Positions 1 to 64,000 of a DNA stretch of 64,000 nucleotides are shown in pieces. The stretch spans positions 1 to 64,000 of the forward strand of contig DASRFG010000035.1 in assembly GCA_035651655.1 (NCBI GenBank), in the 5' to 3' direction. Both the position numbers and the translations under genes were made by a program. Under the pieces are notes generated by a model that had not been told where the DNA came from, searched no databases, and saw nothing but the letters and a program-made list of their open reading frames with translations. Every line of letters starts with the position of its first letter. The first letter of the stretch is position 1. The stretch is from Terriglobales bacterium (lineage in GTDB: Bacteria; Acidobacteriota; Terriglobia; Terriglobales; Acidobacteriaceae).

Positions 1-191
1 GACATTTTGGGCATGCTGAGGTCCGAGAGAACTACATCGGGCAGAGTCCGCTTCAGCTGCAAGAGAGCATCAAAGCCATCTTCGGCGATGGAAGTTTCGT
101 ATCCTTCTGCTTCCAGCACCATTGCCAGACTGTTGCGGATATTGGATTCGTCATCAACAATCAGGACGGATCTCTTTAGGGGAGTAGACAT
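1..191 (-). CDS. Response regulator, receiver domain (partial, runs off the left edge)
   Basis: The reverse strand from an ATG at 191 reads as the start of a phosphoacceptor receiver domain. LIVDDE supplies the acidic pocket near residues 9-14, and VVLSDLSMP carries the phosphorylatable Asp near residue 56. The reading frame leaves the window at base 1, so the output domain is not visible and the partner kinase is unknown. A strong GGAGG ribosome site lies just upstream of the start, at about 197-203. The protein would act in the cytoplasm as the output half of a two-component pair. Identification of the receiver domain is firm; the subfamily is unknown. Confidence 0.85.
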   Translation of the reverse strand, partial: MSTPLKRSVLIVDDESNIRNSLAMVLEAEGYETSIAEDGFDALLQLKRTLPDVVLSDLSMPKM

Positions 192-279
192 ACAGAGAAC
201 CTCCTACCACGCAAGAAGTATTTCATTCAGAGACTCAGAATTCTGTCCCATTTTGGACAAGTGCCAAAAGGAAATCGCG

Positions 280-565
280 CGAAAGCCGCACGCCTGGAGC
301 TTAGTTAATGGTGTTGGGGGTGCTGCGCCGCATGGTTTCGGGGCTTCGCCTGCCGGAATGGTGATGCAGGAGAAACTCAGCGTGGGCAATGACTTAGGCG
401 ACTAAGTCAGGTAAATAAGAGTTTCGTCGCACATTCCAGGAGCAACGGTAGCAAACTCATGAGTTCGCCGTCTTTGCCATATCTGGCTGCCAGGCCTTTG
501 AAGGCATGCACAGAGCCTGTAGAGTCCAGAGCCCATCCGCGCGGGATGTCCCAAGATGAAGATTC
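280..565 (-). pseudogene. Decayed copy of a small CxxCSW-protein gene (repeat copy 1)
   Basis: This segment is a direct repeat of 5931-6221. The first 107 bases or so are nearly identical and the rest is clearly diverged with small indels. Read on the minus strand, both copies encode SVHAF, ARYGKDG and CYRCSWN. In this copy an indel near 460 shifts the frame, so ARYGKDG and CYRCSWN lie in different frames. The CYRCSWN frame then stops at a TAA near 400. No product of full length is possible. Bases 192-279 and 566-744 around it hold no recognisable gene. Confidence 0.6.
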
Positions 566-744
566 ATTTTGCGTCTGCTCATGTTCACGCGAGTGCCGTG
601 CTCCCTATCAACCAAATGTCCCAGCCGGAACCCGCGAGCCGAAGTGGGCCGCCTTTGGCTAAACATTACCCCCGCTTATTAAGGCGCGGACCCAAAAGGC
701 TACGACTACTGCCATGACGATCACCTCAGCAACAAGGGATGTCC

Positions 745-1059
745 TCATGCCTCGCCAAACCTTGGACGCATTAGCGTCTTCGAGCGGGTAATGTTGCTTG
801 CGGCGATGTGTCGCAGGAAAACTGCTGCTTGGCGTTTGTTGCAGGCTGTGTCATAGACAAGCTGGTACCGCCTACGCGTCTGCTCCAGTGCTCCTACTAG
901 GAATCGGAAATGACAGAGCCGCGAGCCAGCCGCGTCAACATCCACCTTCCGCACGAAAAAGATGTGGCCATTGGTCAGGCAGCGATACGAGACGACCGTG
1001 GTCAGCGCGTTCATGCCACGAATTGTAAGCAGTCGCTCAAAACAGGTATCGCCGCACAT
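745..1059 (-). CDS. Hypothetical small Cys-containing protein
   Basis: A 104-residue frame begins with MCGDTC; the codons just upstream read FFCP, so the open frame contains CPMCGDTC followed about 20 residues later by SYRC. This is a pattern seen in small zinc-ribbon proteins. No ATG lies upstream of the one at 1059 before a stop, and no convincing ribosome site is visible, so the true start is uncertain. The C-terminal half is basic and featureless. It lies on the same strand as the ECF sigma gene, which ends 223 bases upstream of it. It could be a remnant or a spurious frame. Confidence 0.3.
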   Translation of the reverse strand: MCGDTCFERLLTIRGMNALTTVVSYRCLTNGHIFFVRKVDVDAAGSRLCHFRFLVGALEQTRRRYQLVYDTACNKRQAAVFLRHIAASNITRSKTLMRPRFGEA

Positions 1060-1282
1060 GGGGCAGAAAAATGGTGTCAGTTGATCTCCAGTGACTGGCT
1101 GTGACGGACTAAGAGAAATCTTTCAAAGGACAGTAAATCTCCGGTGCCCGTGGTGTCTGTTCAAAAAAGCACAATGCCGATTTTGCGTTTTTTGGGAGCT
1201 TTTCTAGGCTGGTCCCAAGGTTTCATTGGTAATTTGCCAACACGTTCTAATTCCTGGCGATCAGCAGTAAAACGTCTATCTT

Positions 1283-1936
1283 TCATGCTACTTGCAAGGC
1301 CGGAGCGGTTCTGAACGCACTTTTGAATACTTCCGCACGTGGCTTCAGGGAAGTGCTTTGAGGAACTTCTCGAAGAGCGGGGCTCAGCAAGAAGCGCAGC
1401 TTCATACGCGCTTTATGGAGCTGTGATTTGGTCGTTCCCATTGAGCAGTCGAGAATGTCGGCGATCTCGTTGTGTTCGAAACCGTGCACATCGTGAAGGG
1501 TGAATACCATGCGATAACCTGGGGGCAGTTCGTCTATTGCTCTCTCCAGAGTGATGCGATCTATGGAGCCGCGCAGAACCCGGTCTTCAATCTGAAACTC
1601 TTGCCGCAACCTATGGTGCTGCGAGCCTTCATCCGAATAAGGGGAGGACCATTCTTCCAGCGGGGTCTCAACCGGGGTCTTCACTCGGAGTTGCATGAGT
1701 ACGATGTTGACGGCCACCCGATGCAACCATGTCGAGAAAGTGGACTCCGACCGGAAGGTTTGCAGCTTTCGATGTACTTGCAAAAACACATCTTGTGTCA
1801 GGTCCTCGGCGGTTGTCACGTTGCGCGTCATCCTTAGACAAAGCCCAAATACGTGACGTTTGTGCGCGTGATAGAGCTGCTTAAATGCCTCGGCATCGCC
1901 CATCTGAGCTTTCTTGATAGTTTCTGAGGTCAACAT
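1283..1936 (-). CDS. ECF-type RNA polymerase sigma factor
   Basis: This 217-residue protein has the two-domain layout of group 4 sigma factors. Sigma-2 lies at about residues 20-85 (LYHAHKRHVFGLCLRM, then AEDLTQDVFLQV for -10 binding). Sigma-4 lies at about 130-180 (ELPPGYRMVFTLHDVHGFEHNEIA and GTTKSQLHKARMKL, the -35 recognition helix). It would direct RNA polymerase to a small regulon in response to a cell-envelope signal. No anti-sigma factor is adjacent. The divergent neighbour across 0.6 kb encodes a surface lipoprotein, a plausible but unproven target. The ribosome site is weak and the ATG at 1936 is chosen because the conserved region starts soon after it. Confidence 0.9.
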   Translation of the reverse strand: MLTSETIKKAQMGDAEAFKQLYHAHKRHVFGLCLRMTRNVTTAEDLTQDVFLQVHRKLQTFRSESTFSTWLHRVAVNIVLMQLRVKTPVETPLEEWSSPYSDEGSQHHRLRQEFQIEDRVLRGSIDRITLERAIDELPPGYRMVFTLHDVHGFEHNEIADILDCSMGTTKSQLHKARMKLRFLLSPALREVPQSTSLKPRAEVFKSAFRTAPALQVA

Positions 1937-2563
1937 TTCGGCGGCCCGCTTCGCTGGAGGTGGTCTCCTATTCAGAGACTGGAGCTTAAGATGAGCTCCA
2001 GAGTAGCTGGGTTGTAAGATTGTGGAGGTGATATGTTTATTTTATGAAACAGATAAGCCTCCTAGTGTGTTCACTATTGCACAGTTGGAAATGCCGAATA
2101 TATTCGACTGTCGTGCCGAAGTGTCAGGCGTAATCGCTTCTTTGTCCCGTAGCGACGCGTCGTGACGAGATTGGTGGAGCAAGAAATTTTGCGCGGATCG
2201 GCGCGCCACACGTACAAGTATTGCTCATCGCTCGACGTTTCCACAGGGATGTCTCTCTGCGCGTTACGCGGCTCAGAAGACAGAGTCGCTTATCCGCCTG
2301 CGAAATACTGAGTAGAAAGGCTCACTTCGATCCAAAGTGGGAAACTCCACACAAACTATGACCAATTTTGTGTGACCGACATCACTGCGCTGATTGTCAG
2401 ACAAAGATTAGTCTCCCAAAACAGTCACGTAACTGAGTAACTGTTGATCGACCTTGTTCAAGTGTGCACTTGTGAACAGATTCGTTACAAGCGGTTTGGT
2501 AAAAGGACTAACGCTTTGCAAGGTTCCACTGCGCAGCAGCAGTTAAGCCAAGAAGACAAAAGG
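1937..2563. other. Intergenic region between ECF sigma gene and DUF3494 lipoprotein gene
   Basis: No gene is apparent in these 627 bases. Two symmetric sites stand out. A perfect 12-base palindrome (CGAATATATTCG) lies at 2095-2106, upstream of the sigma factor. A near-palindrome at 2455-2478 (TGTTCAAGTG, then CACTTGTGAACA) lies upstream of the lipoprotein gene. Either could be an operator or a leader hairpin in this divergent control region. A longer frame that opens at 2444 is treated as untranslated leader. Confidence 0.4.
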
Positions 2564-3955
2564 ATGACGGTCATGCATAGATATAAGAGCTACACAATCT
2601 GGTTCATCGCATTCCTACTGCTTCTAGCGAGTACTGGCTGCAGCGATCCAGACAAGAATAGCGGCACGATCCCGGGCGTAACCCCGCCTGCTGTGATTTC
2701 CGTAGCGCCTCCCAATGGCGCTACTGGTGCCTGCCCCAATACGATCATTACCGCCACCTTCAGCGAGGCGATGAATCCAGCTACGATCAATGCTACGACC
2801 TTTACCGTGAGAGGCCCAGGCGGCGCGGTCGTAGCAGGAAGGGTCGCCTACGATGCATCAAGCCACACCGCGACCTTCACGCCATCCAGCACTCTCGCAC
2901 TAAACACGGCATACACCGCCACGATTACGACTGGAGCCATGGACGTATTCGGCCATGCTCTGACGAGTAACTTTGTATGGAGGTTCACGACAGGTAACAC
3001 TATCTGTCAAACAGGGCCGCCCACGGTGATTTCTGTAGCACCAGCTGCCGGCGCTAGCGGTATATGTCCGAACACCGTAGTCGTCGCCACTTTTAGCACG
3101 GCGATGAATCCTTCCACCATTAACACTCAGACCTTCAGGTTGGCCGGAGCGAGCGCGGTGGCAGGCGCCGTTACTTACGACGCTCTAAGCCACGCCGCGA
3201 CCTTTACCCCAGCGAGCAATCTGGCGCTAAGCACTCTCTATACCGCGACCATTACCACGGGTGCGAAAGATCTGCTTGGCAATTCGCTGGCAAGCAACTT
3301 TGTATGGAGCTTCACCACGGCAGCCGTGGCATGTCAGGCGTCGCCGGTGCCTTTGGGATCGGCCGCTAACTTCAGAGTCCTGGCGGGTTCTACCGTCACA
3401 AATACAGGACTCACTACGATTGCGAATGGAGACCTTGGACTAAGCCCGGGATCCGCGGTCACAGGATTCCCACCGGGAACGATGGTTCCGCCGGCGGTCA
3501 TGCATATAACTGATCCGACCGCAGCACAGGCTCAACTCGATCTGACCACCGCGTATAACTACACCGCCGGATTACCTGGCGGCGCGGTCTTACCGGGAGA
3601 TATGAGTGGCCTTACTTTCACTCCTGGACTCTACAAGACGTCAAGCACCGTCATGCTGTCGGCGGGCAATGTCACTCTCGATGCGCAAGGGGACGCGAAC
3701 GCCGTATTTATCTTCCAGGTCGGGTCCACACTCACCACCCTGGGAGGTACGCAGGTTGTCCTGGCAGGAGGCGCACAGGCCCAGAACATCTTTTGGCAAG
3801 TGGGCAGCTCAGCCACTCTGGGGACGACGTCAATCTTCTACGGAACCATCATGTCGCTGCAAGCGGTCACGCTGGATACGGGCGCGACCCTGCATGGCCG
3901 GGCCCTGGCCCGCAATGCCGCGGTCACATTGGACACTAATACCGTCGATCAGTAG
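2564..3955 (+). CDS. Secreted DUF3494 (ice-binding-like) protein with two Ig-like domains
   Basis: The protein of about 463 residues starts with a basic stretch, a hydrophobic segment (WFIAFLLLLAS) and a lipobox-like STGC, suggesting an outer-membrane lipoprotein. Two Ig-like (Big_5/SbsA-type) repeats follow. Each opens with VISVAP and contains ATFS.AMNP and a closing SNFVW.FTT. The last 200 residues match the DUF3494 beta-solenoid family known from ice-binding adhesins (LGSAANFRVLAG, LSPGSAVTGFPPG, FIFQVGS, AQNIFWQVG). An ice-related function should not be assumed; many members are surface proteins of unknown role. The start at 2564 (or 2573) is preferred because it begins the signal peptide and has AAGG upstream. 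The OmpA-type gene follows after 94 bases. Confidence 0.88.
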   Translation: MTVMHRYKSYTIWFIAFLLLLASTGCSDPDKNSGTIPGVTPPAVISVAPPNGATGACPNTIITATFSEAMNPATINATTFTVRGPGGAVVAGRVAYDASSHTATFTPSSTLALNTAYTATITTGAMDVFGHALTSNFVWRFTTGNTICQTGPPTVISVAPAAGASGICPNTVVVATFSTAMNPSTINTQTFRLAGASAVAGAVTYDALSHAATFTPASNLALSTLYTATITTGAKDLLGNSLASNFVWSFTTAAVACQASPVPLGSAANFRVLAGSTVTNTGLTTIANGDLGLSPGSAVTGFPPGTMVPPAVMHITDPTAAQAQLDLTTAYNYTAGLPGGAVLPGDMSGLTFTPGLYKTSSTVMLSAGNVTLDAQGDANAVFIFQVGSTLTTLGGTQVVLAGGAQAQNIFWQVGSSATLGTTSIFYGTIMSLQAVTLDTGATLHGRALARNAAVTLDTNTVDQ

Positions 3956-3972
3956 ACGGCTGGTCGTGGGGT

Positions 3973-4000
3973 AGTGGGCCCGGTTTGAAACCGGCCCACT
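3973..4000 (+). other. Intercistronic hairpin
   Basis: AGTGGGC(C)CGG pairs with CCGGCCCACT around a TTTGAAA loop, with a single bulged C. It sits between the DUF3494 gene and the OmpA-type gene and has no following T-run. It is therefore more likely an mRNA processing or stability element than a terminator. Confidence 0.5.
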
Positions 4001-4049
4001 CCCGAACTGGTTGCAGATTTCAAGCGATGGAGTGCGGAGGAATCTTAAT

Positions 4050-5858
4050 ATGTCATCTCGCTTTCAGAACCTTTCTGGCAGGGTTGTGGCGATGTGGTTC
4101 GCAGTCGTTGCCGTCCTTTGTACTATGGGCACACTCGCGGCCGCGCAAGATCAGCCTGCGCCTAAATGGGAGCTCTTCGGTGGATACTCGTTCTTCCATC
4201 CCGGCGCCGATGTGCACGGCACATTTCCCGGCGGATTGCTTCCGGCGACCAGCCGCCTGGAATCGAATCCACGCGGCGCTGGCTTAAGCGGTACCTATAA
4301 CTTTAACCGCTGGTTCGGCCTAACGCTCGATACCAGCATCCACTGGGGCAGCGGCGAAAGTACGTTAGGGAGAAAAATTGACGACGCCGCTTTTTCCAAT
4401 CTTTCCTTCGGTCCGAAGGTTACTTTCCGCAGTACTCATTTCTCTCCATTTCTAGAGGCATTAGTAGGCGATCACCGGCTTATGCCTGACGCCTTCCACG
4501 ACATCGACAAATTGGGGGTTATGCTGGGCGGCGGTCTCGATGTCAAAGCCACCGAGCACGTCGCTTTGCGGCTGTTGAGGGCCGACTATCTAATGTCCAG
4601 TTACCGGTATGGTCCTTCGGCCACGACTTCAACAACCGATCTCCGGGGCGCAAGACTGCAGGCTGGCATTGTGCTCATGTGGGGCGGCGAACCCACTGTA
4701 ACGCCTCGCAATGCCACTTGCTCAGTACAGCCGACCGACATCTTTGCCGGCGAGCCTGTGACCGCCACTGCCGCGGGGTCCAATTTCAATCCCAGTACGG
4801 TCAAATACAACTGGAGTGGCTCCGGAGTGAAACCGGGCGCAACCGGCGCTTCCACGCAAATTGACACTACAGGCTTGCAGTCAGGCTCACACCATGTCAC
4901 CGCCAGCTTGAGCGACGGCAGCGTACATGGCATGGCCTCCTGCACCGCCACATTCACCGTGAAAGAGCCGCGTCCGCCCGTCGTTGCATGCTCGTCAGAC
5001 CCGGCGAGCGTACCGATGGGTGGAACCTCCACCATTACTTCGAACGCCAGCAGCCCCGACGGCCGCAGGCTGAGCTACAGCTACACCACGAGCGCCGGAA
5101 ACATCGCCGGCAGCACCTCCACCGCCACCCTGGACGCAAGCGGGGCACAGCCTGGGACAATTACCGTGATCTGCAATGTAAGCGACGACCGCAACCCGCC
5201 GCTCACCGCTTCCTCCTCAACCACCGTGAACCTGCAACCTCCGCCTCCACGTCGAGTCCCGGATGTCAGCACCATCGAGAAAAAGCTTGCCCTCCACAGC
5301 GTTTATTTTGCAACCGCCAAACCTACACTCCAGGATCCCGACGCCGGTCTGCTTGCCAGCCAAGGGAAAACTCTCATCGCGCTCGCCAGTGCTTTCAAGG
5401 TATATCTCGAAGCCAAGCCGGATGCCCGCTTGACCCTTGAAGGCCACGCCGATCCGCGCGGTTCCGTGGAATACAATCAGGCGCTCTCTGAACGGCGTGT
5501 CGACCGCACCAAGCGCTTGCTGATCGAACAGGGTGTTCCCGCCGCCAACATCCAGACCAAGGCGTTCGGCAAGCAACAAAACCTCTCTGACGCCCAGGTG
5601 AAAGATGCGGTTCAACGGAACCCCGAGTTGAGTCCAGAAGATCGGCAGAGAATGCTCCATAACATGCGAACGATTATCCTCGCCAGCAATCGCCGTGTGG
5701 ACATCACACTGAGCAATGCTGGCCAGGCGTCCCAGGAGTCCGCCCAACAGTATCCCTTCAACGCTGTGGATTCCCTGACGCTGCTCAAGGAGGAACAAAC
5801 CAAGAAAACGACCGGGCCGGCAGTCAGAAAAAAGGCTAAACCTAAAACCCAGCCATAA
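4050..5858 (+). CDS. OmpA-family outer-membrane protein with PKD/Ig-like repeats
   Basis: The start at 4050 is set by GGAGG nine bases upstream, and it opens a clean signal peptide ending in LAAAQ. About 200 residues of outer-membrane beta-barrel follow (WELFGGYSFFHPG, a typical first strand). Then come two or three immunoglobulin/PKD-like segments (CSVQPTDIFAGEPV and CSSDPASVPMGG). The C-terminal OmpA/MotB-type peptidoglycan-binding domain spans about 430-560 (VYFATAKPTL, LTLEGHADPRGSVEYNQ, LSERRV). The tail is Lys-rich. It probably links the outer membrane to the cell wall. It is likely co-transcribed with the upstream DUF3494 lipoprotein and is followed by a terminator. Confidence 0.92.
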   Translation: MSSRFQNLSGRVVAMWFAVVAVLCTMGTLAAAQDQPAPKWELFGGYSFFHPGADVHGTFPGGLLPATSRLESNPRGAGLSGTYNFNRWFGLTLDTSIHWGSGESTLGRKIDDAAFSNLSFGPKVTFRSTHFSPFLEALVGDHRLMPDAFHDIDKLGVMLGGGLDVKATEHVALRLLRADYLMSSYRYGPSATTSTTDLRGARLQAGIVLMWGGEPTVTPRNATCSVQPTDIFAGEPVTATAAGSNFNPSTVKYNWSGSGVKPGATGASTQIDTTGLQSGSHHVTASLSDGSVHGMASCTATFTVKEPRPPVVACSSDPASVPMGGTSTITSNASSPDGRRLSYSYTTSAGNIAGSTSTATLDASGAQPGTITVICNVSDDRNPPLTASSSTTVNLQPPPPRRVPDVSTIEKKLALHSVYFATAKPTLQDPDAGLLASQGKTLIALASAFKVYLEAKPDARLTLEGHADPRGSVEYNQALSERRVDRTKRLLIEQGVPAANIQTKAFGKQQNLSDAQVKDAVQRNPELSPEDRQRMLHNMRTIILASNRRVDITLSNAGQASQESAQQYPFNAVDSLTLLKEEQTKKTTGPAVRKKAKPKTQP

Positions 5859-5884
5859 GCCGGGTCGAAGCCGCAACACAACGA

Positions 5885-5919
5885 AAAGGCCGGTCGAGCG
5901 CATCACTCGATCGGCCTTT
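5885..5919 (+). terminator. Intrinsic terminator-like hairpin after the OmpA gene
   Basis: AAAGGCCGGTCGAG pairs with CTCGATCGGCCTTT around CGCATCA, giving a long stem with one G-T pair and a short T-run. It lies 26 bases after the stop codon. The near-symmetric A and T ends could let it act in both directions. Confidence 0.8.
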
Positions 5920-5930
5920 GCGGTCCTCGG

Positions 5931-6221
5931 CGAAAGCCGCACGCCTGGAGCTTAGTTAATGGTGTTGGGGGTGCTGCGCCGCATGGTTCCGGGGCTTCGC
6001 CTGTCGGAATGGTGATGCAGGAGAAACTCAGCGCGGGCAATGACTAAGGCGACCAAGTCAGATAAATGGAAATTTCGTAGCACATTCCAGGAGCAGCGGT
6101 AACAACACCAACCAACGATGTGCCCGTCTTTGCCGTACCTGGCTACAAGGTCTTTGAAAGCATGCACAGACGCTGTTAGAGTCCGGAGCTCATGCGCGGG
6201 CTGTCTCAAGATGAAGGTCAT
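5931..6221. repeat. Dispersed direct repeat, copy 2 (pairs with 280-565)
   Basis: This matches 280-565 in the same orientation. Both begin at CGAAAGCCGCACGCCTGGAG; the first 107 bases are almost identical and the remainder drifts with short indels. The pair brackets the 5.4-kb segment that carries the ECF sigma factor, the DUF3494 lipoprotein and the OmpA-type protein. No terminal inverted repeats or transposase are seen, so it is not an ordinary insertion sequence. Confidence 0.8.
5952..6221 (-). CDS. Small CxxCSW zinc-ribbon-like protein
   Basis: An 89-residue frame fills repeat copy 2. It contains GWCCYRCSWN, followed by a helix-like stretch and AEFLLHHH. This resembles small proteins with a C-x2-C-S-W knuckle and a late His pair that could complete a metal site. 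The frame is intact here but broken in the copy at 280-565. Part of the motif survives in both copies in a shifted frame, which suggests a coding ancestor. The last residues (RRSTPNTIN) look like read-through of non-coding sequence, so this copy may also be decaying. It is divergent from the gene at 6364. No function is known. Confidence 0.4.
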   Translation of the reverse strand: MTFILRQPAHELRTLTASVHAFKDLVARYGKDGHIVGWCCYRCSWNVLRNFHLSDLVALVIARAEFLLHHHSDRRSPGTMRRSTPNTIN

Positions 6222-6363
6222 CTTGATCTTGTGTCGCGTTTTTCACCGAATCACCCATCTTCGATGTCATTCTCCCCCAAAAAGCCACGTGTGGTGTTCA
6301 AAGTTGCACAGCTTTAGCTCCCGGTATGTGCGATTCTTGGTCATCTGACGAAAGGAAACGAAT

Positions 6364-7056
6364 ATGCATTCGATTAAGAGGTTCGGAGCGGCATTGTGCC
6401 TGGTTGCCGTTTTCGGGTTCGCATTGCCCAAGGCGAGAGCTGACGAATGGAACAAACAGACCAAGATGACATTTACCGAGGCGTTCGAGATCCCCGGCAT
6501 GGTCCTGCCTGCGGGAACCTATACATTCGCCCTGGCCGACTCCAATAGTGACCGGCACATCGTGCAAATCTGGAATGAAGATAAGACCAAGATATTCGCA
6601 ACCGTTTTGGCGATCAATAACTATCGTCTGAAGCCGACCGACAAGACTGTCCTTGATTTCGAGGAGCGGCCATCGAATACTCCGGAAGCAATCCATGCCT
6701 GATTTTATCCCGGCAACTCGTATGGACAGGAATTTGTTTATCCCAAGGAGCGAGCGCTCGCGCTGGCTGCCGCCAACAAGATTCCTGTATTGGCCATTCC
6801 CAGCGGCGTGGCCCCGAGCCTGACGGTGCCAGTGGTGGCAATCACTCCTGACCAGCAGGAAGCGCCGGCCACACAAGTGCTTCAGACCAAACCCGCCCAG
6901 ATCCAACCAGCAACGCTGGCAGCTGTAGAAGCCCCAAAGGAACTACCACACACCGCCAGTTCTTTTCCCTTGATGGCTCTGGTTGGCTTGCTCTGTATAG
7001 GCGCAGGCCTGTTGTTTCGAACTCGCTCCAAATCGTATGCTCGAAGTGATGTCTAA
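6364..7056 (+). pseudogene. Exported protein with C-terminal LPxTA-like anchor, interrupted by an in-frame TGA
   Basis: A good ribosome site (AAAGGAA) precedes an ATG and a signal peptide ending in ARADE. The frame reads to a TGA at 6700-6702, within PEAIHA-stop-FYPGNSYGQEF. It then stays open to 7056, so the protein-like sequence continues in the same frame for another 118 codons. One base (TGG to TGA) separates the two parts, and Trp fits the context. The distal part ends in LPHTASS, a hydrophobic segment (LMALVGLLCIGAGLLF) and a basic tail (RTRSKS), a tripartite sorting-signal layout. As read, only a 112-residue truncated product is made. A sequencing error or recent nonsense mutation are both possible. 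No function is recognised. Confidence 0.7.
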
Positions 7057-7080
7057 AGAGATGTTAGGCAAGGCTTGATA

Positions 7081-7110
7081 GCCGTCCGACACCGGACGGC
7101 ATTCTTTTTT
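7081..7110 (+). terminator. Rho-independent terminator
   Basis: GCCGTCCG pairs perfectly with CGGACGGC around ACAC, followed by ATTCTTTTTT. It ends transcription of the exported-protein gene just before the convergent Crp/Fnr gene. Confidence 0.93.
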
Positions 7111-7145
7111 ACGATTGTCGGTGGACGATCAGGAAAGAAATGTCT

Positions 7146-7826
7146 TTAATCGTGCAGAACAATGTTGAGCAGCGAGTTATGTACCTTCAGCCCGCCATTG
7201 TATTCAATGAAGCCCAGCTTCCTGAATTTGTTCATGAAGAAATTGACCCGCGAACGGGTAGTGCCCACCATCTCTGCCAACGTTGCCTGACTTATCTTCG
7301 GTACCACGATCTCGGGAGTTCCCTCTTTGCCAAAGCGGGCCAGCAGAAGAAGGACTCGAGCCAGTCTTTTCTCGCTGGAGTTGAAAAGTTGATCCACTAA
7401 ATCAGCCTCATAGCGTATGTTTCTGGCCAGTAAATACGCCACGAACAGATCTGAAAACGTGTGTTCCCGGTGCAGGGCTTCGATAATCGCCTGCTTGTCA
7501 ATCTTCAAGACGGCAGAATCCGTAATCGCCGTTGCAGAACCCATGCGACGAGCCTGGCCCGCGATAGACCCTTCGCCGAAGAAATCGCCGGAATTTAATA
7601 TGCCGATGGTCGCTTCTTTGCCAGTCTTGGCGACGACCGAGAGCTTTACCTTACCTGCCTGAAGGAAAAATACCGCATCCGCCTCATCCCCTTGAGCAAA
7701 TATGCCCTGGTTCTTTCGAAAGGACAAAATTCTTCTGCCCTCGCCAATGGTTGCAAGAAACTTATTGGGGTCGAAGTCGACCTTTCCCTTGACTGCTTTA
7801 GCGGCTGCACCAGGACTCATCACCAT
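7146..7826 (-). CDS. Crp/Fnr-family transcriptional regulator
   Basis: The 226-residue protein has an N-terminal cyclic-nucleotide-binding-type beta roll (about residues 25-140) with GDEADAVFFLQAGKVKL and GDFFGEGS. A long dimerisation helix follows. The C-terminal Crp-type winged helix (about 165-215) has KISQATLAEMVGTTRSRVNFFMNKF, in which TRSRVN is the recognition helix. The four N-terminal Cys of Fnr are absent, so it is not an iron-sulfur oxygen sensor. It lacks the exact Arg-Ser phosphate-binding signature of E. coli Crp (the loop reads FGEGSIAGQARRMGSA), so the ligand is unclear. It is encoded alone and converges on the gene at 6364. Confidence 0.92.
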   Translation of the reverse strand: MVMSPGAAAKAVKGKVDFDPNKFLATIGEGRRILSFRKNQGIFAQGDEADAVFFLQAGKVKLSVVAKTGKEATIGILNSGDFFGEGSIAGQARRMGSATAITDSAVLKIDKQAIIEALHREHTFSDLFVAYLLARNIRYEADLVDQLFNSSEKRLARVLLLLARFGKEGTPEIVVPKISQATLAEMVGTTRSRVNFFMNKFRKLGFIEYNGGLKVHNSLLNIVLHD

Positions 7827-8015
7827 AGGTATTCCACAAGAGCGTGGTCACAAACAATCCACATGAACGAAACTATCACGGATCGAGGAATACGGGAGAA
7901 ATCACTTGGTTGACGTCAGGATAGGATTTAGGGGTACCTTTGCTCATATGTGTACGTTAGTTTAGCGTGGAGTTGCAGCGGGAGTCCCTCAAGCAACTCC
8001 TAGAACGTCCTCTCC

Positions 8016-8240
8016 CGCCTAGCGTTTCCGTATGGATGCTTTATGACTCCGGATTGGTCTGTTGATTCACAGCCAATCCCTCATGGGAACCTGAGCAGTC
8101 CACAGTCACTCAACCTCTACAGCTATACAGACAACAATCCCACGTCCAATGTAGATTTGGACGGTCATGATTGTCGGACGCTTGGTCCCGTCACTGTGTA
8201 TTGTAGGAAATTAAAAAAAACGGCTCGTGACTCTAACTGA
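8016..8240 (+). pseudogene. Orphan RHS core tip (remnant)
   Basis: The frame reads YGCFMTPDW, then NPHGN-like loop sequence, PQSLNLYSYTDNNPTSNVDLDGHDC. This is the end of the RHS-repeat-associated core (commonly YGRFMTPDW and LNLYSYxxNNPxxxxDxDGH). Nothing of the large upstream core is present; the frame degenerates before YGCFM. Only about 20 residues follow the core, so no toxin domain is left. It is a leftover of a displaced or deleted RHS gene and is not obviously derived from the RHS gene at 51584-56452, whose core tip differs. Confidence 0.65.
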
Positions 8241-8282
8241 CTCACGAGAACGCTGTAAATTGCTGAGTTGAAACCGGATGGC

Positions 8283-8359
8283 TGGGGTGGGAGATGGGAA
8301 TCGAACCCACAACGTCCGGAGCCACAGTCCGGTGCTCTGCCAGTTGAGCTACTCCCACC
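8283..8359 (-). tRNA. tRNA-His (anticodon GTG)
   Basis: On the minus strand the cloverleaf closes with an acceptor stem GTGGGAG/CTCCCAC, and the anticodon loop has GTG flanked by CCGGA/TCCGG. The T-loop is TTCGATT. A G at position -1 is encoded opposite C73, the hallmark of tRNA-His, and the 3' CCA is encoded (8283-8285). Confidence 0.96.
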
Positions 8360-8444
8360 GCGTCCGATCAATTATAACAATCAAGCACGAGAACGGTCCT
8401 TGCAGCCGCCATCCCTGCAATCAAGACCTTTCAGATTGGCCGAA

Positions 8445-9047
8445 ATGAAAAAGACACCAGTGGCAAAGCGCCGCTGTTCCTGGGCAAGCTCGGAAGCGAT
8501 GATCGCCTACCACGACGCCGAATGGGGACTGCCGCAACATGACGACCGCGTGCTCTTCGAATTCCTGATCCTTGAAGGTGCCCAGGCTGGACTGAGCTGG
8601 TCAACCATTCTTAACAAGCGTGAAAATTATCGGCTAGCTTTCGATGAGTTCGATGCCGCGCGCATCGCCCGTTATGATTCCCGAAAAGTTGCCCAGTTGC
8701 TTCGCGATCCCGGAATCGTGCGCAACAAATTAAAAGTTGCGGCGGCAATCCAGAACGCCAAGGCCTTCTTGAAGATAAAGGAAGGCTCCGGCTCTTTCGA
8801 TGCCTACATTTGGCAGTTCGTGGATGGACGTCCGGTGCAGAACGCCTGGCGAGCAGGCGATCGGCTGCCAGCTCACACCGCTGCATCGGACCGCATGAGC
8901 AAGGACTTGCTGGCCCAGGGGTTCAAGTTTGTCGGCTCTACGATTTGCTATGCCTTCATGCAGGCGGTCGGCATGGTCAACGACCACGCAGTCGAATGCT
9001 TCCGCTATGCCGAGGTTCAAAAGCGTCGCCGTCGGGGGGCAAGTTAG
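8445..9047 (+). CDS. tag: DNA-3-methyladenine glycosylase I
   Basis: This 200-residue enzyme removes 3-methyladenine from alkylated DNA, leaving an abasic site for base-excision repair. Tag-family landmarks are all visible: CSW near residue 12, AYHDAEWG near 22, EGAQAGLSWSTIL near 48, and the C-terminal FVGSTICYAFMQAVGMVNDH, which helps form the zinc snap. Its length fits the family (about 190-200). The open frame extends upstream through the tRNA-His gene, so the ATG at 8445 is taken as the start. It is encoded as a single gene. Confidence 0.95.
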   Translation: MKKTPVAKRRCSWASSEAMIAYHDAEWGLPQHDDRVLFEFLILEGAQAGLSWSTILNKRENYRLAFDEFDAARIARYDSRKVAQLLRDPGIVRNKLKVAAAIQNAKAFLKIKEGSGSFDAYIWQFVDGRPVQNAWRAGDRLPAHTAASDRMSKDLLAQGFKFVGSTICYAFMQAVGMVNDHAVECFRYAEVQKRRRRGAS

Positions 9048-9187
9048 CGGTTTTGCGGTTCTGGGACGCCACAGAAATAGAGGAAGAGCAGCATTTTCCA
9101 AGGGCTGGGTACTTGTGATTTCGGACTAGCACTTCGGTAATTTGATCCGTCCTAGCTAGTCGCGGTTTCATGCTTCTAGAGGTGATT

Positions 9188-9523
9188 ATGGCCAGCCGCC
9201 CTGAACCCCGTCATGCCGCTCGTTTGCGAGTAAGAGTCTGCGGCCGCGACGCCGCAGGCGTTCGTTTTCAGCAAGATGCCTTCACCTTCGACGTTAGCCG
9301 GCGTGGCGCCCGTCTGGACGGCGCTCCCAGCCTCATCGGTCCCGCCACCGTCATCGAAGTAAAACACCGCGGACGTACCGCCCGCTTTCAAGTGATCTGG
9401 GTGGGAGGCTATGGTTCATCGCAGCACACCCAGGCGGGCATCATGTGCCTGGATCCCGAACGTTGCATCTGGGGTCAGCCACTGCCTGGCAAACCGCTGA
9501 TCATCGGCTCCTCCCCTAGCTAA
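9188..9523 (+). CDS. PilZ domain protein
   Basis: The protein of 111 residues carries the PilZ elements: a basic N-terminal RxxxR-like stretch (EPRHAARLRVRV) and FDVSRRGARLDG, equivalent to D/NxSxxG. These elements bind cyclic di-GMP. Only the domain itself is present, so it would act as a c-di-GMP adaptor through a partner. The start at 9188 is preferred because AGAGGTG lies just ahead. The longer PilZ protein at 24181-25218 has a similar N-terminal domain. Confidence 0.85.
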   Translation: MASRPEPRHAARLRVRVCGRDAAGVRFQQDAFTFDVSRRGARLDGAPSLIGPATVIEVKHRGRTARFQVIWVGGYGSSQHTQAGIMCLDPERCIWGQPLPGKPLIIGSSPS

Positions 9524-9645
9524 AGCGCACCGCAGAAACCCGCCTGATAAGAGTTCAGTCTCATCTGCATGCCTACGTCAGGGTGAATTACCTATATTTG
9601 CCGTCTGGTACTATGGCGTCCTCGACCCCTCTATAGGAGCCTGTC

Positions 9646-10989
9646 CTGGCAAACACCATCATTTCTCGACGACGCAACCGTTCGCAATCCTGGTACGAGC
9701 GGGCCCAGAAAGTTCTTATCGAAGGAGTAAATTCGCCCTCCCGCGGCAGCACCGTCTTTTCTCCAGGCCCCGTAGTTGTGCAACGCGGTCGCGGAACCCA
9801 GGTGTGGGATGTCGACAACAATCAGTACACCGATTTCATGATGTCATTCGGCGCCCTGATCCATGGGCACGCGCATCCTGCGCTGGTTTCCACGGTCTCA
9901 AAGGTCATGTCAGAAGGGTCGCATTTCGCCTCCAGCACACCGGCGGAATTGGATGCTGCCGAGCGCTTCTGCCGGATGGTCCCATCCGCCGAGGCCGTAC
10001 GCTTTACCAATACCGGCACCGAAGCCACCATGTTGGCATTGCGCCTGGCGCGCGCTTACACCGGACGCAACAAATTCCTAAAGTTCGAAGGCCACTATCA
10101 TGGCTGGTACGACGCCTTTCTCTTGAACGCTCATAGCCACCCGCCCGATCAACTGGGTCCTCCTGAACATCCCGCACGTATTCCCGATTCCCGCGGCATT
10201 CCTGCGAGCACTTTTGACGATGTCCTAATCGCACCTTGGAACGACGTCTCACAGCTCGAAAAGGTCATTCACGAGCACGGCAATAGCCTGGCAGCGGTCA
10301 TCACCGAGCCCATTATGGCGAACATGGGATGCATTCCGCCTCGCGACGGCTATCTTCAGCGCATGAGCGAGCTGGCCCGCGAACACGGGGCGCTCCTCAT
10401 CATGGACGAGGTGGTCACCGGCTTTCGTTACGCCGCTGGCGGATGCCAGGAGTTGTTTGGAATTCGGCCTGATCTAAGTACTTTCGGCAAAGCTCTGGGG
10501 GCTGGATTTCCCGTAGGCGCGGTTACGGGCTCGCGCAAGATCCTCACTCAGTTGCGCTGGGGAGATGACATGGTCCTGCACTACGGCACCTTCAACGGCC
10601 ATCGTCTGACGATGGCGGTGGTCAGCGCCAGCCTTGACTTGCTCTCTGCTGAGAACAACGGCGGCTTCCGCAAAATACGCACTTTGGGAGATGCCGCCAT
10701 CACAGGACTGCGCGACGTCTTTGCACGACACAAAGTGAAAGCGATTGTGCAGGGCTTCGGCCCCATGTTCCAGATTTATTTCACCGACAAAAAGGCGATC
10801 AACGATTATCGAGATTACTGCCGCTTTGTTGACCGGGAACGCTATTCTCGCTTCATTCACCTGTTACTTGAGCGTGGCATCTACATGACTCCTTCCAATG
10901 GGCTGCACTGGATCATAAGCACGGCGCATTCGGAGCCTGATATTGCCACGATGCTCCGCGCCGCCGACGAGGCCTGTGCCGCGCTCTGA
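9646..10989 (+). CDS. Class-III aminotransferase, glutamate-1-semialdehyde aminomutase-like
   Basis: This is a PLP enzyme of the glutamate-1-semialdehyde 2,1-aminomutase group. GVNSPSRG sits near the N-terminus, the PLP-phosphate site is NTGTEATMLALRLARA, the cofactor Asp is in DEVVTGFRYAAGG, and the Schiff-base Lys is in STFGKALGAGFPVG. HemL usually has LGKIIGGGLPVGA, so this may be a paralog with another amino-ketone substrate rather than the tetrapyrrole enzyme. The N-terminal family sequence starts upstream of the first GTG at 9778. The only start with a ribosome site (AGGAG at 9635-9639) is a CTG at 9646; an upstream ATG at 9613 is closed by TAG. It overlaps the next gene. Confidence 0.85.
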   Translation: MANTIISRRRNRSQSWYERAQKVLIEGVNSPSRGSTVFSPGPVVVQRGRGTQVWDVDNNQYTDFMMSFGALIHGHAHPALVSTVSKVMSEGSHFASSTPAELDAAERFCRMVPSAEAVRFTNTGTEATMLALRLARAYTGRNKFLKFEGHYHGWYDAFLLNAHSHPPDQLGPPEHPARIPDSRGIPASTFDDVLIAPWNDVSQLEKVIHEHGNSLAAVITEPIMANMGCIPPRDGYLQRMSELAREHGALLIMDEVVTGFRYAAGGCQELFGIRPDLSTFGKALGAGFPVGAVTGSRKILTQLRWGDDMVLHYGTFNGHRLTMAVVSASLDLLSAENNGGFRKIRTLGDAAITGLRDVFARHKVKAIVQGFGPMFQIYFTDKKAINDYRDYCRFVDRERYSRFIHLLLERGIYMTPSNGLHWIISTAHSEPDIATMLRAADEACAAL

Positions 10990-11806
10990 TCAGAAGCGTA
11001 GCCTCAGCAGCGCGACCGTGTTTTTGGGCGGCGGGCGCATTACCTCTGCGCTCATCTGCGGCTTGCGCCGCGCGGGATATAAGTCACTCATTTTGGTGCA
11101 CGATCGGAATGCGCCAAAATTGCGCCGCCTCACGCAGGAGTTTGACGCCATCTCCGAACCTGACCCGTGCCGAGCCGTTTCGGTTGCCGGGCTGCTGGTC
11201 GTTGCGGTTCGTCCGGATTCGATTGGCACATTGTTGGCGGCCCTCCGTCACTCTTGCCCCCGGCCGAACCGTTCGTTGATAGCAGTAAGCCTCGCTGCTG
11301 GTGTGCCTCTCACGAAATTGCGGGTGCATTTGCCGCAGGTCCACTGGGCCCGCGCCATGCCGAGCCCGGTATGCCGCACCGGGCGAGGGCTGACCGCGGT
11401 CACGTTCGACCGCAGTGTGCCTGGCACTGCTCGCAGATTGGTACGCAATTTCTTCGCCCACGTCGGAACCGTGCTGGAGATACCGGAGAAAAATTTCGAT
11501 GTGTTCACCGCGACGTACTCTCCCAGCCACGGGTATCATGCGCTGGCCACCCTCGCCGAAGCGGCTGAAAAACTGGGGCTTGACCGTGACCATGCTTTGA
11601 TTGCTGCAGCCCATGCCTTAGCCGACGCGATCGCCGCCTTCCGCCAAGAAAAAATTCCGCTGGAAGAACTGCTGTATGAGGCTGCTACGCCGGGAGGCAT
11701 TGCCGCCACTGTCATGGACACTGAAAATCGGGCAGGTTATAAGCGCATCATCGAACGAGCGCTACGTGCGGGTGTGCAGCGCGCACGCAAGAATGCGCGA
11801 GGGTAG
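10976..11806 (+). CDS. Pyrroline-5-carboxylate reductase-like NAD(P)H oxidoreductase
   Basis: An N-terminal Rossmann fold opens with TVFLGGGRITSALICGL. AVRPD and SLAAGVPLTKL match the ProC/F420-type cofactor domain. The C-terminal helical domain contains SPSHGYHALATLAEA and TPGGIAATVMDT, equivalent to the ProC dimerisation motif (usually SPGGTT). ProC reduces P5C to proline; this divergent member could reduce another imine. The GTG start at 10976 overlaps the end of the aminotransferase by 14 bases, so translation is probably coupled. The pairing suggests both act on one small amino-ketone or imine. It converges with the SDR gene seven bases away. Confidence 0.75.
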   Translation: MPRSDQKRSLSSATVFLGGGRITSALICGLRRAGYKSLILVHDRNAPKLRRLTQEFDAISEPDPCRAVSVAGLLVVAVRPDSIGTLLAALRHSCPRPNRSLIAVSLAAGVPLTKLRVHLPQVHWARAMPSPVCRTGRGLTAVTFDRSVPGTARRLVRNFFAHVGTVLEIPEKNFDVFTATYSPSHGYHALATLAEAAEKLGLDRDHALIAAAHALADAIAAFRQEKIPLEELLYEAATPGGIAATVMDTENRAGYKRIIERALRAGVQRARKNARG

Positions 11807-11812
11807 GCGGCG

Positions 11813-12622
11813 CTACACCGTTCCGGCAAGCCCGCCGCCGTCCACCACCAACGCTGTGCCGGTGACGAATGATGACGCGTCGCTCGCCAGATATAGTGCA
11901 GCCTGCGCGATCTCTTCCGCCTTGCCCACGCGTCCCAATGGCCGTTGCGCTGCGCCCTTGAGAAAACGGTTCGTGGGCGTGCCAAGCTGCCGCGCTTCAT
12001 CACGCAGCATGGCCGTATCCGTATCTCCCGGACAGATGCAATTCACACGAATATTCTGCTCGCCATGATCTATTGCCATGGCCTTGGTCAGTAGCACCAC
12101 CGCGCCTTTGGAGGCGCAATACACGGCTGCACGCGAGCCGGCCGCCAATCCCCAGCCAGAGGCAGTATTGATGATCGAACCACCGCCCGACTTTGCCATC
12201 ATCGGAATCGCATGCTTTGACATCAGGAAAATAGACTTAACATTGACCGCCATCACTTTGTCCCAATCCGCCTCGCTGAGGTCCACAATTGAAGCCCGGC
12301 GGATGATTCCTGCGTTGTTGAACAGGATGGCCAGTCCGCCATAGTTCTCTTCAACATTGCGCATGACCCGCTGACAGTCGTTGGCACTCGTAACATCTGC
12401 GTGATCGAAAACCGCATCGCCTCCGTCCGCGATGATTTCCTTTGCCGCGGCCCGCCCGCCCGTCTCGTCCAGGTCAACGATTACGACTGTGGCCCCTTCG
12501 CGTCCGAATAACAGCGCCGTGGCGCGCCCGATGCCCGAAGCGCCACCGGTGATCAGCGCGATCTTGCCGGCCAACACACCATGTTCTCTGGGCCGCGGAT
12601 TCGCTTTGTGTTGTTTTGGCAT
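11813..12622 (-). CDS. Short-chain dehydrogenase/reductase (SDR)
   Basis: This classical SDR of 269 residues has TGGASGIGRA for NAD(P) binding near residue 26, NNAG, the catalytic Ser region (NTASGWG) and YCASK as the Tyr-Lys pair. Asp in IVDLDE after beta-2 points to NAD preference. The C-terminal VTGTALVVDGGG is the usual SDR finish. Its substrate is not evident. It starts 11 bases after the stop of the second SDR gene, so the two form an operon. Confidence 0.92.
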   Translation of the reverse strand: MPKQHKANPRPREHGVLAGKIALITGGASGIGRATALLFGREGATVVIVDLDETGGRAAAKEIIADGGDAVFDHADVTSANDCQRVMRNVEENYGGLAILFNNAGIIRRASIVDLSEADWDKVMAVNVKSIFLMSKHAIPMMAKSGGGSIINTASGWGLAAGSRAAVYCASKGAVVLLTKAMAIDHGEQNIRVNCICPGDTDTAMLRDEARQLGTPTNRFLKGAAQRPLGRVGKAEEIAQAALYLASDASSFVTGTALVVDGGGLAGTV

Positions 12623-12633
12623 GAATCGCAGCT

Positions 12634-13386
12634 CTATCGGCCTGCGAGGCTACCCGCCGTTTCGGCGCCATCAATCACATAGACGTGCCCCGTAATATAG
12701 GCCGCATCATCCGACGCGAGGTAGGCGAACAGACCTGCAATCTCCTCCGGCTTGGCATGGCGGCGCATGGGGATCTTGCCATTGACCTCATCCAGCATGG
12801 CATCTGTATATTCCGCACGCTGCATGGGCGTAAGGACATACCCAGGCGCGATGGCGTTCACTCGCACCTTGGGCGCAAGCTCCAGCGCCATGGATTTGGT
12901 CAACTCGATGACGCCTGCCTTGGTGGCATTGTAGTCGGCATAAAACGGATATCCCATGATGCCGTTGGTAGAAGCGGTCTGCAGGATTACCCCGTTTCCT
13001 CGCTCGACCATGTGCCGCGCGGCGATCTGTGCTACATAAAAAACTCCCGTCAGATTCACCGCCAGGACTTTGTCCCATTCCTCAGGAGTGATGTCCAGAA
13101 AGTTATGACGAATGCTGATCCCGGCATTGTTGATCAGCACGTCCACGCCACCCATTGCGGCGACGGCTTTTTCAAACGCCGCACGCACCTGCTGAAGAAT
13201 TGAAACGTCCGCCTCTACCACCCCTGAAAGTTTCGGAAGCTCACGGCCAATTCTCTCCCGCGCTTTGGGGTCACGGTCGAGCACCACTACCTTGGAACCT
13301 TCCTCCAGGAATCGGACTGCGGTGGCAGCCCCGATCCCGCTTGCACCTCCCGTGATTAGGACGCGTTTGCCTTGCAAGCCTCGCAT
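12634..13386 (-). CDS. Short-chain dehydrogenase/reductase (SDR)
   Basis: This 250-residue SDR has TGGASGIGAA near residue 12, an Asp after beta-2 (VVLDRD) that favours NAD, NNAGIS, a Ser region (LQTASTNG) and the YNATK catalytic pair. It is the first gene of a two-gene operon with the SDR at 11813-12622. The two differ enough in their substrate-binding segments that they probably act on different intermediates of one sugar or polyol pathway; this is inference. A short space to the divergent sigma factor holds the promoter. Confidence 0.92.
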   Translation of the reverse strand: MRGLQGKRVLITGGASGIGAATAVRFLEEGSKVVVLDRDPKARERIGRELPKLSGVVEADVSILQQVRAAFEKAVAAMGGVDVLINNAGISIRHNFLDITPEEWDKVLAVNLTGVFYVAQIAARHMVERGNGVILQTASTNGIMGYPFYADYNATKAGVIELTKSMALELAPKVRVNAIAPGYVLTPMQRAEYTDAMLDEVNGKIPMRRHAKPEEIAGLFAYLASDDAAYITGHVYVIDGAETAGSLAGR

Positions 13387-13532
13387 TCAATCTCCTGTAG
13401 TCCGCATGGTTAAAACAAACGGCCATTCATCATACAGGCACAAATCTGCCCTAACAATTCTGCGATTGATGGGGATGAATGCTTCCGCGCGTGGGATTTA
13501 TATCAATGTAACCCAAAATTCTAGCGTCTCCA

Positions 13533-14249
13533 ATGTTGATGAGGGTTTCAACCGAGACGCGCCAATCGAGTGTTTCAATGGGCATGGCGGGATGCGTTGA
13601 CCATCTTGTATTTCCGAGCGTGCTATCCGCGGATACAAGCACCTCACTGATCCAATCGATCCGAAATGGTGCTACCGATCTCTTTTATGAGCTCATCCGG
13701 CCGCATGAGCGCAATATTTATCTCACCGCTCTCGCCATAACCGGAAACCACGCAGATGCCGAGGAAGTGGTACAAGAGTCGCTTTTGAAAGCCTTTCGCT
13801 ATCTCAATCAGTTCCGGGGCGAATCGAAATTCAGCACTTGGCTGGTGCGCATTACGGTCAACGAGGCGCGGGGATTGCTGCGCAAAAATCGGCGGGTCAC
13901 CTTTGAGCCGCTCGAATACGAGCTGCCCAGCGGCCACACACTGCATCGTGATTTTCCCGACAAGAGAGAAACTCCCTGGCAAACTCTCGAGCGCGAAGAG
14001 CAGAGGCTGGTCGTTAATAAGGCCGTCGCTATGCTACCGCCTAAATATCGAGAGATATTCGAGCTGCGCGACCTGCAAAAGCTCTCTATCAACCAAACTG
14101 CCAAGCACGTCGGCATCACGCGCTCCACCGTCAAGGCGCGCCTATGGCGCGCGCGGCTCAAACTGCGGCGTCTCATCGCCGGACGACTCACCTACACCAG
14201 GCGCAAGACCTCATTCGCGGCGAGTAACAGTAGCTCTAGGCCCAATTAG
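13533..14249 (+). CDS. ECF-type RNA polymerase sigma factor
   Basis: Sigma-2 is at about residues 45-110 (LIRPHERNIYLTALAI, HADAEEVVQESLLKAFRYLNQF, FSTWLVRITVNEA). Sigma-4 is at about 165-220 (MLPPKYREIFELRDLQKLSINQTA and TRSTVKARLWRARLKLR). It belongs with the common acidobacterial ECF sigma group. No anti-sigma factor gene is adjacent. The start is uncertain: 13533, 13578 and 13584 are all possible ATG codons, none with a good ribosome site; the conserved region begins well after all of them. The next gene begins 128 bases downstream. Confidence 0.9.
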   Translation: MLMRVSTETRQSSVSMGMAGCVDHLVFPSVLSADTSTSLIQSIRNGATDLFYELIRPHERNIYLTALAITGNHADAEEVVQESLLKAFRYLNQFRGESKFSTWLVRITVNEARGLLRKNRRVTFEPLEYELPSGHTLHRDFPDKRETPWQTLEREEQRLVVNKAVAMLPPKYREIFELRDLQKLSINQTAKHVGITRSTVKARLWRARLKLRRLIAGRLTYTRRKTSFAASNSSSRPN

Positions 14250-14376
14250 CTGCTCTCGGGAGAATTGTTCTAAACCTCTGCGCTTTCTTGCCTGCTTCCA
14301 GCTTGCCTCTGGTATTTTCTTTGCGGCTGACGTATGGTTTCCGTTCTTCGCCACACCCGAGGACTGGAGACTGAGC

Positions 14377-16263
14377 GTGCGAATTCGTCAGTGCGACGTT
14401 AGTTTGACTATTATCCTTGCCATTCACCTCTTGCTGCTGGCTTCTCCCGGCGCTGCGCAGACCGAGTACAGCAAGCTCTTCCGTAAGACTGACATGATGG
14501 TTCCCATGCGCGACGGTGTACGCCTGCACACTGAGATTTACACGCCTAAGAAGATAAAAGAACCGCTGCCCTTCATCTTTGAACGCACTCCTTATGGATT
14601 GGAGGACGACAAACAGGGGTATACCAAGTTGCTCGGGTCCTACGGGGACTTGATCAAAGAAGGTTATATTTTCGTATTTCAAGACATTCGCGGCCGCTAC
14701 AAATCAGAAGGCCAGTTCGTCATGAACCGTCCTCCTCGCAACCAGAGTGACGCCAAAGGCATTGACGAAAGCACCGACACCTACGACACGATCGACTGGC
14801 TCCTCAAGAATGTTCCCCACAACAATGCCCGTGTCGGTATTCTCGGCATTTCGTATGGTGGGTGGCTTACAACCATGGCGCTTCTCGATCCTCATCCAGC
14901 CCTTAAAGCTGCTTCGGAGCAGGCTTCGCCCGAGGACCAGTTTCTGGGCGACGATTTCCACCACAATGGCGCATTCCGGCTCAGCTATGGCTTCGAATAT
15001 GCCGCTTTAATGGAAACTACAAAAGAGAATTTCTCTTTTCAGTTCGACAAGTACGACACTTACGATTGGTATCTCGCTCTAGGCGCTCTCTCCAATGCCA
15101 ATGCAAAGTATTTCCACGGCAAGCTTCCAACCTGGAACGATTTTGTCGAGCACCCGAACTACGATGAGTTTTGGCAAAAACTGGCGTTCTGGCCTTATCT
15201 GAAAGCCCCGACCGTTCCCAATCTCAACGTGGCAGGCTGGTGGGACCAGGAGGATTTTTACGGACCGGTAAAGATTTACGAACTTCTCGAAAAGAACGAC
15301 TCCAAGCACGCAAACTATTTGGTCGTCGGGCCTTGGAATCACGGCGGATGGGCAGGAGGCGACGGCCGCAAACTGGGGCCGATCGATTTCCAAACTGACA
15401 CGGGAAAATATTTCCGCGGACAGGTACAAGCTCCTTGGTTCGCGTATTGGCTGAAGGACAAAGGCAAGCTGCCGCTAGGCGAGGCGCTCACCTTCGAAAC
15501 CGGCAGTAATCAATGGAAGCAATATGAGGCCTGGCCTCCCACCCAGAATGTGAGCCAGCGCAAGTTGTACTTCCGCGAGCGCGGCCAGCTCTCTTTTGAC
15601 GCGCCCTCACCGAGCGGCGAGCCGGGTTTTGACAGCTACGTTTCCGATCCCTCCCACCCGGTTCCGTATCGGCATCAGCCGATCTCGCCCACCTATCCTG
15701 GCCCAGGCTGGCCGACCTGGCTTTTAGAAGACCAACGCTTCGCCCAGTCTCGCCCTGATGTATTGACTCTCCAGACAGAGCCGTTAAAAGAAGACATCAT
15801 CGTGGCCGGCGATATTGTGGGGCACTTGTTCGCCTCCACCAGCGGGACCGACAGTGACTGGATCGTGAAGCTGATTGATGTTTATCCGGAAAACTACCCG
15901 CCAGACCGCAAGCTGGGTGGCTATGAGTTGATCATTGCCGATGAGGTGATGCGGGCCCGTTTCCGTAACAATTTCGAAAAACCAGAACCAGTGGAGGCAA
16001 ACCAGATCAACCACTACACCATTGACCTGCACACCAATGACCATGTGTTTCTCAAAGGCCATCGCATCATGGTGCAGGTGCAGAGCACATGGTTCCCGGT
16101 CATTGACCGCAACCCACAAAAGTTTGTCCCCAACATATTCAAAGCAACGGATGCGGACTACCAGCCTGCCACCCAGCACATATATCGCTCGGACCAGTTT
16201 GCGTCCTATGTTCTATTGCCGATTGTCAGTGGTTCGACCGGTAGTGGCGGCGGTATTCGGTGA
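14377..16263 (+). CDS. Secreted CocE/NonD family alpha/beta hydrolase (X-Pro dipeptidyl-peptidase type)
   Basis: A GTG start at 14377 with GGAGA upstream opens a signal peptide (TIILAIHLLLLASPGAAQ). The hydrolase core follows: MRDGVRLHTEIYTP, FERTPYG, then the nucleophile elbow GISYGG (Ser near residue 168) and a late WNHGGWAG, which probably carries the catalytic His. The C-terminal third is the jelly-roll domain of the family (GDIVGHLFASTSGTDSDWIVKLIDVYP). Members hydrolyse acyl or peptide bonds such as cocaine esters, acylated beta-lactams or X-Pro dipeptides. It is predicted to be periplasmic. The substrate is unknown. Confidence 0.92.
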   Translation: MRIRQCDVSLTIILAIHLLLLASPGAAQTEYSKLFRKTDMMVPMRDGVRLHTEIYTPKKIKEPLPFIFERTPYGLEDDKQGYTKLLGSYGDLIKEGYIFVFQDIRGRYKSEGQFVMNRPPRNQSDAKGIDESTDTYDTIDWLLKNVPHNNARVGILGISYGGWLTTMALLDPHPALKAASEQASPEDQFLGDDFHHNGAFRLSYGFEYAALMETTKENFSFQFDKYDTYDWYLALGALSNANAKYFHGKLPTWNDFVEHPNYDEFWQKLAFWPYLKAPTVPNLNVAGWWDQEDFYGPVKIYELLEKNDSKHANYLVVGPWNHGGWAGGDGRKLGPIDFQTDTGKYFRGQVQAPWFAYWLKDKGKLPLGEALTFETGSNQWKQYEAWPPTQNVSQRKLYFRERGQLSFDAPSPSGEPGFDSYVSDPSHPVPYRHQPISPTYPGPGWPTWLLEDQRFAQSRPDVLTLQTEPLKEDIIVAGDIVGHLFASTSGTDSDWIVKLIDVYPENYPPDRKLGGYELIIADEVMRARFRNNFEKPEPVEANQINHYTIDLHTNDHVFLKGHRIMVQVQSTWFPVIDRNPQKFVPNIFKATDADYQPATQHIYRSDQFASYVLLPIVSGSTGSGGGIR

Positions 16264-16264
16264 T

Positions 16265-16750
16265 TCAATCCGGGAGTTTGTTGGATTGGCTTACGTCCTG
16301 AGGAAAGGACTTGAATACCACCTCGCGGGATTTTGCCGTGTCATTCTTGCCCGGATCACCGGTGTGCTGAGTCAGCGTTCCCTTCAGCACGTAATAGGCT
16401 TCGTCATCGGGGGTTTTACCATTGCCCCGGTCCGCTGTCCCCTTAAATTCAAACCACACACCATGAACGGTTTCAGTGGTGAACTTTATGTCGTGCCCCG
16501 CGAGCGTGCCCTGCTTAATGAAGTGGTCGAGAAACGCGCCACGATCGCTGTCCGCATCACCAAAGCGCGAAACGAAGCCGCTGAGTTTTCCCCCTTCTTC
16601 CACCGATACTTGCACAAATTCGCCCTCGCGCAGAAAGCTATACATCCCGGAATAATCGTCCCCAGCGGTGTCAGTTGCAGGCTTATCAGTTGACTGAGAA
16701 AACGCTACCGCGCAACAAAATAGCACCAAGTTTAGGGCAATATATCGCAT
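16265..16750 (-). CDS. Secreted protein of unknown function
   Basis: The ATG at 16750, preceded by GGGAAAG, opens a signal peptide (YIALNLVLFCCAVAFSQ). The mature 140 residues contain YSGMYSFLREGEFVQVSVEEGGKLSGFVSR and VWFEFKG, a beta-rich pattern. I recognise no catalytic motif. Similar short secreted proteins are common in Acidobacteriota. It ends two bases after the CocE gene on the opposite strand. A longer frame from 16795 is rejected because it would bury the signal peptide behind a Cys-rich stretch. Confidence 0.75.
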   Translation of the reverse strand: MRYIALNLVLFCCAVAFSQSTDKPATDTAGDDYSGMYSFLREGEFVQVSVEEGGKLSGFVSRFGDADSDRGAFLDHFIKQGTLAGHDIKFTTETVHGVWFEFKGTADRGNGKTPDDEAYYVLKGTLTQHTGDPGKNDTAKSREVVFKSFPQDVSQSNKLPD

Positions 16751-16850
16751 CGCTTTCCCATTAAAACACAGGCAGCAACACAGGGTTGTGGACAAGTAAA
16801 TTTCCAGGCGCCGAAAGTAGCTATAATCGCCTTACTCCGGGTTTTTAGTG

Positions 16851-18593
16851 ATGCCGAGCCTCCCTCGCCAGCCCAATTCGCAACCGCCGCCGGAGCGAGG
16901 CGCGACGCCAGATCTTCAACTCCTTATTGAATCAGAGCCCTGCTGGGACAGTTTCTCCAGCAGTGTTGGGGAACTGCTCTCCTCGTCAGGCCCTTCTATT
17001 ACCTCCCTCCGGCTTGTTGGCAAAGGTAATCCGTTTGGATCTACCGTTTTCGTGGAGCGCGCGATCCCATGGTCTAGATTGGCGCAATCTGCGTTCTTTC
17101 ACATCCTTCTACTCATCGTCGTAGTAGCGTTGTCGCAAGTTCAGCCTCATGCTTCGCAGCAGTTCAGCGGCAAGTTCTTGGAAAAGAGTCAGGTCATCTA
17201 TTACAGTGCCTCGGAGTATCTGCCTCCTTTAAACCAGAAGAGCAGACCGGCACGCTCGGCTCAAAAGGGAAGCCCCGGTCATGCCAGGCAAGAAGTCATT
17301 TCCGTACCGGCGGAAGTAGATAACCGCTCGCAAACCGTGATCACGCCACCGCGGGTGAAGCTAACCGCCGACGTTCCACTGCCTAACCTGGTTGCATGGA
17401 CACCTGTTCCTTCGCCTGTGCCCGTAACCGGCTCAATGCGCGCCAATGTTAATGTGCAAGTTCTGCCAACCAGTGTTGTGGCACCTCCGCCGGAACTGGA
17501 GCGACTCACGAGACCAGCTCACGCACTAGCTCAAAGTCCTGTTATCGCGCCGCCACCTGATCCATCGCTGACTTTGTCCACGCATCACCCGTTGCAAACT
17601 CCCGCCGTCGCGGTGGTTGAGCCTCCGCCCTCAACAACTGTCGTCCCGCGGAACCCCGGGACAATGAACGTTGCGGACCTGCAGCCCAGCGTATTGGCCC
17701 CCAAACTGCCAGTCCCGGCACAACAGAGCCTTGGGGGAACATTCCAACCCATCGCTACGCCAATGGCTCCTCCTGATGTACGTGGGCTGGCGCGTTCCGG
17801 GGGCGGCCAGATTATCGCCCTAGGCTTGCATCCGGTCGAGCCAACCGGTCCGATAGACCTGCCCAGCGGCAATCGCCATGGCAATTTCGCCACAGCTCCA
17901 GAAGGCCAGCCGGGGCCTGTGGCCAGCCCCCGCATGGTAGCTGGAGGAGCGTCCAGCGGTGGTGGCGGCACCGGCATGGCGAGCGATGATGGTCCTGGCC
18001 TGACGGTCACGCCTGGTCCGGTCAGAGCTGGCGATGCGGCGGGAAAAGCTGTTCATCCTTCCATGGCCGCTACGTTGCCTGGCAGGTCCGGTCTGATCGC
18101 GGCGGCGATGCTGCCGCTGCACATTCGCCATCTCCCCCCTCGGGAGGTGAACCCTGCTGGTTCCCCGCTCCCCGACGTGCCGGAGCTCGAAAAGAAGATC
18201 TTCGGTCTCAAGCGGTTTTATTCCGTCATTCTGAGCATGCCTAATCTGAATTCCAAATGGGGCAGCTGGATCATGCGTTTCGCCGAGCTCAACGACAACG
18301 GAACAGGCGGTGAATTGACGGCTCCGGTGGCTACGGAGAAGGTTGATCCGGCTTATCCGGGAAATTTGATACGGCAACAAGTGGAAGGGACGGTGACCCT
18401 CTTCGCCATCATTCGTAGCGATGGGAGTGTAGCCGATGTGCGAGTGTTGCGTGGGGTTGACGATCGCTTGGACCAGTACGCCCGCATCGCGCTCTCCCAC
18501 TGCCGGTTTATGCCCGCCAGGAAAAATGGGGCTGCGGTAGACCTGGAAGCGGTGGTCCGGATTCCATTCCGCTCACGCAAAGTTGGATACTGA
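16851..18593 (+). CDS. TonB-family energy-transducer protein
   Basis: The protein of about 580 residues has one membrane helix near residues 75-95 (FFHILLLIVVVAL), a long Pro/Ser/Gly-rich periplasmic spacer, and a C-terminal TonB domain. The C-terminal domain reads VDPAYPGNLIRQQVEGTVTLFAIIRSDGSVADVRVLRG and ARIALSHCRFMPARKNG. The atypical cytosolic N-terminus (about 70 residues) precedes the anchor. Such proteins either couple proton-motive force to outer-membrane receptors or serve as structural variants. A TATAAT box at 16822-16827 lies 24 bases before the ATG. No ExbB/ExbD genes are nearby. Confidence 0.88.
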   Translation: MPSLPRQPNSQPPPERGATPDLQLLIESEPCWDSFSSSVGELLSSSGPSITSLRLVGKGNPFGSTVFVERAIPWSRLAQSAFFHILLLIVVVALSQVQPHASQQFSGKFLEKSQVIYYSASEYLPPLNQKSRPARSAQKGSPGHARQEVISVPAEVDNRSQTVITPPRVKLTADVPLPNLVAWTPVPSPVPVTGSMRANVNVQVLPTSVVAPPPELERLTRPAHALAQSPVIAPPPDPSLTLSTHHPLQTPAVAVVEPPPSTTVVPRNPGTMNVADLQPSVLAPKLPVPAQQSLGGTFQPIATPMAPPDVRGLARSGGGQIIALGLHPVEPTGPIDLPSGNRHGNFATAPEGQPGPVASPRMVAGGASSGGGGTGMASDDGPGLTVTPGPVRAGDAAGKAVHPSMAATLPGRSGLIAAAMLPLHIRHLPPREVNPAGSPLPDVPELEKKIFGLKRFYSVILSMPNLNSKWGSWIMRFAELNDNGTGGELTAPVATEKVDPAYPGNLIRQQVEGTVTLFAIIRSDGSVADVRVLRGVDDRLDQYARIALSHCRFMPARKNGAAVDLEAVVRIPFRSRKVGY

Positions 18594-18598
18594 TTCGA

Positions 18599-20842
18599 CT
18601 AGTTGATGCCTGCCGCGGCCGCTGCTGCTTCCCCTGCAAACTGGTATACGGCTGGGTTGGTGCAGACTTCGTAATAGCAAACTTCACTCCACCTCTGCAG
18701 CGAGAAGTTGGTCGCGGCTATTTGCGCTATTTTGGCTTCGCGGATTACCAGGCGATGGAACAGCCCGCCATCCAGCGGTACGAGTCCGCTATAAAGATTG
18801 AAGGTCTCGCCCGTCCACAGCGGCGGCATAATGATGTTGAGAGGCTGCAAGGAAATCTCGCGCTGCAGTTGTGCAAATGCCGCGACATTCAACTGGATTC
18901 CGCCGATGTTGTAGGCCAGGGGCGGTTCATCTGGATCCGGTTGGGCGGAAGCTTGAATCAGTTGGAAACGGTAAACGTTGAATGGGGCGCCACTGGGCAA
19001 CACGTGGCGGGCTTTCTTGCTGCATGAGGAAAGACGGTCGCTCTCATTCAGCGCTTCAGAAATCATGATGCGGGTTTCGCCGTCCATTAGGTACATGGGA
19101 GCAGCATCGTGATAAGCAATGCCCACTCCCAGCTCCAGCATCGGCAGCCCGTCTTTTTGCGATTCCTGATTGTAGGCACGGACAATGTCCACCATTTCGC
19201 GAGCCAGCACGCAGGCCCGGCTCACCGCGAATCGGCGCTCGCCTTCGCGTTCCATGAGCGCCAGGATGACGGCGTCACCCTCAAGGAATACTTTGCTGGC
19301 GCCATACTTGGCCAGAAGCTTATTCACCGGATCGTAGAAATTGAGGCTGAAGTACGAGGCCGGATTCAAGTCGCGCTCGCAGAGTGCGCGTGTCACTTTG
19401 GTGGAATCACGCACGTCAGCTTTGATCACCACGTGGTGAACAATTCGGTCCTGGCTGGGCTTCTGTTCCTCTTTGATCAGAAATTCGTACAGCAGGTGAT
19501 TGAGCGACGAGAGCTCGCGAAGCTTGTCATTGCTGATGATGTTCACGCTGTCGAGAGCTGAATTGAGGGCTTCCAGGCGCCGCAGGTCGCGGTGGTAGCG
19601 CATGAAGTCTCCCAGGAAGCGTCCCGCTATCTTGGCGCGCTCCTGACCGCGCATGCCTGCCAGGCGTCTCACGGCGGCATTCAGATTGTCAGCCGACAGG
19701 CGAGTATGCTCCGCAATCAAGCTTTCCACCCGGCTGCATTCCTGCCGTGAAACCAAGGCATTCTTGAGCTGTTGCGCGTTAATAGTGGGAGAGTATTCGG
19801 ATAGCAATACCACTGTTTCATAAGAGGCGGCTACAAAGTCCATGACGCCGCTGTCCTGTAGCATCTCAACCCACCCTGAAAGCAAGGCCCGCTGCGCCTT
19901 GCCCTGCGGGGTAGATTCATCCGGATTGCCGCCTGCAACCAGCTCTTGAGCATTCTCCGGAGCGCTCATCAATCCATCCAGCGCGCTATCGTCTTCGCCC
20001 CCCACGCCCAACGATTGCAAGAACGCGATCACCACTTCCCGGATCGTCGAGAAGCGGTCTGGATCCCGGTCGTAGTTTCCCATCATCACGTAATGCTCAG
20101 CATTCACATAGTCGTCACGGCCGTCCTCGGTGAAGATCAAACGGTTCAGGAACACGTCATAATCCGGCAAGTTGAGGTCGCCAAACTTTGTGTCGCCAAA
20201 TAACGACCGGCGCATGCGGACAAGCGTTTGCTTTTCGATATCACGCAAGTTCTCAAACAATTCCTGTCCCGCGCGCCGCAGGATCGTCTTCTTGGCGACT
20301 TGTAAAGAGGAGACCCGCTCCCTCATCGCAATGGCTTTCTCTTGATGCGGACCTTCGGCGCTTTTGAGCAGGGTCCGGCAGCGTTCGAGTACCTCAGAAA
20401 ATTGGCCGGCCAATTCGGCCCGCAGCAACTTCACCACCGCCAGCCGGGCCAGCACATCAATGGCTACATTGTTTTCTGTTTTTGCCCGATTGAGGGCCTC
20501 CACCAGCAACTCAGTCAGCAAGCGCTTGAACTCAACCAGCGTTCCCTTGGGAGCCGCCGGCGCGGCACCGCGTTCGGGCTTACGCATCAGCAAGCGATTA
20601 TTGGGCTGTTGCAGCGGTCGTCCGATAGCTAAGTCCGCCACATTGCCATGCCGCGTGATCAAGCCGTTTACGTAGGCGCGCGCTTCGTCGCACAATCTTT
20701 GACTCAGAAAAACATCATGGCGCACGTTGTCCACGCCGCGCACCAGACCTTCCAGGCTGATGCTTGGGGCATAGCTGGTGAGAGTGAGTTGGCGGGCGTG
20801 GTCGGCCAGTTTTCCGAATCGGATGACAGGAATCCGCGCCAT
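18599..20842 (-). CDS. Large protein with a divergent class-III nucleotidyl-cyclase homology domain
   Basis: The first 450 residues are helix-rich and unrecognised. Residues about 470-640 resemble a class-III adenylate/guanylate cyclase: VVIKADVRDSTKVT (metal-binding Asp), FLEGDAVILALM (second metal Asp position), LELGVGIAYHDAAP, then SEALNESDRL. The usual D-x-x-G-F-T opening is D-V-R-D-S-T, and the transition-state Asn/Arg are not obvious, so activity is uncertain. The last 100 residues form a further unknown domain. It is soluble. It starts 18 bases after the TPR gene stop on the same strand and is likely co-transcribed. A cyclic-nucleotide-like signalling role is inferred only. Confidence 0.7.
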   Translation of the reverse strand: MARIPVIRFGKLADHARQLTLTSYAPSISLEGLVRGVDNVRHDVFLSQRLCDEARAYVNGLITRHGNVADLAIGRPLQQPNNRLLMRKPERGAAPAAPKGTLVEFKRLLTELLVEALNRAKTENNVAIDVLARLAVVKLLRAELAGQFSEVLERCRTLLKSAEGPHQEKAIAMRERVSSLQVAKKTILRRAGQELFENLRDIEKQTLVRMRRSLFGDTKFGDLNLPDYDVFLNRLIFTEDGRDDYVNAEHYVMMGNYDRDPDRFSTIREVVIAFLQSLGVGGEDDSALDGLMSAPENAQELVAGGNPDESTPQGKAQRALLSGWVEMLQDSGVMDFVAASYETVVLLSEYSPTINAQQLKNALVSRQECSRVESLIAEHTRLSADNLNAAVRRLAGMRGQERAKIAGRFLGDFMRYHRDLRRLEALNSALDSVNIISNDKLRELSSLNHLLYEFLIKEEQKPSQDRIVHHVVIKADVRDSTKVTRALCERDLNPASYFSLNFYDPVNKLLAKYGASKVFLEGDAVILALMEREGERRFAVSRACVLAREMVDIVRAYNQESQKDGLPMLELGVGIAYHDAAPMYLMDGETRIMISEALNESDRLSSCSKKARHVLPSGAPFNVYRFQLIQASAQPDPDEPPLAYNIGGIQLNVAAFAQLQREISLQPLNIIMPPLWTGETFNLYSGLVPLDGGLFHRLVIREAKIAQIAATNFSLQRWSEVCYYEVCTNPAVYQFAGEAAAAAAGIN

Positions 20843-20860
20843 AAGTGTTTTGGGCAGCGT

Positions 20861-22318
20861 TTACGGCTGCTGGACCGCCCGGTTGAGGCTGACCCGGAAC
20901 TCCGGCTGGGTGAGCGCCTGCTCCACGGTGGGCCGATTCAATACCGCCATGCGCGAAACCAAGGCCTGGCTTTCTGCCTTCGCGCCTGTCTTATCGAACG
21001 CCTGCCACAAAAGTTCCAGTGACAGGGGATTGCTTACATCTCCTTCAAGATGAGGAATGGCCTTGGCGTATTCCGCATGTTGCATGAGGAATGCGCCTTG
21101 TGCTGCGTCAGAGAAGCGTGCGATGGCCGCGCTATGGCTGGTATCGGCAGCGCTTGCCAGTTCGCCCAGGACCTTAGTCGCAACATCATCCATTCCGGAG
21201 TGCACCGCACGAATTGCCTGAATCTCCAGAATGTGCGCCCGCTCTTCATTCAGCGCGGATTTGGACATGACCGCGGTTTGGTTTACCGCCATGCTTGCCT
21301 TTTCCAGGTCTTGTGCGGCAGTGGCGAAGCGAGGCTCATACATGGCCATCGCGCACAGTGCTTCAGCTTCCACGAAAGAGTTACCGGCTTTATGAGCTCC
21401 ATCTGCAACCGCGCGAAATGCCTGGTCGGCCTCCACAAACCGGTGCTCGCGTACGAAGGTGGTGGCAGATTGCATTTCGATCTCGAAGCGATCATTTCCG
21501 CTGTCTGGAATATTGAGCGCCTTGGCATATTCCTGCCGCGCTCTCTGCTGGTCGCCCATCAACGCGTAGGTATCAGCAATTCCCACTTGCGAGCTGATGA
21601 ATTGCCGATCCAGTTTCAGCGCCTCGCCATAGTGTGCAAGTGCTCCCTGGAAATCGCCCGCCATGCGGGAAATCTCCGCATAGCAATCGTGGACTGCGGG
21701 CTGCTTTGGCTGCAGCTCCATGTAGCGATCCATCAGCGAGAAAGCTTTTTTGAAATTCCCGTTGAAGGCATAGGCGCGGGCCAGTTGGTCAATGATTGGG
21801 GGATAATTTGGATGCAGCGCGATCCCGGTCTCGAGCACGAACTCAGCCTGTTCATAGCGTTGCTGGCGAAGCAGCCAGTTGCCGGCCAGGAACATCACCC
21901 GCGGGTCGCTTGAATACAGTGTGAGTAAATCGTTCATAGCGCCGATCGCCGGCAGATACTCATCCTCCCGCACGCCGCTTAGCCAGCGGACCAGAAGTCT
22001 TTCCCCGGGTGAGACGTACGGCATAAGGTGTTTCGCCTTGGTAAATGACGTGACTTCTTCACCTGGATCTCTGGTCAGGTACGCGACCATAATCAGAGCT
22101 TGAGCAAAGTTGCGATTCTTCTGTACCGCACTCTGGAAGTTGCTCAGTGCTCTCTCGGGATGCATAGTTTCCAGATTGGCCATGCCCTGTTCGAACAATT
22201 TGCGCGCCTGCGGCGAACCGCTCGTCACAGGTAACAAGTCGGAACTGGCTGGGCGTACTGCGGCAACCCCTTGGACGGTTACCAGAAGCGCCGTGAAAAT
22301 GATCTGCTGGAAACGCAT
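20861..22318 (-). CDS. Exported TPR-repeat protein
   Basis: The ATG at 22318 has GAGGGAC upstream and opens a signal peptide (QIIFTALLVTVQGVAAV). The remaining 460 residues are tandem TPR helices. Several units show the A-x-x-x-Y/F-x-x-G pattern, for example PPIIDQLARAYAFNGNFKKAF, PAVHDCYAEISRMAGDFQGALAHYGEAL and ISSQVGIADTYALMGDQQRARQEYAKAL. It should be a periplasmic scaffold that recruits other proteins. No enzyme motif is seen. It is followed by the cyclase-homology gene on the same strand. Confidence 0.88.
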   Translation of the reverse strand: MRFQQIIFTALLVTVQGVAAVRPASSDLLPVTSGSPQARKLFEQGMANLETMHPERALSNFQSAVQKNRNFAQALIMVAYLTRDPGEEVTSFTKAKHLMPYVSPGERLLVRWLSGVREDEYLPAIGAMNDLLTLYSSDPRVMFLAGNWLLRQQRYEQAEFVLETGIALHPNYPPIIDQLARAYAFNGNFKKAFSLMDRYMELQPKQPAVHDCYAEISRMAGDFQGALAHYGEALKLDRQFISSQVGIADTYALMGDQQRARQEYAKALNIPDSGNDRFEIEMQSATTFVREHRFVEADQAFRAVADGAHKAGNSFVEAEALCAMAMYEPRFATAAQDLEKASMAVNQTAVMSKSALNEERAHILEIQAIRAVHSGMDDVATKVLGELASAADTSHSAAIARFSDAAQGAFLMQHAEYAKAIPHLEGDVSNPLSLELLWQAFDKTGAKAESQALVSRMAVLNRPTVEQALTQPEFRVSLNRAVQQP

Positions 22319-22486
22319 AAGTCCCTCAAAATGTGGATGTTGGCTAAGTCGTGATCGGAGCGTAGCATGGCCCCTGATCAGCGCCAACGTTACAGAGGTG
22401 GTAGGAACCGAAGTGCCGGGCTGGACTTTCCTCGCGCGGTATGTTTTTGAATCCGTTCAGGTGGTGAACACCTGCCTTGGGGCCAC

Positions 22487-22518
22487 AAAAAAAGGCCCGG
22501 CACTCGCCAGGCCCTTTG
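22487..22518 (-). terminator. Rho-independent terminator (minus strand)
   Basis: Read on the minus strand, GGGCCTGGC pairs with GCCGGGCC around GAGT, with one mismatch, and a run of seven T follows. It lies about 60 bases after the stop of the redoxin gene and ends that transcript before the TPR gene. Confidence 0.88.
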
Positions 22519-22574
22519 ATTCGCAAGTCTTATTTCACATTTAGCCTGCGACCGCAGGCTTAGTTCTTGGAACT

Positions 22575-23072
22575 TCAACCAGCACGAAAATCCGGGACGT
22601 CTTCCCCGGGCCGGAAGAGCGGCGTTACGTTGGTACTGGCCGCTTCCGCCAATTTGGCATTGATCTGCTCAAGATCTTGCCGCGACCATCCCACGCTGCT
22701 CATTTCAATCTCACCATCACTGGCGATCCAGAAGATCGTGGGCACGTTGGTCAGGCCGTAAGCATTGGACACAGGATACGTAGGCTTCTCATCGAGCACT
22801 ACCGGAAACGTGATCCCGTACTGCCCAATGAACTCTGCGGTATCTTTCTTTGAATCTTGAGAGATGCCGACGATGGTGACTCCGCGCTTTCCATAGGCCT
22901 TGTACAAACGCTCAAAGTAGGGAAGCGCGAACTGGCAGACTGGACAGGAGATCTTAAAGAAGATCGCCAGCACAGGGCCATGCTTCAGGGCCTCTCTCAC
23001 TGAGAACTGCTTGCCATCCATTCCCTCGAGCGTGAAGTCAGGCGCTTGCACGCCAGCATTCAAAGCGGGCAT
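22575..23072 (-). CDS. Thioredoxin-fold peroxiredoxin/TlpA-like protein
   Basis: This 165-residue redoxin of the AhpC/TSA-TlpA group has APDFTLEGMDGKQFSV, then FFKISCPVCQFALPYF with a C-P-V-C active site, and the cis-Pro loop NVPTIFWI. It lacks a signal peptide and so is cytoplasmic. It may reduce peroxides or act as a disulfide reductase; the CxxC favours a TlpA/Bcp-like mechanism. The start at 23072 is fixed by GGAGG eight bases upstream. MutY ends 28 bases upstream on the same strand, so the pair is probably an operon for oxidative damage. Confidence 0.88.
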   Translation of the reverse strand: MPALNAGVQAPDFTLEGMDGKQFSVREALKHGPVLAIFFKISCPVCQFALPYFERLYKAYGKRGVTIVGISQDSKKDTAEFIGQYGITFPVVLDEKPTYPVSNAYGLTNVPTIFWIASDGEIEMSSVGWSRQDLEQINAKLAEAASTNVTPLFRPGEDVPDFRAG

Positions 23073-23099
23073 TATTTTTTCCTCCCGTGACAACAATAT

Positions 23100-24098
23100 T
23101 TAGATGATATGAACTTGGCGTAGGATTTTTCGCGTCAGCCCGGTGAGCGGTAGTGTCGGCAGCCTCTTTATTGGCACCCAGCAGCCCCTTGCGTTGCGCG
23201 GCGCTGAAGCCTGGCTAACCGTGACCTTGAAGTCCGTTACTGTGATTGAGTGGCGCAGGGTGAAGGTACCAGAACCCGATCTCCGACCAGGACGGCCAGA
23301 GCGCAATTTTGGCAGTTCCCACATATCCGGCATCAACGAGTGTTTAGCCGATCGCCGCACCACAAAAACAGAGTCGCGGCGCAGCGCCAGTCGGTAATGG
23401 ACGTCAACTCGCCGCCTCGGTTGTCGTGTCCGACGCGCACTTGGTCCGCGCGTAGCGCATGACGAATACACCGGACAACTCAGACAGAGTGGTTCTCCGG
23501 GGAGGCATACAGTCGCGCCCAACTCCATTATCGCTTGATTGAAATCTCCGGGGCGGCGATGACTCACAAGTTGATTCGCCAATCGCCATAGCTCGGCCCC
23601 GGTAATTTCGTTACCTTGGTCCCGTCCACCGCCCCACATCCGGCGTATTACTCGTTCCACATTGCCATCCACCACCGCTGCCGGTTGGTCAAAGGCGATG
23701 CTCGCGACGGCGGCGGCCGTATAACGTCCGATACCCGGCAAAGCGCGTAAGCCATCAACATCGCGCGGAAAGGCGCCGCCGTGCTCCGCCACAACTCGTC
23801 TCGCCGCCTCATGTAATGCCCGGGCACGCCGGTAGTAGCCGAGTCCGCTCCACGCCGCGAGTACGGCCGAGATGTCTGCCCCCGCCAAGGAATTCACATC
23901 TGGAAAAAGCTGCAGAAATCTTTGGTAATAATTCAGGACCACCGCCACCCGGGTCTGTTGCAGCATGATTTCGGATACCCAGATTGAGTACGGATCTCTT
24001 GTTCTGCGCCAGGGCAGATCGCGGCGCTTGTGGTCATACCACCGCAGCAGCCGGGAGCGCAGCCGCGCTGTCGCCTTTTTATCTGTTAAGGGAAGCAC
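23100..24098 (-). CDS. mutY: A/G-specific adenine glycosylase
   Basis: The enzyme removes A mispaired with 8-oxoguanine. The catalytic Glu lies in SEIMLQQTR, the helix-hairpin-helix is LPGIGRYTAAAV, and the catalytic Asp is in VVDGNVERV. The [4Fe-4S] loop is complete: C-x6-C-x2-C-x5-C in CLPGEPLCLSCPVYSSC. A C-terminal NUDIX-like 8-oxoG-reading domain follows from about residue 235 and is shortened. Start is a GTG at 24098 with no clear ribosome site. The downstream redoxin suggests a shared oxidative-stress role. Confidence 0.94.
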   Translation of the reverse strand: MLPLTDKKATARLRSRLLRWYDHKRRDLPWRRTRDPYSIWVSEIMLQQTRVAVVLNYYQRFLQLFPDVNSLAGADISAVLAAWSGLGYYRRARALHEAARRVVAEHGGAFPRDVDGLRALPGIGRYTAAAVASIAFDQPAAVVDGNVERVIRRMWGGGRDQGNEITGAELWRLANQLVSHRRPGDFNQAIMELGATVCLPGEPLCLSCPVYSSCATRGPSARRTRQPRRRVDVHYRLALRRDSVFVVRRSAKHSLMPDMWELPKLRSGRPGRRSGSGTFTLRHSITVTDFKVTVSQASAPRNARGCWVPIKRLPTLPLTGLTRKILRQVHII

Positions 24099-24180
24099 TT
24101 GGCAGACATTCTAACCAGAACCGAAGGAAAGAACAGATCAAACTTGATGGAATGAAGACCGGAAAATTCGCGGCGAAGAA

Positions 24181-25218
24181 TCAGGATTTTGATTCTTCTA
24201 ACAGGCGCTTGAAGTCTTCGCGGGTGAGCACGTCATTTTCACTAAAGAATTCACGCAGCAGAGAAAGGAACCTTGTTGGATCGGATGCCAACTTCATTGG
24301 GCTGGCGTTGCTGACAGAGCTTTCCATCGCAGCTTCAATTCGCGCTGCCAATTGCTGGACAGACGTCTCAGGCGGCGGCACGGCAGCCGAAATTTCTGAG
24401 GGAGCCTGGAGGTCACTCTTTGTCGAGACTTCAAGCAGTTCCGGGTCTGGTCCCAGTTTGGCAACCACCTCTTGCCGCCTCGGTGGTGCGAGCTTTTGGA
24501 TAAATTGCTTGAGCCGTTCCCGGACGTCTCCTTTGAAAATGGTGAATTCGACGCCCATCCCCATCGCCGGAACGGCAGTACGGACTTCCGCGCTCATCGG
24601 CATTTCTGCGCCCTGAACCTGCACTGTGATCTCCAGCTTGGTGCCCACCGGACAAGGTGCCGCAATCTCAATGTAGCAACCGCCCAGGCCGATCTCCGCG
24701 AGCTTGCCCCAGATATGCCGTTCCGCACCCGCGGTGCGGAATCCTACATTCCCACTGCACCGGTAACGCGCGTATTGTCTGCGTTCCTCTTGAGGTGAAC
24801 CTGATGTGGGATTAAACCAGTTGAAGCGTATGTCTTGTTGCGCCGCCAACATGTCCGCTGGCCAAAGGGAACTGGAGGTATCAAGAGTCTTGATGCCAAT
24901 CTGCGCGGCCTCGGGCGAGTTGCTTTCGAGCACCCACACTACCCGGAAGCGAGCCTTACGGTTGCCGTATTGCACCCCGATGATCTCGCCCGGCGTCTTG
25001 ATGAAGGCAATGCCATCAAGACGTGCTCCACGTGGGCTGAGTTCATTAGCCACAGCATTCGCGATGAAAGGCTTGCCATCGGAACCGATCCCCAATACCT
25101 TGACCGGCAGCCCTCCCACTTTGAGCGCTAATGTGTCTTGTTCAGGCAGCAATCGCCTCCGGTGGACCCATTCTCTATTGTCAGGGCAATAGGTCGCTGA
25201 GCTTACATTTTGTGGCAA
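24181..25218 (-). CDS. Double PilZ-like domain protein
   Basis: The protein has 345 residues. The first PilZ-like half (about 20-120) contains ANELSPRGARLDG, close to the short PilZ protein at 9188. The second half (about 145-250) contains EERRQYARYRCSG and EIGLGGCYIE, a better match to the RxxxR and [DN]xSxxG c-di-GMP site. The C-terminal 80 residues are Pro/Glu-rich followed by a helical tail (FLSLLREFFSENDVLTREDFKRLLEE). It is a probable cytoplasmic c-di-GMP effector. The upstream start codon has no clear ribosome site and could lie further in. Confidence 0.85.
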   Translation of the reverse strand: MPQNVSSATYCPDNREWVHRRRLLPEQDTLALKVGGLPVKVLGIGSDGKPFIANAVANELSPRGARLDGIAFIKTPGEIIGVQYGNRKARFRVVWVLESNSPEAAQIGIKTLDTSSSLWPADMLAAQQDIRFNWFNPTSGSPQEERRQYARYRCSGNVGFRTAGAERHIWGKLAEIGLGGCYIEIAAPCPVGTKLEITVQVQGAEMPMSAEVRTAVPAMGMGVEFTIFKGDVRERLKQFIQKLAPPRRQEVVAKLGPDPELLEVSTKSDLQAPSEISAAVPPPETSVQQLAARIEAAMESSVSNASPMKLASDPTRFLSLLREFFSENDVLTREDFKRLLEESKS

Positions 25219-25336
25219 ACGCTGCTCTGGCGCTTAATTACGATAGCTGCTGGACTGTCATGCAGCTCCAGAGTTCATTGTTGTCTCGAAGAGATCACTC
25301 CAGATCGCTAAAATTCTCTTTTTGAGATAGAGAACG

Positions 25337-26338
25337 TCACGGCCGCGAGGAGGCGGGCGCTTTTGTCACCGATGCAGGTTCTTCCTTAGGTGGTGAGGCG
25401 GGTTCTTCCTTGGGTGCGGAAGACGGCTCTTCCTTGTGTACATCGGGATCAATCTTTTCCGAGAAGGGTACTTTCTCCTCCAGGCGTTTCAGCTTTTCCG
25501 GTTCGTGCTTCTTGAATATGCGACGCAGGTCGGGCATAAATTCGCGCAGCAGATTGGTTTGTGCAATGGAGAGCAATGACCCTTCTAAGCGGCTGGCCGA
25601 ATACTCCACGCCTCTCTGTGGCCTCGGATAGTAGGCGTTACTGACAATGGCACACAACAACGAGCCGAGAATTTGCGGTGTGTTGACCGTGTCGTGGCCG
25701 CTGTCCGCTCGCGTGATCGCCACCCGAGAAACCGCATAGGAGATGCGCTCCAGCAGCGGCCTTCCGGGTCCTTGTCGGAAATAACGGGGATCGGTGTGCA
25801 GAAGCGTAGGCAACAGAAAACCTTGGAAAAATGCCGCTGCCTCTCCGTCCGCTAGAAGCGCCCCATAGCGCTTTCCGTAACCTGCCATCCCCTGGCCATA
25901 AGCTGGCCAGTCGTCGGTCATCTGCGCCCACCCGGCATCGAAAGCCACTCCGAAAAAGGTGTATGGCGAATAGGTGCGTTGCATGAAGTGATGCAGCTTT
26001 TGCTGCTTGGTAAGCGCGATGTAAGACGGTGAATCGGGCACTACCATCACCACTGGTTGCGCTGATGTAGGCTGTGCGGAAGCTGGAACTGATGGTTTTG
26101 ATTCTGCAGGCTGAGAGTCGCTCGTGGCCGCTGCGACACTGGCTACTGAGTCATTCTTCGGAATCTCGCTCGCCCCGCTAATAGCGGAAGATGCCCCTTG
26201 TCGCTCTGCGGAACCTGGGCCCGGGGAACCTGGGCTCGGGGAACTTGGGCTCGGGGCTGCCGGCGTCTGGCCAACCGCGGACCAAGCCGTCAAACACAGG
26301 GCGAGTGCCACAAAACGCGTAAATTGCCCCCTGGACAT
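25337..26338 (-). CDS. Exported Pro/Ser-rich protein of unknown function
   Basis: A signal peptide (RFVALALCLTAWSAVGQ) is followed by a 100-residue Pro/Ser/Ala-rich linker. A conserved-looking core follows: KLHHFMQRTYSPYTFFGVAFDAGWAQM, YGKRYGALLADGEAAAFFQGFLLPTLLHTDPRYFR. The C-terminus has a charged repeat (KEEPxSxPKEEPAS, twice or more). Similar cores occur in many acidobacterial exported proteins without known function. Part of the linker is encoded by a 15-base tandem repeat. Confidence 0.7.
   Translation of the reverse strand: MSRGQFTRFVALALCLTAWSAVGQTPAAPSPSSPSPGSPGPGSAERQGASSAISGASEIPKNDSVASVAAATSDSQPAESKPSVPASAQPTSAQPVVMVVPDSPSYIALTKQQKLHHFMQRTYSPYTFFGVAFDAGWAQMTDDWPAYGQGMAGYGKRYGALLADGEAAAFFQGFLLPTLLHTDPRYFRQGPGRPLLERISYAVSRVAITRADSGHDTVNTPQILGSLLCAIVSNAYYPRPQRGVEYSASRLEGSLLSIAQTNLLREFMPDLRRIFKKHEPEKLKRLEEKVPFSEKIDPDVHKEEPSSAPKEEPASPPKEEPASVTKAPASSRP
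26210..26254. repeat. Three 15-base tandem repeats
   Basis: GGAACCTGGGCCCGG, GGAACCTGGGCTCGG and GGAACTTGGGCTCGG follow each other in frame. They encode the SPG(S/P) section of the linker of the exported protein on the minus strand. Copy-number variation here would change linker length without frame loss. Confidence 0.9.
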
Positions 26339-26520
26339 CTCACCCCCAACCCACTCTGTGGCAACTTATGTGCCAGATGCTTAGCTACTAAGAAGTCAAC
26401 CGACGACCAGAGGTTTGCTGTCCAACTGGTTTCCTTTTCAGGTACAAACACAGCTTTCTACGTTGACGCTGGCCCTCCAGCACTGGATAATCGCAAGACC
26501 TCTATCCACCTAACTTCAAC

Positions 26521-26799
26521 GTGGGGTGCAGCTTGGCAGGGAAACGCAAGTCAGATCGGTTCAAATCCAAGCTGGACGAGGCTTTCCGCCAGGCTGGCCG
26601 GGGACTGGGTAAAGCGGAGGCCAGCTTACGCAGCTCGCTCAGGAAGAAGGGCATAGAGCGAGACGCGGACCAATTTATTGCATACTTGAACGACGAAGTA
26701 GTACCCGCGGTGCGTAAGGGCTCAAGCGGAGCATTGCGAGCAGCCGCCAAGCACTTTGCCGAGCTTGCCGACTATCTGGACCAGCAGCGAAAAAAGTGA
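26521..26799 (+). CDS. Small basic helical protein of unknown function
   Basis: The 92-residue frame is rich in Lys, Arg and Ala, with helical content (SKLDEAFRQAGRGLGKAEASLRSSL and ALRAAAKHFAELADYL). It ends at a TGA inside the GTGA overlap with rlpA, which supports it as a real, translationally coupled gene. A GTG at 26521 or TTG at 26533 could be the start. No family is recognised. It may have some DNA-binding or envelope role; neither is shown. Confidence 0.6.
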   Translation: MGCSLAGKRKSDRFKSKLDEAFRQAGRGLGKAEASLRSSLRKKGIERDADQFIAYLNDEVVPAVRKGSSGALRAAAKHFAELADYLDQQRKK

Positions 26800-27611
26800 T
26801 CAATAGATTCGGATCCCTCCATATTCTTGGTGCGCTGACCGTTGTGGCCTCGGCTTTGCTGTTGGCGAGCTGCGGAAATCATCGGGCCGCGCGCGTGAAG
26901 GTCCCGCCCACTCCGCCGATAACGGCACGCAATCCGTCGCAAAATGAGCCGGCTGATGAGCTGCCCTCCCGGACTCCGGCCCAGGATGAGTCAGTAGCCG
27001 ACCAATCTCCGTCGGCACCCGGGGCCACCGAGCCGGCTGCTGAAGCCAACGAAAACAACGGTGCTGCATTTGTCGAAACCGGTCTGGCAAGCTGGTATGG
27101 TCCACCCTACAACCACCGGCGTGCTGCCAACGGTGAAATTTATGACATGCATGCCCTCACCGCAGCCCATCGCACCCTCCCACTGGGGAGCATGGTACGG
27201 GTCACCAACCTAAAGACCCAAAATTCCGTGGTAGTTCGCATTACCGATCGCGGCCCGTTTGTCCACGGTCGCATCGTTGACCTGTCCCTGGCCGCGGCAC
27301 AAGCGGTTGACGTTTGGCGTCCGGGAATTGCCACAGTGAAATTAGAAGTGCTGAAGACCCCTGCCTCGATCCAGCAGGGGGGAAGATGGGCCGTGCAAAT
27401 CGGCGGCTTTGGTAAGGAAGAAGCGGCGGAGAAATTGCGCCACCACCTCACCCGGCGCTATCACTCTGCTGAAGTCCTGGCATTTGCCAGCCCTACGGGT
27501 GCCTGGTGGCTGCGCGTCCGGGTCCCCGACGATGACAAGCATCGCGCCGAAGAAATAGCCCGCGAGACCCGTACTTCGCAGGGAGGAATATTCCTGGTCA
27601 GATTAGACTGA
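26796..27611 (+). CDS. rlpA: RlpA-like septal-ring lytic transglycosylase lipoprotein
   Basis: The lipoprotein signal (VVASALLLASC, with Cys near residue 26) is followed by a low-complexity linker. The double-psi beta-barrel holds the RlpA core: GLASWYGPPYNHRRAANGE, HRTLPLGSMVRV and VRITDRGPFVHGRIVDLS, including the catalytic Asp region. A C-terminal SPOR domain (WAVQIGGFGKEEAAEKL) binds denuded glycan at the septum. RlpA cleaves such strands during division. The GTG start overlaps the upstream small gene by four bases. Confidence 0.95.
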   Translation: MINRFGSLHILGALTVVASALLLASCGNHRAARVKVPPTPPITARNPSQNEPADELPSRTPAQDESVADQSPSAPGATEPAAEANENNGAAFVETGLASWYGPPYNHRRAANGEIYDMHALTAAHRTLPLGSMVRVTNLKTQNSVVVRITDRGPFVHGRIVDLSLAAAQAVDVWRPGIATVKLEVLKTPASIQQGGRWAVQIGGFGKEEAAEKLRHHLTRRYHSAEVLAFASPTGAWWLRVRVPDDDKHRAEEIARETRTSQGGIFLVRLD

Positions 27612-27683
27612 TCTCGCACCTGCCTCCCGTTCCTTTCTCTCCATTGTCCTGGTTTACACTGAGAACTCCACTGGGAACTGTCC

Positions 27684-28025
27684 ATGCCCGATTGCCTGTT
27701 TTGCCGAATGATTCGTGGCGAAGTACCCACCAAGAAGGTCTACGAAGACGACCTGGTCTTCGCGTTTAACGACATTAATCCCCAAGCTCCAACCCACGTG
27801 CTCATAATTCCCAAGAAACATGTCCCTGGTTTGAAAGAGGCCAAGCCGGAGGACGCGGAACTGATCGGCTATTGCCACATTGTGGCGGCGAAGATCGCTC
27901 GCGAACGTAAGATTGAGGATGGATATCGGACGGTATTTAACGTCGGACCCGGCGCAGGGCAGTCAGTGTTTCACCTTCACTTGCACCTGCTGGGTGGGCG
28001 CCCGCTAGGCTGGCCACCGGGCTAG
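27684..28025 (+). CDS. HIT-family (histidine triad) nucleotide-binding protein
   Basis: This 113-residue HINT-type protein has CLFCRMIRGEVPTKKVYED at the start, a Cys pair typical of bacterial HIT proteins. The catalytic triad reads HLHLHLLGGRPLGWPPG. HINT enzymes hydrolyse purine nucleoside phosphoramidates such as AMP-lysine. Length and both motifs fit the family. It is followed by the convergent receiver-protein gene. Confidence 0.95.
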   Translation: MPDCLFCRMIRGEVPTKKVYEDDLVFAFNDINPQAPTHVLIIPKKHVPGLKEAKPEDAELIGYCHIVAAKIARERKIEDGYRTVFNVGPGAGQSVFHLHLHLLGGRPLGWPPG

Positions 28026-28047
28026 CCTGGATAGTGCGAAACCCGTA

Positions 28048-28716
28048 TTAATGCTGCTCGCTTCCCGCTTCCAATTCGTCGGGAGCTCCGTGGCGGCGAA
28101 GCAGATGGGGCAGGTTCTGGGAAAAGGCCGAGCGCGGCAGCACCATGTCACATCCCGCTTCCTGCGCCTTCACCTTCAGATCGCCCTGCACGTGAGATAG
28201 GAACCCGATAATGCTGGTCCCCTTCTTCAGCTTGGATTTGAGCTTGGGAATCATGCTCAGCGGCTTGGCGCCGGCATTGTTCAGATCAAAGATAATCAGG
28301 GAGGGTTTTTCTTCGCCGTTCTGTTCAAGTTTCTCGGTCAGGTCTTTATCGGTCTTGACGAACTCGACTTTCACGTTGAGTTTGCGCGCGATTTCCTGAA
28401 TTTTTGCCAGGAAGAACAGGTCGTCCACGAAGGCGAAAATACGTGGCCCGGAATCGCTCTGCGGCAGGGGCTCCGGATCCACCGCAGAATAACCGGGGCC
28501 AAATGATCCTCGCCCGCCTCCTCCCCTTCCGTTGCTGCCGTTCAGGGCGTTACGGTAGGCATGGTCCATGGGCGCGGAATAAATTCCGCCGTGCCGATTG
28601 CGGGCATCGCCACCTCGGCTGCCGCCTTGTCCGGGGCGGTTCTTGGGTGGACGCCGGCCGTGCCGACGTCTATTTTTCCCTCCGGGTCCGGAGGGCCTTC
28701 TCGGTCCAAAGTTCAT
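28048..28716 (-). CDS. Receiver-like protein with a Gly/Arg-rich disordered N-terminus
   Basis: The N-terminal 80 residues are Gly, Arg, Pro and Asn-rich (repeated RPPKNRPGQGG-type and RGGGGRGSFG patches), like RGG-box RNA-binding tails. The second part (about 95-205) has a response-regulator-like fold: IFAFVDDLFFLAKI, SLIIFDLNNA (Asp at the phosphorylation position) and IIGFLSHVQ. The late conserved Lys is not clear. No output domain exists. I infer a cytoplasmic protein that could bind RNA or nucleic acid; this is not shown. It is encoded alone, converging with the HIT gene. Confidence 0.65.
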   Translation of the reverse strand: MNFGPRRPSGPGGKNRRRHGRRPPKNRPGQGGSRGGDARNRHGGIYSAPMDHAYRNALNGSNGRGGGGRGSFGPGYSAVDPEPLPQSDSGPRIFAFVDDLFFLAKIQEIARKLNVKVEFVKTDKDLTEKLEQNGEEKPSLIIFDLNNAGAKPLSMIPKLKSKLKKGTSIIGFLSHVQGDLKVKAQEAGCDMVLPRSAFSQNLPHLLRRHGAPDELEAGSEQH

Positions 28717-29209
28717 ATTGCTCTCTTCTATCCTTCAAATTGAAGGCCTGGAAATGCGCTGGTTTTCACGCCGCGGGGAATGTTGCTGGTGGTGCGAACC
28801 TTCACCTGCCATGAAACCCGTTGCGGCTGGAAAGTTGATACCTGAAATCTTCTACCTGTCCATTTGGCGCCTGGAGCCAGGAGCTTGGGCGCGGAGTGCC
28901 GTCACGGGAACGTGCGGCCGTTTGGAGGACACCATGATGTTACCTATGAAGCACTGCCAGTGCAAGTCCAAAACGACCAGGAAGGATACCCCGTGTTCAC
29001 ATCTCTAGATGCGGGAGGACGCCCTCGGGGTGCAGGCCTTCCATCTGGGGCCCCAGCTTCCTCGCGACCAAGCGCCGGACAGGAGGCAGGGCGACAGCCG
29101 AAGGGCGCGACCCATGCGCCGGTTTGATTCTCCGAGTGCGCGGCCCGGCCAGGCAGCGTTTTCGCCGGCACGGCCGGGCGGCCATGCTCTCGCGGGTTGC
29201 CGATAAGGG
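28717..29209. other. Intergenic region with one small candidate gene
   Basis: This stretch of about 490 bases holds the short reading frame described at 28934-29008. It also has a GC-rich inverted repeat (GCGGCCCGGCC near 29138 and GGCCGGGCGGC near 29173). It is not a recognisable RNase P RNA or tmRNA. No other gene can be supported. Confidence 0.5.
28934..29008 (+). CDS. Candidate 24-residue Cys/Lys-rich small protein
   Basis: The peptide begins MMLPMKHCQCKSK and ends with PCSHL. It is preceded by a strong GGAGG at 28924-28928 with six-base spacing. The Cys, His and Lys content (HCQC, then PCSH) could support metal or nucleic-acid binding. No homologue is recognised and the frame is short, so it may be chance. 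Confidence 0.3.
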   Translation: MMLPMKHCQCKSKTTRKDTPCSHL

Positions 29210-29596
29210 CTACTTGATGGTGAAGCTTTTCGGCTTTGACGTTTCGTCCACGGTGCCGCCACCGTAAGCACCGCCTGGAGTCCCAGGGTTGGTTACAGTA
29301 ACAGCTACCGTGCCCGAGGTGGCAATCGCCGCCGCCGGAATCTTGGCGGTGAGTTGTTTCGCGGTCAAGACCATTGTGGTCGGATGCGTACCGTTCCAAT
29401 TCACGAACGCATTATTGGCAAAGCTGCTGCCGTTGATCGTTAAAATGAAACCCGGACTACCCGCGCTCGTCTCTTCAGGCGAAAGCTGAGCAATTACGGG
29501 AACTGTTCCCGGCGCCGGAGGCATATTGCTTGAAGGGCCGTAACCACCACACCCAAGACACAGCGCAATCATTCCCAGTACATAAGGTAGTTTCAT
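29210..29596 (-). CDS. IPT/TIG-domain lipoprotein
   Basis: The ATG at 29596 has GGAG upstream and opens a lipoprotein signal (IALCLGCGG). About 90 residues of a single IPT/TIG immunoglobulin-like fold follow: PVIAQLSPEETSAGSPGFILTINGSSFANNAFVNWNG, then AATSGTVAVTVTNPGTPGG. Such domains are common in surface proteins and bind glycans or proteins. The large IPT/TIG lipoprotein at 47-50.5 kb is a more complex relative. Its cargo or partner is unknown. Confidence 0.85.
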   Translation of the reverse strand: MKLPYVLGMIALCLGCGGYGPSSNMPPAPGTVPVIAQLSPEETSAGSPGFILTINGSSFANNAFVNWNGTHPTTMVLTAKQLTAKIPAAAIATSGTVAVTVTNPGTPGGAYGGGTVDETSKPKSFTIK

Positions 29597-30072
29597 GATT
29601 TTCTCCAACCGTCGGCTTGACGGGCTCTCTCAACCAAAGCAGACGCCTGCAATTGTCGGAGGATGTGCGATTTTTTTTGTCCTCCTAACAAAACACACTT
29701 TTTGCGTTATTACGCAATACGGGCTCGGGACAATGGGTTTCGCTGTGAGTTAGGGAAAACGAATCGAGGGTCAAAGACGTCGAGGCGGGTTACGGAGTCT
29801 ATGGCGCGCCCGGAGGGACGATCTTAGAACTCTCGATCTGACCGGAAGCCGGCCAGACTTGACGCTTTTGCAGATCGGCCAGAGTTTAGAACCATCTAGT
29901 GAGGTTTTTGGACACCTTGAATCCCCGCCGTGTCGTGTTCATCAGCTTAGTGTCTGAATTTCGCGCGCCACGAAACCCCATTTTAACAAGCCGCGATGCG
30001 GCGGACCGGTCGTCGTGCGCCAGGAAGCGTTGTGATTTTCAATCGGCGGCGTCTGGGCTAGTACGCATTGTT
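29597..30072. other. Intergenic region containing the distal att site
   Basis: No gene is seen. The only notable element is the 19-base copy of the tRNA-Arg 3' end at 29801-29819. The sequence between 29820 and 30072 belongs to the predicted island and holds no visible integrase. Confidence 0.5.
29801..29819. repeat. Candidate att site (copy of tRNA-Arg 3' end)
   Basis: ATGGCGCGCCCGGAGGGAC is identical to 33168-33186, which is the 3' end of the tRNA-Arg(CCG) gene including its CCA. Such direct repeats form when an integrase inserts an element into a tRNA gene. The two copies bound about 3.35 kb. Confidence 0.85.
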
Positions 30073-32862
30073 TTAACCGACCTTTCCAAGAGGCAACTTC
30101 TTCTGCTTGATGAACATTTCTTCCAAGCATGACAAGCATAATTTGGAAACGTCATCGGCAGTTAGTTTCGCACTTCCACACTTTTTCCATGCACTCGGGC
30201 TCAGAAAAACCCGCGGCTTCCGTACCCAATAGCGAAAGGCGTCGCTTACGGCGCCTGAGAGAGGAGACAAATCCTCAATCGGCTTGATCCAGCCCGCTTC
30301 ACTGATAAAAACGTTCTTAACCTGATCTTTTCCGGCAGGGGGGATATCAATGAGAATTTCTCCGTCTACAAATCCGAGCTCCTCGCGAAATCCTCGCCTA
30401 ACCGAATCGCGGAATTTTTCGACGAAGCTGCCACGTAGGTCACATATGGCTTTGACGTAGTCGGCCGGGTTACCCGCATTGCCGGCGTTTATCGATTCAC
30501 GCATTAGTCCGTCGTACACTCGACGCGTCGCACTCTGAGGGATAGGGTCGTATTGCAACTCGAATCCCGGCCAATAAACAAGCTTGCGATCTAAACCCAA
30601 GAGACCATCAGCAATTGATTGAAGAAAGGTTCGTGTTTGCTCCGAAATTCCTGGGTTGTCCGTGAGCTTTTCTTTCAGCCAGATCAGTGCCGACTCATCG
30701 TCGAGTTCGCGGAAGTTGCCCAGGAGTTCGTCGAGCCTTTGGTCAACTCTTTCTGTGTCGGTTCCCAGGAAAGTCAAGACAAGGAATTGCAGCATAGCCG
30801 TAAGAGCTCGGGTCGTATGGTGCCAATAGACACACGAAAACATTTGATACCGCGCAATAAGCATGCTTTCGACTGGAAGTACCCCCTTCTCAGTAACCGC
30901 AATGGATGCCTGGGGAGGTTCGTGAGACTCGAAGCCCGGGAAAAAAGGAACAGCAGTCAATGACTGAAAAAAACGGTCGGTATCTATTCCCTCGGGGTAA
31001 CGAACACCACAATGATGGGCATCTCGAAGCAGGTAGTCAAGCTTGTCGGCATCAACGGCACTGTCCAGTATGCTATGCAGAATATTCACCTTGATCTGCT
31101 CGCTTTCGGCTGGATAAAGGACCGGAGCATCATCATCTTGCTCCGCCCGGGCGGACTTCTTGCTTGGTCTCAATATCTCAGCGACACGGCGAAGGAATGC
31201 GTCCGCCACCTGTTCCTTTGCCCAATCCAAACAGACCAATTCTCTAATTGCACGACGGTCCGTTTCAGCGGCGATCCGGCTGTCAGAGCCAAATCGTACG
31301 TCGCTATCCCCGTGGTCGGGATGTAGCAGTAAAATGGCATAGTCTACATGTGTACGCCCCTTAACCATCCCCTCCATCTCTTCCAAGTAGTGTCCAAAGG
31401 CCAGATGGCCTACATCGTGCAGCATCGCCGCCAGCAGTAGAGCATCAATGTCTTTCGAATCAATTGTCAGCCTCCAAAACGGATCCGACCGGTGAGAGTA
31501 AAGAGCTCTGACATAATCTGTTGTCGCAGCCAAGACTCCAGCCACGTGCTCCAACCGCACATGATTTGCCCCGGGATAAACCTGAGACACGGCACCGAGT
31601 TGCTTATGCCTGCGAAGACGCTGCACGGCCGAGGAATTAAAAACATGGTTTACGCGCTCGGTCCATGGCGCGTTTCCAGATTGCGGAAGTCTAAGCACCC
31701 GCTGTGGTATGGCCCGTAGCTCAGGAACCGCCTGCGCACCTCCGAATTCTGGCAGAACCTTCGCTAAATCCTGAACTACCGCATCGGCAGTGTCGTAGCA
31801 CTTGGGCTTATCAGGACCGTTTGGCCGCAATAAACGGTTGACGATCAATCGCACAAAAGCCAATGCAAATGTCGCGTTATCGTCGCGCGATGGGAACTTC
31901 TCTAAGAATTGATCCGCACGGGACTGGATGTCGCCTGGAAAGGCCTGCTCTTCACAATCCATATCGTAGAGTTTGAGTTTAGCCTTAAAGATGCGATTCA
32001 GTTCCCGAGCCAGCATCCACATATCGAGCCAGGGACAGTCCCATTCGAGTGATGGTAATTTATAGGCGACGCGTCTAGAAGTCTCGGTCTTTCGTTCCGT
32101 ACTATGCCCCCGCGGAGGCAAGGGTGGGTTACCCCGCGTAGAATAAACCAGATCGCCTCTAGCTGGATTCTTGACATAGCGGGCGTTTCCGATGTCAGTA
32201 AGCTTAACTACGCCGCTTTCACTAACTAGTAAGTTGTCAGATTTTATATCCCAATGAATCAGTGCCTGATCGTGTATGTAGGCCAATCCTTTGAAACATT
32301 GCGTCAGAATGTCCAGCACCGCTCTAAAATCGACCTCTTCTTGTGCAAGATACCTATTTAACGGTACCGCTCCATCGATCCACTCCATCAAAATTACCGA
32401 GAACACTACTTCCCGCCCAGATCGCTCACGGATATCTATCTTGCCTGGGCCGAGAACACGCGCAACGTTTTCGTGGGACAATGGCGCATGCTTGAGGTAC
32501 TCTTGAGCAGCATCCCGGATGTTCCACTCTACGCTCTGACTATCGCCTCCAAACAGTGATGGCCGCGGAATCTTTAACGCGTACTTAATAGCTGGCTGTT
32601 TGTTATTAACACACTGGACTATGACCCCGCCGCCGCCGACAATGATCCTGCCACCTCGCTCGACTCGCAGCGGAAACAAATCTCGAACGTAGATCTCGCG
32701 TGGTTTTTCCAGATCAACGAATTGGTCGCGGCTTGGGCCGAGACGTTTCTCGAGAAGAACGTCGTCGGCCCACAGGGATGTATCGCCTAGAATCGCGCTG
32801 AGGACAAGGCACAAGTCTTCACGTTCCACGCGCGATTTAGCTGGATCGTTTGCCGACATCAT
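30073..32862 (-). CDS. Protein-kinase-like domain fused to an SAMHD1/COG1078-type HD phosphohydrolase
   Basis: The protein has about 929 residues (counting from the ATG at 32862; a GTG at 32886 adds eight). Residues about 60-380 form a kinase-like domain: YALKIPRP (ATP-binding Lys about 97), HWDIKSDNLL (catalytic loop, Asp about 205, with Trp where Arg is usual) and LTDIGNAR (DFG as DIG). Residues about 405-700 match the COG1078 HD family: RLRRHKQLGAVSQVYPGANHVRLEHVAGVL, AAMLHDVGHLAFGHYLEEMEG and a late DADKLDYLLRD supply the metal-binding His-His-Asp-Asp set. Relatives hydrolyse dNTPs. The C-terminal 230 residues are unrecognised. It is soluble. Lone position on a tRNA island suggests a defence role by phosphorylation-controlled dNTP depletion; this is inference. 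Confidence 0.85.
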   Translation of the reverse strand: MMSANDPAKSRVEREDLCLVLSAILGDTSLWADDVLLEKRLGPSRDQFVDLEKPREIYVRDLFPLRVERGGRIIVGGGGVIVQCVNNKQPAIKYALKIPRPSLFGGDSQSVEWNIRDAAQEYLKHAPLSHENVARVLGPGKIDIRERSGREVVFSVILMEWIDGAVPLNRYLAQEEVDFRAVLDILTQCFKGLAYIHDQALIHWDIKSDNLLVSESGVVKLTDIGNARYVKNPARGDLVYSTRGNPPLPPRGHSTERKTETSRRVAYKLPSLEWDCPWLDMWMLARELNRIFKAKLKLYDMDCEEQAFPGDIQSRADQFLEKFPSRDDNATFALAFVRLIVNRLLRPNGPDKPKCYDTADAVVQDLAKVLPEFGGAQAVPELRAIPQRVLRLPQSGNAPWTERVNHVFNSSAVQRLRRHKQLGAVSQVYPGANHVRLEHVAGVLAATTDYVRALYSHRSDPFWRLTIDSKDIDALLLAAMLHDVGHLAFGHYLEEMEGMVKGRTHVDYAILLLHPDHGDSDVRFGSDSRIAAETDRRAIRELVCLDWAKEQVADAFLRRVAEILRPSKKSARAEQDDDAPVLYPAESEQIKVNILHSILDSAVDADKLDYLLRDAHHCGVRYPEGIDTDRFFQSLTAVPFFPGFESHEPPQASIAVTEKGVLPVESMLIARYQMFSCVYWHHTTRALTAMLQFLVLTFLGTDTERVDQRLDELLGNFRELDDESALIWLKEKLTDNPGISEQTRTFLQSIADGLLGLDRKLVYWPGFELQYDPIPQSATRRVYDGLMRESINAGNAGNPADYVKAICDLRGSFVEKFRDSVRRGFREELGFVDGEILIDIPPAGKDQVKNVFISEAGWIKPIEDLSPLSGAVSDAFRYWVRKPRVFLSPSAWKKCGSAKLTADDVSKLCLSCLEEMFIKQKKLPLGKVG

Positions 32863-33167
32863 AATAATCAGCGATCTCGGGAACACTTACGCCGCGGAAC
32901 CTATTCCAAAACTTGAACGATGTCAATAGGACAATAGTTGTGCCTAAAACGAGAAGATCTCAGAAGAGTTCTGGAGTTTAAAGAATTCAGACAGGCAAGT
33001 GAGAAAAGGCGGGTATTACCCCGCCACGAATGCTCCAAGCCGCTCCCCGACGTGTCGAAATCACGAACGATCCCCAGCTTTCGGACTGCGCCACGAACGG
33101 TGTAAGTCTTTATCCGAAATACAGAAACCCATTCGAGAGGATCTTTGAAAGGGCGAAAACAGAAGGA
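32863..33167. other. Non-coding end of the island
   Basis: These 305 bases separate the kinase-HD gene from tRNA-Arg. They probably contain its promoter and the attachment-site arm. No gene can be supported; the frames that cross this region also run through the tRNA gene. Confidence 0.4.
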
Positions 33168-33186
33168 ATGGCGCGCCCGGAGGGAC
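33168..33186. repeat. Candidate att site at the 3' end of tRNA-Arg
   Basis: This is the partner of 29801-29819, identical over 19 bases. Eighteen of these bases are the T-arm-to-CCA end of the tRNA gene, so insertion restored a functional tRNA. Confidence 0.85.
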
Positions 33187-33245
33187 TCGAACCCCCAACC
33201 TACAGCTCCGGAGGCTGGCGCTCTATCCAATTGAGCTACGGGCGC
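33169..33245 (-). tRNA. tRNA-Arg (anticodon CCG)
   Basis: The acceptor stem pairs GCGCCCG with CGGGCGC, the anticodon loop is CTCCGGA with anticodon CCG, and the T-loop is TTCGAGT. The 3' CCA is encoded. Its 3' end is the att core of the neighbouring island. Confidence 0.96.
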
Positions 33246-33316
33246 ACTCCGATGTCCCCAGTTTACCAACTCGGCTGGCCGGGTGTCGCGGCCGGAATTT
33301 GGATGGGGTCTGGCAC

Positions 33317-34315
33317 CTACTTGGAGCGCCGGGTGGCGCTCAGCTTGAGCTTGGCGATGGTTTTCTTCAGGACTGCGGCGGAATGGCGTAGCCGTCGCAT
33401 TTCCTCATTCCCCAACTCAATCTTCAACACTCGTTCCACTCCGCCACGGTCTACCAGAGTAGGCAAGCTCAGGCAAACATCGCTGATGCCGTAATAATCC
33501 GTAATCAGGCTCGAGACCGAGAGCACCGTGCTTTGGTTGCGTAAAATTGCCTCCACCAGACGCATTAATCCGGCGGCAACAGCATAATAAGTCGCGCCCT
33601 TGCGCTGGATGATTTCGTAAGCCGCGTCGCGCGTCTGACTAAAGATCTCGTCCATCTTCTTTTGGTCAATTGACATGTCGTGGGCGCGAGCGAATTCCCG
33701 CAGCCGCATTCCCGCAATATTGGCCAGCGACCAGACCGGCACTTCGCTGTCGCCGTGTTCGCCAATGATAAAGGCGTGTACGCTGCGAGCATCAACTCCA
33801 AAGTGCTGGCTGAGCAGATAACGAAATCGTGCGGTATCGAGGATAGTGCCGGACCCGATCACCCGCTGCGCCGGCATGCCAGAGATTTTCCAGGAAGCGT
33901 ACGTGAGCACGTCCACCGGGTTGGTGGCGATCAGCAGAATCCCCTGAGGATTGTCTCGCACCACCTGTGGAACAATTTCCGCGAAGATACTGGCATTGCG
34001 CTGCAATAAGTCGAGCCTGGTCTCACCCGGCTTCTGTCCGGTCCCCGCGCAAATAACGGTCACTGTGGCTCCGGCGCAGTCCGCGTAATCTCCTGCCCAA
34101 ATTTTCGTGGGATGGGCGAAAGGCACGGTGTGATTCAGATCCATGGCCTCGCCCTCGGCTTTCTTTCGATTCGCGTCAATCAATACAATTTCGGCAGCCA
34201 GTCCGCTCAGCAGCAGCGCGTACGAGAAAGTTGCACCCACGTTCCCGGTGCCGACAACCGCCACGCGGACCTGTCCCGGAACCGGCGGCGCTTCTCGTTT
34301 AATATCTCGCTTCAC
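33317..34315 (-). CDS. ldh: L-lactate dehydrogenase
   Basis: This NAD-dependent enzyme of 332 residues interconverts pyruvate and L-lactate. The Rossmann fold starts VAVVGTGNVGATFSYAL, with LIDAN after beta-2. The mobile substrate loop reads GTGQKPGETRLDLLQRN; Gln at the specificity position favours lactate over malate. NPVDVLTY, DTARFR (substrate Arg) and GEHGDSEVPVWS (catalytic His) are all present. The N-terminal 15 residues are extra and charged. It is encoded alone next to tRNA-Arg, and malate dehydrogenase is less likely. Confidence 0.93.
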   Translation of the reverse strand: MKRDIKREAPPVPGQVRVAVVGTGNVGATFSYALLLSGLAAEIVLIDANRKKAEGEAMDLNHTVPFAHPTKIWAGDYADCAGATVTVICAGTGQKPGETRLDLLQRNASIFAEIVPQVVRDNPQGILLIATNPVDVLTYASWKISGMPAQRVIGSGTILDTARFRYLLSQHFGVDARSVHAFIIGEHGDSEVPVWSLANIAGMRLREFARAHDMSIDQKKMDEIFSQTRDAAYEIIQRKGATYYAVAAGLMRLVEAILRNQSTVLSVSSLITDYYGISDVCLSLPTLVDRGGVERVLKIELGNEEMRRLRHSAAVLKKTIAKLKLSATRRSK

Positions 34316-34489
34316 TTAGGGTTGTCCTCAGGACCGATGCTATCAGGGTGCGTGTCGCGCCTTGCAGTAGGAGCGCTGCAGACTGCTCATCAACAGACCA
34401 ATGTGGGATGGATGTTCCACAAATGGATTTGGCGAGATAGAGCGTCCGCCGAAAGATGGCTCCGCATCTATCCCGCCCAAATAGCGGAA

Positions 34490-35254
34490 CTACTTGCCCG
34501 CAGGTGTGTAGCTCAGGTCGGGTCGGGAGTGTAGCAACTCCGTCGCCACGCGATGGTAGCTCTTGCGAAGCGCGTCCATCGTGCTTTTGCCTTCGTCGCC
34601 GAAAGCGTCCGCCATCATCTGGTCCAGCGTCTTGTCTGGTGGCTGCAGGTCGGCCAGGCTCTTACGCGGTACCACCAGCACGAAGTGCGGCCCTTCGCCA
34701 CCATTGATTAGCTGGTAAATGCGGCCGGGCGTTCCGTAATTGCTCTTCTGCGCGCCTTCATTAACTTTCTTAATGCTGTCCGTGAATGCGGTTATTCCCT
34801 CGGGACGAAGAAAGAAGTGAGTGACGCTGAGGTACGGCGTCGGCGGATTCTGGCCCTCCGGAGAATTGTCGCGGCTCAGGTCGGGCCGGAAACTCCAATA
34901 CGACATCTGCGCATTGGAGACATAGGGCAGAATGTTCTTTTCCACATCTGCCATATCGGCGGCCATGAACTTTTCGCGCTCGGGGCCAAAATCAGACCAG
35001 TGATGGCCGCAACTGCCAGCCAACTGTGCGCCGGTATCCGGGCCGGTAGTAATGTCGTTAGTGAACCACGTCCACGTGTCTTTCTGGGCTTTGTGCCAGG
35101 CGATATGACGTATGTGGCCGGCGGTGTATTGCATCTCGCTGCCGGGCTTGGGGTGAATCACAACGATCATGCAAACATTGGGCCCGGCCGGCGCCTGCGC
35201 CACTGTTACAACGCAGCACGCCAGCATCAACGCGAATACTAAAACTGTGCGCAT
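34490..35254 (-). CDS. Secreted protein of unknown function
   Basis: A signal peptide (LVFALMLACCVVTVAQA) precedes about 235 mature residues. The sequence has two similar halves, each with a hydrophobic strand (CMIVVIHPKPGSEMQY; YLSVTHFFLRPEGITAF) followed by a helix. This resembles a duplicated dimeric alpha-beta barrel arrangement, but I cannot name a family. It is probably periplasmic. A single gene with no linked pathway is seen. Confidence 0.7.
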   Translation of the reverse strand: MRTVLVFALMLACCVVTVAQAPAGPNVCMIVVIHPKPGSEMQYTAGHIRHIAWHKAQKDTWTWFTNDITTGPDTGAQLAGSCGHHWSDFGPEREKFMAADMADVEKNILPYVSNAQMSYWSFRPDLSRDNSPEGQNPPTPYLSVTHFFLRPEGITAFTDSIKKVNEGAQKSNYGTPGRIYQLINGGEGPHFVLVVPRKSLADLQPPDKTLDQMMADAFGDEGKSTMDALRKSYHRVATELLHSRPDLSYTPAGK

Positions 35255-35412
35255 GCTGACCTCCTGAATGTCAGACTGAACGATGCCAGACTGAAAACCG
35301 GAGCCAACCTACGCTTCGAAGGCGCTGCTGTCAAACCAGTGTGCTGAAATTGATCTTTTTCGAAGTGGCGCTTGCTAACGAACTGCCAGCCGCTCCAGAA
35401 ATGCCGGCTTTG

Positions 35413-35814
35413 CTATGCAGCGTCTGCTCGCTTTCGTTCTAGCCACGCGTCTGCGTCACACGCCGCCATTCTCTCGGAGAACCAACGCGAGACAAGTGTG
35501 GCAAATCTGAAGTGCAATAGCAGTTCGTCTGTGGTGAGCCGTCGCCACGTGCTACGCGAATCCTTAAACGCTTGACCGTTAGAATCGAGCACACGCATTT
35601 CAAGACTGCGGTCAACGATCCGATAATCGTTAATTGGGAAGCCCGCGATTTCGATACGGAGATTTGCCACTGGGATAGACATTGTGCCTCGCGCTTTTGA
35701 GGATGGGATGAGAACGACCTGGGCATGGATGTCAACAAAAGTGACTTCTTCTGAAAAAATCTCTGCACCTGCAACTGGCGTGCAATCTGACCGTTGGGCA
35801 GCTAGGCAATCCAC
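35413..35814 (-). CDS. Hypothetical protein, start uncertain
   Basis: The frame contains FSEEVTFVDIHAQVVLIPSSK, TMSIPVANLRIEIAGFPINDYRIVDRSLEMRVLDSNG and a helical C-terminus. The regular beta-strand pattern looks genuine. The given start is a GTG without a ribosome site. The open frame upstream reads LLSSALVVDCLAAQ, which looks like a signal peptide, but no ATG is in phase, so the start may be non-standard or lost. It lies opposite the YihY gene start. No function is known. Confidence 0.45.
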   Translation of the reverse strand: MDCLAAQRSDCTPVAGAEIFSEEVTFVDIHAQVVLIPSSKARGTMSIPVANLRIEIAGFPINDYRIVDRSLEMRVLDSNGQAFKDSRSTWRRLTTDELLLHFRFATLVSRWFSERMAACDADAWLERKRADAA

Positions 35815-35871
35815 AACCAGAGCTGAACTGAGTAGATGAAATTCAGCATCACACTATCAGAGGCTTAACCG

Positions 35872-36765
35872 ATGCGATTCCATCAGGTCAAGAACGCGCT
35901 GGTGCGCACCTATGATGATGTCCAGCGCAAGCACACCATGCAGATGGCGGCCGGGCTGTCATACTATTTTGTACTGTCATTGTTCCCGCTTCTCATCGTC
36001 TTCGCCGCCATCGTCGCCTATTTGCCGGTTCCCAATCTTTTCGATCAGGCGCTCTCATTTATGTCGCGCTTTATCCCGCAAGACAGCATGGGTCTGGTTC
36101 GCGGCGTTCTCCGCGATGTGATCACCCCGTATCGGGGCCACTTCCTCTCGGTTGGAATTCTCGGAACTATTTGGGCGGCATCCGGTGGCTTCTCCGGAAT
36201 GATGGAGGCGCTGAACATCGCCTACGATGTCGAAGAGAATCGTCCCTTTTGGAGAACTCGGCCACTGGCAATTGGGCTGACTTTTTTGATTGGTGCCCTG
36301 CTGATCATTGCTCTGGCCGCGATGTTGGTCGGCCCGAACTTCGGTGGCTGGCTCGCGGGAAAAGTCGGCTTAGGCGCGATCTTCTTGACCGTCTGGCCTT
36401 ATCTGCGCTGGTCATTGGCCGTCGCTTTTGCCGTGCTTGCTGTCGAACTCATTTACTTTCTTGCTCCCAATGTCAAACAACGATTCATGCGAACCCTGCC
36501 TGGTGCCCTCATCGCGGTTGGGAGTTGGATTGTATTGTCTTGGGCCTTAGGTTTTTATTTCCGGCGCTTCGCCAGTCTGAATAAGACTTATGGCACTTTG
36601 GCAGCGGCCATTGCCCTGATGGTTTGGCTGTACTGGACGGCATTTGCGATTCTCTTAGGCGGCGAAGTCAACGCAGACTTGCTCCACGCTACAGGCAAGC
36701 GCGTGACCGTGAAAGAAACTTCGTCAAAAGACGTAGCATCGCCGCAACTGGAAAAGGCAGCGTGA
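35872..36765 (+). CDS. YihY/UPF0761-family inner-membrane protein
   Basis: The 297-residue protein has the family fold of six hydrophobic segments. The N-terminus has AAGLSYYFVLSLFPLLIVFAAIVAYLP. Later come GFSGMMEALNIAYDVEENRPFWRTR and KTYGTLAAAIALMVWLYWTAFAILLGGEVNADL. These are typical of the group once misnamed ribonuclease BN. Function is unknown, with a possible transport or export role. The cytoplasmic tail is Lys-rich. It ends a few dozen bases before the accessory region. Confidence 0.9.
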   Translation: MRFHQVKNALVRTYDDVQRKHTMQMAAGLSYYFVLSLFPLLIVFAAIVAYLPVPNLFDQALSFMSRFIPQDSMGLVRGVLRDVITPYRGHFLSVGILGTIWAASGGFSGMMEALNIAYDVEENRPFWRTRPLAIGLTFLIGALLIIALAAMLVGPNFGGWLAGKVGLGAIFLTVWPYLRWSLAVAFAVLAVELIYFLAPNVKQRFMRTLPGALIAVGSWIVLSWALGFYFRRFASLNKTYGTLAAAIALMVWLYWTAFAILLGGEVNADLLHATGKRVTVKETSSKDVASPQLEKAA

Positions 36766-36843
36766 GCACCAAATTGTGCTGCACAACCCATCCGCCACTG
36801 ATTGCGTCACAGTTAAGTTAGAAGCTTTTGAATGGAGCCGCAA

Positions 36844-37032
36844 ATGAAACCACAACAGAAGCTAAACGAACTCCATCACTACATCGAATCTTTGTGTGGG
36901 ATGTACACCCGGATCGCACGGCGATTTGGCGTTGACCGTTCCTATGTCAGCCGAGTCGCAAGGGGCGAGAGACACTCTCCCGAAATAGAAACCGCACTGG
37001 TTGAACAGTTCGAGCAGGTCCAAGAGGGATGA
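36844..37032 (+). CDS. Small helix-turn-helix protein
   Basis: A 62-residue protein with IARRFGVDRSYVSRVARGERHSPEIETAL, a compact XRE/Cro-type helix-turn-helix. The start at 36844 has GGAG seven bases upstream; 36832 is also possible. It lies at the left edge of the accessory region and may control the TcmP gene that follows after 141 bases. Its binding site cannot be deduced. Confidence 0.75.
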   Translation: MKPQQKLNELHHYIESLCGMYTRIARRFGVDRSYVSRVARGERHSPEIETALVEQFEQVQEG

Positions 37033-37173
37033 CCAGAACTTCTAGCGCCTGCGTCATCTGATCCGCCGTCCCCGCCAATAAGCGTTGCCGTCCTGCTAGA
37101 AAATGAAGTCTGCATTTCAATTTCTCCAGCGCCCGACGGCGTTCGCACTTTCAGCCCGTAGACATGGCGGTGT

Positions 37174-38280
37174 ATGGCCGATGCCAGTTTTTTCGACACA
37201 CCCACGGCAGCCTCGCTAAAGAAACACCGAATCGTCAGCAAATACTTCGGAGGCTGGGCGAACATAATTCTGCCTGAGGCCCTGCTCAAGGAAGGAAAGA
37301 TCATGTACGTGGATCTTTTCTGCGGGCCGGGACGATATCGGGATGGTACGCCCTCTACGCCGTTACTAATCCTCGATCATGTTGTTAAGACAGAGATGCT
37401 GCGGGATGTTACACAATTGTTTTTCAATGACGAAAATCCAGAGTTCGTCGAGACATTGAAAAAAGAAGTTGCAGGATTCCTTGGTATCGACAAACTCAAA
37501 CATTACCCGGTCTTTCGAACCAAGACCATCGGGCGAGAAATCATTCCAAGGATTGAGCGAGTTAAAGTCCCTACCTTGTTTTTCGCGGATCCTTGGGGAT
37601 ATGCGGGAATTTCGATTGACTTGATCGGGGCTTCAATCGCTCATTGGGGAAGTGATTTTCTTTTCTTCTTCAATTACAACCGATTCAATATGAACTTAGG
37701 CCGTGAGGCAATGAACGAGCCCATTAATGAATTTTTCCGTGCTGAGCGGGCCGAGGAATTGCGAAGAACCGTGGCGAATATGGCGCCCGCAGAAAGAGAA
37801 GAGGCAATCCTGAACTCGATGCAGGACGCAATCAAGAAGCTGGGAGCCAAAGTCGGAAAATTTACTTATCGGAGTAGGACGGGAACCAGGTCTACTCATC
37901 ATCTTTTGGGAGTTTCAAGGCATAAATACGGGACGGCATTGTTTAAGGAAATTAGCGCGAAAGAGGGCACAAGTTTTGACCATGATGTTCCTTCGCTAGA
38001 GCATGATCCGAGTGCAGACATTTACCAGCCCGGATTATTCTCGCCGCTTGCAGAGCTCGAAGAAGAATTGCTAGCAACTTATGCTGGAAAAGTATTAACG
38101 CCAGAGCAGATTTATCATCAGCATCACAACGGCAAGCCTTATATCCTAAAAAACTACCGGCAAGCTCTCCTTAACCTTGAAGAGCGTGGTGATGTACGCA
38201 TAGACCCTCCCAGAGCGGCGAGACCCAGGAGTGAAACTTTTCCCAATGACGCGCAAGTTACTTTTAGTCGAATAAGTTAA
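37174..38280 (+). CDS. tcmP: Three-Cys-motif partner protein (TcmP family)
   Basis: The 368-residue protein has the TcmP hallmarks: LKKHRIVSKYFGGWANIIL, MYVDLFCGPGRYRDG (a Rossmann-like, methyltransferase-type glycine loop), FFADPWGYAGIS, and FNMN. TcmP proteins are named for co-occurrence with DUF5131/Gp37-Gp68 proteins, which carry a C-x6-C-x2-C motif. The molecular role is unknown. Here the DUF5131 gene is convergent, ending at the same base, and a second TcmP follows. The loop suggests binding of SAM or a nucleotide; this is inference. An ATG at 37174 with a weak ribosome site is used. Confidence 0.88.
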   Translation: MADASFFDTPTAASLKKHRIVSKYFGGWANIILPEALLKEGKIMYVDLFCGPGRYRDGTPSTPLLILDHVVKTEMLRDVTQLFFNDENPEFVETLKKEVAGFLGIDKLKHYPVFRTKTIGREIIPRIERVKVPTLFFADPWGYAGISIDLIGASIAHWGSDFLFFFNYNRFNMNLGREAMNEPINEFFRAERAEELRRTVANMAPAEREEAILNSMQDAIKKLGAKVGKFTYRSRTGTRSTHHLLGVSRHKYGTALFKEISAKEGTSFDHDVPSLEHDPSADIYQPGLFSPLAELEEELLATYAGKVLTPEQIYHQHHNGKPYILKNYRQALLNLEERGDVRIDPPRAARPRSETFPNDAQVTFSRIS

Positions 38281-38489
38281 GCTGTGACGATGGTAAGAGA
38301 ACGCGGTTCGGATTTGGGGCGGCTTGAATGGCTGCTTTTAGAGGGCGACTTCCATAGTGGGACTTTGGCTTCGAAGGGTTTCGCCATTAAAAGGCGTTCC
38401 TTCTTGTCGGGCATAATGACTACAGCACGTTTGGGCATTTCATCGTAGGTTCGCCCGTGAAGTTTGCGCCCGGCAACGGATTTATGCAA
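38277..38489 (-). pseudogene. Frameshifted C-terminal end of the DUF5131 gene
   Basis: The frame reads SVAGRKLHGRTYDEMPKR, the usual end of DUF5131 proteins, but in another phase from the upstream 222 residues. The main frame ends KQWDGVA-stop within the same overlap, so one extra base near 38485 separates the parts. It is probably not translated as a separate protein. Confidence 0.65.
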
Positions 38490-39150
38490 CGCCGTCCCAT
38501 TGCTTAAAGAAGAAATCTACATCTTGGCCACGGCAAAGACTTAGAATTTTGTCTACCCACTGCGGTTCCATCGGTCGTGCTCCATTGCCGCTTTCTCCAC
38601 CGATGATGGCCCAATCGATACCGGACAGATTGAAATCCCCTAAGTCTTCGAGGAGCGGTTCAATAGATAGGAATTTCACGCTCGCGGTAGCAGTACGGAG
38701 GTGCTCAACTCGCGGTATGCCATATTTTTTATCCTCAACGCTGACACCCCACCATATGTGTCTTTGCTTGGCTGCAAAGCGGAGCTTAGTTGAAAGCAGG
38801 TCTCGCAGGCGCTCTGAGCGCTTGGTCAGCACTTGGTAGGTATGCCAATCGGCCTCGACCATAACCTGAACGACATCCTCGATGTAGGCGTCCGGAACGC
38901 CGGGCTGGAAGAGATCACTCATGCTGTTAACGAAAACAGTTCGAGGCCCGGACCAGCGAAAAGGCTCAGCAAGTTTTTCCGGGACGAGGCGGAGGTCGAA
39001 ACCCTGCTCGTACGGGTGCCCTTTGACCCCCCGGAAACGCTCTGCGAAGGTTTCAGCGTAGCAATGTTTGCAGCCGGGACTGATCTTCGTACATCCCCTG
39101 AGAGGGTTCCAGGTTGCATCTGTCCACTCGATCTTTGAATGTTCGCTCAT
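38482..39150 (-). CDS. DUF5131 (phage Gp37/Gp68-like) three-Cys protein, truncated by frameshift
   Basis: The protein starts IEWTDATWNPLRGCTKISPGCKHCYAE, with C-x6-C-x2-C typical of the family and similar to a radical-SAM-like cluster site. FVNSMSDLFQPGVPDAYI, FQVLTKRSERL and IGGESGNGARP follow. It lies between two TcmP genes, its usual partners. The frame ends prematurely at KQWDGVA; the missing C-terminus is in another frame at 38277-38489. The full family length is about 290 residues. The gene is nonfunctional, carries a sequencing error, or uses an unseen frameshift. Confidence 0.85.
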   Translation of the reverse strand: MSEHSKIEWTDATWNPLRGCTKISPGCKHCYAETFAERFRGVKGHPYEQGFDLRLVPEKLAEPFRWSGPRTVFVNSMSDLFQPGVPDAYIEDVVQVMVEADWHTYQVLTKRSERLRDLLSTKLRFAAKQRHIWWGVSVEDKKYGIPRVEHLRTATASVKFLSIEPLLEDLGDFNLSGIDWAIIGGESGNGARPMEPQWVDKILSLCRGQDVDFFFKQWDGVA

Positions 39151-39203
39151 CCTGGCTGCCTTTCATACTACCAATGCTCGGCGTTAAGTAAAGGGCTGTG
39201 TCA

Positions 39204-39500
39204 TCAAACCTGCTTATTGAGAAGGCTCATAATCCGTTGCCTCGTTATGACTCCCGCCGGACCATCGCGCTTGCCTTCGGCCCATCGTGTGACCTGATTA
39301 CGCCTGATGCGAATGCTCCACTGGGGCACGATAGGTAGCGATGACAACTCAGTCATAGGGCCCACTTCGGAGTCATCTTGCCCGCCCGGAACTTGCAATG
39401 GCAACGCAACGGCTTCGTAAAACGATCCCGCTTGTATCTCAATGTCACACGGGATCCTTGGTGTCAGTAAAGGAGACTCTGCAGCGGTTATTGGGAGCAT
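39204..39500 (-). CDS. Hypothetical protein
   Basis: A 98-residue frame on the same strand as the DUF5131 gene, 53 bases upstream. It ends with a basic helix (NQVTRWAEGKRDGPAGVITRQRIMSLL) that could contact nucleic acid. An AGG lies six bases before the ATG. No family is recognised and the N-terminus looks low in structure. It could be spurious. Confidence 0.3.
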   Translation of the reverse strand: MLPITAAESPLLTPRIPCDIEIQAGSFYEAVALPLQVPGGQDDSEVGPMTELSSLPIVPQWSIRIRRNQVTRWAEGKRDGPAGVITRQRIMSLLNKQV

Positions 39501-39605
39501 TATACCTATATTCGCCTTTTATTCGCCTAATTAAGTGGGCGCTTTGAATCCGAAGCGGTGCTACAGTGGCATTGACGAGACGGGCTTTCTGAGAAAGTCA
39601 GGACT

Positions 39606-40487
39606 CTGACCCAACAAACCATTTTTGGCGGCCCATGGACCCAGCAAAAGCTGGAAGTGCTGAGCAGGTATCTCTCCGCCTACACGAATATCTTCACAAA
39701 AAACGCCAAGGCTCAGTTCTATACAACCTGTTACGTTGACGCTTTCGCCGGTACCGGCGTGATCAGGCGACCTGCGCTCGGCGGATTTGCTACCTTTTTC
39801 CCCGAACTTGAGAAAGCGGAAGAGAAGTTCAGAAAGGGAAGCGTGCGACGAGCGCTTGAGGTCGAGCCTCCTTTCGACAAATATGTGTTTATCGAAAAGA
39901 GCGCGAAGAAGTGCAAAAAGCTGGAAGCTGTCGCAGCAGAGTTTCAGCAGAAGAAGGTTGATGTCATCAACGAAGATGCCAATAATGCACTTCTGAAATG
40001 GTGCTCAAATTTAAATACCCAACGCGAGCGGGCGGTTGTTTTCCTCGATCCGTTCGGCGCGTCCGTGGAATGGAAGGTCATCTCGGCCCTAGCAACGACT
40101 CGCGCTGTGGATCTTTGGATACTGTTCCCGTATTCAGCGGTGAACCGGATGCTGATGCGGAATCGCAAGCCGCAAGGGGCCCTGCCGGAACGCTTGACGA
40201 AGGTTTTTGGTACAGCGGATTGGGAGAAATTCTTCTATTCGAGCTGGAAGTTTCGGTCATTGTTGAGTGAAACGCATGTCGAGGAGGATCACAAGTCAGT
40301 GGATCATCGCGAGATTATTGGTTTCTTCATGGCCCGGCTTCGTAAGGAATTTGAGGCGGTGGCGGATCCGAAGCCCCTTCACAATTCCAGAGGGTCACTG
40401 CTCTTCATGCTGATTTTCGCAGCCGGCAATGCGGCAAGCGCGAAGACGGGAATAAAAATCGCGAACAGCATTAAATTCGACTACTGA
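39606..40487 (+). CDS. tcmP: Second TcmP-family protein (three-Cys-motif partner)
   Basis: The sequence FGGPWTQQKLEVLSRYLSAYTNIF, CYVDAFAGTGVIRR, VFIEKSAKK and VVFLDPFGASVEW matches the other TcmP branch. The FGGPWT start lies upstream of the first GTG at 39657, so a CTG at 39606 is preferred, with GAGAAAG upstream. It is 293 residues long, while the other TcmP at 37174 is longer. Having two TcmP types around one DUF5131 gene suggests one larger system or two stacked copies. A start mutation is also possible. Confidence 0.8.
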   Translation: MTQQTIFGGPWTQQKLEVLSRYLSAYTNIFTKNAKAQFYTTCYVDAFAGTGVIRRPALGGFATFFPELEKAEEKFRKGSVRRALEVEPPFDKYVFIEKSAKKCKKLEAVAAEFQQKKVDVINEDANNALLKWCSNLNTQRERAVVFLDPFGASVEWKVISALATTRAVDLWILFPYSAVNRMLMRNRKPQGALPERLTKVFGTADWEKFFYSSWKFRSLLSETHVEEDHKSVDHREIIGFFMARLRKEFEAVADPKPLHNSRGSLLFMLIFAAGNAASAKTGIKIANSIKFDY

Positions 40488-40840
40488 ATTCCCAACCCAC
40501 ATACAAGCCACGAAATGAGAGGTATTGCATGAAATGTTTTTCTGCAGAGGCCGCACGACCTGCGAAAAATGATTCATCCAGGAGTGGAGTAGCGCGTGCC
40601 GTCCGTTCGCTGCTCGAATTAGCTTCGAGAGTTTCGGGCGATCTTCGACATCACATTTTTGAGGTTTTGATATTGCAGCGGATACACCTCATCAATGCGC
40701 AAGTGCGTTCTTATTCCGGAGGCACAGAATCCGGGCGCGCTACCTTTTGAAGGCACTCGCAACAACACTTTTTCATTTGTGCGAAACCGGTGAGTGTGGA
40801 ATTTATTTTCCATAGCCTGATAAAAATGACCCGCTGGAGT
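40488..40840. other. Intergenic region with a possible small frame and a repeat
   Basis: Base 40529 starts a 73-residue plus-strand frame with AGAGG upstream, but I see no recognisable protein in it. Its end overlaps a 54-base repeat at 40758-40811 that resembles 46869-46922, the end of a recombinase gene. No other gene can be supported. Confidence 0.35.
40758..40811. repeat. Imperfect 54-base repeat, left copy
   Basis: CGCAACAACACTTTTTC here corresponds to CGCGACAACACTTTTTT at 46869, and both continue to GAATTTATTT. Roughly five in six bases match. Both can be read as the same C-terminal peptide ((D/N)NTF-FVR). The copies bracket the 40.8-46.9 kb accessory segment. Confidence 0.6.
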
Positions 40841-41314
40841 TTACTTCAGCTTCCAGCCCAATAACCCGGCACGCTTGCCTTCCGGATTTACCTGAGCGCC
40901 CTTTACGTCGTCGCTCAGCCATCCGACGCACATCGCTACCGTGTCCAGTTCGCCGCAGTGATACTCTGCAGACCAGAGTTGATCGCCGTTTGTATTTTGT
41001 AGTACGGCATCTCCCAGCGTTTGCGCCGTGTGCTCACGGTGAATCACGTAAAACGAGAGCACGTATTGGGCCTTCTCTTTTTGGGGGACAATATTCAATC
41101 CGCTGCGAAAGTAATGCTTGGCTCCCCAACGACTCTTTTTTGCGGAGTCACCGTCTGCTTTGGTCAGTGCGTTTCGCAGCAAGAACTCAAATCTTCCAGC
41201 TTCGTCTGATTTGCTTTGATTTTGCAGATATAGGCTTGCGCCCTGCGGTAAGTCGGGCACTTTAGCAGAAATGGCGAGACCGATCAGCATCAAGACGGCT
41301 ATGACTAGCCTCAT
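40841..41314 (-). CDS. Exported protein of unknown function
   Basis: The signal peptide (MRLVIAVLMLIGLAIS) is followed by about 140 residues with strands FEFLLRNAL, AQYVLSFYVIHREHTA and DQLWSAEYHCGELD. The pair of Cys near the end may form a disulfide. The pattern resembles small periplasmic DUF4136-like proteins, but not closely enough to name. A single gene, possibly cargo of the accessory segment. Confidence 0.65.
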   Translation of the reverse strand: MRLVIAVLMLIGLAISAKVPDLPQGASLYLQNQSKSDEAGRFEFLLRNALTKADGDSAKKSRWGAKHYFRSGLNIVPQKEKAQYVLSFYVIHREHTAQTLGDAVLQNTNGDQLWSAEYHCGELDTVAMCVGWLSDDVKGAQVNPEGKRAGLLGWKLK

Positions 41315-41503
41315 ATTTTGTTCCCCCTTTTAACTCATCCGTTTTGAACGCACAGACGTTTGCAAGGTAACAAATTCTTAACAAACATTAAGCAACACCG
41401 CTACATTTGCTAGTTATGCGCGAGCAGTTACTTCGAACATGATAGTCTGAACAATACTTATCGTCTATAGACCCATCGTCATCGCAGACTGAGTATCGGG
41501 GAC

Positions 41504-41722
41504 GTGGAGAGTGACCCTCGCGCCCAGCTCGGGATGACAGTAAGAAAAAGACGGCTTGCACTTCGTCTTTCTCAGGAAGGACTAGCGGAAAGGGCCAATC
41601 TGCACTGGACCTACATCGGAGGGATCGAGCGCGGGGAACGCAATGTCAGCCTTATTAACATCGTGAAGATCGCGCGTGCACTGAATACAAGTGCCAGCAA
41701 CTTGCTATCCGGAATTCGTTAG
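41504..41722 (+). CDS. XRE-family transcriptional regulator
   Basis: A 72-residue Cro/C1-type helix-turn-helix: LGMTVRKRRLALRLSQEGLAERANLHWTYIGGIERGERNVSLINIVKIARAL. The GTG start follows a weak ribosome site. Such a lone domain often controls a linked defence or mobile module; the closest candidates are the STAS/ATPase pair and the excisionase-like gene. No operator is recognised. Confidence 0.88.
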   Translation: MESDPRAQLGMTVRKRRLALRLSQEGLAERANLHWTYIGGIERGERNVSLINIVKIARALNTSASNLLSGIR

Positions 41723-41787
41723 CGGCCAATCCTGCGTTCTTGCGCTGCTGCGTTGGCTCTTTGTTGTTCCATTTAAGAGGAGACCGC

Positions 41788-41919
41788 ATGAGAAAGATTA
41801 GGATCATCGATCTCTCGTCTCCCAGGAGTCATTTAAACCCATGGATTCGTGGAGCGAGGAATGTCTACGGATTGCACTTCTCACAGCACCGGATGCTGCC
41901 CCGTTCAGTCATGTAGGCA
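41788..41919 (+). CDS. Candidate small protein (43 residues)
   Basis: A strong GAGGAG eight bases before the ATG and a clean basic, hydrophobic frame (MRKIRIIDLSSPRSHL) suggest translation. It lies after the XRE gene on the same strand. It overlaps the end of the minus-strand gene at 41865, which counts against it. No family is known. Confidence 0.3.
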
Positions 41920-42077
41920 GCAAGCAGCGCGTCATCTCTGGTTGGCAACGCTGTCATCCAGCCATCAGTATCCCGGCTGGCATTCGGGTGGATTCCTTCG
42001 CCATTGTTAGCCCAGGCGCACGCCCCGCGATGGACTATGGCCTTGTCGTGAATGAAATTGACGTAGACGGAATACAT
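41865..42077 (-). CDS. Small Cys/His protein of unknown function
   Basis: The 70-residue protein starts MYSVYVNFIHDKAIVHRGACAWANNGEGIHPNASRD. Its conserved-looking pattern (HRGAC, W, GIH, DGWM, then IRCCEKCNP) resembles small HRxxC...RCxxC proteins that are encoded near mobile and defence genes. Two Cys at the end and one with His in the front could form a metal site. The ATG at 42077 has AGGAGG eight bases upstream, which confirms this start. Function is unknown. Confidence 0.7.
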   Translation of the reverse strand: MYSVYVNFIHDKAIVHRGACAWANNGEGIHPNASRDTDGWMTALPTRDDALLAAYMTERGSIRCCEKCNP

Positions 42078-42173
42078 GGCTTTCCTCCTATCCCGCGCCA
42101 TAGCACAATCGGGACGCTGAATCTACATCCAGTGGGATTGTGCAAAAGTGGGACGGTGTGCGAACAAGCTGGA

Positions 42174-42434
42174 TCAGTGGCCTGCGGCCGTCGAAAAACC
42201 AGCTTCGACGGAGTTCTTCACGTACAGGTTCGCCCCCGTCAATTTGATCTTAGAAATATCAAAGTTGCTGGCGAGACCCTTCCCGAGTTCATCCGCAAAC
42301 GCATGGTTGGCAACGCTTACTCCTGCGAAATTGAGAACTGGCGTATCCTTAGGCACACCAATAGCTTGCAGGATATCCTTAGCGTCCTGCCGAGTTATCA
42401 GTACAGTCCCAAACGCCTTTATTTTGATTGTCAC
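42174..42434 (-). CDS. DUF4325 STAS-like protein
   Basis: This 86-residue protein (ITRQDAKDILQAIG, VLNFAGVSVANHAFADELGKGLA) matches the STAS-like DUF4325 family in core strands and helices. The ATG overlaps the end of the ATPase gene by four bases, so the two are translated together. Similar STAS-like proteins often pair with GHKL ATPases, as in anti-sigma or partner-switching modules. The target protein is unknown. Confidence 0.75.
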   Translation of the reverse strand: MTIKIKAFGTVLITRQDAKDILQAIGVPKDTPVLNFAGVSVANHAFADELGKGLASNFDISKIKLTGANLYVKNSVEAGFSTAAGH

Positions 42435-43354
42435 TTTGCCAACCTTTTTACTATTCTACTCAAATCGGCAGCTTTTTCAACGCGTATCTCTAAGGTTACG
42501 ATAGTACCGTCCCATCCGGGCAACTGCTGAGTAGATGTCGTTCGGCGGTCGCCCTGTTGCACCTTCAATGCATCTCCCGAGCGAATTCTCAGAGTTCCAC
42601 CATTCTTCTTGATGTAACTATGCAGAGCGGAGAGCCCGATCCCCTCTCCACCGCCCATCGGGTTCTTGTTTCTAAAAGCAAGAGCGGCGTCTATCGCATC
42701 CAAATGCGATGTGAATGGCTGCGCGCCATGCTCGCCTTCCATTGAACGTTTGATGCCCAAACCACAGTCTGAGACGCAGAACTCAACCAGGCCCCTCTTC
42801 GGATAGAATTGGGCCTGCAGCAAGGCGGGAGGCCGAGTGCCGATAGTGTTATCAATCCTTGCTTCGTAGGCATGGCGCGTGTTCGACACTAATTCTCCGC
42901 AAGCGTCAATGAAACTGCTGCGAGAGACTCCTGTGGCATTCACCCCTTCTGGCAAACGTCGGAGAAGCCCAACCAGCTTCGTTCGCTTCTCGGCTTCGAT
43001 CTGCGGGTGCCTCAGTTCGGTAATCTCAATAAACCTGCCCTCGCCGGTGCCTCCACGCACCTGCCTACAGGGAGAATTGGCACCGATCAAGTTGAAGAAA
43101 CCCATCCGGCAGTAGTACGAGCACACTGACTTGTCCGGGTAGCTATCTACTCTTACGGTCACGCCTTGCCCAGACAGAGCCCTCATCAAGCTGGCCAAAG
43201 GCACAAGTCCTGAGGGATAGCCCCAATCTGCGCTGGACAAGTCCAGCACGAGTTCCCCATCCGTGCCCTGAATGCAGGGCTGACATTGCAGCAGGTAACT
43301 GTCGAAGATAGCGGCGTTCACAGTGCCGGTAACAGCTAATCGCATAAGAATCAT
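42431..43354 (-). CDS. STAS-like and GHKL-ATPase fusion protein
   Basis: The first 120 residues resemble a STAS-like fold (LVLDLSSADWGYPSGLVPLASLMRAL). The C-terminal part has GHKL ATP-binding boxes: DACGELVSNTRHAYEA (N box), CVSDCGLGI (G1) and GGGEGIGLSALHSYI (G2). No transmembrane segment or histidine phosphoacceptor is seen. The overlap with the DUF4325 gene indicates a partner-switching pair. It may regulate a target by phosphorylation, as SpoIIAB and RsbW do, or act as a defence module. That is inference. Confidence 0.8.
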   Translation of the reverse strand: MILMRLAVTGTVNAAIFDSYLLQCQPCIQGTDGELVLDLSSADWGYPSGLVPLASLMRALSGQGVTVRVDSYPDKSVCSYYCRMGFFNLIGANSPCRQVRGGTGEGRFIEITELRHPQIEAEKRTKLVGLLRRLPEGVNATGVSRSSFIDACGELVSNTRHAYEARIDNTIGTRPPALLQAQFYPKRGLVEFCVSDCGLGIKRSMEGEHGAQPFTSHLDAIDAALAFRNKNPMGGGEGIGLSALHSYIKKNGGTLRIRSGDALKVQQGDRRTTSTQQLPGWDGTIVTLEIRVEKAADLSRIVKRLAK

Positions 43355-43966
43355 TCCCGGAGACTAGCGCGATTATACCGAACTGTGTTTGGTGTGATCC
43401 CCACCCGCAGCTCGGTGCTGACAGAAATGTCTGGAATGTGGATCGGCAGTCTCAATCTACCGGGCAATGAAGCCGCCGTCACGAGCGCCCGCGTTTGTAG
43501 GCGCTCCCACCCATAGGTTTTCTCCGCGACGGGGCATTTTACGCGGCTAGTGCAACGGAGGCATCCGATCTGGAAGCCGCCAGTCGCGCGCCGATGGCCT
43601 GCCGCTGCTCCGGGGTCAGGTTTCTCCGATGTGACAGACAGAGAAATCAGTTTCTGCGCCTTTTTTGAATAATGGCCTCTCGTTCCGACAGACAAAGAGC
43701 AGCCTTGGAACCAATGTCAGTTCGGACTCACTCCGTTGTGGGACAATGAACTTCGCAAAAACACCAATGGCGAGGTTTTGTATTCTGAGTTCATGGACAT
43801 GGCGCAAAGGCTTGTAGACTCTGGGAAAACCCGGCAGCAGGCCCGGCAATGACAGGAGTCCCCGCACCACTGAGCCACGTGCTGATCGAGCTTTCGCGGT
43901 CATGCGGGGAAGCATGTAGCTTCCTGCATGGATTCCATGCCCCACTAGGCATGAGCGCTATTTTTC
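43355..43966. other. Region without a confident gene
   Basis: Minus-strand frames at 43351-43695 and 43616-43945 overlap each other and lack ribosome sites. A plus-strand stretch (43673-43852) reads like protein (EQPWNQCQFGLTPLWDNELRKN, then VLYSEFMDMAQRLVDSG) but has no start codon before its Met near the end. It may be the remains of a gene cut by insertion. Confidence 0.35.
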
Positions 43967-45334
43967 TTACTTTCCGTCGGCTGTTTCCTTGAGCAATGAC
44001 ACAGCAGTCCCATCCACTGGCACGTTGAAATATTCAACGGATGCAGGACTGTTGCCAAGATCGAGAATTGCGAACGTGTGGTCATACACGCTGTCCGCAT
44101 TCACAGGCAACTCCGCTTTTCGATTCCAATCCGGCAGCTTACCGTCAGGCGTCTCCAGATCGGCCGCCGGAGTGTATGACTGCTGATCGCCAAAAACTGG
44201 CACAGCAGATGCACCGACGCAACGGCCACGACGCAGACCGATATAGGGCTCGTAGACGGCAAGCGTGTGCTCGTGCCCCCAGAACCACCACTCCAAGCGA
44301 TCAAGCACATCTTTGAAATGGTCGAAGAGGCTGGGATTGTAGGCATACTTAACGTTACCGACTGTGCCCACAGAGCCAAAAGGGGAGAACAACTGGTGAT
44401 GCGAAAGTAGAATTGTGCGCGAGGCCGCAGATTTCGTTATCTGCGATTTGACCCAATTCACTTCATTCGCGTTCACTGATGTCATGTTGGTCGCCACCGT
44501 CAGGGGATTGCAGTCGTTATGGCCCGTGTCCATTGCGATGACTTGCCACTGTTGATTTTTTAGAGTGAAGTAGCTGGCCTGTTGTCCCAACTGATCCAAG
44601 AGCCAGTAATAGCCATTGCCGCCCGAATACATGTCGTGGTTTCCGCAGAGGGTGTACACCGGGAGGGTCGGCCCGAGCACAAGCCGACATATGTCCAAGA
44701 AATTGTGCGCGGACTCGTCATGAGTGCCTGAGTAGTAGATGTCTCCGAGATGAATCAGAACATTCGGGCTCTGCTTTTTGACTTCCCGCAACACATTCGC
44801 CGCTGCGTTATCCCCGACTCCCCAGTCGCCGATAATCGCTATGCGAGGAGCCGCTGGAAGATCAAAAACTGGATTCAGATGGTCGCGATAAGGAAGGTTG
44901 CCGCCTGATGCTTTGAAAGCAAGATAGGTGGCTAGGCACGTTGACCAGCCCCCTACATCGCAAACCGCCTTCGTTAGCTCGTCCGCAAGTCGTTGCGAAC
45001 GGTCGTGATCGCGTCTCATCTCAGCCCACAAGAACTGAGCGGCCAGTTTGGCGCAATCTTTAACCACGCCTATCGATTCAAGCGTGAAGCCCTCAACGGC
45101 ACGAATGTCCTCCGGCACGCGTTCGCCCTGTTGAATCGCGGTCGCGACGGCGTGAACAGGGGCCATTAGATCGGCAGTGTTGGCTGCCGACTCCTTCATA
45201 TGCAACATCCCGGTACGGATGTTCGCCCTGTGAACAACAGCCGCAGCCGACTGCCACATAGACAGGTAAGGGTCGGGATGGGTATAGCGTGGATGCTGCT
45301 GCCTCGGTGATGAAGACGCTTTCGTCTTTGCCAT
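43967..45334 (-). CDS. Calcineurin-like metallophosphoesterase
   Basis: The 455-residue protein has the five phosphoesterase motifs in order: IGDWGVGD, HLGDIYYSG, CGNHDMYSG, LSHHQLFSP and WGHEHTLAVYE. These bind two metals and hydrolyse phosphoesters. A 150-residue N-terminal helical domain of unknown kind precedes the catalytic domain. No signal peptide is seen, so it is cytoplasmic. The substrate is unknown. It lies between the STAS/ATPase pair and recombinase fragments. Confidence 0.93.
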   Translation of the reverse strand: MAKTKASSSPRQQHPRYTHPDPYLSMWQSAAAVVHRANIRTGMLHMKESAANTADLMAPVHAVATAIQQGERVPEDIRAVEGFTLESIGVVKDCAKLAAQFLWAEMRRDHDRSQRLADELTKAVCDVGGWSTCLATYLAFKASGGNLPYRDHLNPVFDLPAAPRIAIIGDWGVGDNAAANVLREVKKQSPNVLIHLGDIYYSGTHDESAHNFLDICRLVLGPTLPVYTLCGNHDMYSGGNGYYWLLDQLGQQASYFTLKNQQWQVIAMDTGHNDCNPLTVATNMTSVNANEVNWVKSQITKSAASRTILLSHHQLFSPFGSVGTVGNVKYAYNPSLFDHFKDVLDRLEWWFWGHEHTLAVYEPYIGLRRGRCVGASAVPVFGDQQSYTPAADLETPDGKLPDWNRKAELPVNADSVYDHTFAILDLGNSPASVEYFNVPVDGTAVSLLKETADGK

Positions 45335-45751
45335 GGGTTACCTCTTCTCCGAGAACCGGAGTCGGCAGAGTCGGCTAGAAATCTATTCTACGCGTCTTTT
45401 TTGCTGAGAGCGGTTCAGGTCGGCTGGAGCGTTCTTAACCGGCCAAGCCCTTCGCGACAATGCGTTTCGGCGTTGTGCAGCGCAGGGGCGCGACTCATCC
45501 AGAGATTTCGGGCTGACCCATCGGACAACAATAGCCACGAGCAGACGATCGGCATTTGCAAAGAGCAGCAAGAGGATAAACCAATATGGGTCCACAAGTG
45601 GACGCATTACGACGACGATCGGAACCTGAACAGCACAGAGCCCCGCCGTAGTTAGCCGCCACTCTGGCACTGGTACGGGTCCCGGCGGACCACGATCGTG
45701 CCTCTCTCGGCATCTGAGCGGCCGAGCGATTGGGCTCATCGCTAGGCGCAA
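45335..45751. other. Region without a confident gene
   Basis: A minus-strand frame (45383-45751) contains one hydrophobic stretch (YWFILLLLFANADRLLVAIVVRW) between basic arms. It could be a small membrane protein, but the start lacks a ribosome site, and other frames overlap it. I do not call a gene. Confidence 0.25.
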
Positions 45752-45955
45752 TCAGAGTTTGAATTTCAGGAGCTTGAGCAGCTCCTTCGTCTCAATAAAA
45801 GGCACGTCGAACTTCTCGCACACGTTGGGCACCTTGGGAGTCTGCGAGGTTTTATCTACCTTCGACTCTCGCGTCACGACCGTTCCGCCCTTCGCCTTCG
45901 CGTGGGCGATGATCCAGCAGTCAGCTTTTGCTAAGAACTCGCCCACCTTGGAGCG
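45752..45955 (-). pseudogene. C-terminal half of a DUF4411 (PIN-like) toxin
   Basis: The sequence VGEFLAKADCWIIAHAKAKGGTVVTRESKV, then KVPNVCEKFDVPFIETKELLKLL, matches the second half of DUF4411 proteins, PIN-like ribonuclease toxins of toxin-antitoxin systems. The N-terminal acidic residues (first 80 or so) are missing. Homology stops at about 45955, where recombinase sequence on the other strand begins. It is truncated and probably inactive. No antitoxin remains next to it. Confidence 0.75.
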
Positions 45956-46082
45956 TATCGGCGAGGCTCTCGCCCTTCGATGGAGCGACGTCCATTCGGA
46001 CGCAGATGACAATGCGAGCTGCGCATATCTGCAGATACGTACAGGAAAGTCACGAAACGCGCGGCGCTCTGTTCCACACTGA
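45954..46082 (+). pseudogene. Tyrosine recombinase fragment (catalytic-domain middle)
   Basis: The frame reads RIGEALALRWSDVHSDADDN and YLQIRTGKSRNARRSVP. This is the region around the first catalytic Arg of phage-type tyrosine recombinases, with the Lys-bearing beta-hairpin. It begins abruptly at the DUF4411 fragment and ends at a TGA at 46080-46082. The N-terminus and C-terminus are absent. The C-terminal fragment at 46641 could be its other half. Confidence 0.75.
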
Positions 46083-46271
46083 TACAGCTCTTTGCCGCTG
46101 AGATGCTGCGCATTCGGTCACTCTTTAGCCATGTGGCTGCGGCAACTAGGGATTAGCGCTACTTTCGGTCGCTATTGGCGTTCGTAGGAGATCCCCCCTC
46201 TCGGGAACGCGCATGAACACTGCGTAAAATTGGAGGCTTATGCGGTTTTTCATGACCGTCTTCCACAGGCG

Positions 46272-46499
46272 TTATTCTTCTCTGATAATTCGCTTTAGTT
46301 GGCTTGCGCGTATTAAAGTTCGTGCGCCGACCTTCGTGCGCTTCAGCTTCCGTTGCGTGAGCCACTGCCGGATCGTCCACGGTGAGACTCCGAGTGTCAC
46401 GGCTGCGTCACAGATACTCAGAAGCGGATCGCCATTCACTACGGCGTTAAACTCAGTTTTACGAGTCTCCCCTCCATTTATCTTAGTCGATGATTTCAT
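46272..46499 (-). CDS. Excisionase-like helix-turn-helix protein
   Basis: The 75-residue protein contains LLSICDAAVTLGVSPWTIRQWLTQRKLKRTKVGARTLIRASQLKRII. This matches the HTH_17/MerR-like excisionase fold in which a wing follows the helix. A GGGGG-rich ribosome site lies before the ATG at 46499. Located between two recombinase fragments, it may once have controlled excision of the element. Confidence 0.8.
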   Translation of the reverse strand: MKSSTKINGGETRKTEFNAVVNGDPLLSICDAAVTLGVSPWTIRQWLTQRKLKRTKVGARTLIRASQLKRIIREE

Positions 46500-46640
46500 C
46501 TCTGCCCCCTTTCACTCGCAGACCACGCTCCTTGCGTACGGAATGCACAACACTGATGTTGAAGTTGGCAACAAATTTCTTAAACCGGGCCCACTTTCCT
46601 GCGTCTCTGAACGAGTTTGCAACATTGACAAGCCCAATCA

Positions 46641-46904
46641 GCATATCTGACTCGGCTTGGACTGGCGGGCGTTGATGTCTTCACGATCATGAAACTTGCC
46701 GGCCACAGCAGCGTTACAGTCAGCCAGCGCTATGTGCATCCGACGACAGAAGCAATGGAGCAAGCAGTGGCACGGCTAGAGAGATTGAACACTCCACGAC
46801 TTGTGCCGCCCGACGCATCCGATCCGCAGATCTCGAGACTTCTGCAGTCTCCGAGGGAGCAAGGAAGTCGCGACAACACTTTTTTATTTGTGCGGAGCGG
46901 GTGA
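46641..46904 (+). pseudogene. Tyrosine recombinase fragment (C-terminus with catalytic Tyr)
   Basis: The frame reads AYLTRLGLAGVDVFTIMKLAGHSSVTVSQRYVHPTTEAME, which includes the GHSS and Tyr positions near the active site. The upstream LxxHxxRH part is missing or altered. It ends in FLFVRSG. The order of the two fragments in the same direction suggests that one integrase gene was interrupted by the 46.1-46.6 kb segment. An ATG at 46689 would give only 71 residues, with no full active site. Confidence 0.75.
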
Positions 46905-46922
46905 ATACAGAATTTATTTCCC
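46869..46922. repeat. Imperfect 54-base repeat, right copy
   Basis: This is the partner of 40758-40811, matching about five in six bases. It overlaps the end of the recombinase fragment. It may be an attachment site within the integrase end, or a remnant of a second integrase at the left copy. Confidence 0.6.
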
Positions 46923-47072
46923 GTGAGCTCCGACAGGGAGTGCCCTTTTTAGTAATAGCAGGTGAAGCGTACTTACCGGCAGGTTGCCCCAAGTCTACCC
47001 TCCGGCTAATTCACCTCAATTTTGGTCAACGGGCCAGACAGTGGGCAAAACCCACGTCCACCTCGCGGCTTA

Positions 47073-48746
47073 TTATTGAGCCGTAAAGGCGTCATCTAGC
47101 GCATAAGACTCGCCTGCCGGGTTGGTTACGGTGATTCTGACCGACCCGCGAGTACTGGGAATGATCATCTGCAAGGTGTTACTGTCTACGAACGTGGCTG
47201 TGACAGGTACTCCGTTGAGGGTGACCGTGGTCATCGGCTGAAAACCGCTGCCGTGGATTCTGACGTTTGTGCCGACAGGACCTGCAGCGGGCGTAACGTT
47301 TCCAATCGCGAGAGGAGCACTGCTAAGCTGCACAATCGTCAGCCCACGATTAGTAATCAGATAAATGTTTGTGCCATACGAATCGACCGCCATGGAATCT
47401 GTGACCTGCCGCAGCTGCTCCGTAAGGGTGAGGCGATGGATCAACGCTCCATGTCTTACGTCAAAAATATCCACCCACCGAGGATACGGAACATAAACTA
47501 GGCTGCCTCCGTCAGGAACTTTTTCCAAAGGCAGTGAAGAGCCGACATTTGATTCAAAGACATCTTGCCAGGCCAAAGAGCCTAAGAGGTCAGTTGTAGA
47601 ATCGACGATACTGCTTCCTGTGGCGAAGGCTGCGCCATCTATAGACACTGCCGCGTTACTGCCGAAATTTGATAGAACAGCACTATTCGTCACCCAAGCC
47701 TTTGTTGCCGCATCGTAGATCGCGATCTCCTGGGGAGCACTCGCCTTTGTACTTACCAGAACCTTTGAGCCATCGGCCGACGCAGCTATGGGGAAGCCCT
47801 CGGGCTGAATACAAAATCCGTTTGCAAGATAATTCAGCGCTGTCACCTGCAAGGTTGACACATCCACTTCGTAAACGGTGCCGCCGCATCCTGACTCGCT
47901 GAACGACTTTGACTCGACAAAAGCCTTACCCGTATTCGTGGTCGCCACCCGCTCCGGCCCTGGGTTTCCGAACGATCCAGGTGCGATCAGCTGTACCGCC
48001 CTCGCTGAACTGGGCTGATCCGGATTAATCAATGCTAGCGAGCCATCAGGGAAATTCGTCACCAGCAACTCCGCGCCGTCGGGTGTCAGCGCCATACCCT
48101 GGAAGGATTTCAGACCATTGACGGCAGGTGGGGTTATGGGAGAGAGAAACTGTCTCGCGGTAAGGGAGAACACGTCAATGTGGTCACCTGCCGAAAGATA
48201 AAGCTGGTTGCGCTTGTGATCCAAAAGAATCGCCTGGAACGAATCGGATGAAGGGTAGTCAGTCACATTTTGAAAGTGGTGAATGGCTTTCGACATTGTA
48301 GCCGAGCCAGCTGCCGTCCTGACCTGAATATCATCATCTCCAGTTCCCGGGGGAAGAGTGACTTTCACATCAACGGCTGGAAACGGGTAAGAAAATGGAA
48401 ACGTCACGCCGTAAAAGTTAGCAACGTTGGCACTCACAATGCTGGCGACTTTTCCCCCAACTGTGACCTGGATTTGGCTGGGATCAGTTGGTAATCCGAT
48501 TCCGACAATGTCAGATACTCCGCCGCCACCCGGAGCTGCAGTATCGCCATTTAGGAACATCAGAGTGGGGCCGTAGCTGAACGCCAGCGGATTGAAAATT
48601 GGCGTCCCATCGGGCTGAATGACCTTGACGTTCACCGGCCCAGGGCTCGCCGCAGGCGGAGCCGTTACGGTCAAAACACCAATTTTATTCAGCGCAGCTT
48701 GAGTGCCACGCAACCGCTCCAAACCACACATCCGGAATGAAGCCAA
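47073..48746 (-). CDS. IPT/TIG and beta-propeller-like protein, distal part of a frameshifted gene
   Basis: The frame has RGTQAALNKIGVLTVTAPPAASPGPVNV, a Big/TIG domain, then a repeat region like a YncE/NHL propeller (LLDHKRNQLYLSAGDHIDVFSL, MALTPDGAELLVTN). It closes with an IPT/TIG domain (VTPAAGPVGTNVRIHGSGFQPMTTVTLNG). Its first residues overlap the end of the upstream frame. The two frames read as one long protein if a base is corrected near 48703-48720. The given ATG region has no signal peptide, so an independent start is unlikely. Confidence 0.7.
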   Translation of the reverse strand: MASFRMCGLERLRGTQAALNKIGVLTVTAPPAASPGPVNVKVIQPDGTPIFNPLAFSYGPTLMFLNGDTAAPGGGGVSDIVGIGLPTDPSQIQVTVGGKVASIVSANVANFYGVTFPFSYPFPAVDVKVTLPPGTGDDDIQVRTAAGSATMSKAIHHFQNVTDYPSSDSFQAILLDHKRNQLYLSAGDHIDVFSLTARQFLSPITPPAVNGLKSFQGMALTPDGAELLVTNFPDGSLALINPDQPSSARAVQLIAPGSFGNPGPERVATTNTGKAFVESKSFSESGCGGTVYEVDVSTLQVTALNYLANGFCIQPEGFPIAASADGSKVLVSTKASAPQEIAIYDAATKAWVTNSAVLSNFGSNAAVSIDGAAFATGSSIVDSTTDLLGSLAWQDVFESNVGSSLPLEKVPDGGSLVYVPYPRWVDIFDVRHGALIHRLTLTEQLRQVTDSMAVDSYGTNIYLITNRGLTIVQLSSAPLAIGNVTPAAGPVGTNVRIHGSGFQPMTTVTLNGVPVTATFVDSNTLQMIIPSTRGSVRITVTNPAGESYALDDAFTAQ

Positions 48747-50559
48747 AACCTTGCCCCACAGGAAAACTTACTCGTGTTGACGCGTTTACTCGGCCGTAGT
48801 CGGGAGTCACAGTCTGGTCGAATGAGGGGGTCGCGTTGAAACCGAGGAGATACTTGATTGAGTAAGTCGAATCATCAAAAGCAATCCCATGATCCGCAGA
48901 ACCGAAAATCAGGCCGGAAGAGTCTACTGCAAAGGGGGTTTCCACAAATGGCGAGGGAGAGATTTGTGTTCTAGGGGGAATCGTACCGAGGGCCGGTGCC
49001 GCGTTGATAAAGCCCCCGGTGTTCCCATCGGAGACGACGATGATGGGCACTCCAAACACGCCAACTGCATATATACGGGTACCGTCCGGGCTGAAGATGA
49101 ATCCGCTGATAAATCCGGCAGCCGGGACTAGAGTTAACGGTTGAAGTTGATCGTTGTACATGGCCAGGCCCAATCCGTCGTCCAAGATCAAGAAGCGGGA
49201 ACCATCTGGATTAGCTGCTACTCCATAGATGAAACCAGGAAAGCTAACCGCAGGCCCAAATGTTCGCTTAGCAAAATCATAAACGGCTGCCTTAGCAGGT
49301 CCGCCACAGTCTGCAATGACTATCTTCGTGCCGTTAGCACTTGCCCCAGCAAAGCAGGGGTCAATGCCAGGTGGCGGGGCTATTGCCGCTATCGTGTTCT
49401 TCCCGGGATCCCAAATCGCAAGCCTCCACTGACCGCCATTCAATCCGATCAAATGGATAACGATCGTGCCATCTGACATAGGGTACAGTTCCCTAGAACC
49501 GTAACCGGCTCCCGACAGGCGGGGCAATTTCCAACGCTGTACAACCTGCAAGGTGGTTGGATTTATGGCAGTGATTTGTTGTGCATCACTGCCGACCAGC
49601 AGTTTGCTTCCATCATTAGTCAGTGCTAACCCACGCGGGCTCATGACAGGGATGCTCTTCATGATCTGCCGAGTTGATCTGGAGACGACATCGACACGAT
49701 TCAAGAAAAAATCACTCGAAAAAATCAATTGATGGGCGGCATCGTAGACAATTGACTGTGGCGTATCATCCGTTCTTAGGTAATCGCTGCGATTATTTGG
49801 CAGAGTCCCTGGGGGTGGCGCAACTTCTAGAGCCATGACCACATTTCCCGACGGAGCGGACGCTGCAGGAGTGGCTACGACGTTAATTGGTAGGTTTTGA
49901 ATCCATTGATTGTAGGGGGAGGCCATCAGGTGCAGTGTTGTCGAGCCGCCAGGAACGATTGGATTGGGAGAAAAATTCGCAGTAACGCCAGATGGCAAAC
50001 CTTCCACGGAGAAATTCAGCAGATAATTTGACGGGCCTTGTGTCTGAAACTGGACCGGCACGCTGGACCCAATTCTCGTAACAACTTCGAGCACGGCAGG
50101 CTGGATGAGCGCGAAATTCGGCAATGCGCCGACTCCGACACTTACTGTTGCTGATTCACTTAAGGTCCCACTCGCACCCTTCAGCATGAAAGAATAATTG
50201 CCACTCGCGAGCGAATTAGACGCCGTCAGAGTCACTGTTTGGGGAGAGTTTTGGACTGAGAAAGATAACGGATCTGCGCTCAGGCCTGACGGCAGCCCGG
50301 AAAGTGTTATTGAAACCGCTCCATGAAAGCCGTTCTGAGGAGTAACGGATACCTGGACTAGGGCAGTTGTACCCGGGGCGACCGCAGGACTAGACGGCAA
50401 TATCGTAATAGAGAACGATGGCACTGCTGGCGGCGTTGGATTGGACGATCCGCCACCTCCACCGCACGCGTACACAACAAAAGAAAGCGCGACCAGTGTG
50501 GCGGGCGCAAGCAGATTAGCAACCGATCGTTGAAGCCGACCTTTGACTTCCTGTCTCAC
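48685..50559 (-). CDS. Large secreted Ig-like/propeller lipoprotein, proximal part of a frameshifted gene
   Basis: The GTG at 50559 has GGAG eight bases upstream. A lipoprotein signal (LVALSFVVYACGGGG) leads to Ig-like domains (SFSITILPSSPAVAPGTTALVQVSVTPQNGFHGAVSITLSGLPSGLS), then a beta-propeller-like region (QSIVYDAAHQLIFSSDFFLNRVDVVSR). It ends in FGFIPDVWFGAVAWHSS, off the expected continuation. With the frame corrected near 48703-48720, the protein would continue RGTQAALN and run to 47073, about 1160 residues. It may be a surface protein of glycan or protein binding. Confidence 0.75.
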   Translation of the reverse strand: MRQEVKGRLQRSVANLLAPATLVALSFVVYACGGGGGSSNPTPPAVPSFSITILPSSPAVAPGTTALVQVSVTPQNGFHGAVSITLSGLPSGLSADPLSFSVQNSPQTVTLTASNSLASGNYSFMLKGASGTLSESATVSVGVGALPNFALIQPAVLEVVTRIGSSVPVQFQTQGPSNYLLNFSVEGLPSGVTANFSPNPIVPGGSTTLHLMASPYNQWIQNLPINVVATPAASAPSGNVVMALEVAPPPGTLPNNRSDYLRTDDTPQSIVYDAAHQLIFSSDFFLNRVDVVSRSTRQIMKSIPVMSPRGLALTNDGSKLLVGSDAQQITAINPTTLQVVQRWKLPRLSGAGYGSRELYPMSDGTIVIHLIGLNGGQWRLAIWDPGKNTIAAIAPPPGIDPCFAGASANGTKIVIADCGGPAKAAVYDFAKRTFGPAVSFPGFIYGVAANPDGSRFLILDDGLGLAMYNDQLQPLTLVPAAGFISGFIFSPDGTRIYAVGVFGVPIIVVSDGNTGGFINAAPALGTIPPRTQISPSPFVETPFAVDSSGLIFGSADHGIAFDDSTYSIKYLLGFNATPSFDQTVTPDYGRVNASTRVSFPVGQGFGFIPDVWFGAVAWHSSCAE

Positions 50560-50604
50560 ACCAGTTCTCCGGAACGAGAACGTCGGACTAACATCTGCCC
50601 TGCA

Positions 50605-51012
50605 TCAGCGCCGAGAAAGGGAAATCCGACACGGATTGTTGCGAGGTGCCATCCAAGTGTACAGGCCAGCAAATGACACTCGCGTCACTTCTACCTCCAA
50701 AGGCTCTGCTAATGCGGCCCACTCACTGCGGTCTAGATTCCTCTCTCCTAGCTCGAACATGGCCATCCCGTCGTGTTTAGGGCGAAGGTTAGCTTTGAGG
50801 CTATATTCCGAAACAATTAATTGCCGGGCCTGGCCAACTTGCTGTCTCGCTACAATGAATTGGACTGCTCGCACCAAACGGATGTCAGAATTGAGATAGC
50901 GAATGACGAGCTTCCCGCTAGGATTCAATGATGCCTGCAGAGGTTCAACTGGGCACTGTCCGACAACACTCGCTGCTACGCCACAAACAAAGGTCGCAAG
51001 CAACAGTCGCAT
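50605..51012 (-). CDS. Secreted protein of unknown function
   Basis: An ATG at 51012 with AGGAG 12 bases upstream opens a signal peptide (LLLATFVCGVAASVVGQ). The mature protein contains LQASLNPSGKLVIRYLNSDIRLVRAVQFIVARQ, a beta-sandwich-like pattern, and VEVTRVSFAGLYTW. No motif is recognised. It is in line with the minus-strand block around the RHS protein and may be its accessory factor; this is inference only. Confidence 0.65.
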   Translation of the reverse strand: MRLLLATFVCGVAASVVGQCPVEPLQASLNPSGKLVIRYLNSDIRLVRAVQFIVARQQVGQARQLIVSEYSLKANLRPKHDGMAMFELGERNLDRSEWAALAEPLEVEVTRVSFAGLYTWMAPRNNPCRISLSRR

Positions 51013-51275
51013 CAAACAAGCTCCTTGCATGCGGCTTTGCCCTCACACCGGAGGGCAGACGCCGGTCAGAGAACGCATTCTCCTCTAGGAACTATTGCAG
51101 GTCAATATGCAAAGTTCTGCGGTAATGCTGCTTTAGCCTGTGCCCCTATGTTTTGCAACCGCTTTGTCGGTCCTGGCCAGAATCTCGACAGGTTCGAACT
51201 GGACCAAGAAGTCGGCTCCTGCCAAGAGGTCTTCGCCCCAATTTCGGATTATAGAACAAAACCTTGGGTAGTGTC

Positions 51276-51587
51276 CTAAGTCGCCTTCGGCACGGGCGTC
51301 TGGTCGGGCCGACGCCCTCGAATGCGCCCGATGATCCTTAGACACGCATACCAGAAGAGGACGTACACGATCACATTTGAGACCATCGTCAGTATTCCCC
51401 AGTTCGGCGCACCATGGCCTGTGTGAACGCCCTCCGGGTACACCAGACTAGCTATGAAGCCACCCGGCAGCGTTAACACATCGGTAATTGCATCTCGCGT
51501 CTCGCTGTAGGGTAAGTGGCTGGCTAGTCCTATCAGGCCTGACATAGCGATTCCTAGGACGAGCGCAAGTAGTAGGCGTCTCTTCAT
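51276..51587 (-). CDS. Small membrane protein, candidate immunity protein
   Basis: A 103-residue protein with two or three hydrophobic segments (LLLALVLGIAMSGLIGLA; FIASLVYP; TMVSNVIVYVLFWYACLRII) and a basic tail. The ATG overlaps the RHS stop by four bases (ATGA), with AGGAG nine bases upstream. This layout fits an immunity gene directly after a polymorphic toxin. A membrane location fits a membrane-lipid-targeting toxin, though binding is not shown. Confidence 0.7.
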   Translation of the reverse strand: MKRRLLLALVLGIAMSGLIGLASHLPYSETRDAITDVLTLPGGFIASLVYPEGVHTGHGAPNWGILTMVSNVIVYVLFWYACLRIIGRIRGRRPDQTPVPKAT

Positions 51588-54500
51588 TCCGGCGGCTCCT
51601 TCTTCCGTGGCGGCGGTGGTGGTGGCGGCGTCTGCGCTTCTTGCTCGGCTTTTTGGCCAAACGTCTGACCGAAGGCATCGCGTGCAGCCTGCACGGAGTT
51701 GTTCATCTGCTCAGGACTGATAGTTGATTCTTCGGCTTCGTGCTGCTTCACCGCTTCATATCCGCTTAGCGTTCCCGGAATGCCATTCCAGTCGCGGGGA
51801 TTGCCGTTTGCATCAGTGTGAGCTGACGAAGTTCTGTCTTCCACCGTATGCAAAGCCTGCCCGAACTCGCCAAGAGCAGCATTGTTGATCTGGGCCGCAT
51901 GCTCCGGTGTGCCGCCTTGGGCACGCTGCGCCGCTTGCTCGTGATTCTGAATGTTTTGGTCAATCGCACGATTCGATGCGGCTGGATTCTCGCCGGGCGA
52001 CTTCATCGCGTGCTCGTGATTGTGCGCCTTCGTTTGACCCGCCACACGATCCACCCATGCGCTTGTCCGCTTTAGCTCATTCCTCTGCGCTACGGATAGA
52101 CCCGGAAAGGCATGGTCGATGATCTGGTTATGGATGGACGTCGGCCATTTTCCGTTTTCATCTTTAAAACCCAGCGGATTGTTTCTCGCATACGAGTACA
52201 TATTCCACTGCTGCGGATCGAGCATCTTCTGCCGCATGATCATCACCGGATCGGCAGAAAGAAACCGCCCCATATTCGAGTTGTAATATCTTGCTCCGAA
52301 ATAATCGTTGCCAGTTTCTGAATCCCGTTCTTTGCCGGTAAATTTGTAATGTTGGTCGGGAACAGTGTTGCTGATCAGGCGTTCTCCTCCATAGGGATAG
52401 TAGTCGGATTCGTTCAGAATCGTCTGACCAAGGTCGTCCGTCACGACGCCAATCGAACCCAGATGGTCTGAGAAGAAGTAGTAAACCTTCGCTGTATCTG
52501 AATCGCGGCGCGCTATGCGCTTGCCACTAAAAAAGACAAAACGCTTCCATACGGATGCTGTTAGGTTGCTCTCGTTTATCGTCTCGCCTTCAATTCCTTG
52601 CCAATAGAGGGTACCATTGCTCGGGCTGATGTATTTTTGTACGCGGTTGCCGTCTCCGTTATACAGATACGCCACACTGCTTCCACCCGAACTGCTTGTT
52701 AGCCGATTCTCAGCATCGTAGCTAAATGTGTTCCCATTTCCATCATTTGTCATGTTTCCTGCAGCATCATACGTTCTGTCAGTAAATTGATTCTTCGCAT
52801 TTACAACCTCTTGAAGGTTCTCTCCCGCTACTTTACCTGAAATTGCATTCTTGTTGGTAAGGTTTCCCCAACGGTCAATTACGTACGTATTCCCCCAAAG
52901 AGTAGAATTTGGCGTCTGGGCCGAAATAATGCGGCCCATTGGATCATACGCGAACGCCTGCGTTCGGTTGCCATCCCGGTTGTTCTGAATAGTAACCACA
53001 TTGCCGTTATTCAGGGGTGATTGCACCGTTCCCTGGTTAAAGCTATAGCTGAGGCTAAATACGGTCAGTGTCGGGCTTGCTGCGGATATCAGTGTCGGCT
53101 GCAGTCGATTATTGTAACTGTTCGAGAGTATCGTACCCTGAAAACCGGTATTGTAGGCTCCGAAAGCCACGTCTGTCAGAGCTCCCCAGGGAGAATAATG
53201 AGCCGCTTTGGCAAAGTTAATTGGATACGGATCGATCGCGGACAATTGTCTCTGGGCGTTACTATAAGTGTAGGCAAGATGCGTGCCGCTGAAGTAGGTT
53301 AGATCAGCTATTGAACCATCCAAATTATATTGATAGTTTGCAGTATTGGAAATACCGTTGATTTTCCGTCTAAGGGACAGCACTCTTCCCAAGGAATCAT
53401 AGCTCCATGCAGTGGCTCCACTACTGTCAGTCATTCCTGTGCGTCGACCCAGAGGATTTGTGATTGTCAGACCGTTATAGCTAGTTTGATCATAGTAATA
53501 CGTTACGGGCGGAGTCGCATCCGAGTATGTCTTGGATATCAGCCTGTTCAAGGCATCATACGAATACGTAGTGGTGATGCCTCTAGCGTCTGTACGCCGA
53601 CAAACATCTTCCGGATCGCCACTGCAAAGGGTGGTCCCGTCCGCAGCCGTGTAAAAAAGATTGGTCGTGCCAGTTTCCGGCAAGCTAGATGATGTTAGAC
53701 GCGAAAGCTTGTCAAATGCGAAACTACGACTTTGGCTTCCCTGAGCGACCCCAGTTAGATTGTTATTGAGGTCATACGCGTAGCAGGTCGCAAGCGAGAG
53801 GACACCAGTCGCATCGGGCTCATCGACCTCTATGATTCTCCCAAAGCCGTCTGTCCAGGTCTGGCTCTTATTTCCAACCTCGTCCACCCTTAGAATAGGG
53901 TATCCCAAGCCATAGGTACTGGAACATAGTTGCGAACTCGCCCCGCCACCAGGACCGACCGCGGCTCCATAAGAAAATCTGACGGTATCGCCGTCGGTGT
54001 GGGTAATTCGCGTCTTTCTGTCCAGGCCGTCGTACAAAAATGCATTCCAGCCGTACGTACCCTCAGAAGTGCTTCGGTATGGATTGCTGACTGTGGAAAC
54101 TCGACCATTGGAATCATATGACGTTGCGACTGTCGTCCCACCCTCAGGGTCGCTGACAAGCAGCTTGCTGCTCAAACGCCCCAGGCCATCGAGTAGTTGC
54201 TGGTCATGGCGGCAACTCGTACATCCTGAAAAGCTCGTGCTTGTAATTCCCAAGTAGGTGTCAGTCTGAGTCTGTGACCCGTTGGGATAAGTTATATAAG
54301 TCCAACCGCCGTCTGGAAACTTAGTACTGGTCGGACGATTCATGGAATCATAAAAATGATAATACGTCGGCTGGGCATTGGCGTCTTTAGACAAGGCGCG
54401 CTGACCAGTTCCCCAGTAATATCCGAAATTCGACGTCAACCCTCCATGAGTAACGCTCGTCAGATATGCGTTGGTCGGCGCCGGCGGAGCGTACGGACTT

Positions 54501-56452
54501 GGAGGTGCTCCATCTCCAATATCGTTGAAGAAACTGTCAGCGTAGCTGTATGCTGTCTGATTAAGATGTGAGTCGGTAGAAGTTATGACTTGCCCGATTG
54601 TGTCATATGTCATTGTTGTAGTCAGATAACTTGAAGCGCCGCTGACTAAGCGTTTGACCTGAGTGAGATCTCCTCGCACAGTAAGGCTAGGTCCATAATT
54701 GTCGTCGTGATGCGATCTTCCCGTGACTGCAACGAATGACGAGCCGCCGCAGGATCCAGCGTAATCGTAGCAGCTGAGAGTCTGCGACACGATAGCTCCA
54801 TTCTTGTCGGTGACCGTCACCGTAGTGGGACGATCAAGGATATGTGAGTTAAGGTAATTCGGATTGGAATCGCTAAGATACGCGATAGTTGTAGTTCGAT
54901 CTGCGGTTGCTGGCAGGCTTCCGCTATAGAAGTTCCACTCTTTCATCAGTGTCAAATTTGAAAAACTCGTGGTATCCCAACTATAATTCGTCGTCTGGCT
55001 GACGGTTCCTCCACCTAGTGTAGGCAAAGTAATTGTCGCTCGCTGTTTGGTAACATTCGCTCCTCCCGGTTGAGAATAGTCAAATGTCTGGATAATCGTT
55101 GCAAGTAAGTTGCCTGGAGAGATAGCCCCACTGTAATAATCCGCTTGAACGGGCCACACCCCACCCGCTATATCGAAGGTGTAAACGGTGTTATCACCGC
55201 TCGGTTTAACAATCGTGAGCTTTTGTCGGCAAAGGCCACTTGTTGACGTGCAGAAAGTAATGACCTGGGGTGTGTAGCGCCACGTCCCACCAGGAGTAGT
55301 GCGAGTGCTGATTCCGCGGGTTACGTGATGAAACGGAGAATACGATGCGTCCGAGAAATTAGCATATGTATAAGTGATCTGGCTGCCGGTGGGCAGCGTC
55401 ATCGAAGTCAACTGACCGTAATGTCCAGCCGTGGTTCCCTCGTCGTACGAAAATGAATATCTGGTGCCATCCGGCAGCTGAATGGACTGAACCACTACCA
55501 TGCTTGACGCGAGGTCGGCCAGAGTTGATCCAGCTGAGCGGAAATTCGACGAGTAGTTGATGGTTTTCGTGGTAACCACATAGGGAGTCGTCCCATTTTG
55601 TTCGTTCAAGACACTATATGTGAGGGTGTTGCCGCTTTGAGCGACCGTGACTAGCGTTCTTCCCAAAGAGTCTGTGGCTATCCTGTCGGAAGCGTACAGA
55701 TTCGTTGTGAAGTAATTTCCGTTCGTATCTTTCGGGCTTTGTGTCGCCAAGCTGTCGGTGTCGATTTTGGTGCCGTCTGGGGAGTACACAATCGCTGCCT
55801 GAGCGTTGCTAACAGACATAAAGTATCCAGAAGCATCTCTTGCCATAGCGTTGCCGACTAAATGGCTCTGAGCAGTGTAGTCACCGCACGCATTCTTATA
55901 GCCACGACTCGTGACGATCGCAAAGCGATGCGTTGTACCCTGGGTGCTTGTCCAGGTCCAATTTTTGAAATCCTGCACGCCTGGCGCAAGATCTATGTTA
56001 CAAACATAACGGTCAACGGTATCGTAGTCGACAGTTCCGGGATCCCCGGAGGTGACGACCCGCCATCCTCCACGAAGAATGTCCGAGCCTCGGATGCTGT
56101 TCGGAGTCCAAGTAGTATTGTTGATAGGAGCCCAAATCGCACTGTCATACATAATAGCGACTGTTACGGGATGGCCGCCTCGTTGCGGAAAAGTACCAAG
56201 AGGGATTTCCAAATGGAGATCTCCATTTCCCGCGTTGATGTATCCCTGTTCAACCGGAAGTTGTAGGCTAAACCTGGGTATCCCGATATCCCGGAGATAG
56301 TCATCCTGGGCCGAAATAACCACTGTTCCAGTTCCGATCAGAAAACAACAAGCAACGCATAAGAACACAGCAACGCTGCGGCAATACTCACGGATGCTGG
56401 AACTGCCATTGCAGGTCATGTGAGCGGTGGTGATCCAACCTTCGTTTCTCAC
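51584..56452 (-). CDS. Secreted RHS-repeat protein with a metallo-phospholipase-like C-terminal domain
   Basis: This protein has 1622 residues. A GTG start follows GAGGAG and opens a signal peptide (VAVFLCVACCFLIGTGTVV). The body is RHS/YD repeats, with many Y-D-x-x-G-R-x and Y-x-Y-D units. The core end is YYNSNMGRFLSADPVMI and NMYSYARNNPLGFKDENGKW, near residue 1436. The variable C-terminus (about 1437-1622) has SIHNQIIDHAF, KAHNHEHAMK and ALGEFGQALHTVEDRTSSAHTD. The spacing HxxxxD...H resembles zinc phospholipase C/P1 nuclease sites. It ends in a Pro/Lys tail. It probably acts as a surface-delivered toxin; activity is not proven. Confidence 0.85.
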   Translation of the reverse strand: MRNEGWITTAHMTCNGSSSIREYCRSVAVFLCVACCFLIGTGTVVISAQDDYLRDIGIPRFSLQLPVEQGYINAGNGDLHLEIPLGTFPQRGGHPVTVAIMYDSAIWAPINNTTWTPNSIRGSDILRGGWRVVTSGDPGTVDYDTVDRYVCNIDLAPGVQDFKNWTWTSTQGTTHRFAIVTSRGYKNACGDYTAQSHLVGNAMARDASGYFMSVSNAQAAIVYSPDGTKIDTDSLATQSPKDTNGNYFTTNLYASDRIATDSLGRTLVTVAQSGNTLTYSVLNEQNGTTPYVVTTKTINYSSNFRSAGSTLADLASSMVVVQSIQLPDGTRYSFSYDEGTTAGHYGQLTSMTLPTGSQITYTYANFSDASYSPFHHVTRGISTRTTPGGTWRYTPQVITFCTSTSGLCRQKLTIVKPSGDNTVYTFDIAGGVWPVQADYYSGAISPGNLLATIIQTFDYSQPGGANVTKQRATITLPTLGGGTVSQTTNYSWDTTSFSNLTLMKEWNFYSGSLPATADRTTTIAYLSDSNPNYLNSHILDRPTTVTVTDKNGAIVSQTLSCYDYAGSCGGSSFVAVTGRSHHDDNYGPSLTVRGDLTQVKRLVSGASSYLTTTMTYDTIGQVITSTDSHLNQTAYSYADSFFNDIGDGAPPSPYAPPAPTNAYLTSVTHGGLTSNFGYYWGTGQRALSKDANAQPTYYHFYDSMNRPTSTKFPDGGWTYITYPNGSQTQTDTYLGITSTSFSGCTSCRHDQQLLDGLGRLSSKLLVSDPEGGTTVATSYDSNGRVSTVSNPYRSTSEGTYGWNAFLYDGLDRKTRITHTDGDTVRFSYGAAVGPGGGASSQLCSSTYGLGYPILRVDEVGNKSQTWTDGFGRIIEVDEPDATGVLSLATCYAYDLNNNLTGVAQGSQSRSFAFDKLSRLTSSSLPETGTTNLFYTAADGTTLCSGDPEDVCRRTDARGITTTYSYDALNRLISKTYSDATPPVTYYYDQTSYNGLTITNPLGRRTGMTDSSGATAWSYDSLGRVLSLRRKINGISNTANYQYNLDGSIADLTYFSGTHLAYTYSNAQRQLSAIDPYPINFAKAAHYSPWGALTDVAFGAYNTGFQGTILSNSYNNRLQPTLISAASPTLTVFSLSYSFNQGTVQSPLNNGNVVTIQNNRDGNRTQAFAYDPMGRIISAQTPNSTLWGNTYVIDRWGNLTNKNAISGKVAGENLQEVVNAKNQFTDRTYDAAGNMTNDGNGNTFSYDAENRLTSSSGGSSVAYLYNGDGNRVQKYISPSNGTLYWQGIEGETINESNLTASVWKRFVFFSGKRIARRDSDTAKVYYFFSDHLGSIGVVTDDLGQTILNESDYYPYGGERLISNTVPDQHYKFTGKERDSETGNDYFGARYYNSNMGRFLSADPVMIMRQKMLDPQQWNMYSYARNNPLGFKDENGKWPTSIHNQIIDHAFPGLSVAQRNELKRTSAWVDRVAGQTKAHNHEHAMKSPGENPAASNRAIDQNIQNHEQAAQRAQGGTPEHAAQINNAALGEFGQALHTVEDRTSSAHTDANGNPRDWNGIPGTLSGYEAVKQHEAEESTISPEQMNNSVQAARDAFGQTFGQKAEQEAQTPPPPPPPRKKEPPE

Positions 56453-56514
56453 GGTTTTCTCCTCAGTTGGTCAGTTGTTACCTTAGTTCGATTGCGGTAC
56501 TCGGACTGAAATTG

Positions 56515-57285
56515 TTAGAACGTAAAATCACCCTCTTGCAAGTTAGAATTGAAGGCGATTCCATTTAATTGGATCGACCATGTTGGTTGTCCCCCCACCT
56601 CCTCGGCGATCGTGAACGGGACCAGAAGGCCGTTGCTCCACCTGTAGTCTGCATAGTGAACTCGGCGGACCAGATGTTTGGGAAGGAAATCCTCCATAGT
56701 GAGCACTTGAAAGGTAATCGCGTCGATGAAGAAACTAATGGTTTGGTATTCTGCAACTCGGCCCGTCGAATAATGTGACCCGGGCAGAGAACGCTGAAGC
56801 TGAACATGGTGGGCGAAACGATTACCTGCTTTTACTGCACCCAGATATGCAAGCTGATAGATCGGGCTGCTTAGCGCAGGTCTCAATTGGAGGTAGGGGA
56901 GGACGAGCCGGGCCGGATTCATGGGAGCTTGCCCTTGACCATGTATTGCTCCGCCATCCTCGCCACGTAGCATGATTTCGCCCTGATTCATTGCGACGGA
57001 CTGTTCGCCCATGGGAAGTGTTGTATCAAGCCTTAACTGTCCCGAGGTGCTACCAAGGACCCTTACACTTCCGCTACTGTCTCGATTGCGAGAGTAGGTT
57101 ATTGTCCCCGTCGCGCTATAATCGTGAATTGCAGCAATAGGAGCTTCCCCTCCAGCGGCCTTTACTGCCAGACTCAGGATTTTCAGCGCTCTCAAATCGC
57201 GCGTTGGCATTATTTGGAAATTTTGGCTTTGTGCAATGCAAGAGAGAAGCACCATCCAAAATGTAGACTTACAGACAGCACACAT
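56515..57285 (-). CDS. Secreted LolA-like/DUF4292-type protein upstream of RHS
   Basis: The ATG at 57285 follows GGAGGTCAC. A signal peptide ending IAQSQ precedes beta-rich sequence with ALKILSLAVKAAGGEAPIAAIHDYSATGTITY and LRLDTTLPMGEQSVAMNQG. This half-barrel pattern occurs in LolA/LolB-like lipid carriers. It lies between a receiver-like gene and the RHS gene, both on the same strand. A role in moving or protecting surface proteins is inferred only. Confidence 0.65.
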   Translation of the reverse strand: MCAVCKSTFWMVLLSCIAQSQNFQIMPTRDLRALKILSLAVKAAGGEAPIAAIHDYSATGTITYSRNRDSSGSVRVLGSTSGQLRLDTTLPMGEQSVAMNQGEIMLRGEDGGAIHGQGQAPMNPARLVLPYLQLRPALSSPIYQLAYLGAVKAGNRFAHHVQLQRSLPGSHYSTGRVAEYQTISFFIDAITFQVLTMEDFLPKHLVRRVHYADYRWSNGLLVPFTIAEEVGGQPTWSIQLNGIAFNSNLQEGDFTF

Positions 57286-57318
57286 GTGACCTCCTCGTCC
57301 GTTTGTGTTCTCTCGCAC

Positions 57319-57744
57319 TCAACCTGCGCTGGCAGCTGCAACAGCGCTGTGGAGTGATGTGATTTCAAGATTTGCGCTAATCGGCAATGACTTATCCGCC
57401 GTAGCAAGTGCTTCCACCAGAGTGGCTAGCTCTTCGGGGCTTACCGGCTCGTCCAAGTACAAGTCGGCGTAAGGATCGCCAGCCTGGAATGCCTCTGCCA
57501 ATTTCCGCGAAATGACCACCACCGGCACATTGCGGCCCTCCTTCGCGGCTCGGAGTACTCGCAATCCATATTTGCGTTTGTTGTGGTAGTCAGTAACGAC
57601 AATGTCGAATTGGGTGTGACCCAGCTGCTTGATGGCTTCACGTATGGAGTAGCAGGAAGTCACCTGGTGATGAGCTGTCCGCAAAATGCCGGAAAGTTGG
57701 GATACCCGATGTCGTTTCTCGGCAAAACAAAATACCGTCGCCAT
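57319..57744 (-). CDS. Degenerate receiver-domain protein
   Basis: Starting at an ATG at 57744 with GGAGGC upstream, this 141-residue protein has the layout of a response-regulator receiver: IREAIKQLGHTQFDIVVTDYHNKRKYG (Asp at the phosphorylation position), VPVVVISRK, then YLDEPVSPEEL. The late KP motif reads LDEP, with no Lys, and the early acidic pair is missing (CFAEKR). It is likely not phosphorylated and may bind a partner. It is the first gene of the RHS block. Confidence 0.75.
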   Translation of the reverse strand: MATVFCFAEKRHRVSQLSGILRTAHHQVTSCYSIREAIKQLGHTQFDIVVTDYHNKRKYGLRVLRAAKEGRNVPVVVISRKLAEAFQAGDPYADLYLDEPVSPEELATLVEALATADKSLPISANLEITSLHSAVAAASAG

Positions 57745-58530
57745 GCAAAGCCTCCATGCGTCGCGCACCCACACCTTACGCAGTTGCGTATTGCCCCGGT
57801 GACGTGTTCCCATAATGTGTTAGGAACTCAAACTCCGCGGGGGGTGACTTGCCGGGCCAAACTGCTTTGCAAGATATAGAGGAGGTCCTCACGCTGGCTA
57901 TTCATTGCGACTGTCTCCAGGGGACTACTGGGGGCCGGCGGCCACGGCGGGGGGCTCGGCAGGGGAAGCCATAACCAGTTACTCTGGCCAGCAACTCTGA
58001 TTCCAAACCATTAAAGGAGTGCAAGATGCGGCACTATATCTTGTCCCAACAATGACTTTCCGGATTAATCAGAGTCGCTAACGGGCGTGATCCGATGGTT
58101 GTTGTGACGCACATATGTGGTATGCGCATGCTCACTGTTGGGACGTGTTCCATTTTCGTTAATTCAATGCAGCAATCGAACGCTGATTTTTTGTGTGGCG
58201 CAATGAAACTTAAGACAAGTGTTCTCGTCTACGGACTCCGGGACCTGCCGCGAGGTCAGTTGTTTCTATAAGAGAGCCAACGGTAATAGTTTCGTGACAC
58301 GCTTGTGCTCCTTCTGTTGGGGCAGCGGAGGGACGTCGTCACAAGGCATAGCGTCAATTTGCTTCTATTCGATGAGGCAGTTCGGCTTGAACCTCGGAAA
58401 GGGTTTATAGCGCCTCAGGGATATCACAACTCTATCGGCTGTCCAGAGTGGGTGTCCCTGTTATACTTAGGGGAGCAAGCTACTACAGTTTCTACTACAG
58501 TCCCTGCTGGTATCGTTGTAAATCCTTGAA
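57745..58530. other. Intergenic region between the RHS block and tRNA-Lys
   Basis: Almost 0.8 kb is without a convincing gene. Plus-strand frames (58219-58410, 58305-58529) lack ribosome sites and sit ahead of tRNA-Lys. It must contain the promoter of the minus-strand block. I find no clear palindrome or promoter box here. Confidence 0.4.
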
Positions 58531-58606
<76 letters not shown>

Positions 58607-58818
58607 TCTAACCAATTCATTAAGCACCAGCCTCCGCAAGCTGCCTACCCTCGGCTGTTGGGCGCTTGCTCGTGCTGCTGCACATCATGGCTCTATCCGC
58701 CGGAAGCGATGTTCAAGGGATCGCCCGCAGGCTATTGCTCAGAAACATCGTCCAACAACAAGTGAAGCTGGTTAAGTACTCTTGAATTGTCAAGTGGCGG
58801 TGGCAACCTTGCTTCAGG

Positions 58819-59259
58819 TCACACCCGGAGAATCATGACTTCGGTCGCCTTGATGAGAGCTGCGGCGGTCTGCCCAGGCTTCAGATTCATTTCGCGGGCC
58901 GAGCTTGCGGTGATAATCGAGGTGATTTGCTGATCGCCGATAGATAGTGTTACCTCCGCCAGCAATCCGCTGATGCGGACCCCGTGGATTCGACCTACTA
59001 GCTGGTTTCTTCCACTCACACTCCGAACAAGACGGTCTCGTTCTGGTTGCGTTGTCGCTCTGGTCCGAAACAGGAAGCGGTCAACCTCACTTTGCGGAAT
59101 GCGGTGGTGGCCCCCGGCCGTCTTAACACTCCGAATTTTGCGCTTATAAATCCACTGCTTGATCGTGGGAAAGCTTATCCGAAGTTCCAAAGCTGCCTCG
59201 CGCAGCTTTAGCAACTCGCCGTTCTTACCTCTCGGGGGTCGGCTCTTAGGTTTAGGCAT
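58819..59259 (-). CDS. Helix-turn-helix/TOBE (molybdate-type) regulator
   Basis: The 146-residue protein joins an excisionase/MerR-type helix-turn-helix (LKLREAALELRISFPTIKQWIYKRKIRSVKTAGGHHRIPQSEVDRFL) to a TOBE domain (NQLVGRIHGVRISGLLAEVTLSIGDQQITSIITASSAREM). TOBE domains bind molybdate or tungstate, so it may sense oxyanions. The start at 59259 drops a poorly matched N-terminus of 13 residues. It faces the TonB receptor across a short divergent region with an inverted repeat, a likely operator. Confidence 0.85.
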   Translation of the reverse strand: MPKPKSRPPRGKNGELLKLREAALELRISFPTIKQWIYKRKIRSVKTAGGHHRIPQSEVDRFLFRTRATTQPERDRLVRSVSGRNQLVGRIHGVRISGLLAEVTLSIGDQQITSIITASSAREMNLKPGQTAAALIKATEVMILRV

Positions 59260-59329
59260 TTGAACAGGAATCCTAGTGTCAGGTCTTGGGTTCGTCAATT
59301 AATCCGCATTCTCCCGCTGTCTGTGTATC

Positions 59330-59347
59330 CGTATATAACTGTATACG
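59330..59347. promoter_or_regulatory. Inverted repeat, candidate operator
   Basis: CGTATA-TAACTG-TATACG is a perfect 6-base inverted repeat directly upstream of the -35 box at 59350. It lies between the HTH-TOBE regulator and the TonB receptor and may bind the regulator. Confidence 0.5.
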
Positions 59348-59349
59348 AA

Positions 59350-59379
59350 TTGACAGTATAGTCGCATTGACGATACATT
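59350..59379 (+). promoter_or_regulatory. Probable sigma-70 promoter for the TonB receptor
   Basis: TTGACA at 59350-59355 is followed, after an 18-base spacer, by TACATT at 59374-59379. It is 36 bases before the GTG start of the receptor gene. The spacer is normal and the -10 box is imperfect. Confidence 0.45.
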
Positions 59380-59414
59380 GACGAGCTTCAACCACTAGTT
59401 GAGAGGGAATTCCG

Positions 59415-62400
59415 GTGTTTCGTAGAGGTTTTGTTGCTGTGGCTCTGCTCCTGCTCTGGTTGCCAACAAAGATTGTGGTCGCCCAGGTTGGTAGCGCGGA
59501 TTTGACTGGAGTAGTGTCAGACAGCAGTGGGGCGCTCCTGACGGCTGCGAAGGTAACGGCTAGTGATACACAAACCGGCGTCTCCACTGAGACAACTTCG
59601 AGCTTCGGTGGGGTCTACGTCTTCACGAATTTACGTCCAAGCGTTTATGCGGTTACGGCCGAGGCCGCTGGTTTCCAAAAGCTAGTGCGAAGCGGTGTCA
59701 CTCTCACAACCGGCGAACGGACCCGCCTCGACTTGACGATGGTGGTGGGGAGTGTAAAGGAGAGTGTTACGGTTGCGGGAGACGCGCCTCTCTTGCAAAC
59801 AGAATCGGGAAGTATCAGTCAGTCCATCGACCATCAGAAAATTGTAGAACTGCCATTGAATGGCAGGACGTTTGTGCAACTGGCGACGTTGTCACCTGGC
59901 GTCACCCTTCCACCGGGCACGCTATTGCCCAGAATTAACGGCGGTCGGCCCCGGACGAACGAGTATTTGTTCGACGGAATCAGTGCACTTCAGCCGGAAC
60001 CGGGCCAGGTGGTGTTCTTCCCCATTATCGACTCAATCCAGGAATTCAACGTCCAAACGAATGCGGTTCCAGCCGAGTTTGGCAGGTTCAACGGAGGGGT
60101 AGTCAACCTGTCCACGCGAAGCGGCTCGAACGGATTTCACGGCAGCATTTTTGACTTCTTCCGGAATGAAGCCTTAAACGCTCGGAACTATTTTGCCCCC
60201 GTTAAACAGACGAAGCCCGAATTTCGCCGCAATCAGTACGGAGCTGTGCTGGGCGGTCCGATTGTGAAGGACCGTACGTTCTTCTTCGTCGATTACCAGG
60301 GTGTCAAGCAGGCCATCGGGACGGTTCGCATCTCGACTGTACCCACCGTGCTCGAACGGCAGGGCAATTTCACGGAGCCCTATGGCACCACGACCCCAGT
60401 GCTGTTTGACCCGGCAACGACTGTCAAGACCTCCAGCGGCTTCACACGCTCACCTTTCTCACCTACAAACATCATTTCTTTAACAAGAATAGATCCAGCC
60501 GCACTCGCTGTGCTCAATCACTACCCGCTGCCCACCAAGTTGGGAACCGCCAATAATTTCAGTCTCGTTGGAAACGATCAGGACCATCAAAACCAGTTTG
60601 ATACTCGCGTGGACCACAAGTTTTCCGATCAGGACCAGACTTTTGGGCGTTATTCGTACTTCCACGACGTCGATCAGCCCGTGCCTTTCCTCCCCGATGG
60701 AAGTGGAAATATAACCACAGGAGTCATCGGGTTGGCTGACACCCTGGGTCAACAAGCTGTCGGCAATTATCTGCATACATTCGGCGCGAAAACGCTGAAC
60801 GACTTGCGCGTTGGCTACACTCGGCGCTCATTTCAACGCCGGGGAATCCAACTCGATTCCTCACCTTCGCAGCGTTTGGACATTCCGGGGATCCCGTCAA
60901 ATGGGGCATTCAACAATGCTCTCCCGGTTTTCAATATCGCTGGCTACCAACAGATAGGATCGCCTTCCAACACGAACTCGAATTTCCGCACGGATGTCAC
61001 GCAGTTAGCGGACACCGTATCCCATCAAATGGGCAGTCATGCGATGAAGTTTGGACTCGACTTTCGCTGGGAGCGCCTCGATGTCATTCAACCGCCCAAC
61101 CCCACCGGCGTGTTCCAGTTTTCACAGTTGTTCACCGACAAATCCGGCGCCAAGGGAACCGGCGATCCGCTGGCGAGCTTCCTGCTGGGACAGGTGCAGC
61201 AGTTCTCGATTGACCTCCAAGGAAAGGCTGTTCGGCCCCGTGCGCACATCCAGGAATATTTTGTCCAGGACGACTGGAAGGCAACGCGTCGCCTCACAGT
61301 GAATGCAGGAGTCCGCTGGACACTGAACTTCCCGTCAACCGAAGTTGACAATCAAGGCGCAATCTTCAACCTAAGGACTCAGCAGCTGGACTATCTGGGA
61401 CAAAATCACAATCCGCGCACCGCTCGCGAATTGCACTGGCATGATTTTGGCCCGCGAATCGGTCTGTCGTACATGCTCGGTGAAAAGACCGTGGTTCGCT
61501 CCGGATACGGACTGGTCTGGATTGAGCAAACCGGCATCACTACCCCATTCACCATTTCACAATTTCCGTTCCTGCAGACGACAAGCCAGCGCAGTTTAGA
61601 CAACGTTAACCCAGCTTTCGTCCTTTCGAGTGGGCCGAGTGTCGCTCCAATTCCTCTCACCCCGGATGCTGGCCTCGGGCAAAGCGTGTTTACCGTCAAT
61701 CGAGATCTCGGTTCGGGCTACGCACAACAATGGAATCTAGGTGTTCAACGCGAAGTGACCCGCAACATTTCTTTTGAAGTGGCGTACGTGGGTTCACATA
61801 TCACGCATGTCGGTATACCCGACGTCAACATTAACCAACTCACAGTGGACCAGTTGGCAGCAGGATCATCGTTATTGAAGAAGGTGCCGAACCCTTTCTT
61901 TGGGCAGATACCGCGATCGTCATCGTTAGGAGACCCGAAAATCGCGGTTGCACAGCTGTTGAAACCGTTCCCGGAATTTCTGACCGTAGCGCCCTACCGA
62001 AACAACGTCGGCAGCACGGTCTATCATGCATTTGAGGCAAAGCTGGAACAGAGGCTTTCTCGCGGCCTGTCCTATCTCGTCAGCTATACCCATTCCAAGT
62101 TGATCGATACAGCATCCTCGGTCTTTGATGCCTCAATCCTCACCGGGCCGATCGCGAACTTTCCGGTTGCCGACAGCTTCAATCTTCGTCGTGAACGGGA
62201 TTCGTCGACGGGCGACATTCCAAACGTTTTTGTGGCGAGCTCCACCTGGGAAATTCCGGTTGGCCACGGACACGACCTGAATCCCGGTGGCGTTTGGGGT
62301 GTACTGGCGAATGGCTGGCAGATGACAGGAATTGTCCTGCTTCAGTCTGGCATGCCCTTCGCCATCACCCAAACGACGAACTTCAATGCCTTTGCCGGAT

Positions 62401-62756
62401 TTGGCGTGCAGCGGCCCAATGTCGTGACTTCACCGGACCTGCCTTCGAACCAGCGCACCCCAGCTCACTGGTTCAACACTAATGCGTTTCGAGTAGCGCC
62501 GCAATTCACGCTTGGCAACGCATCCCGAAATCCGGTTCGGGGGCCCAACTACAGGGATGCGGACATTGCCTTGATCAAACACACGCAATTACGGGAAGGG
62601 ACTGACTTGGAGTTTCGCGCCGAAATCTTCAACCTTACAAATACACCGGCCTTTGCTCAGCCGAATGGTGTGGTGGGGAGTAGCGCCTTCGGGACAATCA
62701 CGGCTACCGCGACAGACCCTCGCGTGACTCAATTTGGAGTTAAGCTGAACTTCTGA
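59415..62756 (+). CDS. Oar-like TonB-dependent receptor with carboxypeptidase-regulatory domain
   Basis: A signal peptide (AVALLLLWLPTKIVVA) precedes a CarboxypepD_reg-like Ig fold (ADLTGVVSDSSGALLTAAKVTASD). The plug follows, then the TonB-dependent barrel of about 800 residues, typical of acidobacterial Oar-like proteins (LPLNGRTFVQLATLSPGV, NQYGAVLGGPIVKDRTFFFVDYQG). The barrel closes with FGVKLNF. The GTG start follows GAGAGGGAA. It should import a large substrate, perhaps a glycan or metal complex; this is not known. The divergent HTH-TOBE gene could control it. Confidence 0.92.
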   Translation: MFRRGFVAVALLLLWLPTKIVVAQVGSADLTGVVSDSSGALLTAAKVTASDTQTGVSTETTSSFGGVYVFTNLRPSVYAVTAEAAGFQKLVRSGVTLTTGERTRLDLTMVVGSVKESVTVAGDAPLLQTESGSISQSIDHQKIVELPLNGRTFVQLATLSPGVTLPPGTLLPRINGGRPRTNEYLFDGISALQPEPGQVVFFPIIDSIQEFNVQTNAVPAEFGRFNGGVVNLSTRSGSNGFHGSIFDFFRNEALNARNYFAPVKQTKPEFRRNQYGAVLGGPIVKDRTFFFVDYQGVKQAIGTVRISTVPTVLERQGNFTEPYGTTTPVLFDPATTVKTSSGFTRSPFSPTNIISLTRIDPAALAVLNHYPLPTKLGTANNFSLVGNDQDHQNQFDTRVDHKFSDQDQTFGRYSYFHDVDQPVPFLPDGSGNITTGVIGLADTLGQQAVGNYLHTFGAKTLNDLRVGYTRRSFQRRGIQLDSSPSQRLDIPGIPSNGAFNNALPVFNIAGYQQIGSPSNTNSNFRTDVTQLADTVSHQMGSHAMKFGLDFRWERLDVIQPPNPTGVFQFSQLFTDKSGAKGTGDPLASFLLGQVQQFSIDLQGKAVRPRAHIQEYFVQDDWKATRRLTVNAGVRWTLNFPSTEVDNQGAIFNLRTQQLDYLGQNHNPRTARELHWHDFGPRIGLSYMLGEKTVVRSGYGLVWIEQTGITTPFTISQFPFLQTTSQRSLDNVNPAFVLSSGPSVAPIPLTPDAGLGQSVFTVNRDLGSGYAQQWNLGVQREVTRNISFEVAYVGSHITHVGIPDVNINQLTVDQLAAGSSLLKKVPNPFFGQIPRSSSLGDPKIAVAQLLKPFPEFLTVAPYRNNVGSTVYHAFEAKLEQRLSRGLSYLVSYTHSKLIDTASSVFDASILTGPIANFPVADSFNLRRERDSSTGDIPNVFVASSTWEIPVGHGHDLNPGGVWGVLANGWQMTGIVLLQSGMPFAITQTTNFNAFAGFGVQRPNVVTSPDLPSNQRTPAHWFNTNAFRVAPQFTLGNASRNPVRGPNYRDADIALIKHTQLREGTDLEFRAEIFNLTNTPAFAQPNGVVGSSAFGTITATATDPRVTQFGVKLNF

Positions 62757-62890
62757 CGTGACTTATCTGTGGCTTCGCACGTACCTCCGAAGATCACTAG
62801 CATCCCGGTCAAGGCTCAAGCTCTGAACTCACCTTGCGGATGGCGCGGGCCCTCGTTGTTCTCGTGCTGACTACAGGAGAAGGCTCCACC

Positions 62891-63814
62891 TTAGCGTGAA
62901 TGTCGCCGAGACGCCTCATCTGCTCCTGCTCCTCTTTTCTCAAGTTTTTCCGGAGCCCAGCGGGAACCGGTGCGCTGTTCCTGGTCTGCCATTCGGAGAA
63001 GGCGGATCGTCCGCTTTTTCCGAGCGTTGGCACAGGCGACGAGAAGCATATTGAGAAAAGCCATGGGTGCAACATAGGAACCTGCAAGCGACGTACTTTC
63101 TGTCGAAATAATGAAGCATTCATTTGCATAGCGAGCAATCGGAGAGACGAAGTTGTCCGTAATGCCGACACAATAGGCGCCGTTCGACCTGGCCGCTATC
63201 AGGCTATCTACGGTTTGTCGTAATCCTCTCCGGAAGCTGATGGCGAATACGAGGTCCTCTCGGGTTGCATGCTGCGATAGATACGCCGCATGGCCTGGAG
63301 ACTCTCCCAGAAAACTGGGCAGGTCGATCACTAACAAGGCATGGTGTAAGAACCCCGTGAGGTTGGTAGCAAGGTCGCCTCCGAAAATCATGATCCGCCG
63401 AGCCGCATGTATCCGCTTTGCCACGTGGATTACTCGCTTTTCCTCGAGCGACTCTCCCAACATGCGCAAATTCTCTAAGTCTTGCCGCATGCATTTTGCC
63501 AGCAGCGCAGATCGCTTCACCGCTCCCGCGGTTTCCACTAAGTCCAGCGATGTGGTGCTTGCGATCGATTGTTCATGCATAAAGCGCTGGAACTCGTGAT
63601 AGCCACTGAACCCCATTTCGCGAAGGATGCGCAGCAATGTGCTTGGATCGCACCCTGCGACCCGCGCCAACTTCCTGAGGCTCAGTAGGACGTACTTACG
63701 AGGCGATTCAAGAATAGGCCGGACCATCTCCTTTCGACGCGAGTCCAAGCCGGAAAGCGGCTGCAGTGTCGGAGCACCAGCATAAATTCGGAGTGAACTG
63801 GAACCCTTGCCCAT
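62891..63814 (-). CDS. RpiR/MurR-family regulator with SIS domain
   Basis: The protein has an N-terminal RpiR-type helix-turn-helix (LESPRKYVLLSLRKLARVAGCDPSTLLRILREMGFSGYHEF) and a C-terminal SIS sugar-phosphate domain (VAKRIHAARRIMIFGGDLATNL; LVFAISFRRGLRQTVDSL; YCVGITDNFVSPIARYA). SIS domains sense phosphosugars. The start at 63814 avoids an N-terminal stretch without conservation. It converges with the TonB receptor gene. A final 40 residues are basic and unmatched. Confidence 0.88.
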   Translation of the reverse strand: MGKGSSSLRIYAGAPTLQPLSGLDSRRKEMVRPILESPRKYVLLSLRKLARVAGCDPSTLLRILREMGFSGYHEFQRFMHEQSIASTTSLDLVETAGAVKRSALLAKCMRQDLENLRMLGESLEEKRVIHVAKRIHAARRIMIFGGDLATNLTGFLHHALLVIDLPSFLGESPGHAAYLSQHATREDLVFAISFRRGLRQTVDSLIAARSNGAYCVGITDNFVSPIARYANECFIISTESTSLAGSYVAPMAFLNMLLVACANARKKRTIRLLRMADQEQRTGSRWAPEKLEKRGAGADEASRRHSR

Positions 63815-63941
63815 GCCCGCAATTATATGCGACCCCAATTCTGGAAATTACCCCAATTTCACTTTTTGACGTTCGAGGGAAAGAATTGTGCCATATAGCA
63901 ACATCTGTTGCGCACTGGAAATCAAGAAGCTGCGTTTTTTA

Positions 63942-63971
63942 TTGACAGCTCAGGTTTGTCGTGAGTATATA
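63942..63971 (+). promoter_or_regulatory. Probable sigma-70 promoter at the right edge
   Basis: TTGACA (63942-63947) is separated by 18 bases from TATATA (63966-63971). It points out of the window, so the gene it would serve is not seen. Otherwise 63815-64000 holds no gene. Confidence 0.45.
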
Positions 63972-64000
63972 GACAGCTTCTAATGTTCGCCGGCCGCAAC

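What the first reader, a model, noticed from the sequence alone, without database searches (positions are those of the whole stretch)
29801..33245. One-gene tRNA-Arg island encoding a kinase-HD phosphohydrolase fusion
A 19-base copy of the 3' end of tRNA-Arg(CCG) recurs 3.35 kb away, and the only gene between the copies is a fusion of a Ser/Thr-kinase-like domain and a COG1078/SAMHD1-type HD domain. Seen directly: the repeat, the tRNA, the kinase motifs (ALK, HWDIKSDN, DIG) and the HD set (LEH, LHD, DADKLD). Known: integrases use tRNA 3' ends, and dNTP triphosphohydrolases deplete dNTPs to stop phages. Inferred: a cargo defence gene whose HD activity is gated by phosphorylation. I know of no described system with this exact fusion, but I could not search.
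Basis: partly seen in the sequence, partly recalled or inferred. Interest (0 to 1): 0.88.

Follow-up and report, generated by a model that had tools for sequence, protein, structure and literature searches.

The report
Island-borne kinase fused to nucleotide hydrolase
A small stretch beside a transfer-RNA gene carries one gene, a protein kinase joined to a SAMHD1-like nucleotide-destroying domain; its nearest relative found rides in a complete mobile island with DNA-restriction genes, so it is probably an undescribed anti-virus protein, though nobody has tested it.

Summary
A 19-base exact copy of the tRNA-Arg(CCG) 3' end lies 3.37 kb from the tRNA, with no third copy in the genome. The window's two other tRNAs have no such copy. 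The only credible gene between is an intact kinase-HD fusion (937 aa; 929 from an inner ATG).

New evidence: the fusion is a sparse family, found in 7 genomes of bacteria and archaea. The nearest relative found (G044) sits in a 21.5-kb island bounded by a perfect 49-bp tRNA-Ala repeat. That island holds an integrase beside the tRNA, a type III methyltransferase gene and candidate defence genes. This supports mobile, defence-type cargo.

Against: the window island has no integrase, and no both-flank empty site could be shown. Only the G044 setting is clearly defence-type. The direction of control is open: kinase catalytic residues D213, K215, N218 and D231 are kept in 7 of 7, the HD set in 6 of 7. 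No library model covering the whole protein was found, and ten paper searches listed no description. I rate it a new variant of a known kind; function is inferred, not shown.

The parts
29801..29819 (+). Distal 19-bp copy of the tRNA-Arg(CCG) 3' end (putative att copy)
   Evidence: exact, same orientation as the end in the tRNA; no third copy of the 18-mer within 1 mismatch in the genome
33168..33186 (+). Proximal copy: the 3' end of the tRNA-Arg(CCG) gene itself plus one base
33169..33245 (-). tRNA-Arg, anticodon CCG, CCA encoded
   Evidence: ARAGORN; sequence
30073..32886 (-). Kinase-HD fusion gene, 937 aa from GTG (929 aa from an inner ATG)
   Evidence: open frame; Pfam Pkinase, HD, HD_assoc_2
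32158..32640 (-). Kinase stretch matched by Pfam, residues 83-243; active-site residues K105, D213, K215, N218, D231
   Evidence: PF00069 4e-16; residues across 7 fusions
30745..31686 (-). COG1078/SAMHD1-type HD region, about residues 401-714; H447, H490-D491, H499, D614
Evidence: PF01966 residues 444-526 and PF19276 residues 661-709; PDB 2o6i, 2q14, 2hek and SAMHD1 matches; residues across 7 fusions.

Best explanation
A minimal (decayed or helper-dependent) island at tRNA-Arg(CCG) whose cargo is a one-protein immune sensor-effector: a Ser/Thr-type kinase joined to a SAMHD1-type HD phosphohydrolase. Most likely working (inferred): infection is sensed by the N-terminal or kinase part; kinase dimerisation and trans-phosphorylation switch on the HD domain, much as kinase dimerisation switches on the RNase of IRE1 (recalled); the HD domain then breaks dNTPs down to deoxynucleosides and stops DNA synthesis. 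Shown here: the repeat, the intact fusion, its recurrence, the near-grouping of the fused HD domains, and the tRNA-island setting of the G044 relative. Inferred: mobility of this copy, the defence role, the direction of control. My estimates: real fusion family 0.97; tRNA-linked acquisition of this copy 0.75; defence role 0.6; kinase gates HD, given defence, 0.6.
For: Repeat specific to this tRNA. Fusion in 7 distinct genomes. All seven fused HD domains fall in one 9-row set (95/88) of a 60-row tree, and 0 of 500 label shuffles are as clustered. G044 relative inside a 21,483-bp island with a 49-bp tRNA-Ala repeat, an integrase beside the tRNA, two DNA methylase genes (one type III by PADLOC, 1.2e-163), and GNAT-PIN and ASCH genes overlapping the fusion operon that match candidate defence system PDC-M11. 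Same use of tRNA-Arg ends in the class: 48-bp copy, 36 kb away, with an integrase between, in G086; 25-bp relic in G003. Both catalytic sets intact in the window protein. A nucleoside hydrolase gene next but one to the fusion in L041.
Against: No integrase in the window island, and only 19 bp of identity. No both-flank empty site. Island GC of 51.5% is not an outlier: 148 of 1079 stretches elsewhere in the window are as low. L042 has a broken HD site and housekeeping neighbours by eye. In the tree the fusions are not strictly one side of a branch (2 changes; 1% of 200 bootstrap trees with one), and several branches are long. No fused copy turned up in plasmid, phage or viral collections. A defence-type setting is clear in only 1 of 7 loci. 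No functional data exist.
Confidence: 0.42

Rival explanations
1. Reversed wiring: the HD domain is a nucleotide sensor and the kinase is the effector. A change in dNTPs during infection relieves the kinase, which phosphorylates host or phage proteins and halts growth, as kinase-based defences do (Stk2, PD-T4-6; recalled).
For: Kinase D213, K215, N218 and D231 are kept in 7 of 7 fusions, while L042 has lost HD residues H490, H499 and D614; the His after HDxG is Gln in 5 of 7. All 25 PADLOC models shown lie on the kinase stretch, many of them PD-T4-6.
Against: 6 of 7 keep H447, H490, D491, H499 and D614, more than ligand binding alone should need.
Confidence: 0.25
2. Nucleotide housekeeping: the protein adjusts dNTP pools in normal growth or stress and is merely accessory, with no role against phages.
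For: L042 lies among housekeeping genes by eye; many standalone HD relatives of the same type exist in the phylum, and two of those nearest the fusions lie among housekeeping genes.
Against: Very patchy distribution: fused in 2 of 396 phylum genomes (lower bound) and 2 of 100 relatives, own included, by the rows listed; inside a tRNA island in G044.
Confidence: 0.15
3. The 19-bp copy is a relic of an older, larger or different insertion, and the present gene came in by another route, so the 3.35-kb piece was never a unit.
For: No integrase, short identity block. The tRNA-Arg(CCG) of G003 has a 25-bp copy only 120 bp away, too little room for a gene, so relics without cargo occur.
Against: The gene fills the space between the copies, and its nearest relative found is cargo of a tRNA island.
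Confidence: 0.2

Closest known systems
SAMHD1/COG1078-type HD phosphohydrolases (PDB 2o6i/3irh/4lrl, 2q14, 2hek; SAMHD1 entries)
   Same: HD and HD_assoc_2 regions and the catalytic His/Asp set
   Different: Those chains match only the HD half; here a kinase is fused in front
Defence kinases PD-T4-6, Stk2, MAD6
   Same: Ser/Thr-type kinase domain matched by their PADLOC models
   Different: Matches stop at the kinase stretch; MAD6 scores 30 bits against a cut-off of 460 in NCBIfam; the HD half is extra
Clover (CloA/CloB) and defence dGTPases (PMC12265719; passages read)
   Same: An HD dNTPase as the effector of anti-phage defence under a control signal
   Different: Control there is by nucleotide signals with a separate NTase gene (CloB); here a kinase is in the same chain and there is no partner gene between the repeats. 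The word kinase does not occur in that paper's main text
tRNA-integrated genomic islands (TIGER/Islander; PMC12424338, passages read)
   Same: A direct copy of the tRNA 3' end bounds the cargo; G044 has every part tested here
   Different: The window island has one gene and no integrase; the paper mentions use of exogenous helper integrases only as a possibility for one recombinase group
IRE1/RNase L (kinase-driven RNase; recalled, with IRE1's kinase-KEN layout seen in a passage of PMC3710099)
   Same: Kinase domain in front of a nucleotide- or RNA-destroying enzyme in one chain
   Different: Enzyme family differs; the likeness of working is a proposal, not a relation

Membership tests
tRNA-integrated genomic island (this window) | direct copy of the tRNA 3' end at the far border | tested here: met
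   19 bp exact, 18-mer only twice in the genome within 1 mismatch
tRNA-integrated genomic island (this window) | integrase gene inside | tested here: not met
   one credible gene between the copies; no integrase-like ORF of 100 aa or more by phmmer with the G044 integrase
tRNA-integrated genomic island (this window) | empty site in relatives | tested here: inconclusive
   G004 and G010 keep LDH-tRNA-Arg without the fusion, but the left-flank genes lie elsewhere in the 13 of 14 relatives where one of them was found; no same-genus genome was listed
tRNA-integrated genomic island (G044 relative) | tRNA repeat, integrase beside the tRNA, cargo between | tested here: met
   49-bp repeat, PF00589, fusion between
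SAMHD1/COG1078-type HD phosphohydrolase | HD family match and catalytic His/Asp residues | tested here: met
   PF01966 and PF19276 above cut-off; H447, H490, D491, H499, D614 present
SAMHD1/COG1078-type HD phosphohydrolase | dNTP triphosphohydrolase activity | not testable with these tools
   needs the purified protein
Defence kinases (PD-T4-6, Stk2, MAD6) | kinase domain with active-site residues | tested here: met
Defence kinases (PD-T4-6, Stk2, MAD6) | whole-protein match to the family model | tested here: not met
   all 25 PADLOC models shown of 34 stop at the kinase stretch; MAD6 30 bits against 460; 9 PADLOC matches were not shown
Clover | separate nucleotidyltransferase partner (CloB) | tested here: not met
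   no second credible gene between the repeats
Anti-phage defence system | protects cells from phage | not testable with these tools
   needs an infection assay

The most novel reading that the evidence does not exclude
An undescribed one-protein immune family of bacteria and archaea: a kinase-coupled SAMHD1-like dNTPase built on the IRE1/RNase L plan, carried between tRNA genes by islands and able to persist as a one-gene, integrase-less unit.
Probability: 0.36. Interest if true: 0.78.

Novelty: new variant of a known kind. Interest (0 to 1): 0.6.

Why it matters
Bacterial dNTPase defences and defence kinases are known as separate things. One chain that joins them would be a compact sensor-effector and a prokaryotic parallel to SAMHD1, whose human form is itself controlled by phosphorylation (recalled). 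The two active sites are separable, so the direction of control can be tested with two point-mutant forms. The G044 island shows the gene lodged with restriction-modification-type genes in a complete tRNA island.

Tried and rejected
Empty site: failed. The left-flank response-regulator-like gene was found in 13 of 14 relatives, on another contig than the best tRNA match in 11 and about 1 Mb from it in the two single-contig genomes G016 and G031; flanking genes were mapped on the fetched stretches. Different contigs in fragmented assemblies do not by themselves exclude adjacency.

Structure: AlphaFold with 5 rows gave mean pLDDT 43.6 and pTM 0.31, so no fold search was run.

Kinase-HD split pair: the two standalone HD rows that fall among the fusions (L177, L178) have housekeeping-type neighbours and no kinase that I recognised by eye; no family search was run on those neighbours.

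Relatives: the protein alone found none in genome contigs (9 stretches). My filter missed the kinase of L042, which Pfam found. Pfam at 0.01 showed no HD family for L041 and only HD_assoc_2 for L042; the alignments cover the HD region of both. In L041 column 105 (kinase Lys) is Gly in my alignment, though a Lys lies nearby (CAVKYVF), and HD column 617 is Ala. Viral contigs: none of 98 stretches, then 4 matches on the kinase half only. Plasmids and phages: 0 records with 80% of the query in one place; the listed hits are HD-only or, for some phage records, kinase-half only, and the lower-ranked records were not listed. Searches scored at most two candidates per genome, and at most eight while listing only part of its matches, so their counts of fusions are lower bounds. 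The standalone rows of the tree are a selection: good matches to the fused HD profile among loci already fetched.
Full report
What is there. tRNA-Arg(CCG) lies at 33169-33245 on the minus strand. Its last 18 bases, encoded CCA included, plus one base beyond recur exactly at 29801-29819 in the same orientation, 3,367 bp away. Within 2 mismatches the 18-mer has no third place in the window and none in 100 shuffles; within 1 mismatch it has none elsewhere in the 4.07-Mb assembly. The window's two other tRNAs have no copy of their 3' ends (longest shared k-mer 12). The only credible gene between the copies is 30073-32886 minus, 937 aa (929 from an inner ATG). Pfam gives Pkinase, HD and HD_assoc_2, each above cut-off. 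In the PDB the best matches of the HD half are 2o6i, 2q14, 2hek and SAMHD1 chains; the kinase half matches kinases such as PknA.

Is the piece foreign? Flanking 1-kb stretches have 56-61% GC on the left and about 57-58% on the right. The island has 51.5%, and the gene's GC3 is 0.53 against 0.60-0.71 in most neighbours and 0.50 in one. But 148 of 1079 equally long stretches elsewhere in the window are as low, so composition proves little. The LDH gene beside the tRNA is also beside tRNA-Arg in G004 and G010; neither has the fusion there, and their further neighbours differ. Of 100 genomes (own included), 12 hold the 18-mer within one mismatch; the exact 18-mer occurs twice in the window's genome and once each in G004 and G041. 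The left-flank gene tested lies elsewhere in the 13 of 14 relatives that have it, and no same-genus genome appeared, so a strict empty site could not be shown.

Precedents at tRNA-Arg. In G003 the tRNA-Arg(CCG) has a 25-bp copy of its 3' end 120 bp away, too little room for a gene. In G086 a tRNA-Arg(TCT), whose 18-base end differs from the window's by one base, has a 48-bp copy 36 kb away. A phage-type integrase lies between (PF00589 1.4e-15). So tRNA-Arg ends of this kind are used for integration in this class.

The fusion is a family. It was found in seven distinct genomes: the window; G044, same family, other genus; L039, Acidobacteria bacterium Ga0074141, which agrees with G274 and G482 in contig length and place and is counted once; L040, uncultured bacterium LaPlata bin-2000; L041, a Thermoplasmata archaeon; L042, bacterium Zod_Metabat.1143; and G1008, in the phylum of L041. 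G274 is 'same phylum' as the window, so the window is probably from Acidobacteriota (inference). The fusion is rare: 2 of 396 genomes of the phylum, 1 of 387, 2 of 389 and 1 of 10 in three other groups, the query genome counted in each; the first three are lower bounds. In a tree of 60 HD domains all seven fused ones fall in a 9-row set (support 95/88) with two standalone rows. None of 500 label shuffles is as clustered, but the group needs two changes, only 1% of 200 bootstrap trees give one, and several branches are long.

The telling relative. In G044, the nearest fused relative by BLAST score and tree path, the gene lies between a tRNA-Ala(GGC) and a perfect 49-bp copy of its 3' half (48761-48809 and 70244-70292), 21,483 bp apart. 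Beside the tRNA is an integrase (PF00589 1e-23; PHROG integrase 8e-58), then an AAA gene with primase/helicase relatives. Two DNA methylase genes follow beyond the fusion, one matching a PADLOC type III methyltransferase at 1.2e-163. The ORF after them I read as a restriction subunit from place and helicase-like motifs, but Pfam did not confirm it. Overlapping the end of the fusion and in the same direction are a GNAT-PIN gene and an ASCH gene that match the candidate defence system PDC-M11 (8.7e-10 and 2.7e-24). The element has 54.8% GC against 58-59% on both sides. The fusion is therefore cargo of a complete tRNA island with defence-type genes.

Other neighbourhoods. G1008: an overlapping upstream gene without a family, a downstream gene with only a sub-threshold HSDR_N match (0.044), and ThiF and prokaryotic-E2 genes about 7 kb away with an ISL3 transposase between. 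L041: a 275-aa ORF without a significant family, then a nucleoside hydrolase (1.5e-60), all in the direction of the fusion. On the other strand follow a second HD protein (sub-threshold HD, 0.0028), a ParA-like gene matching PDC-M28B and a methyltransferase-like gene. L040: the next gene has only a sub-threshold match to nucleoside deoxyribosyltransferase (0.03). L042: housekeeping neighbours by eye. L039: 4.9-kb contig, too short. So a defence-type mobile setting is clear in 1 of 7 (G044), probable in the window, suggestive in G1008 and L041, and absent or unknown in the other three.

How it may work. Across the seven, kinase residues D213, K215, N218 and D231 are kept in 7 and K105 in 6 (L041 unaligned there). 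HD residues H447 and D491 are kept in 7; H490, H499 and D614 in 6, all three lost in L042; the His after HDxG is Gln in 5 of 7. I favour a kinase-controlled dNTPase because 6 of 7 keep the main active-site residues of both halves (with the L041 Lys caveat), and because in L041 a nucleoside hydrolase lies close by, which could consume the deoxynucleosides a triphosphohydrolase releases (inference). L042 shows that the kinase can be kept without HD chemistry, so an HD sensor driving a kinase effector stays a serious rival.

Known or new. PADLOC gave 34 matches; the 25 shown all lie on the kinase stretch. NCBIfam gave five kinase matches, all far below cut-off. Ten paper searches listed no paper whose title or abstract start describes a kinase-HD fusion of this kind; of three papers I read passages only (PMC12265719; PMC12424338; PMC3710099). 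The library lacks most subscription papers. The halves are known; the union and its island carriage appear undescribed. I rate it a new variant of a known kind, interest 0.6.

Noticed in passing
window 37174-40487: Two three-Cys-motif partner (TcmP) genes (TIGR04474, 5e-42 and 9e-53) flank a gene with a below-cut-off match to radical SAM mobile pair protein A (TIGR04471, 66 bits against 355), in a stretch of low GC; possibly another mobile or conflict cassette.
   Followed up: partly
window 58531-59298: A small gene 58819-59298 (minus) with a PHROG excisionase/regulator match (7.6e-8) lies just downstream of tRNA-Lys(CTT); no copy of that tRNA's 3' end was found in the window.
   Followed up: partly
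L253/L254 (G086:C38 39443 and 75511): A 36-kb island-like stretch between a tRNA-Arg(TCT) and a 48-bp copy of its 3' end, with an integrase inside; cargo not studied.
   Followed up: partly
L255 (G003:C62:917-1113): 25-bp copy of the tRNA-Arg(CCG) 3' end only 120 bp from the tRNA: a relic or emptied site at the tRNA used in the window.
   Followed up: partly
L033:2415-3947 (Klebsiella phage ST11-VIM1phi8.3 record): A standalone HD-domain gene of the same broad type, two genes from the annotated integrase in a phage record.
   Followed up: no
L035:3965-6442 and L187 (G167): Two longer HD proteins (825 and 850 aa, one on a Rhizobium plasmid) group together at full support; in the 825-aa one the HD matches end by residue 429, so nearly half the chain has no Pfam family at 0.01.
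   Followed up: no
L036:14652-16235: In the G044 island a DNA methylase carries a Schlafen AlbA_2 domain at its C-terminal end (3.9e-15).
   Followed up: no
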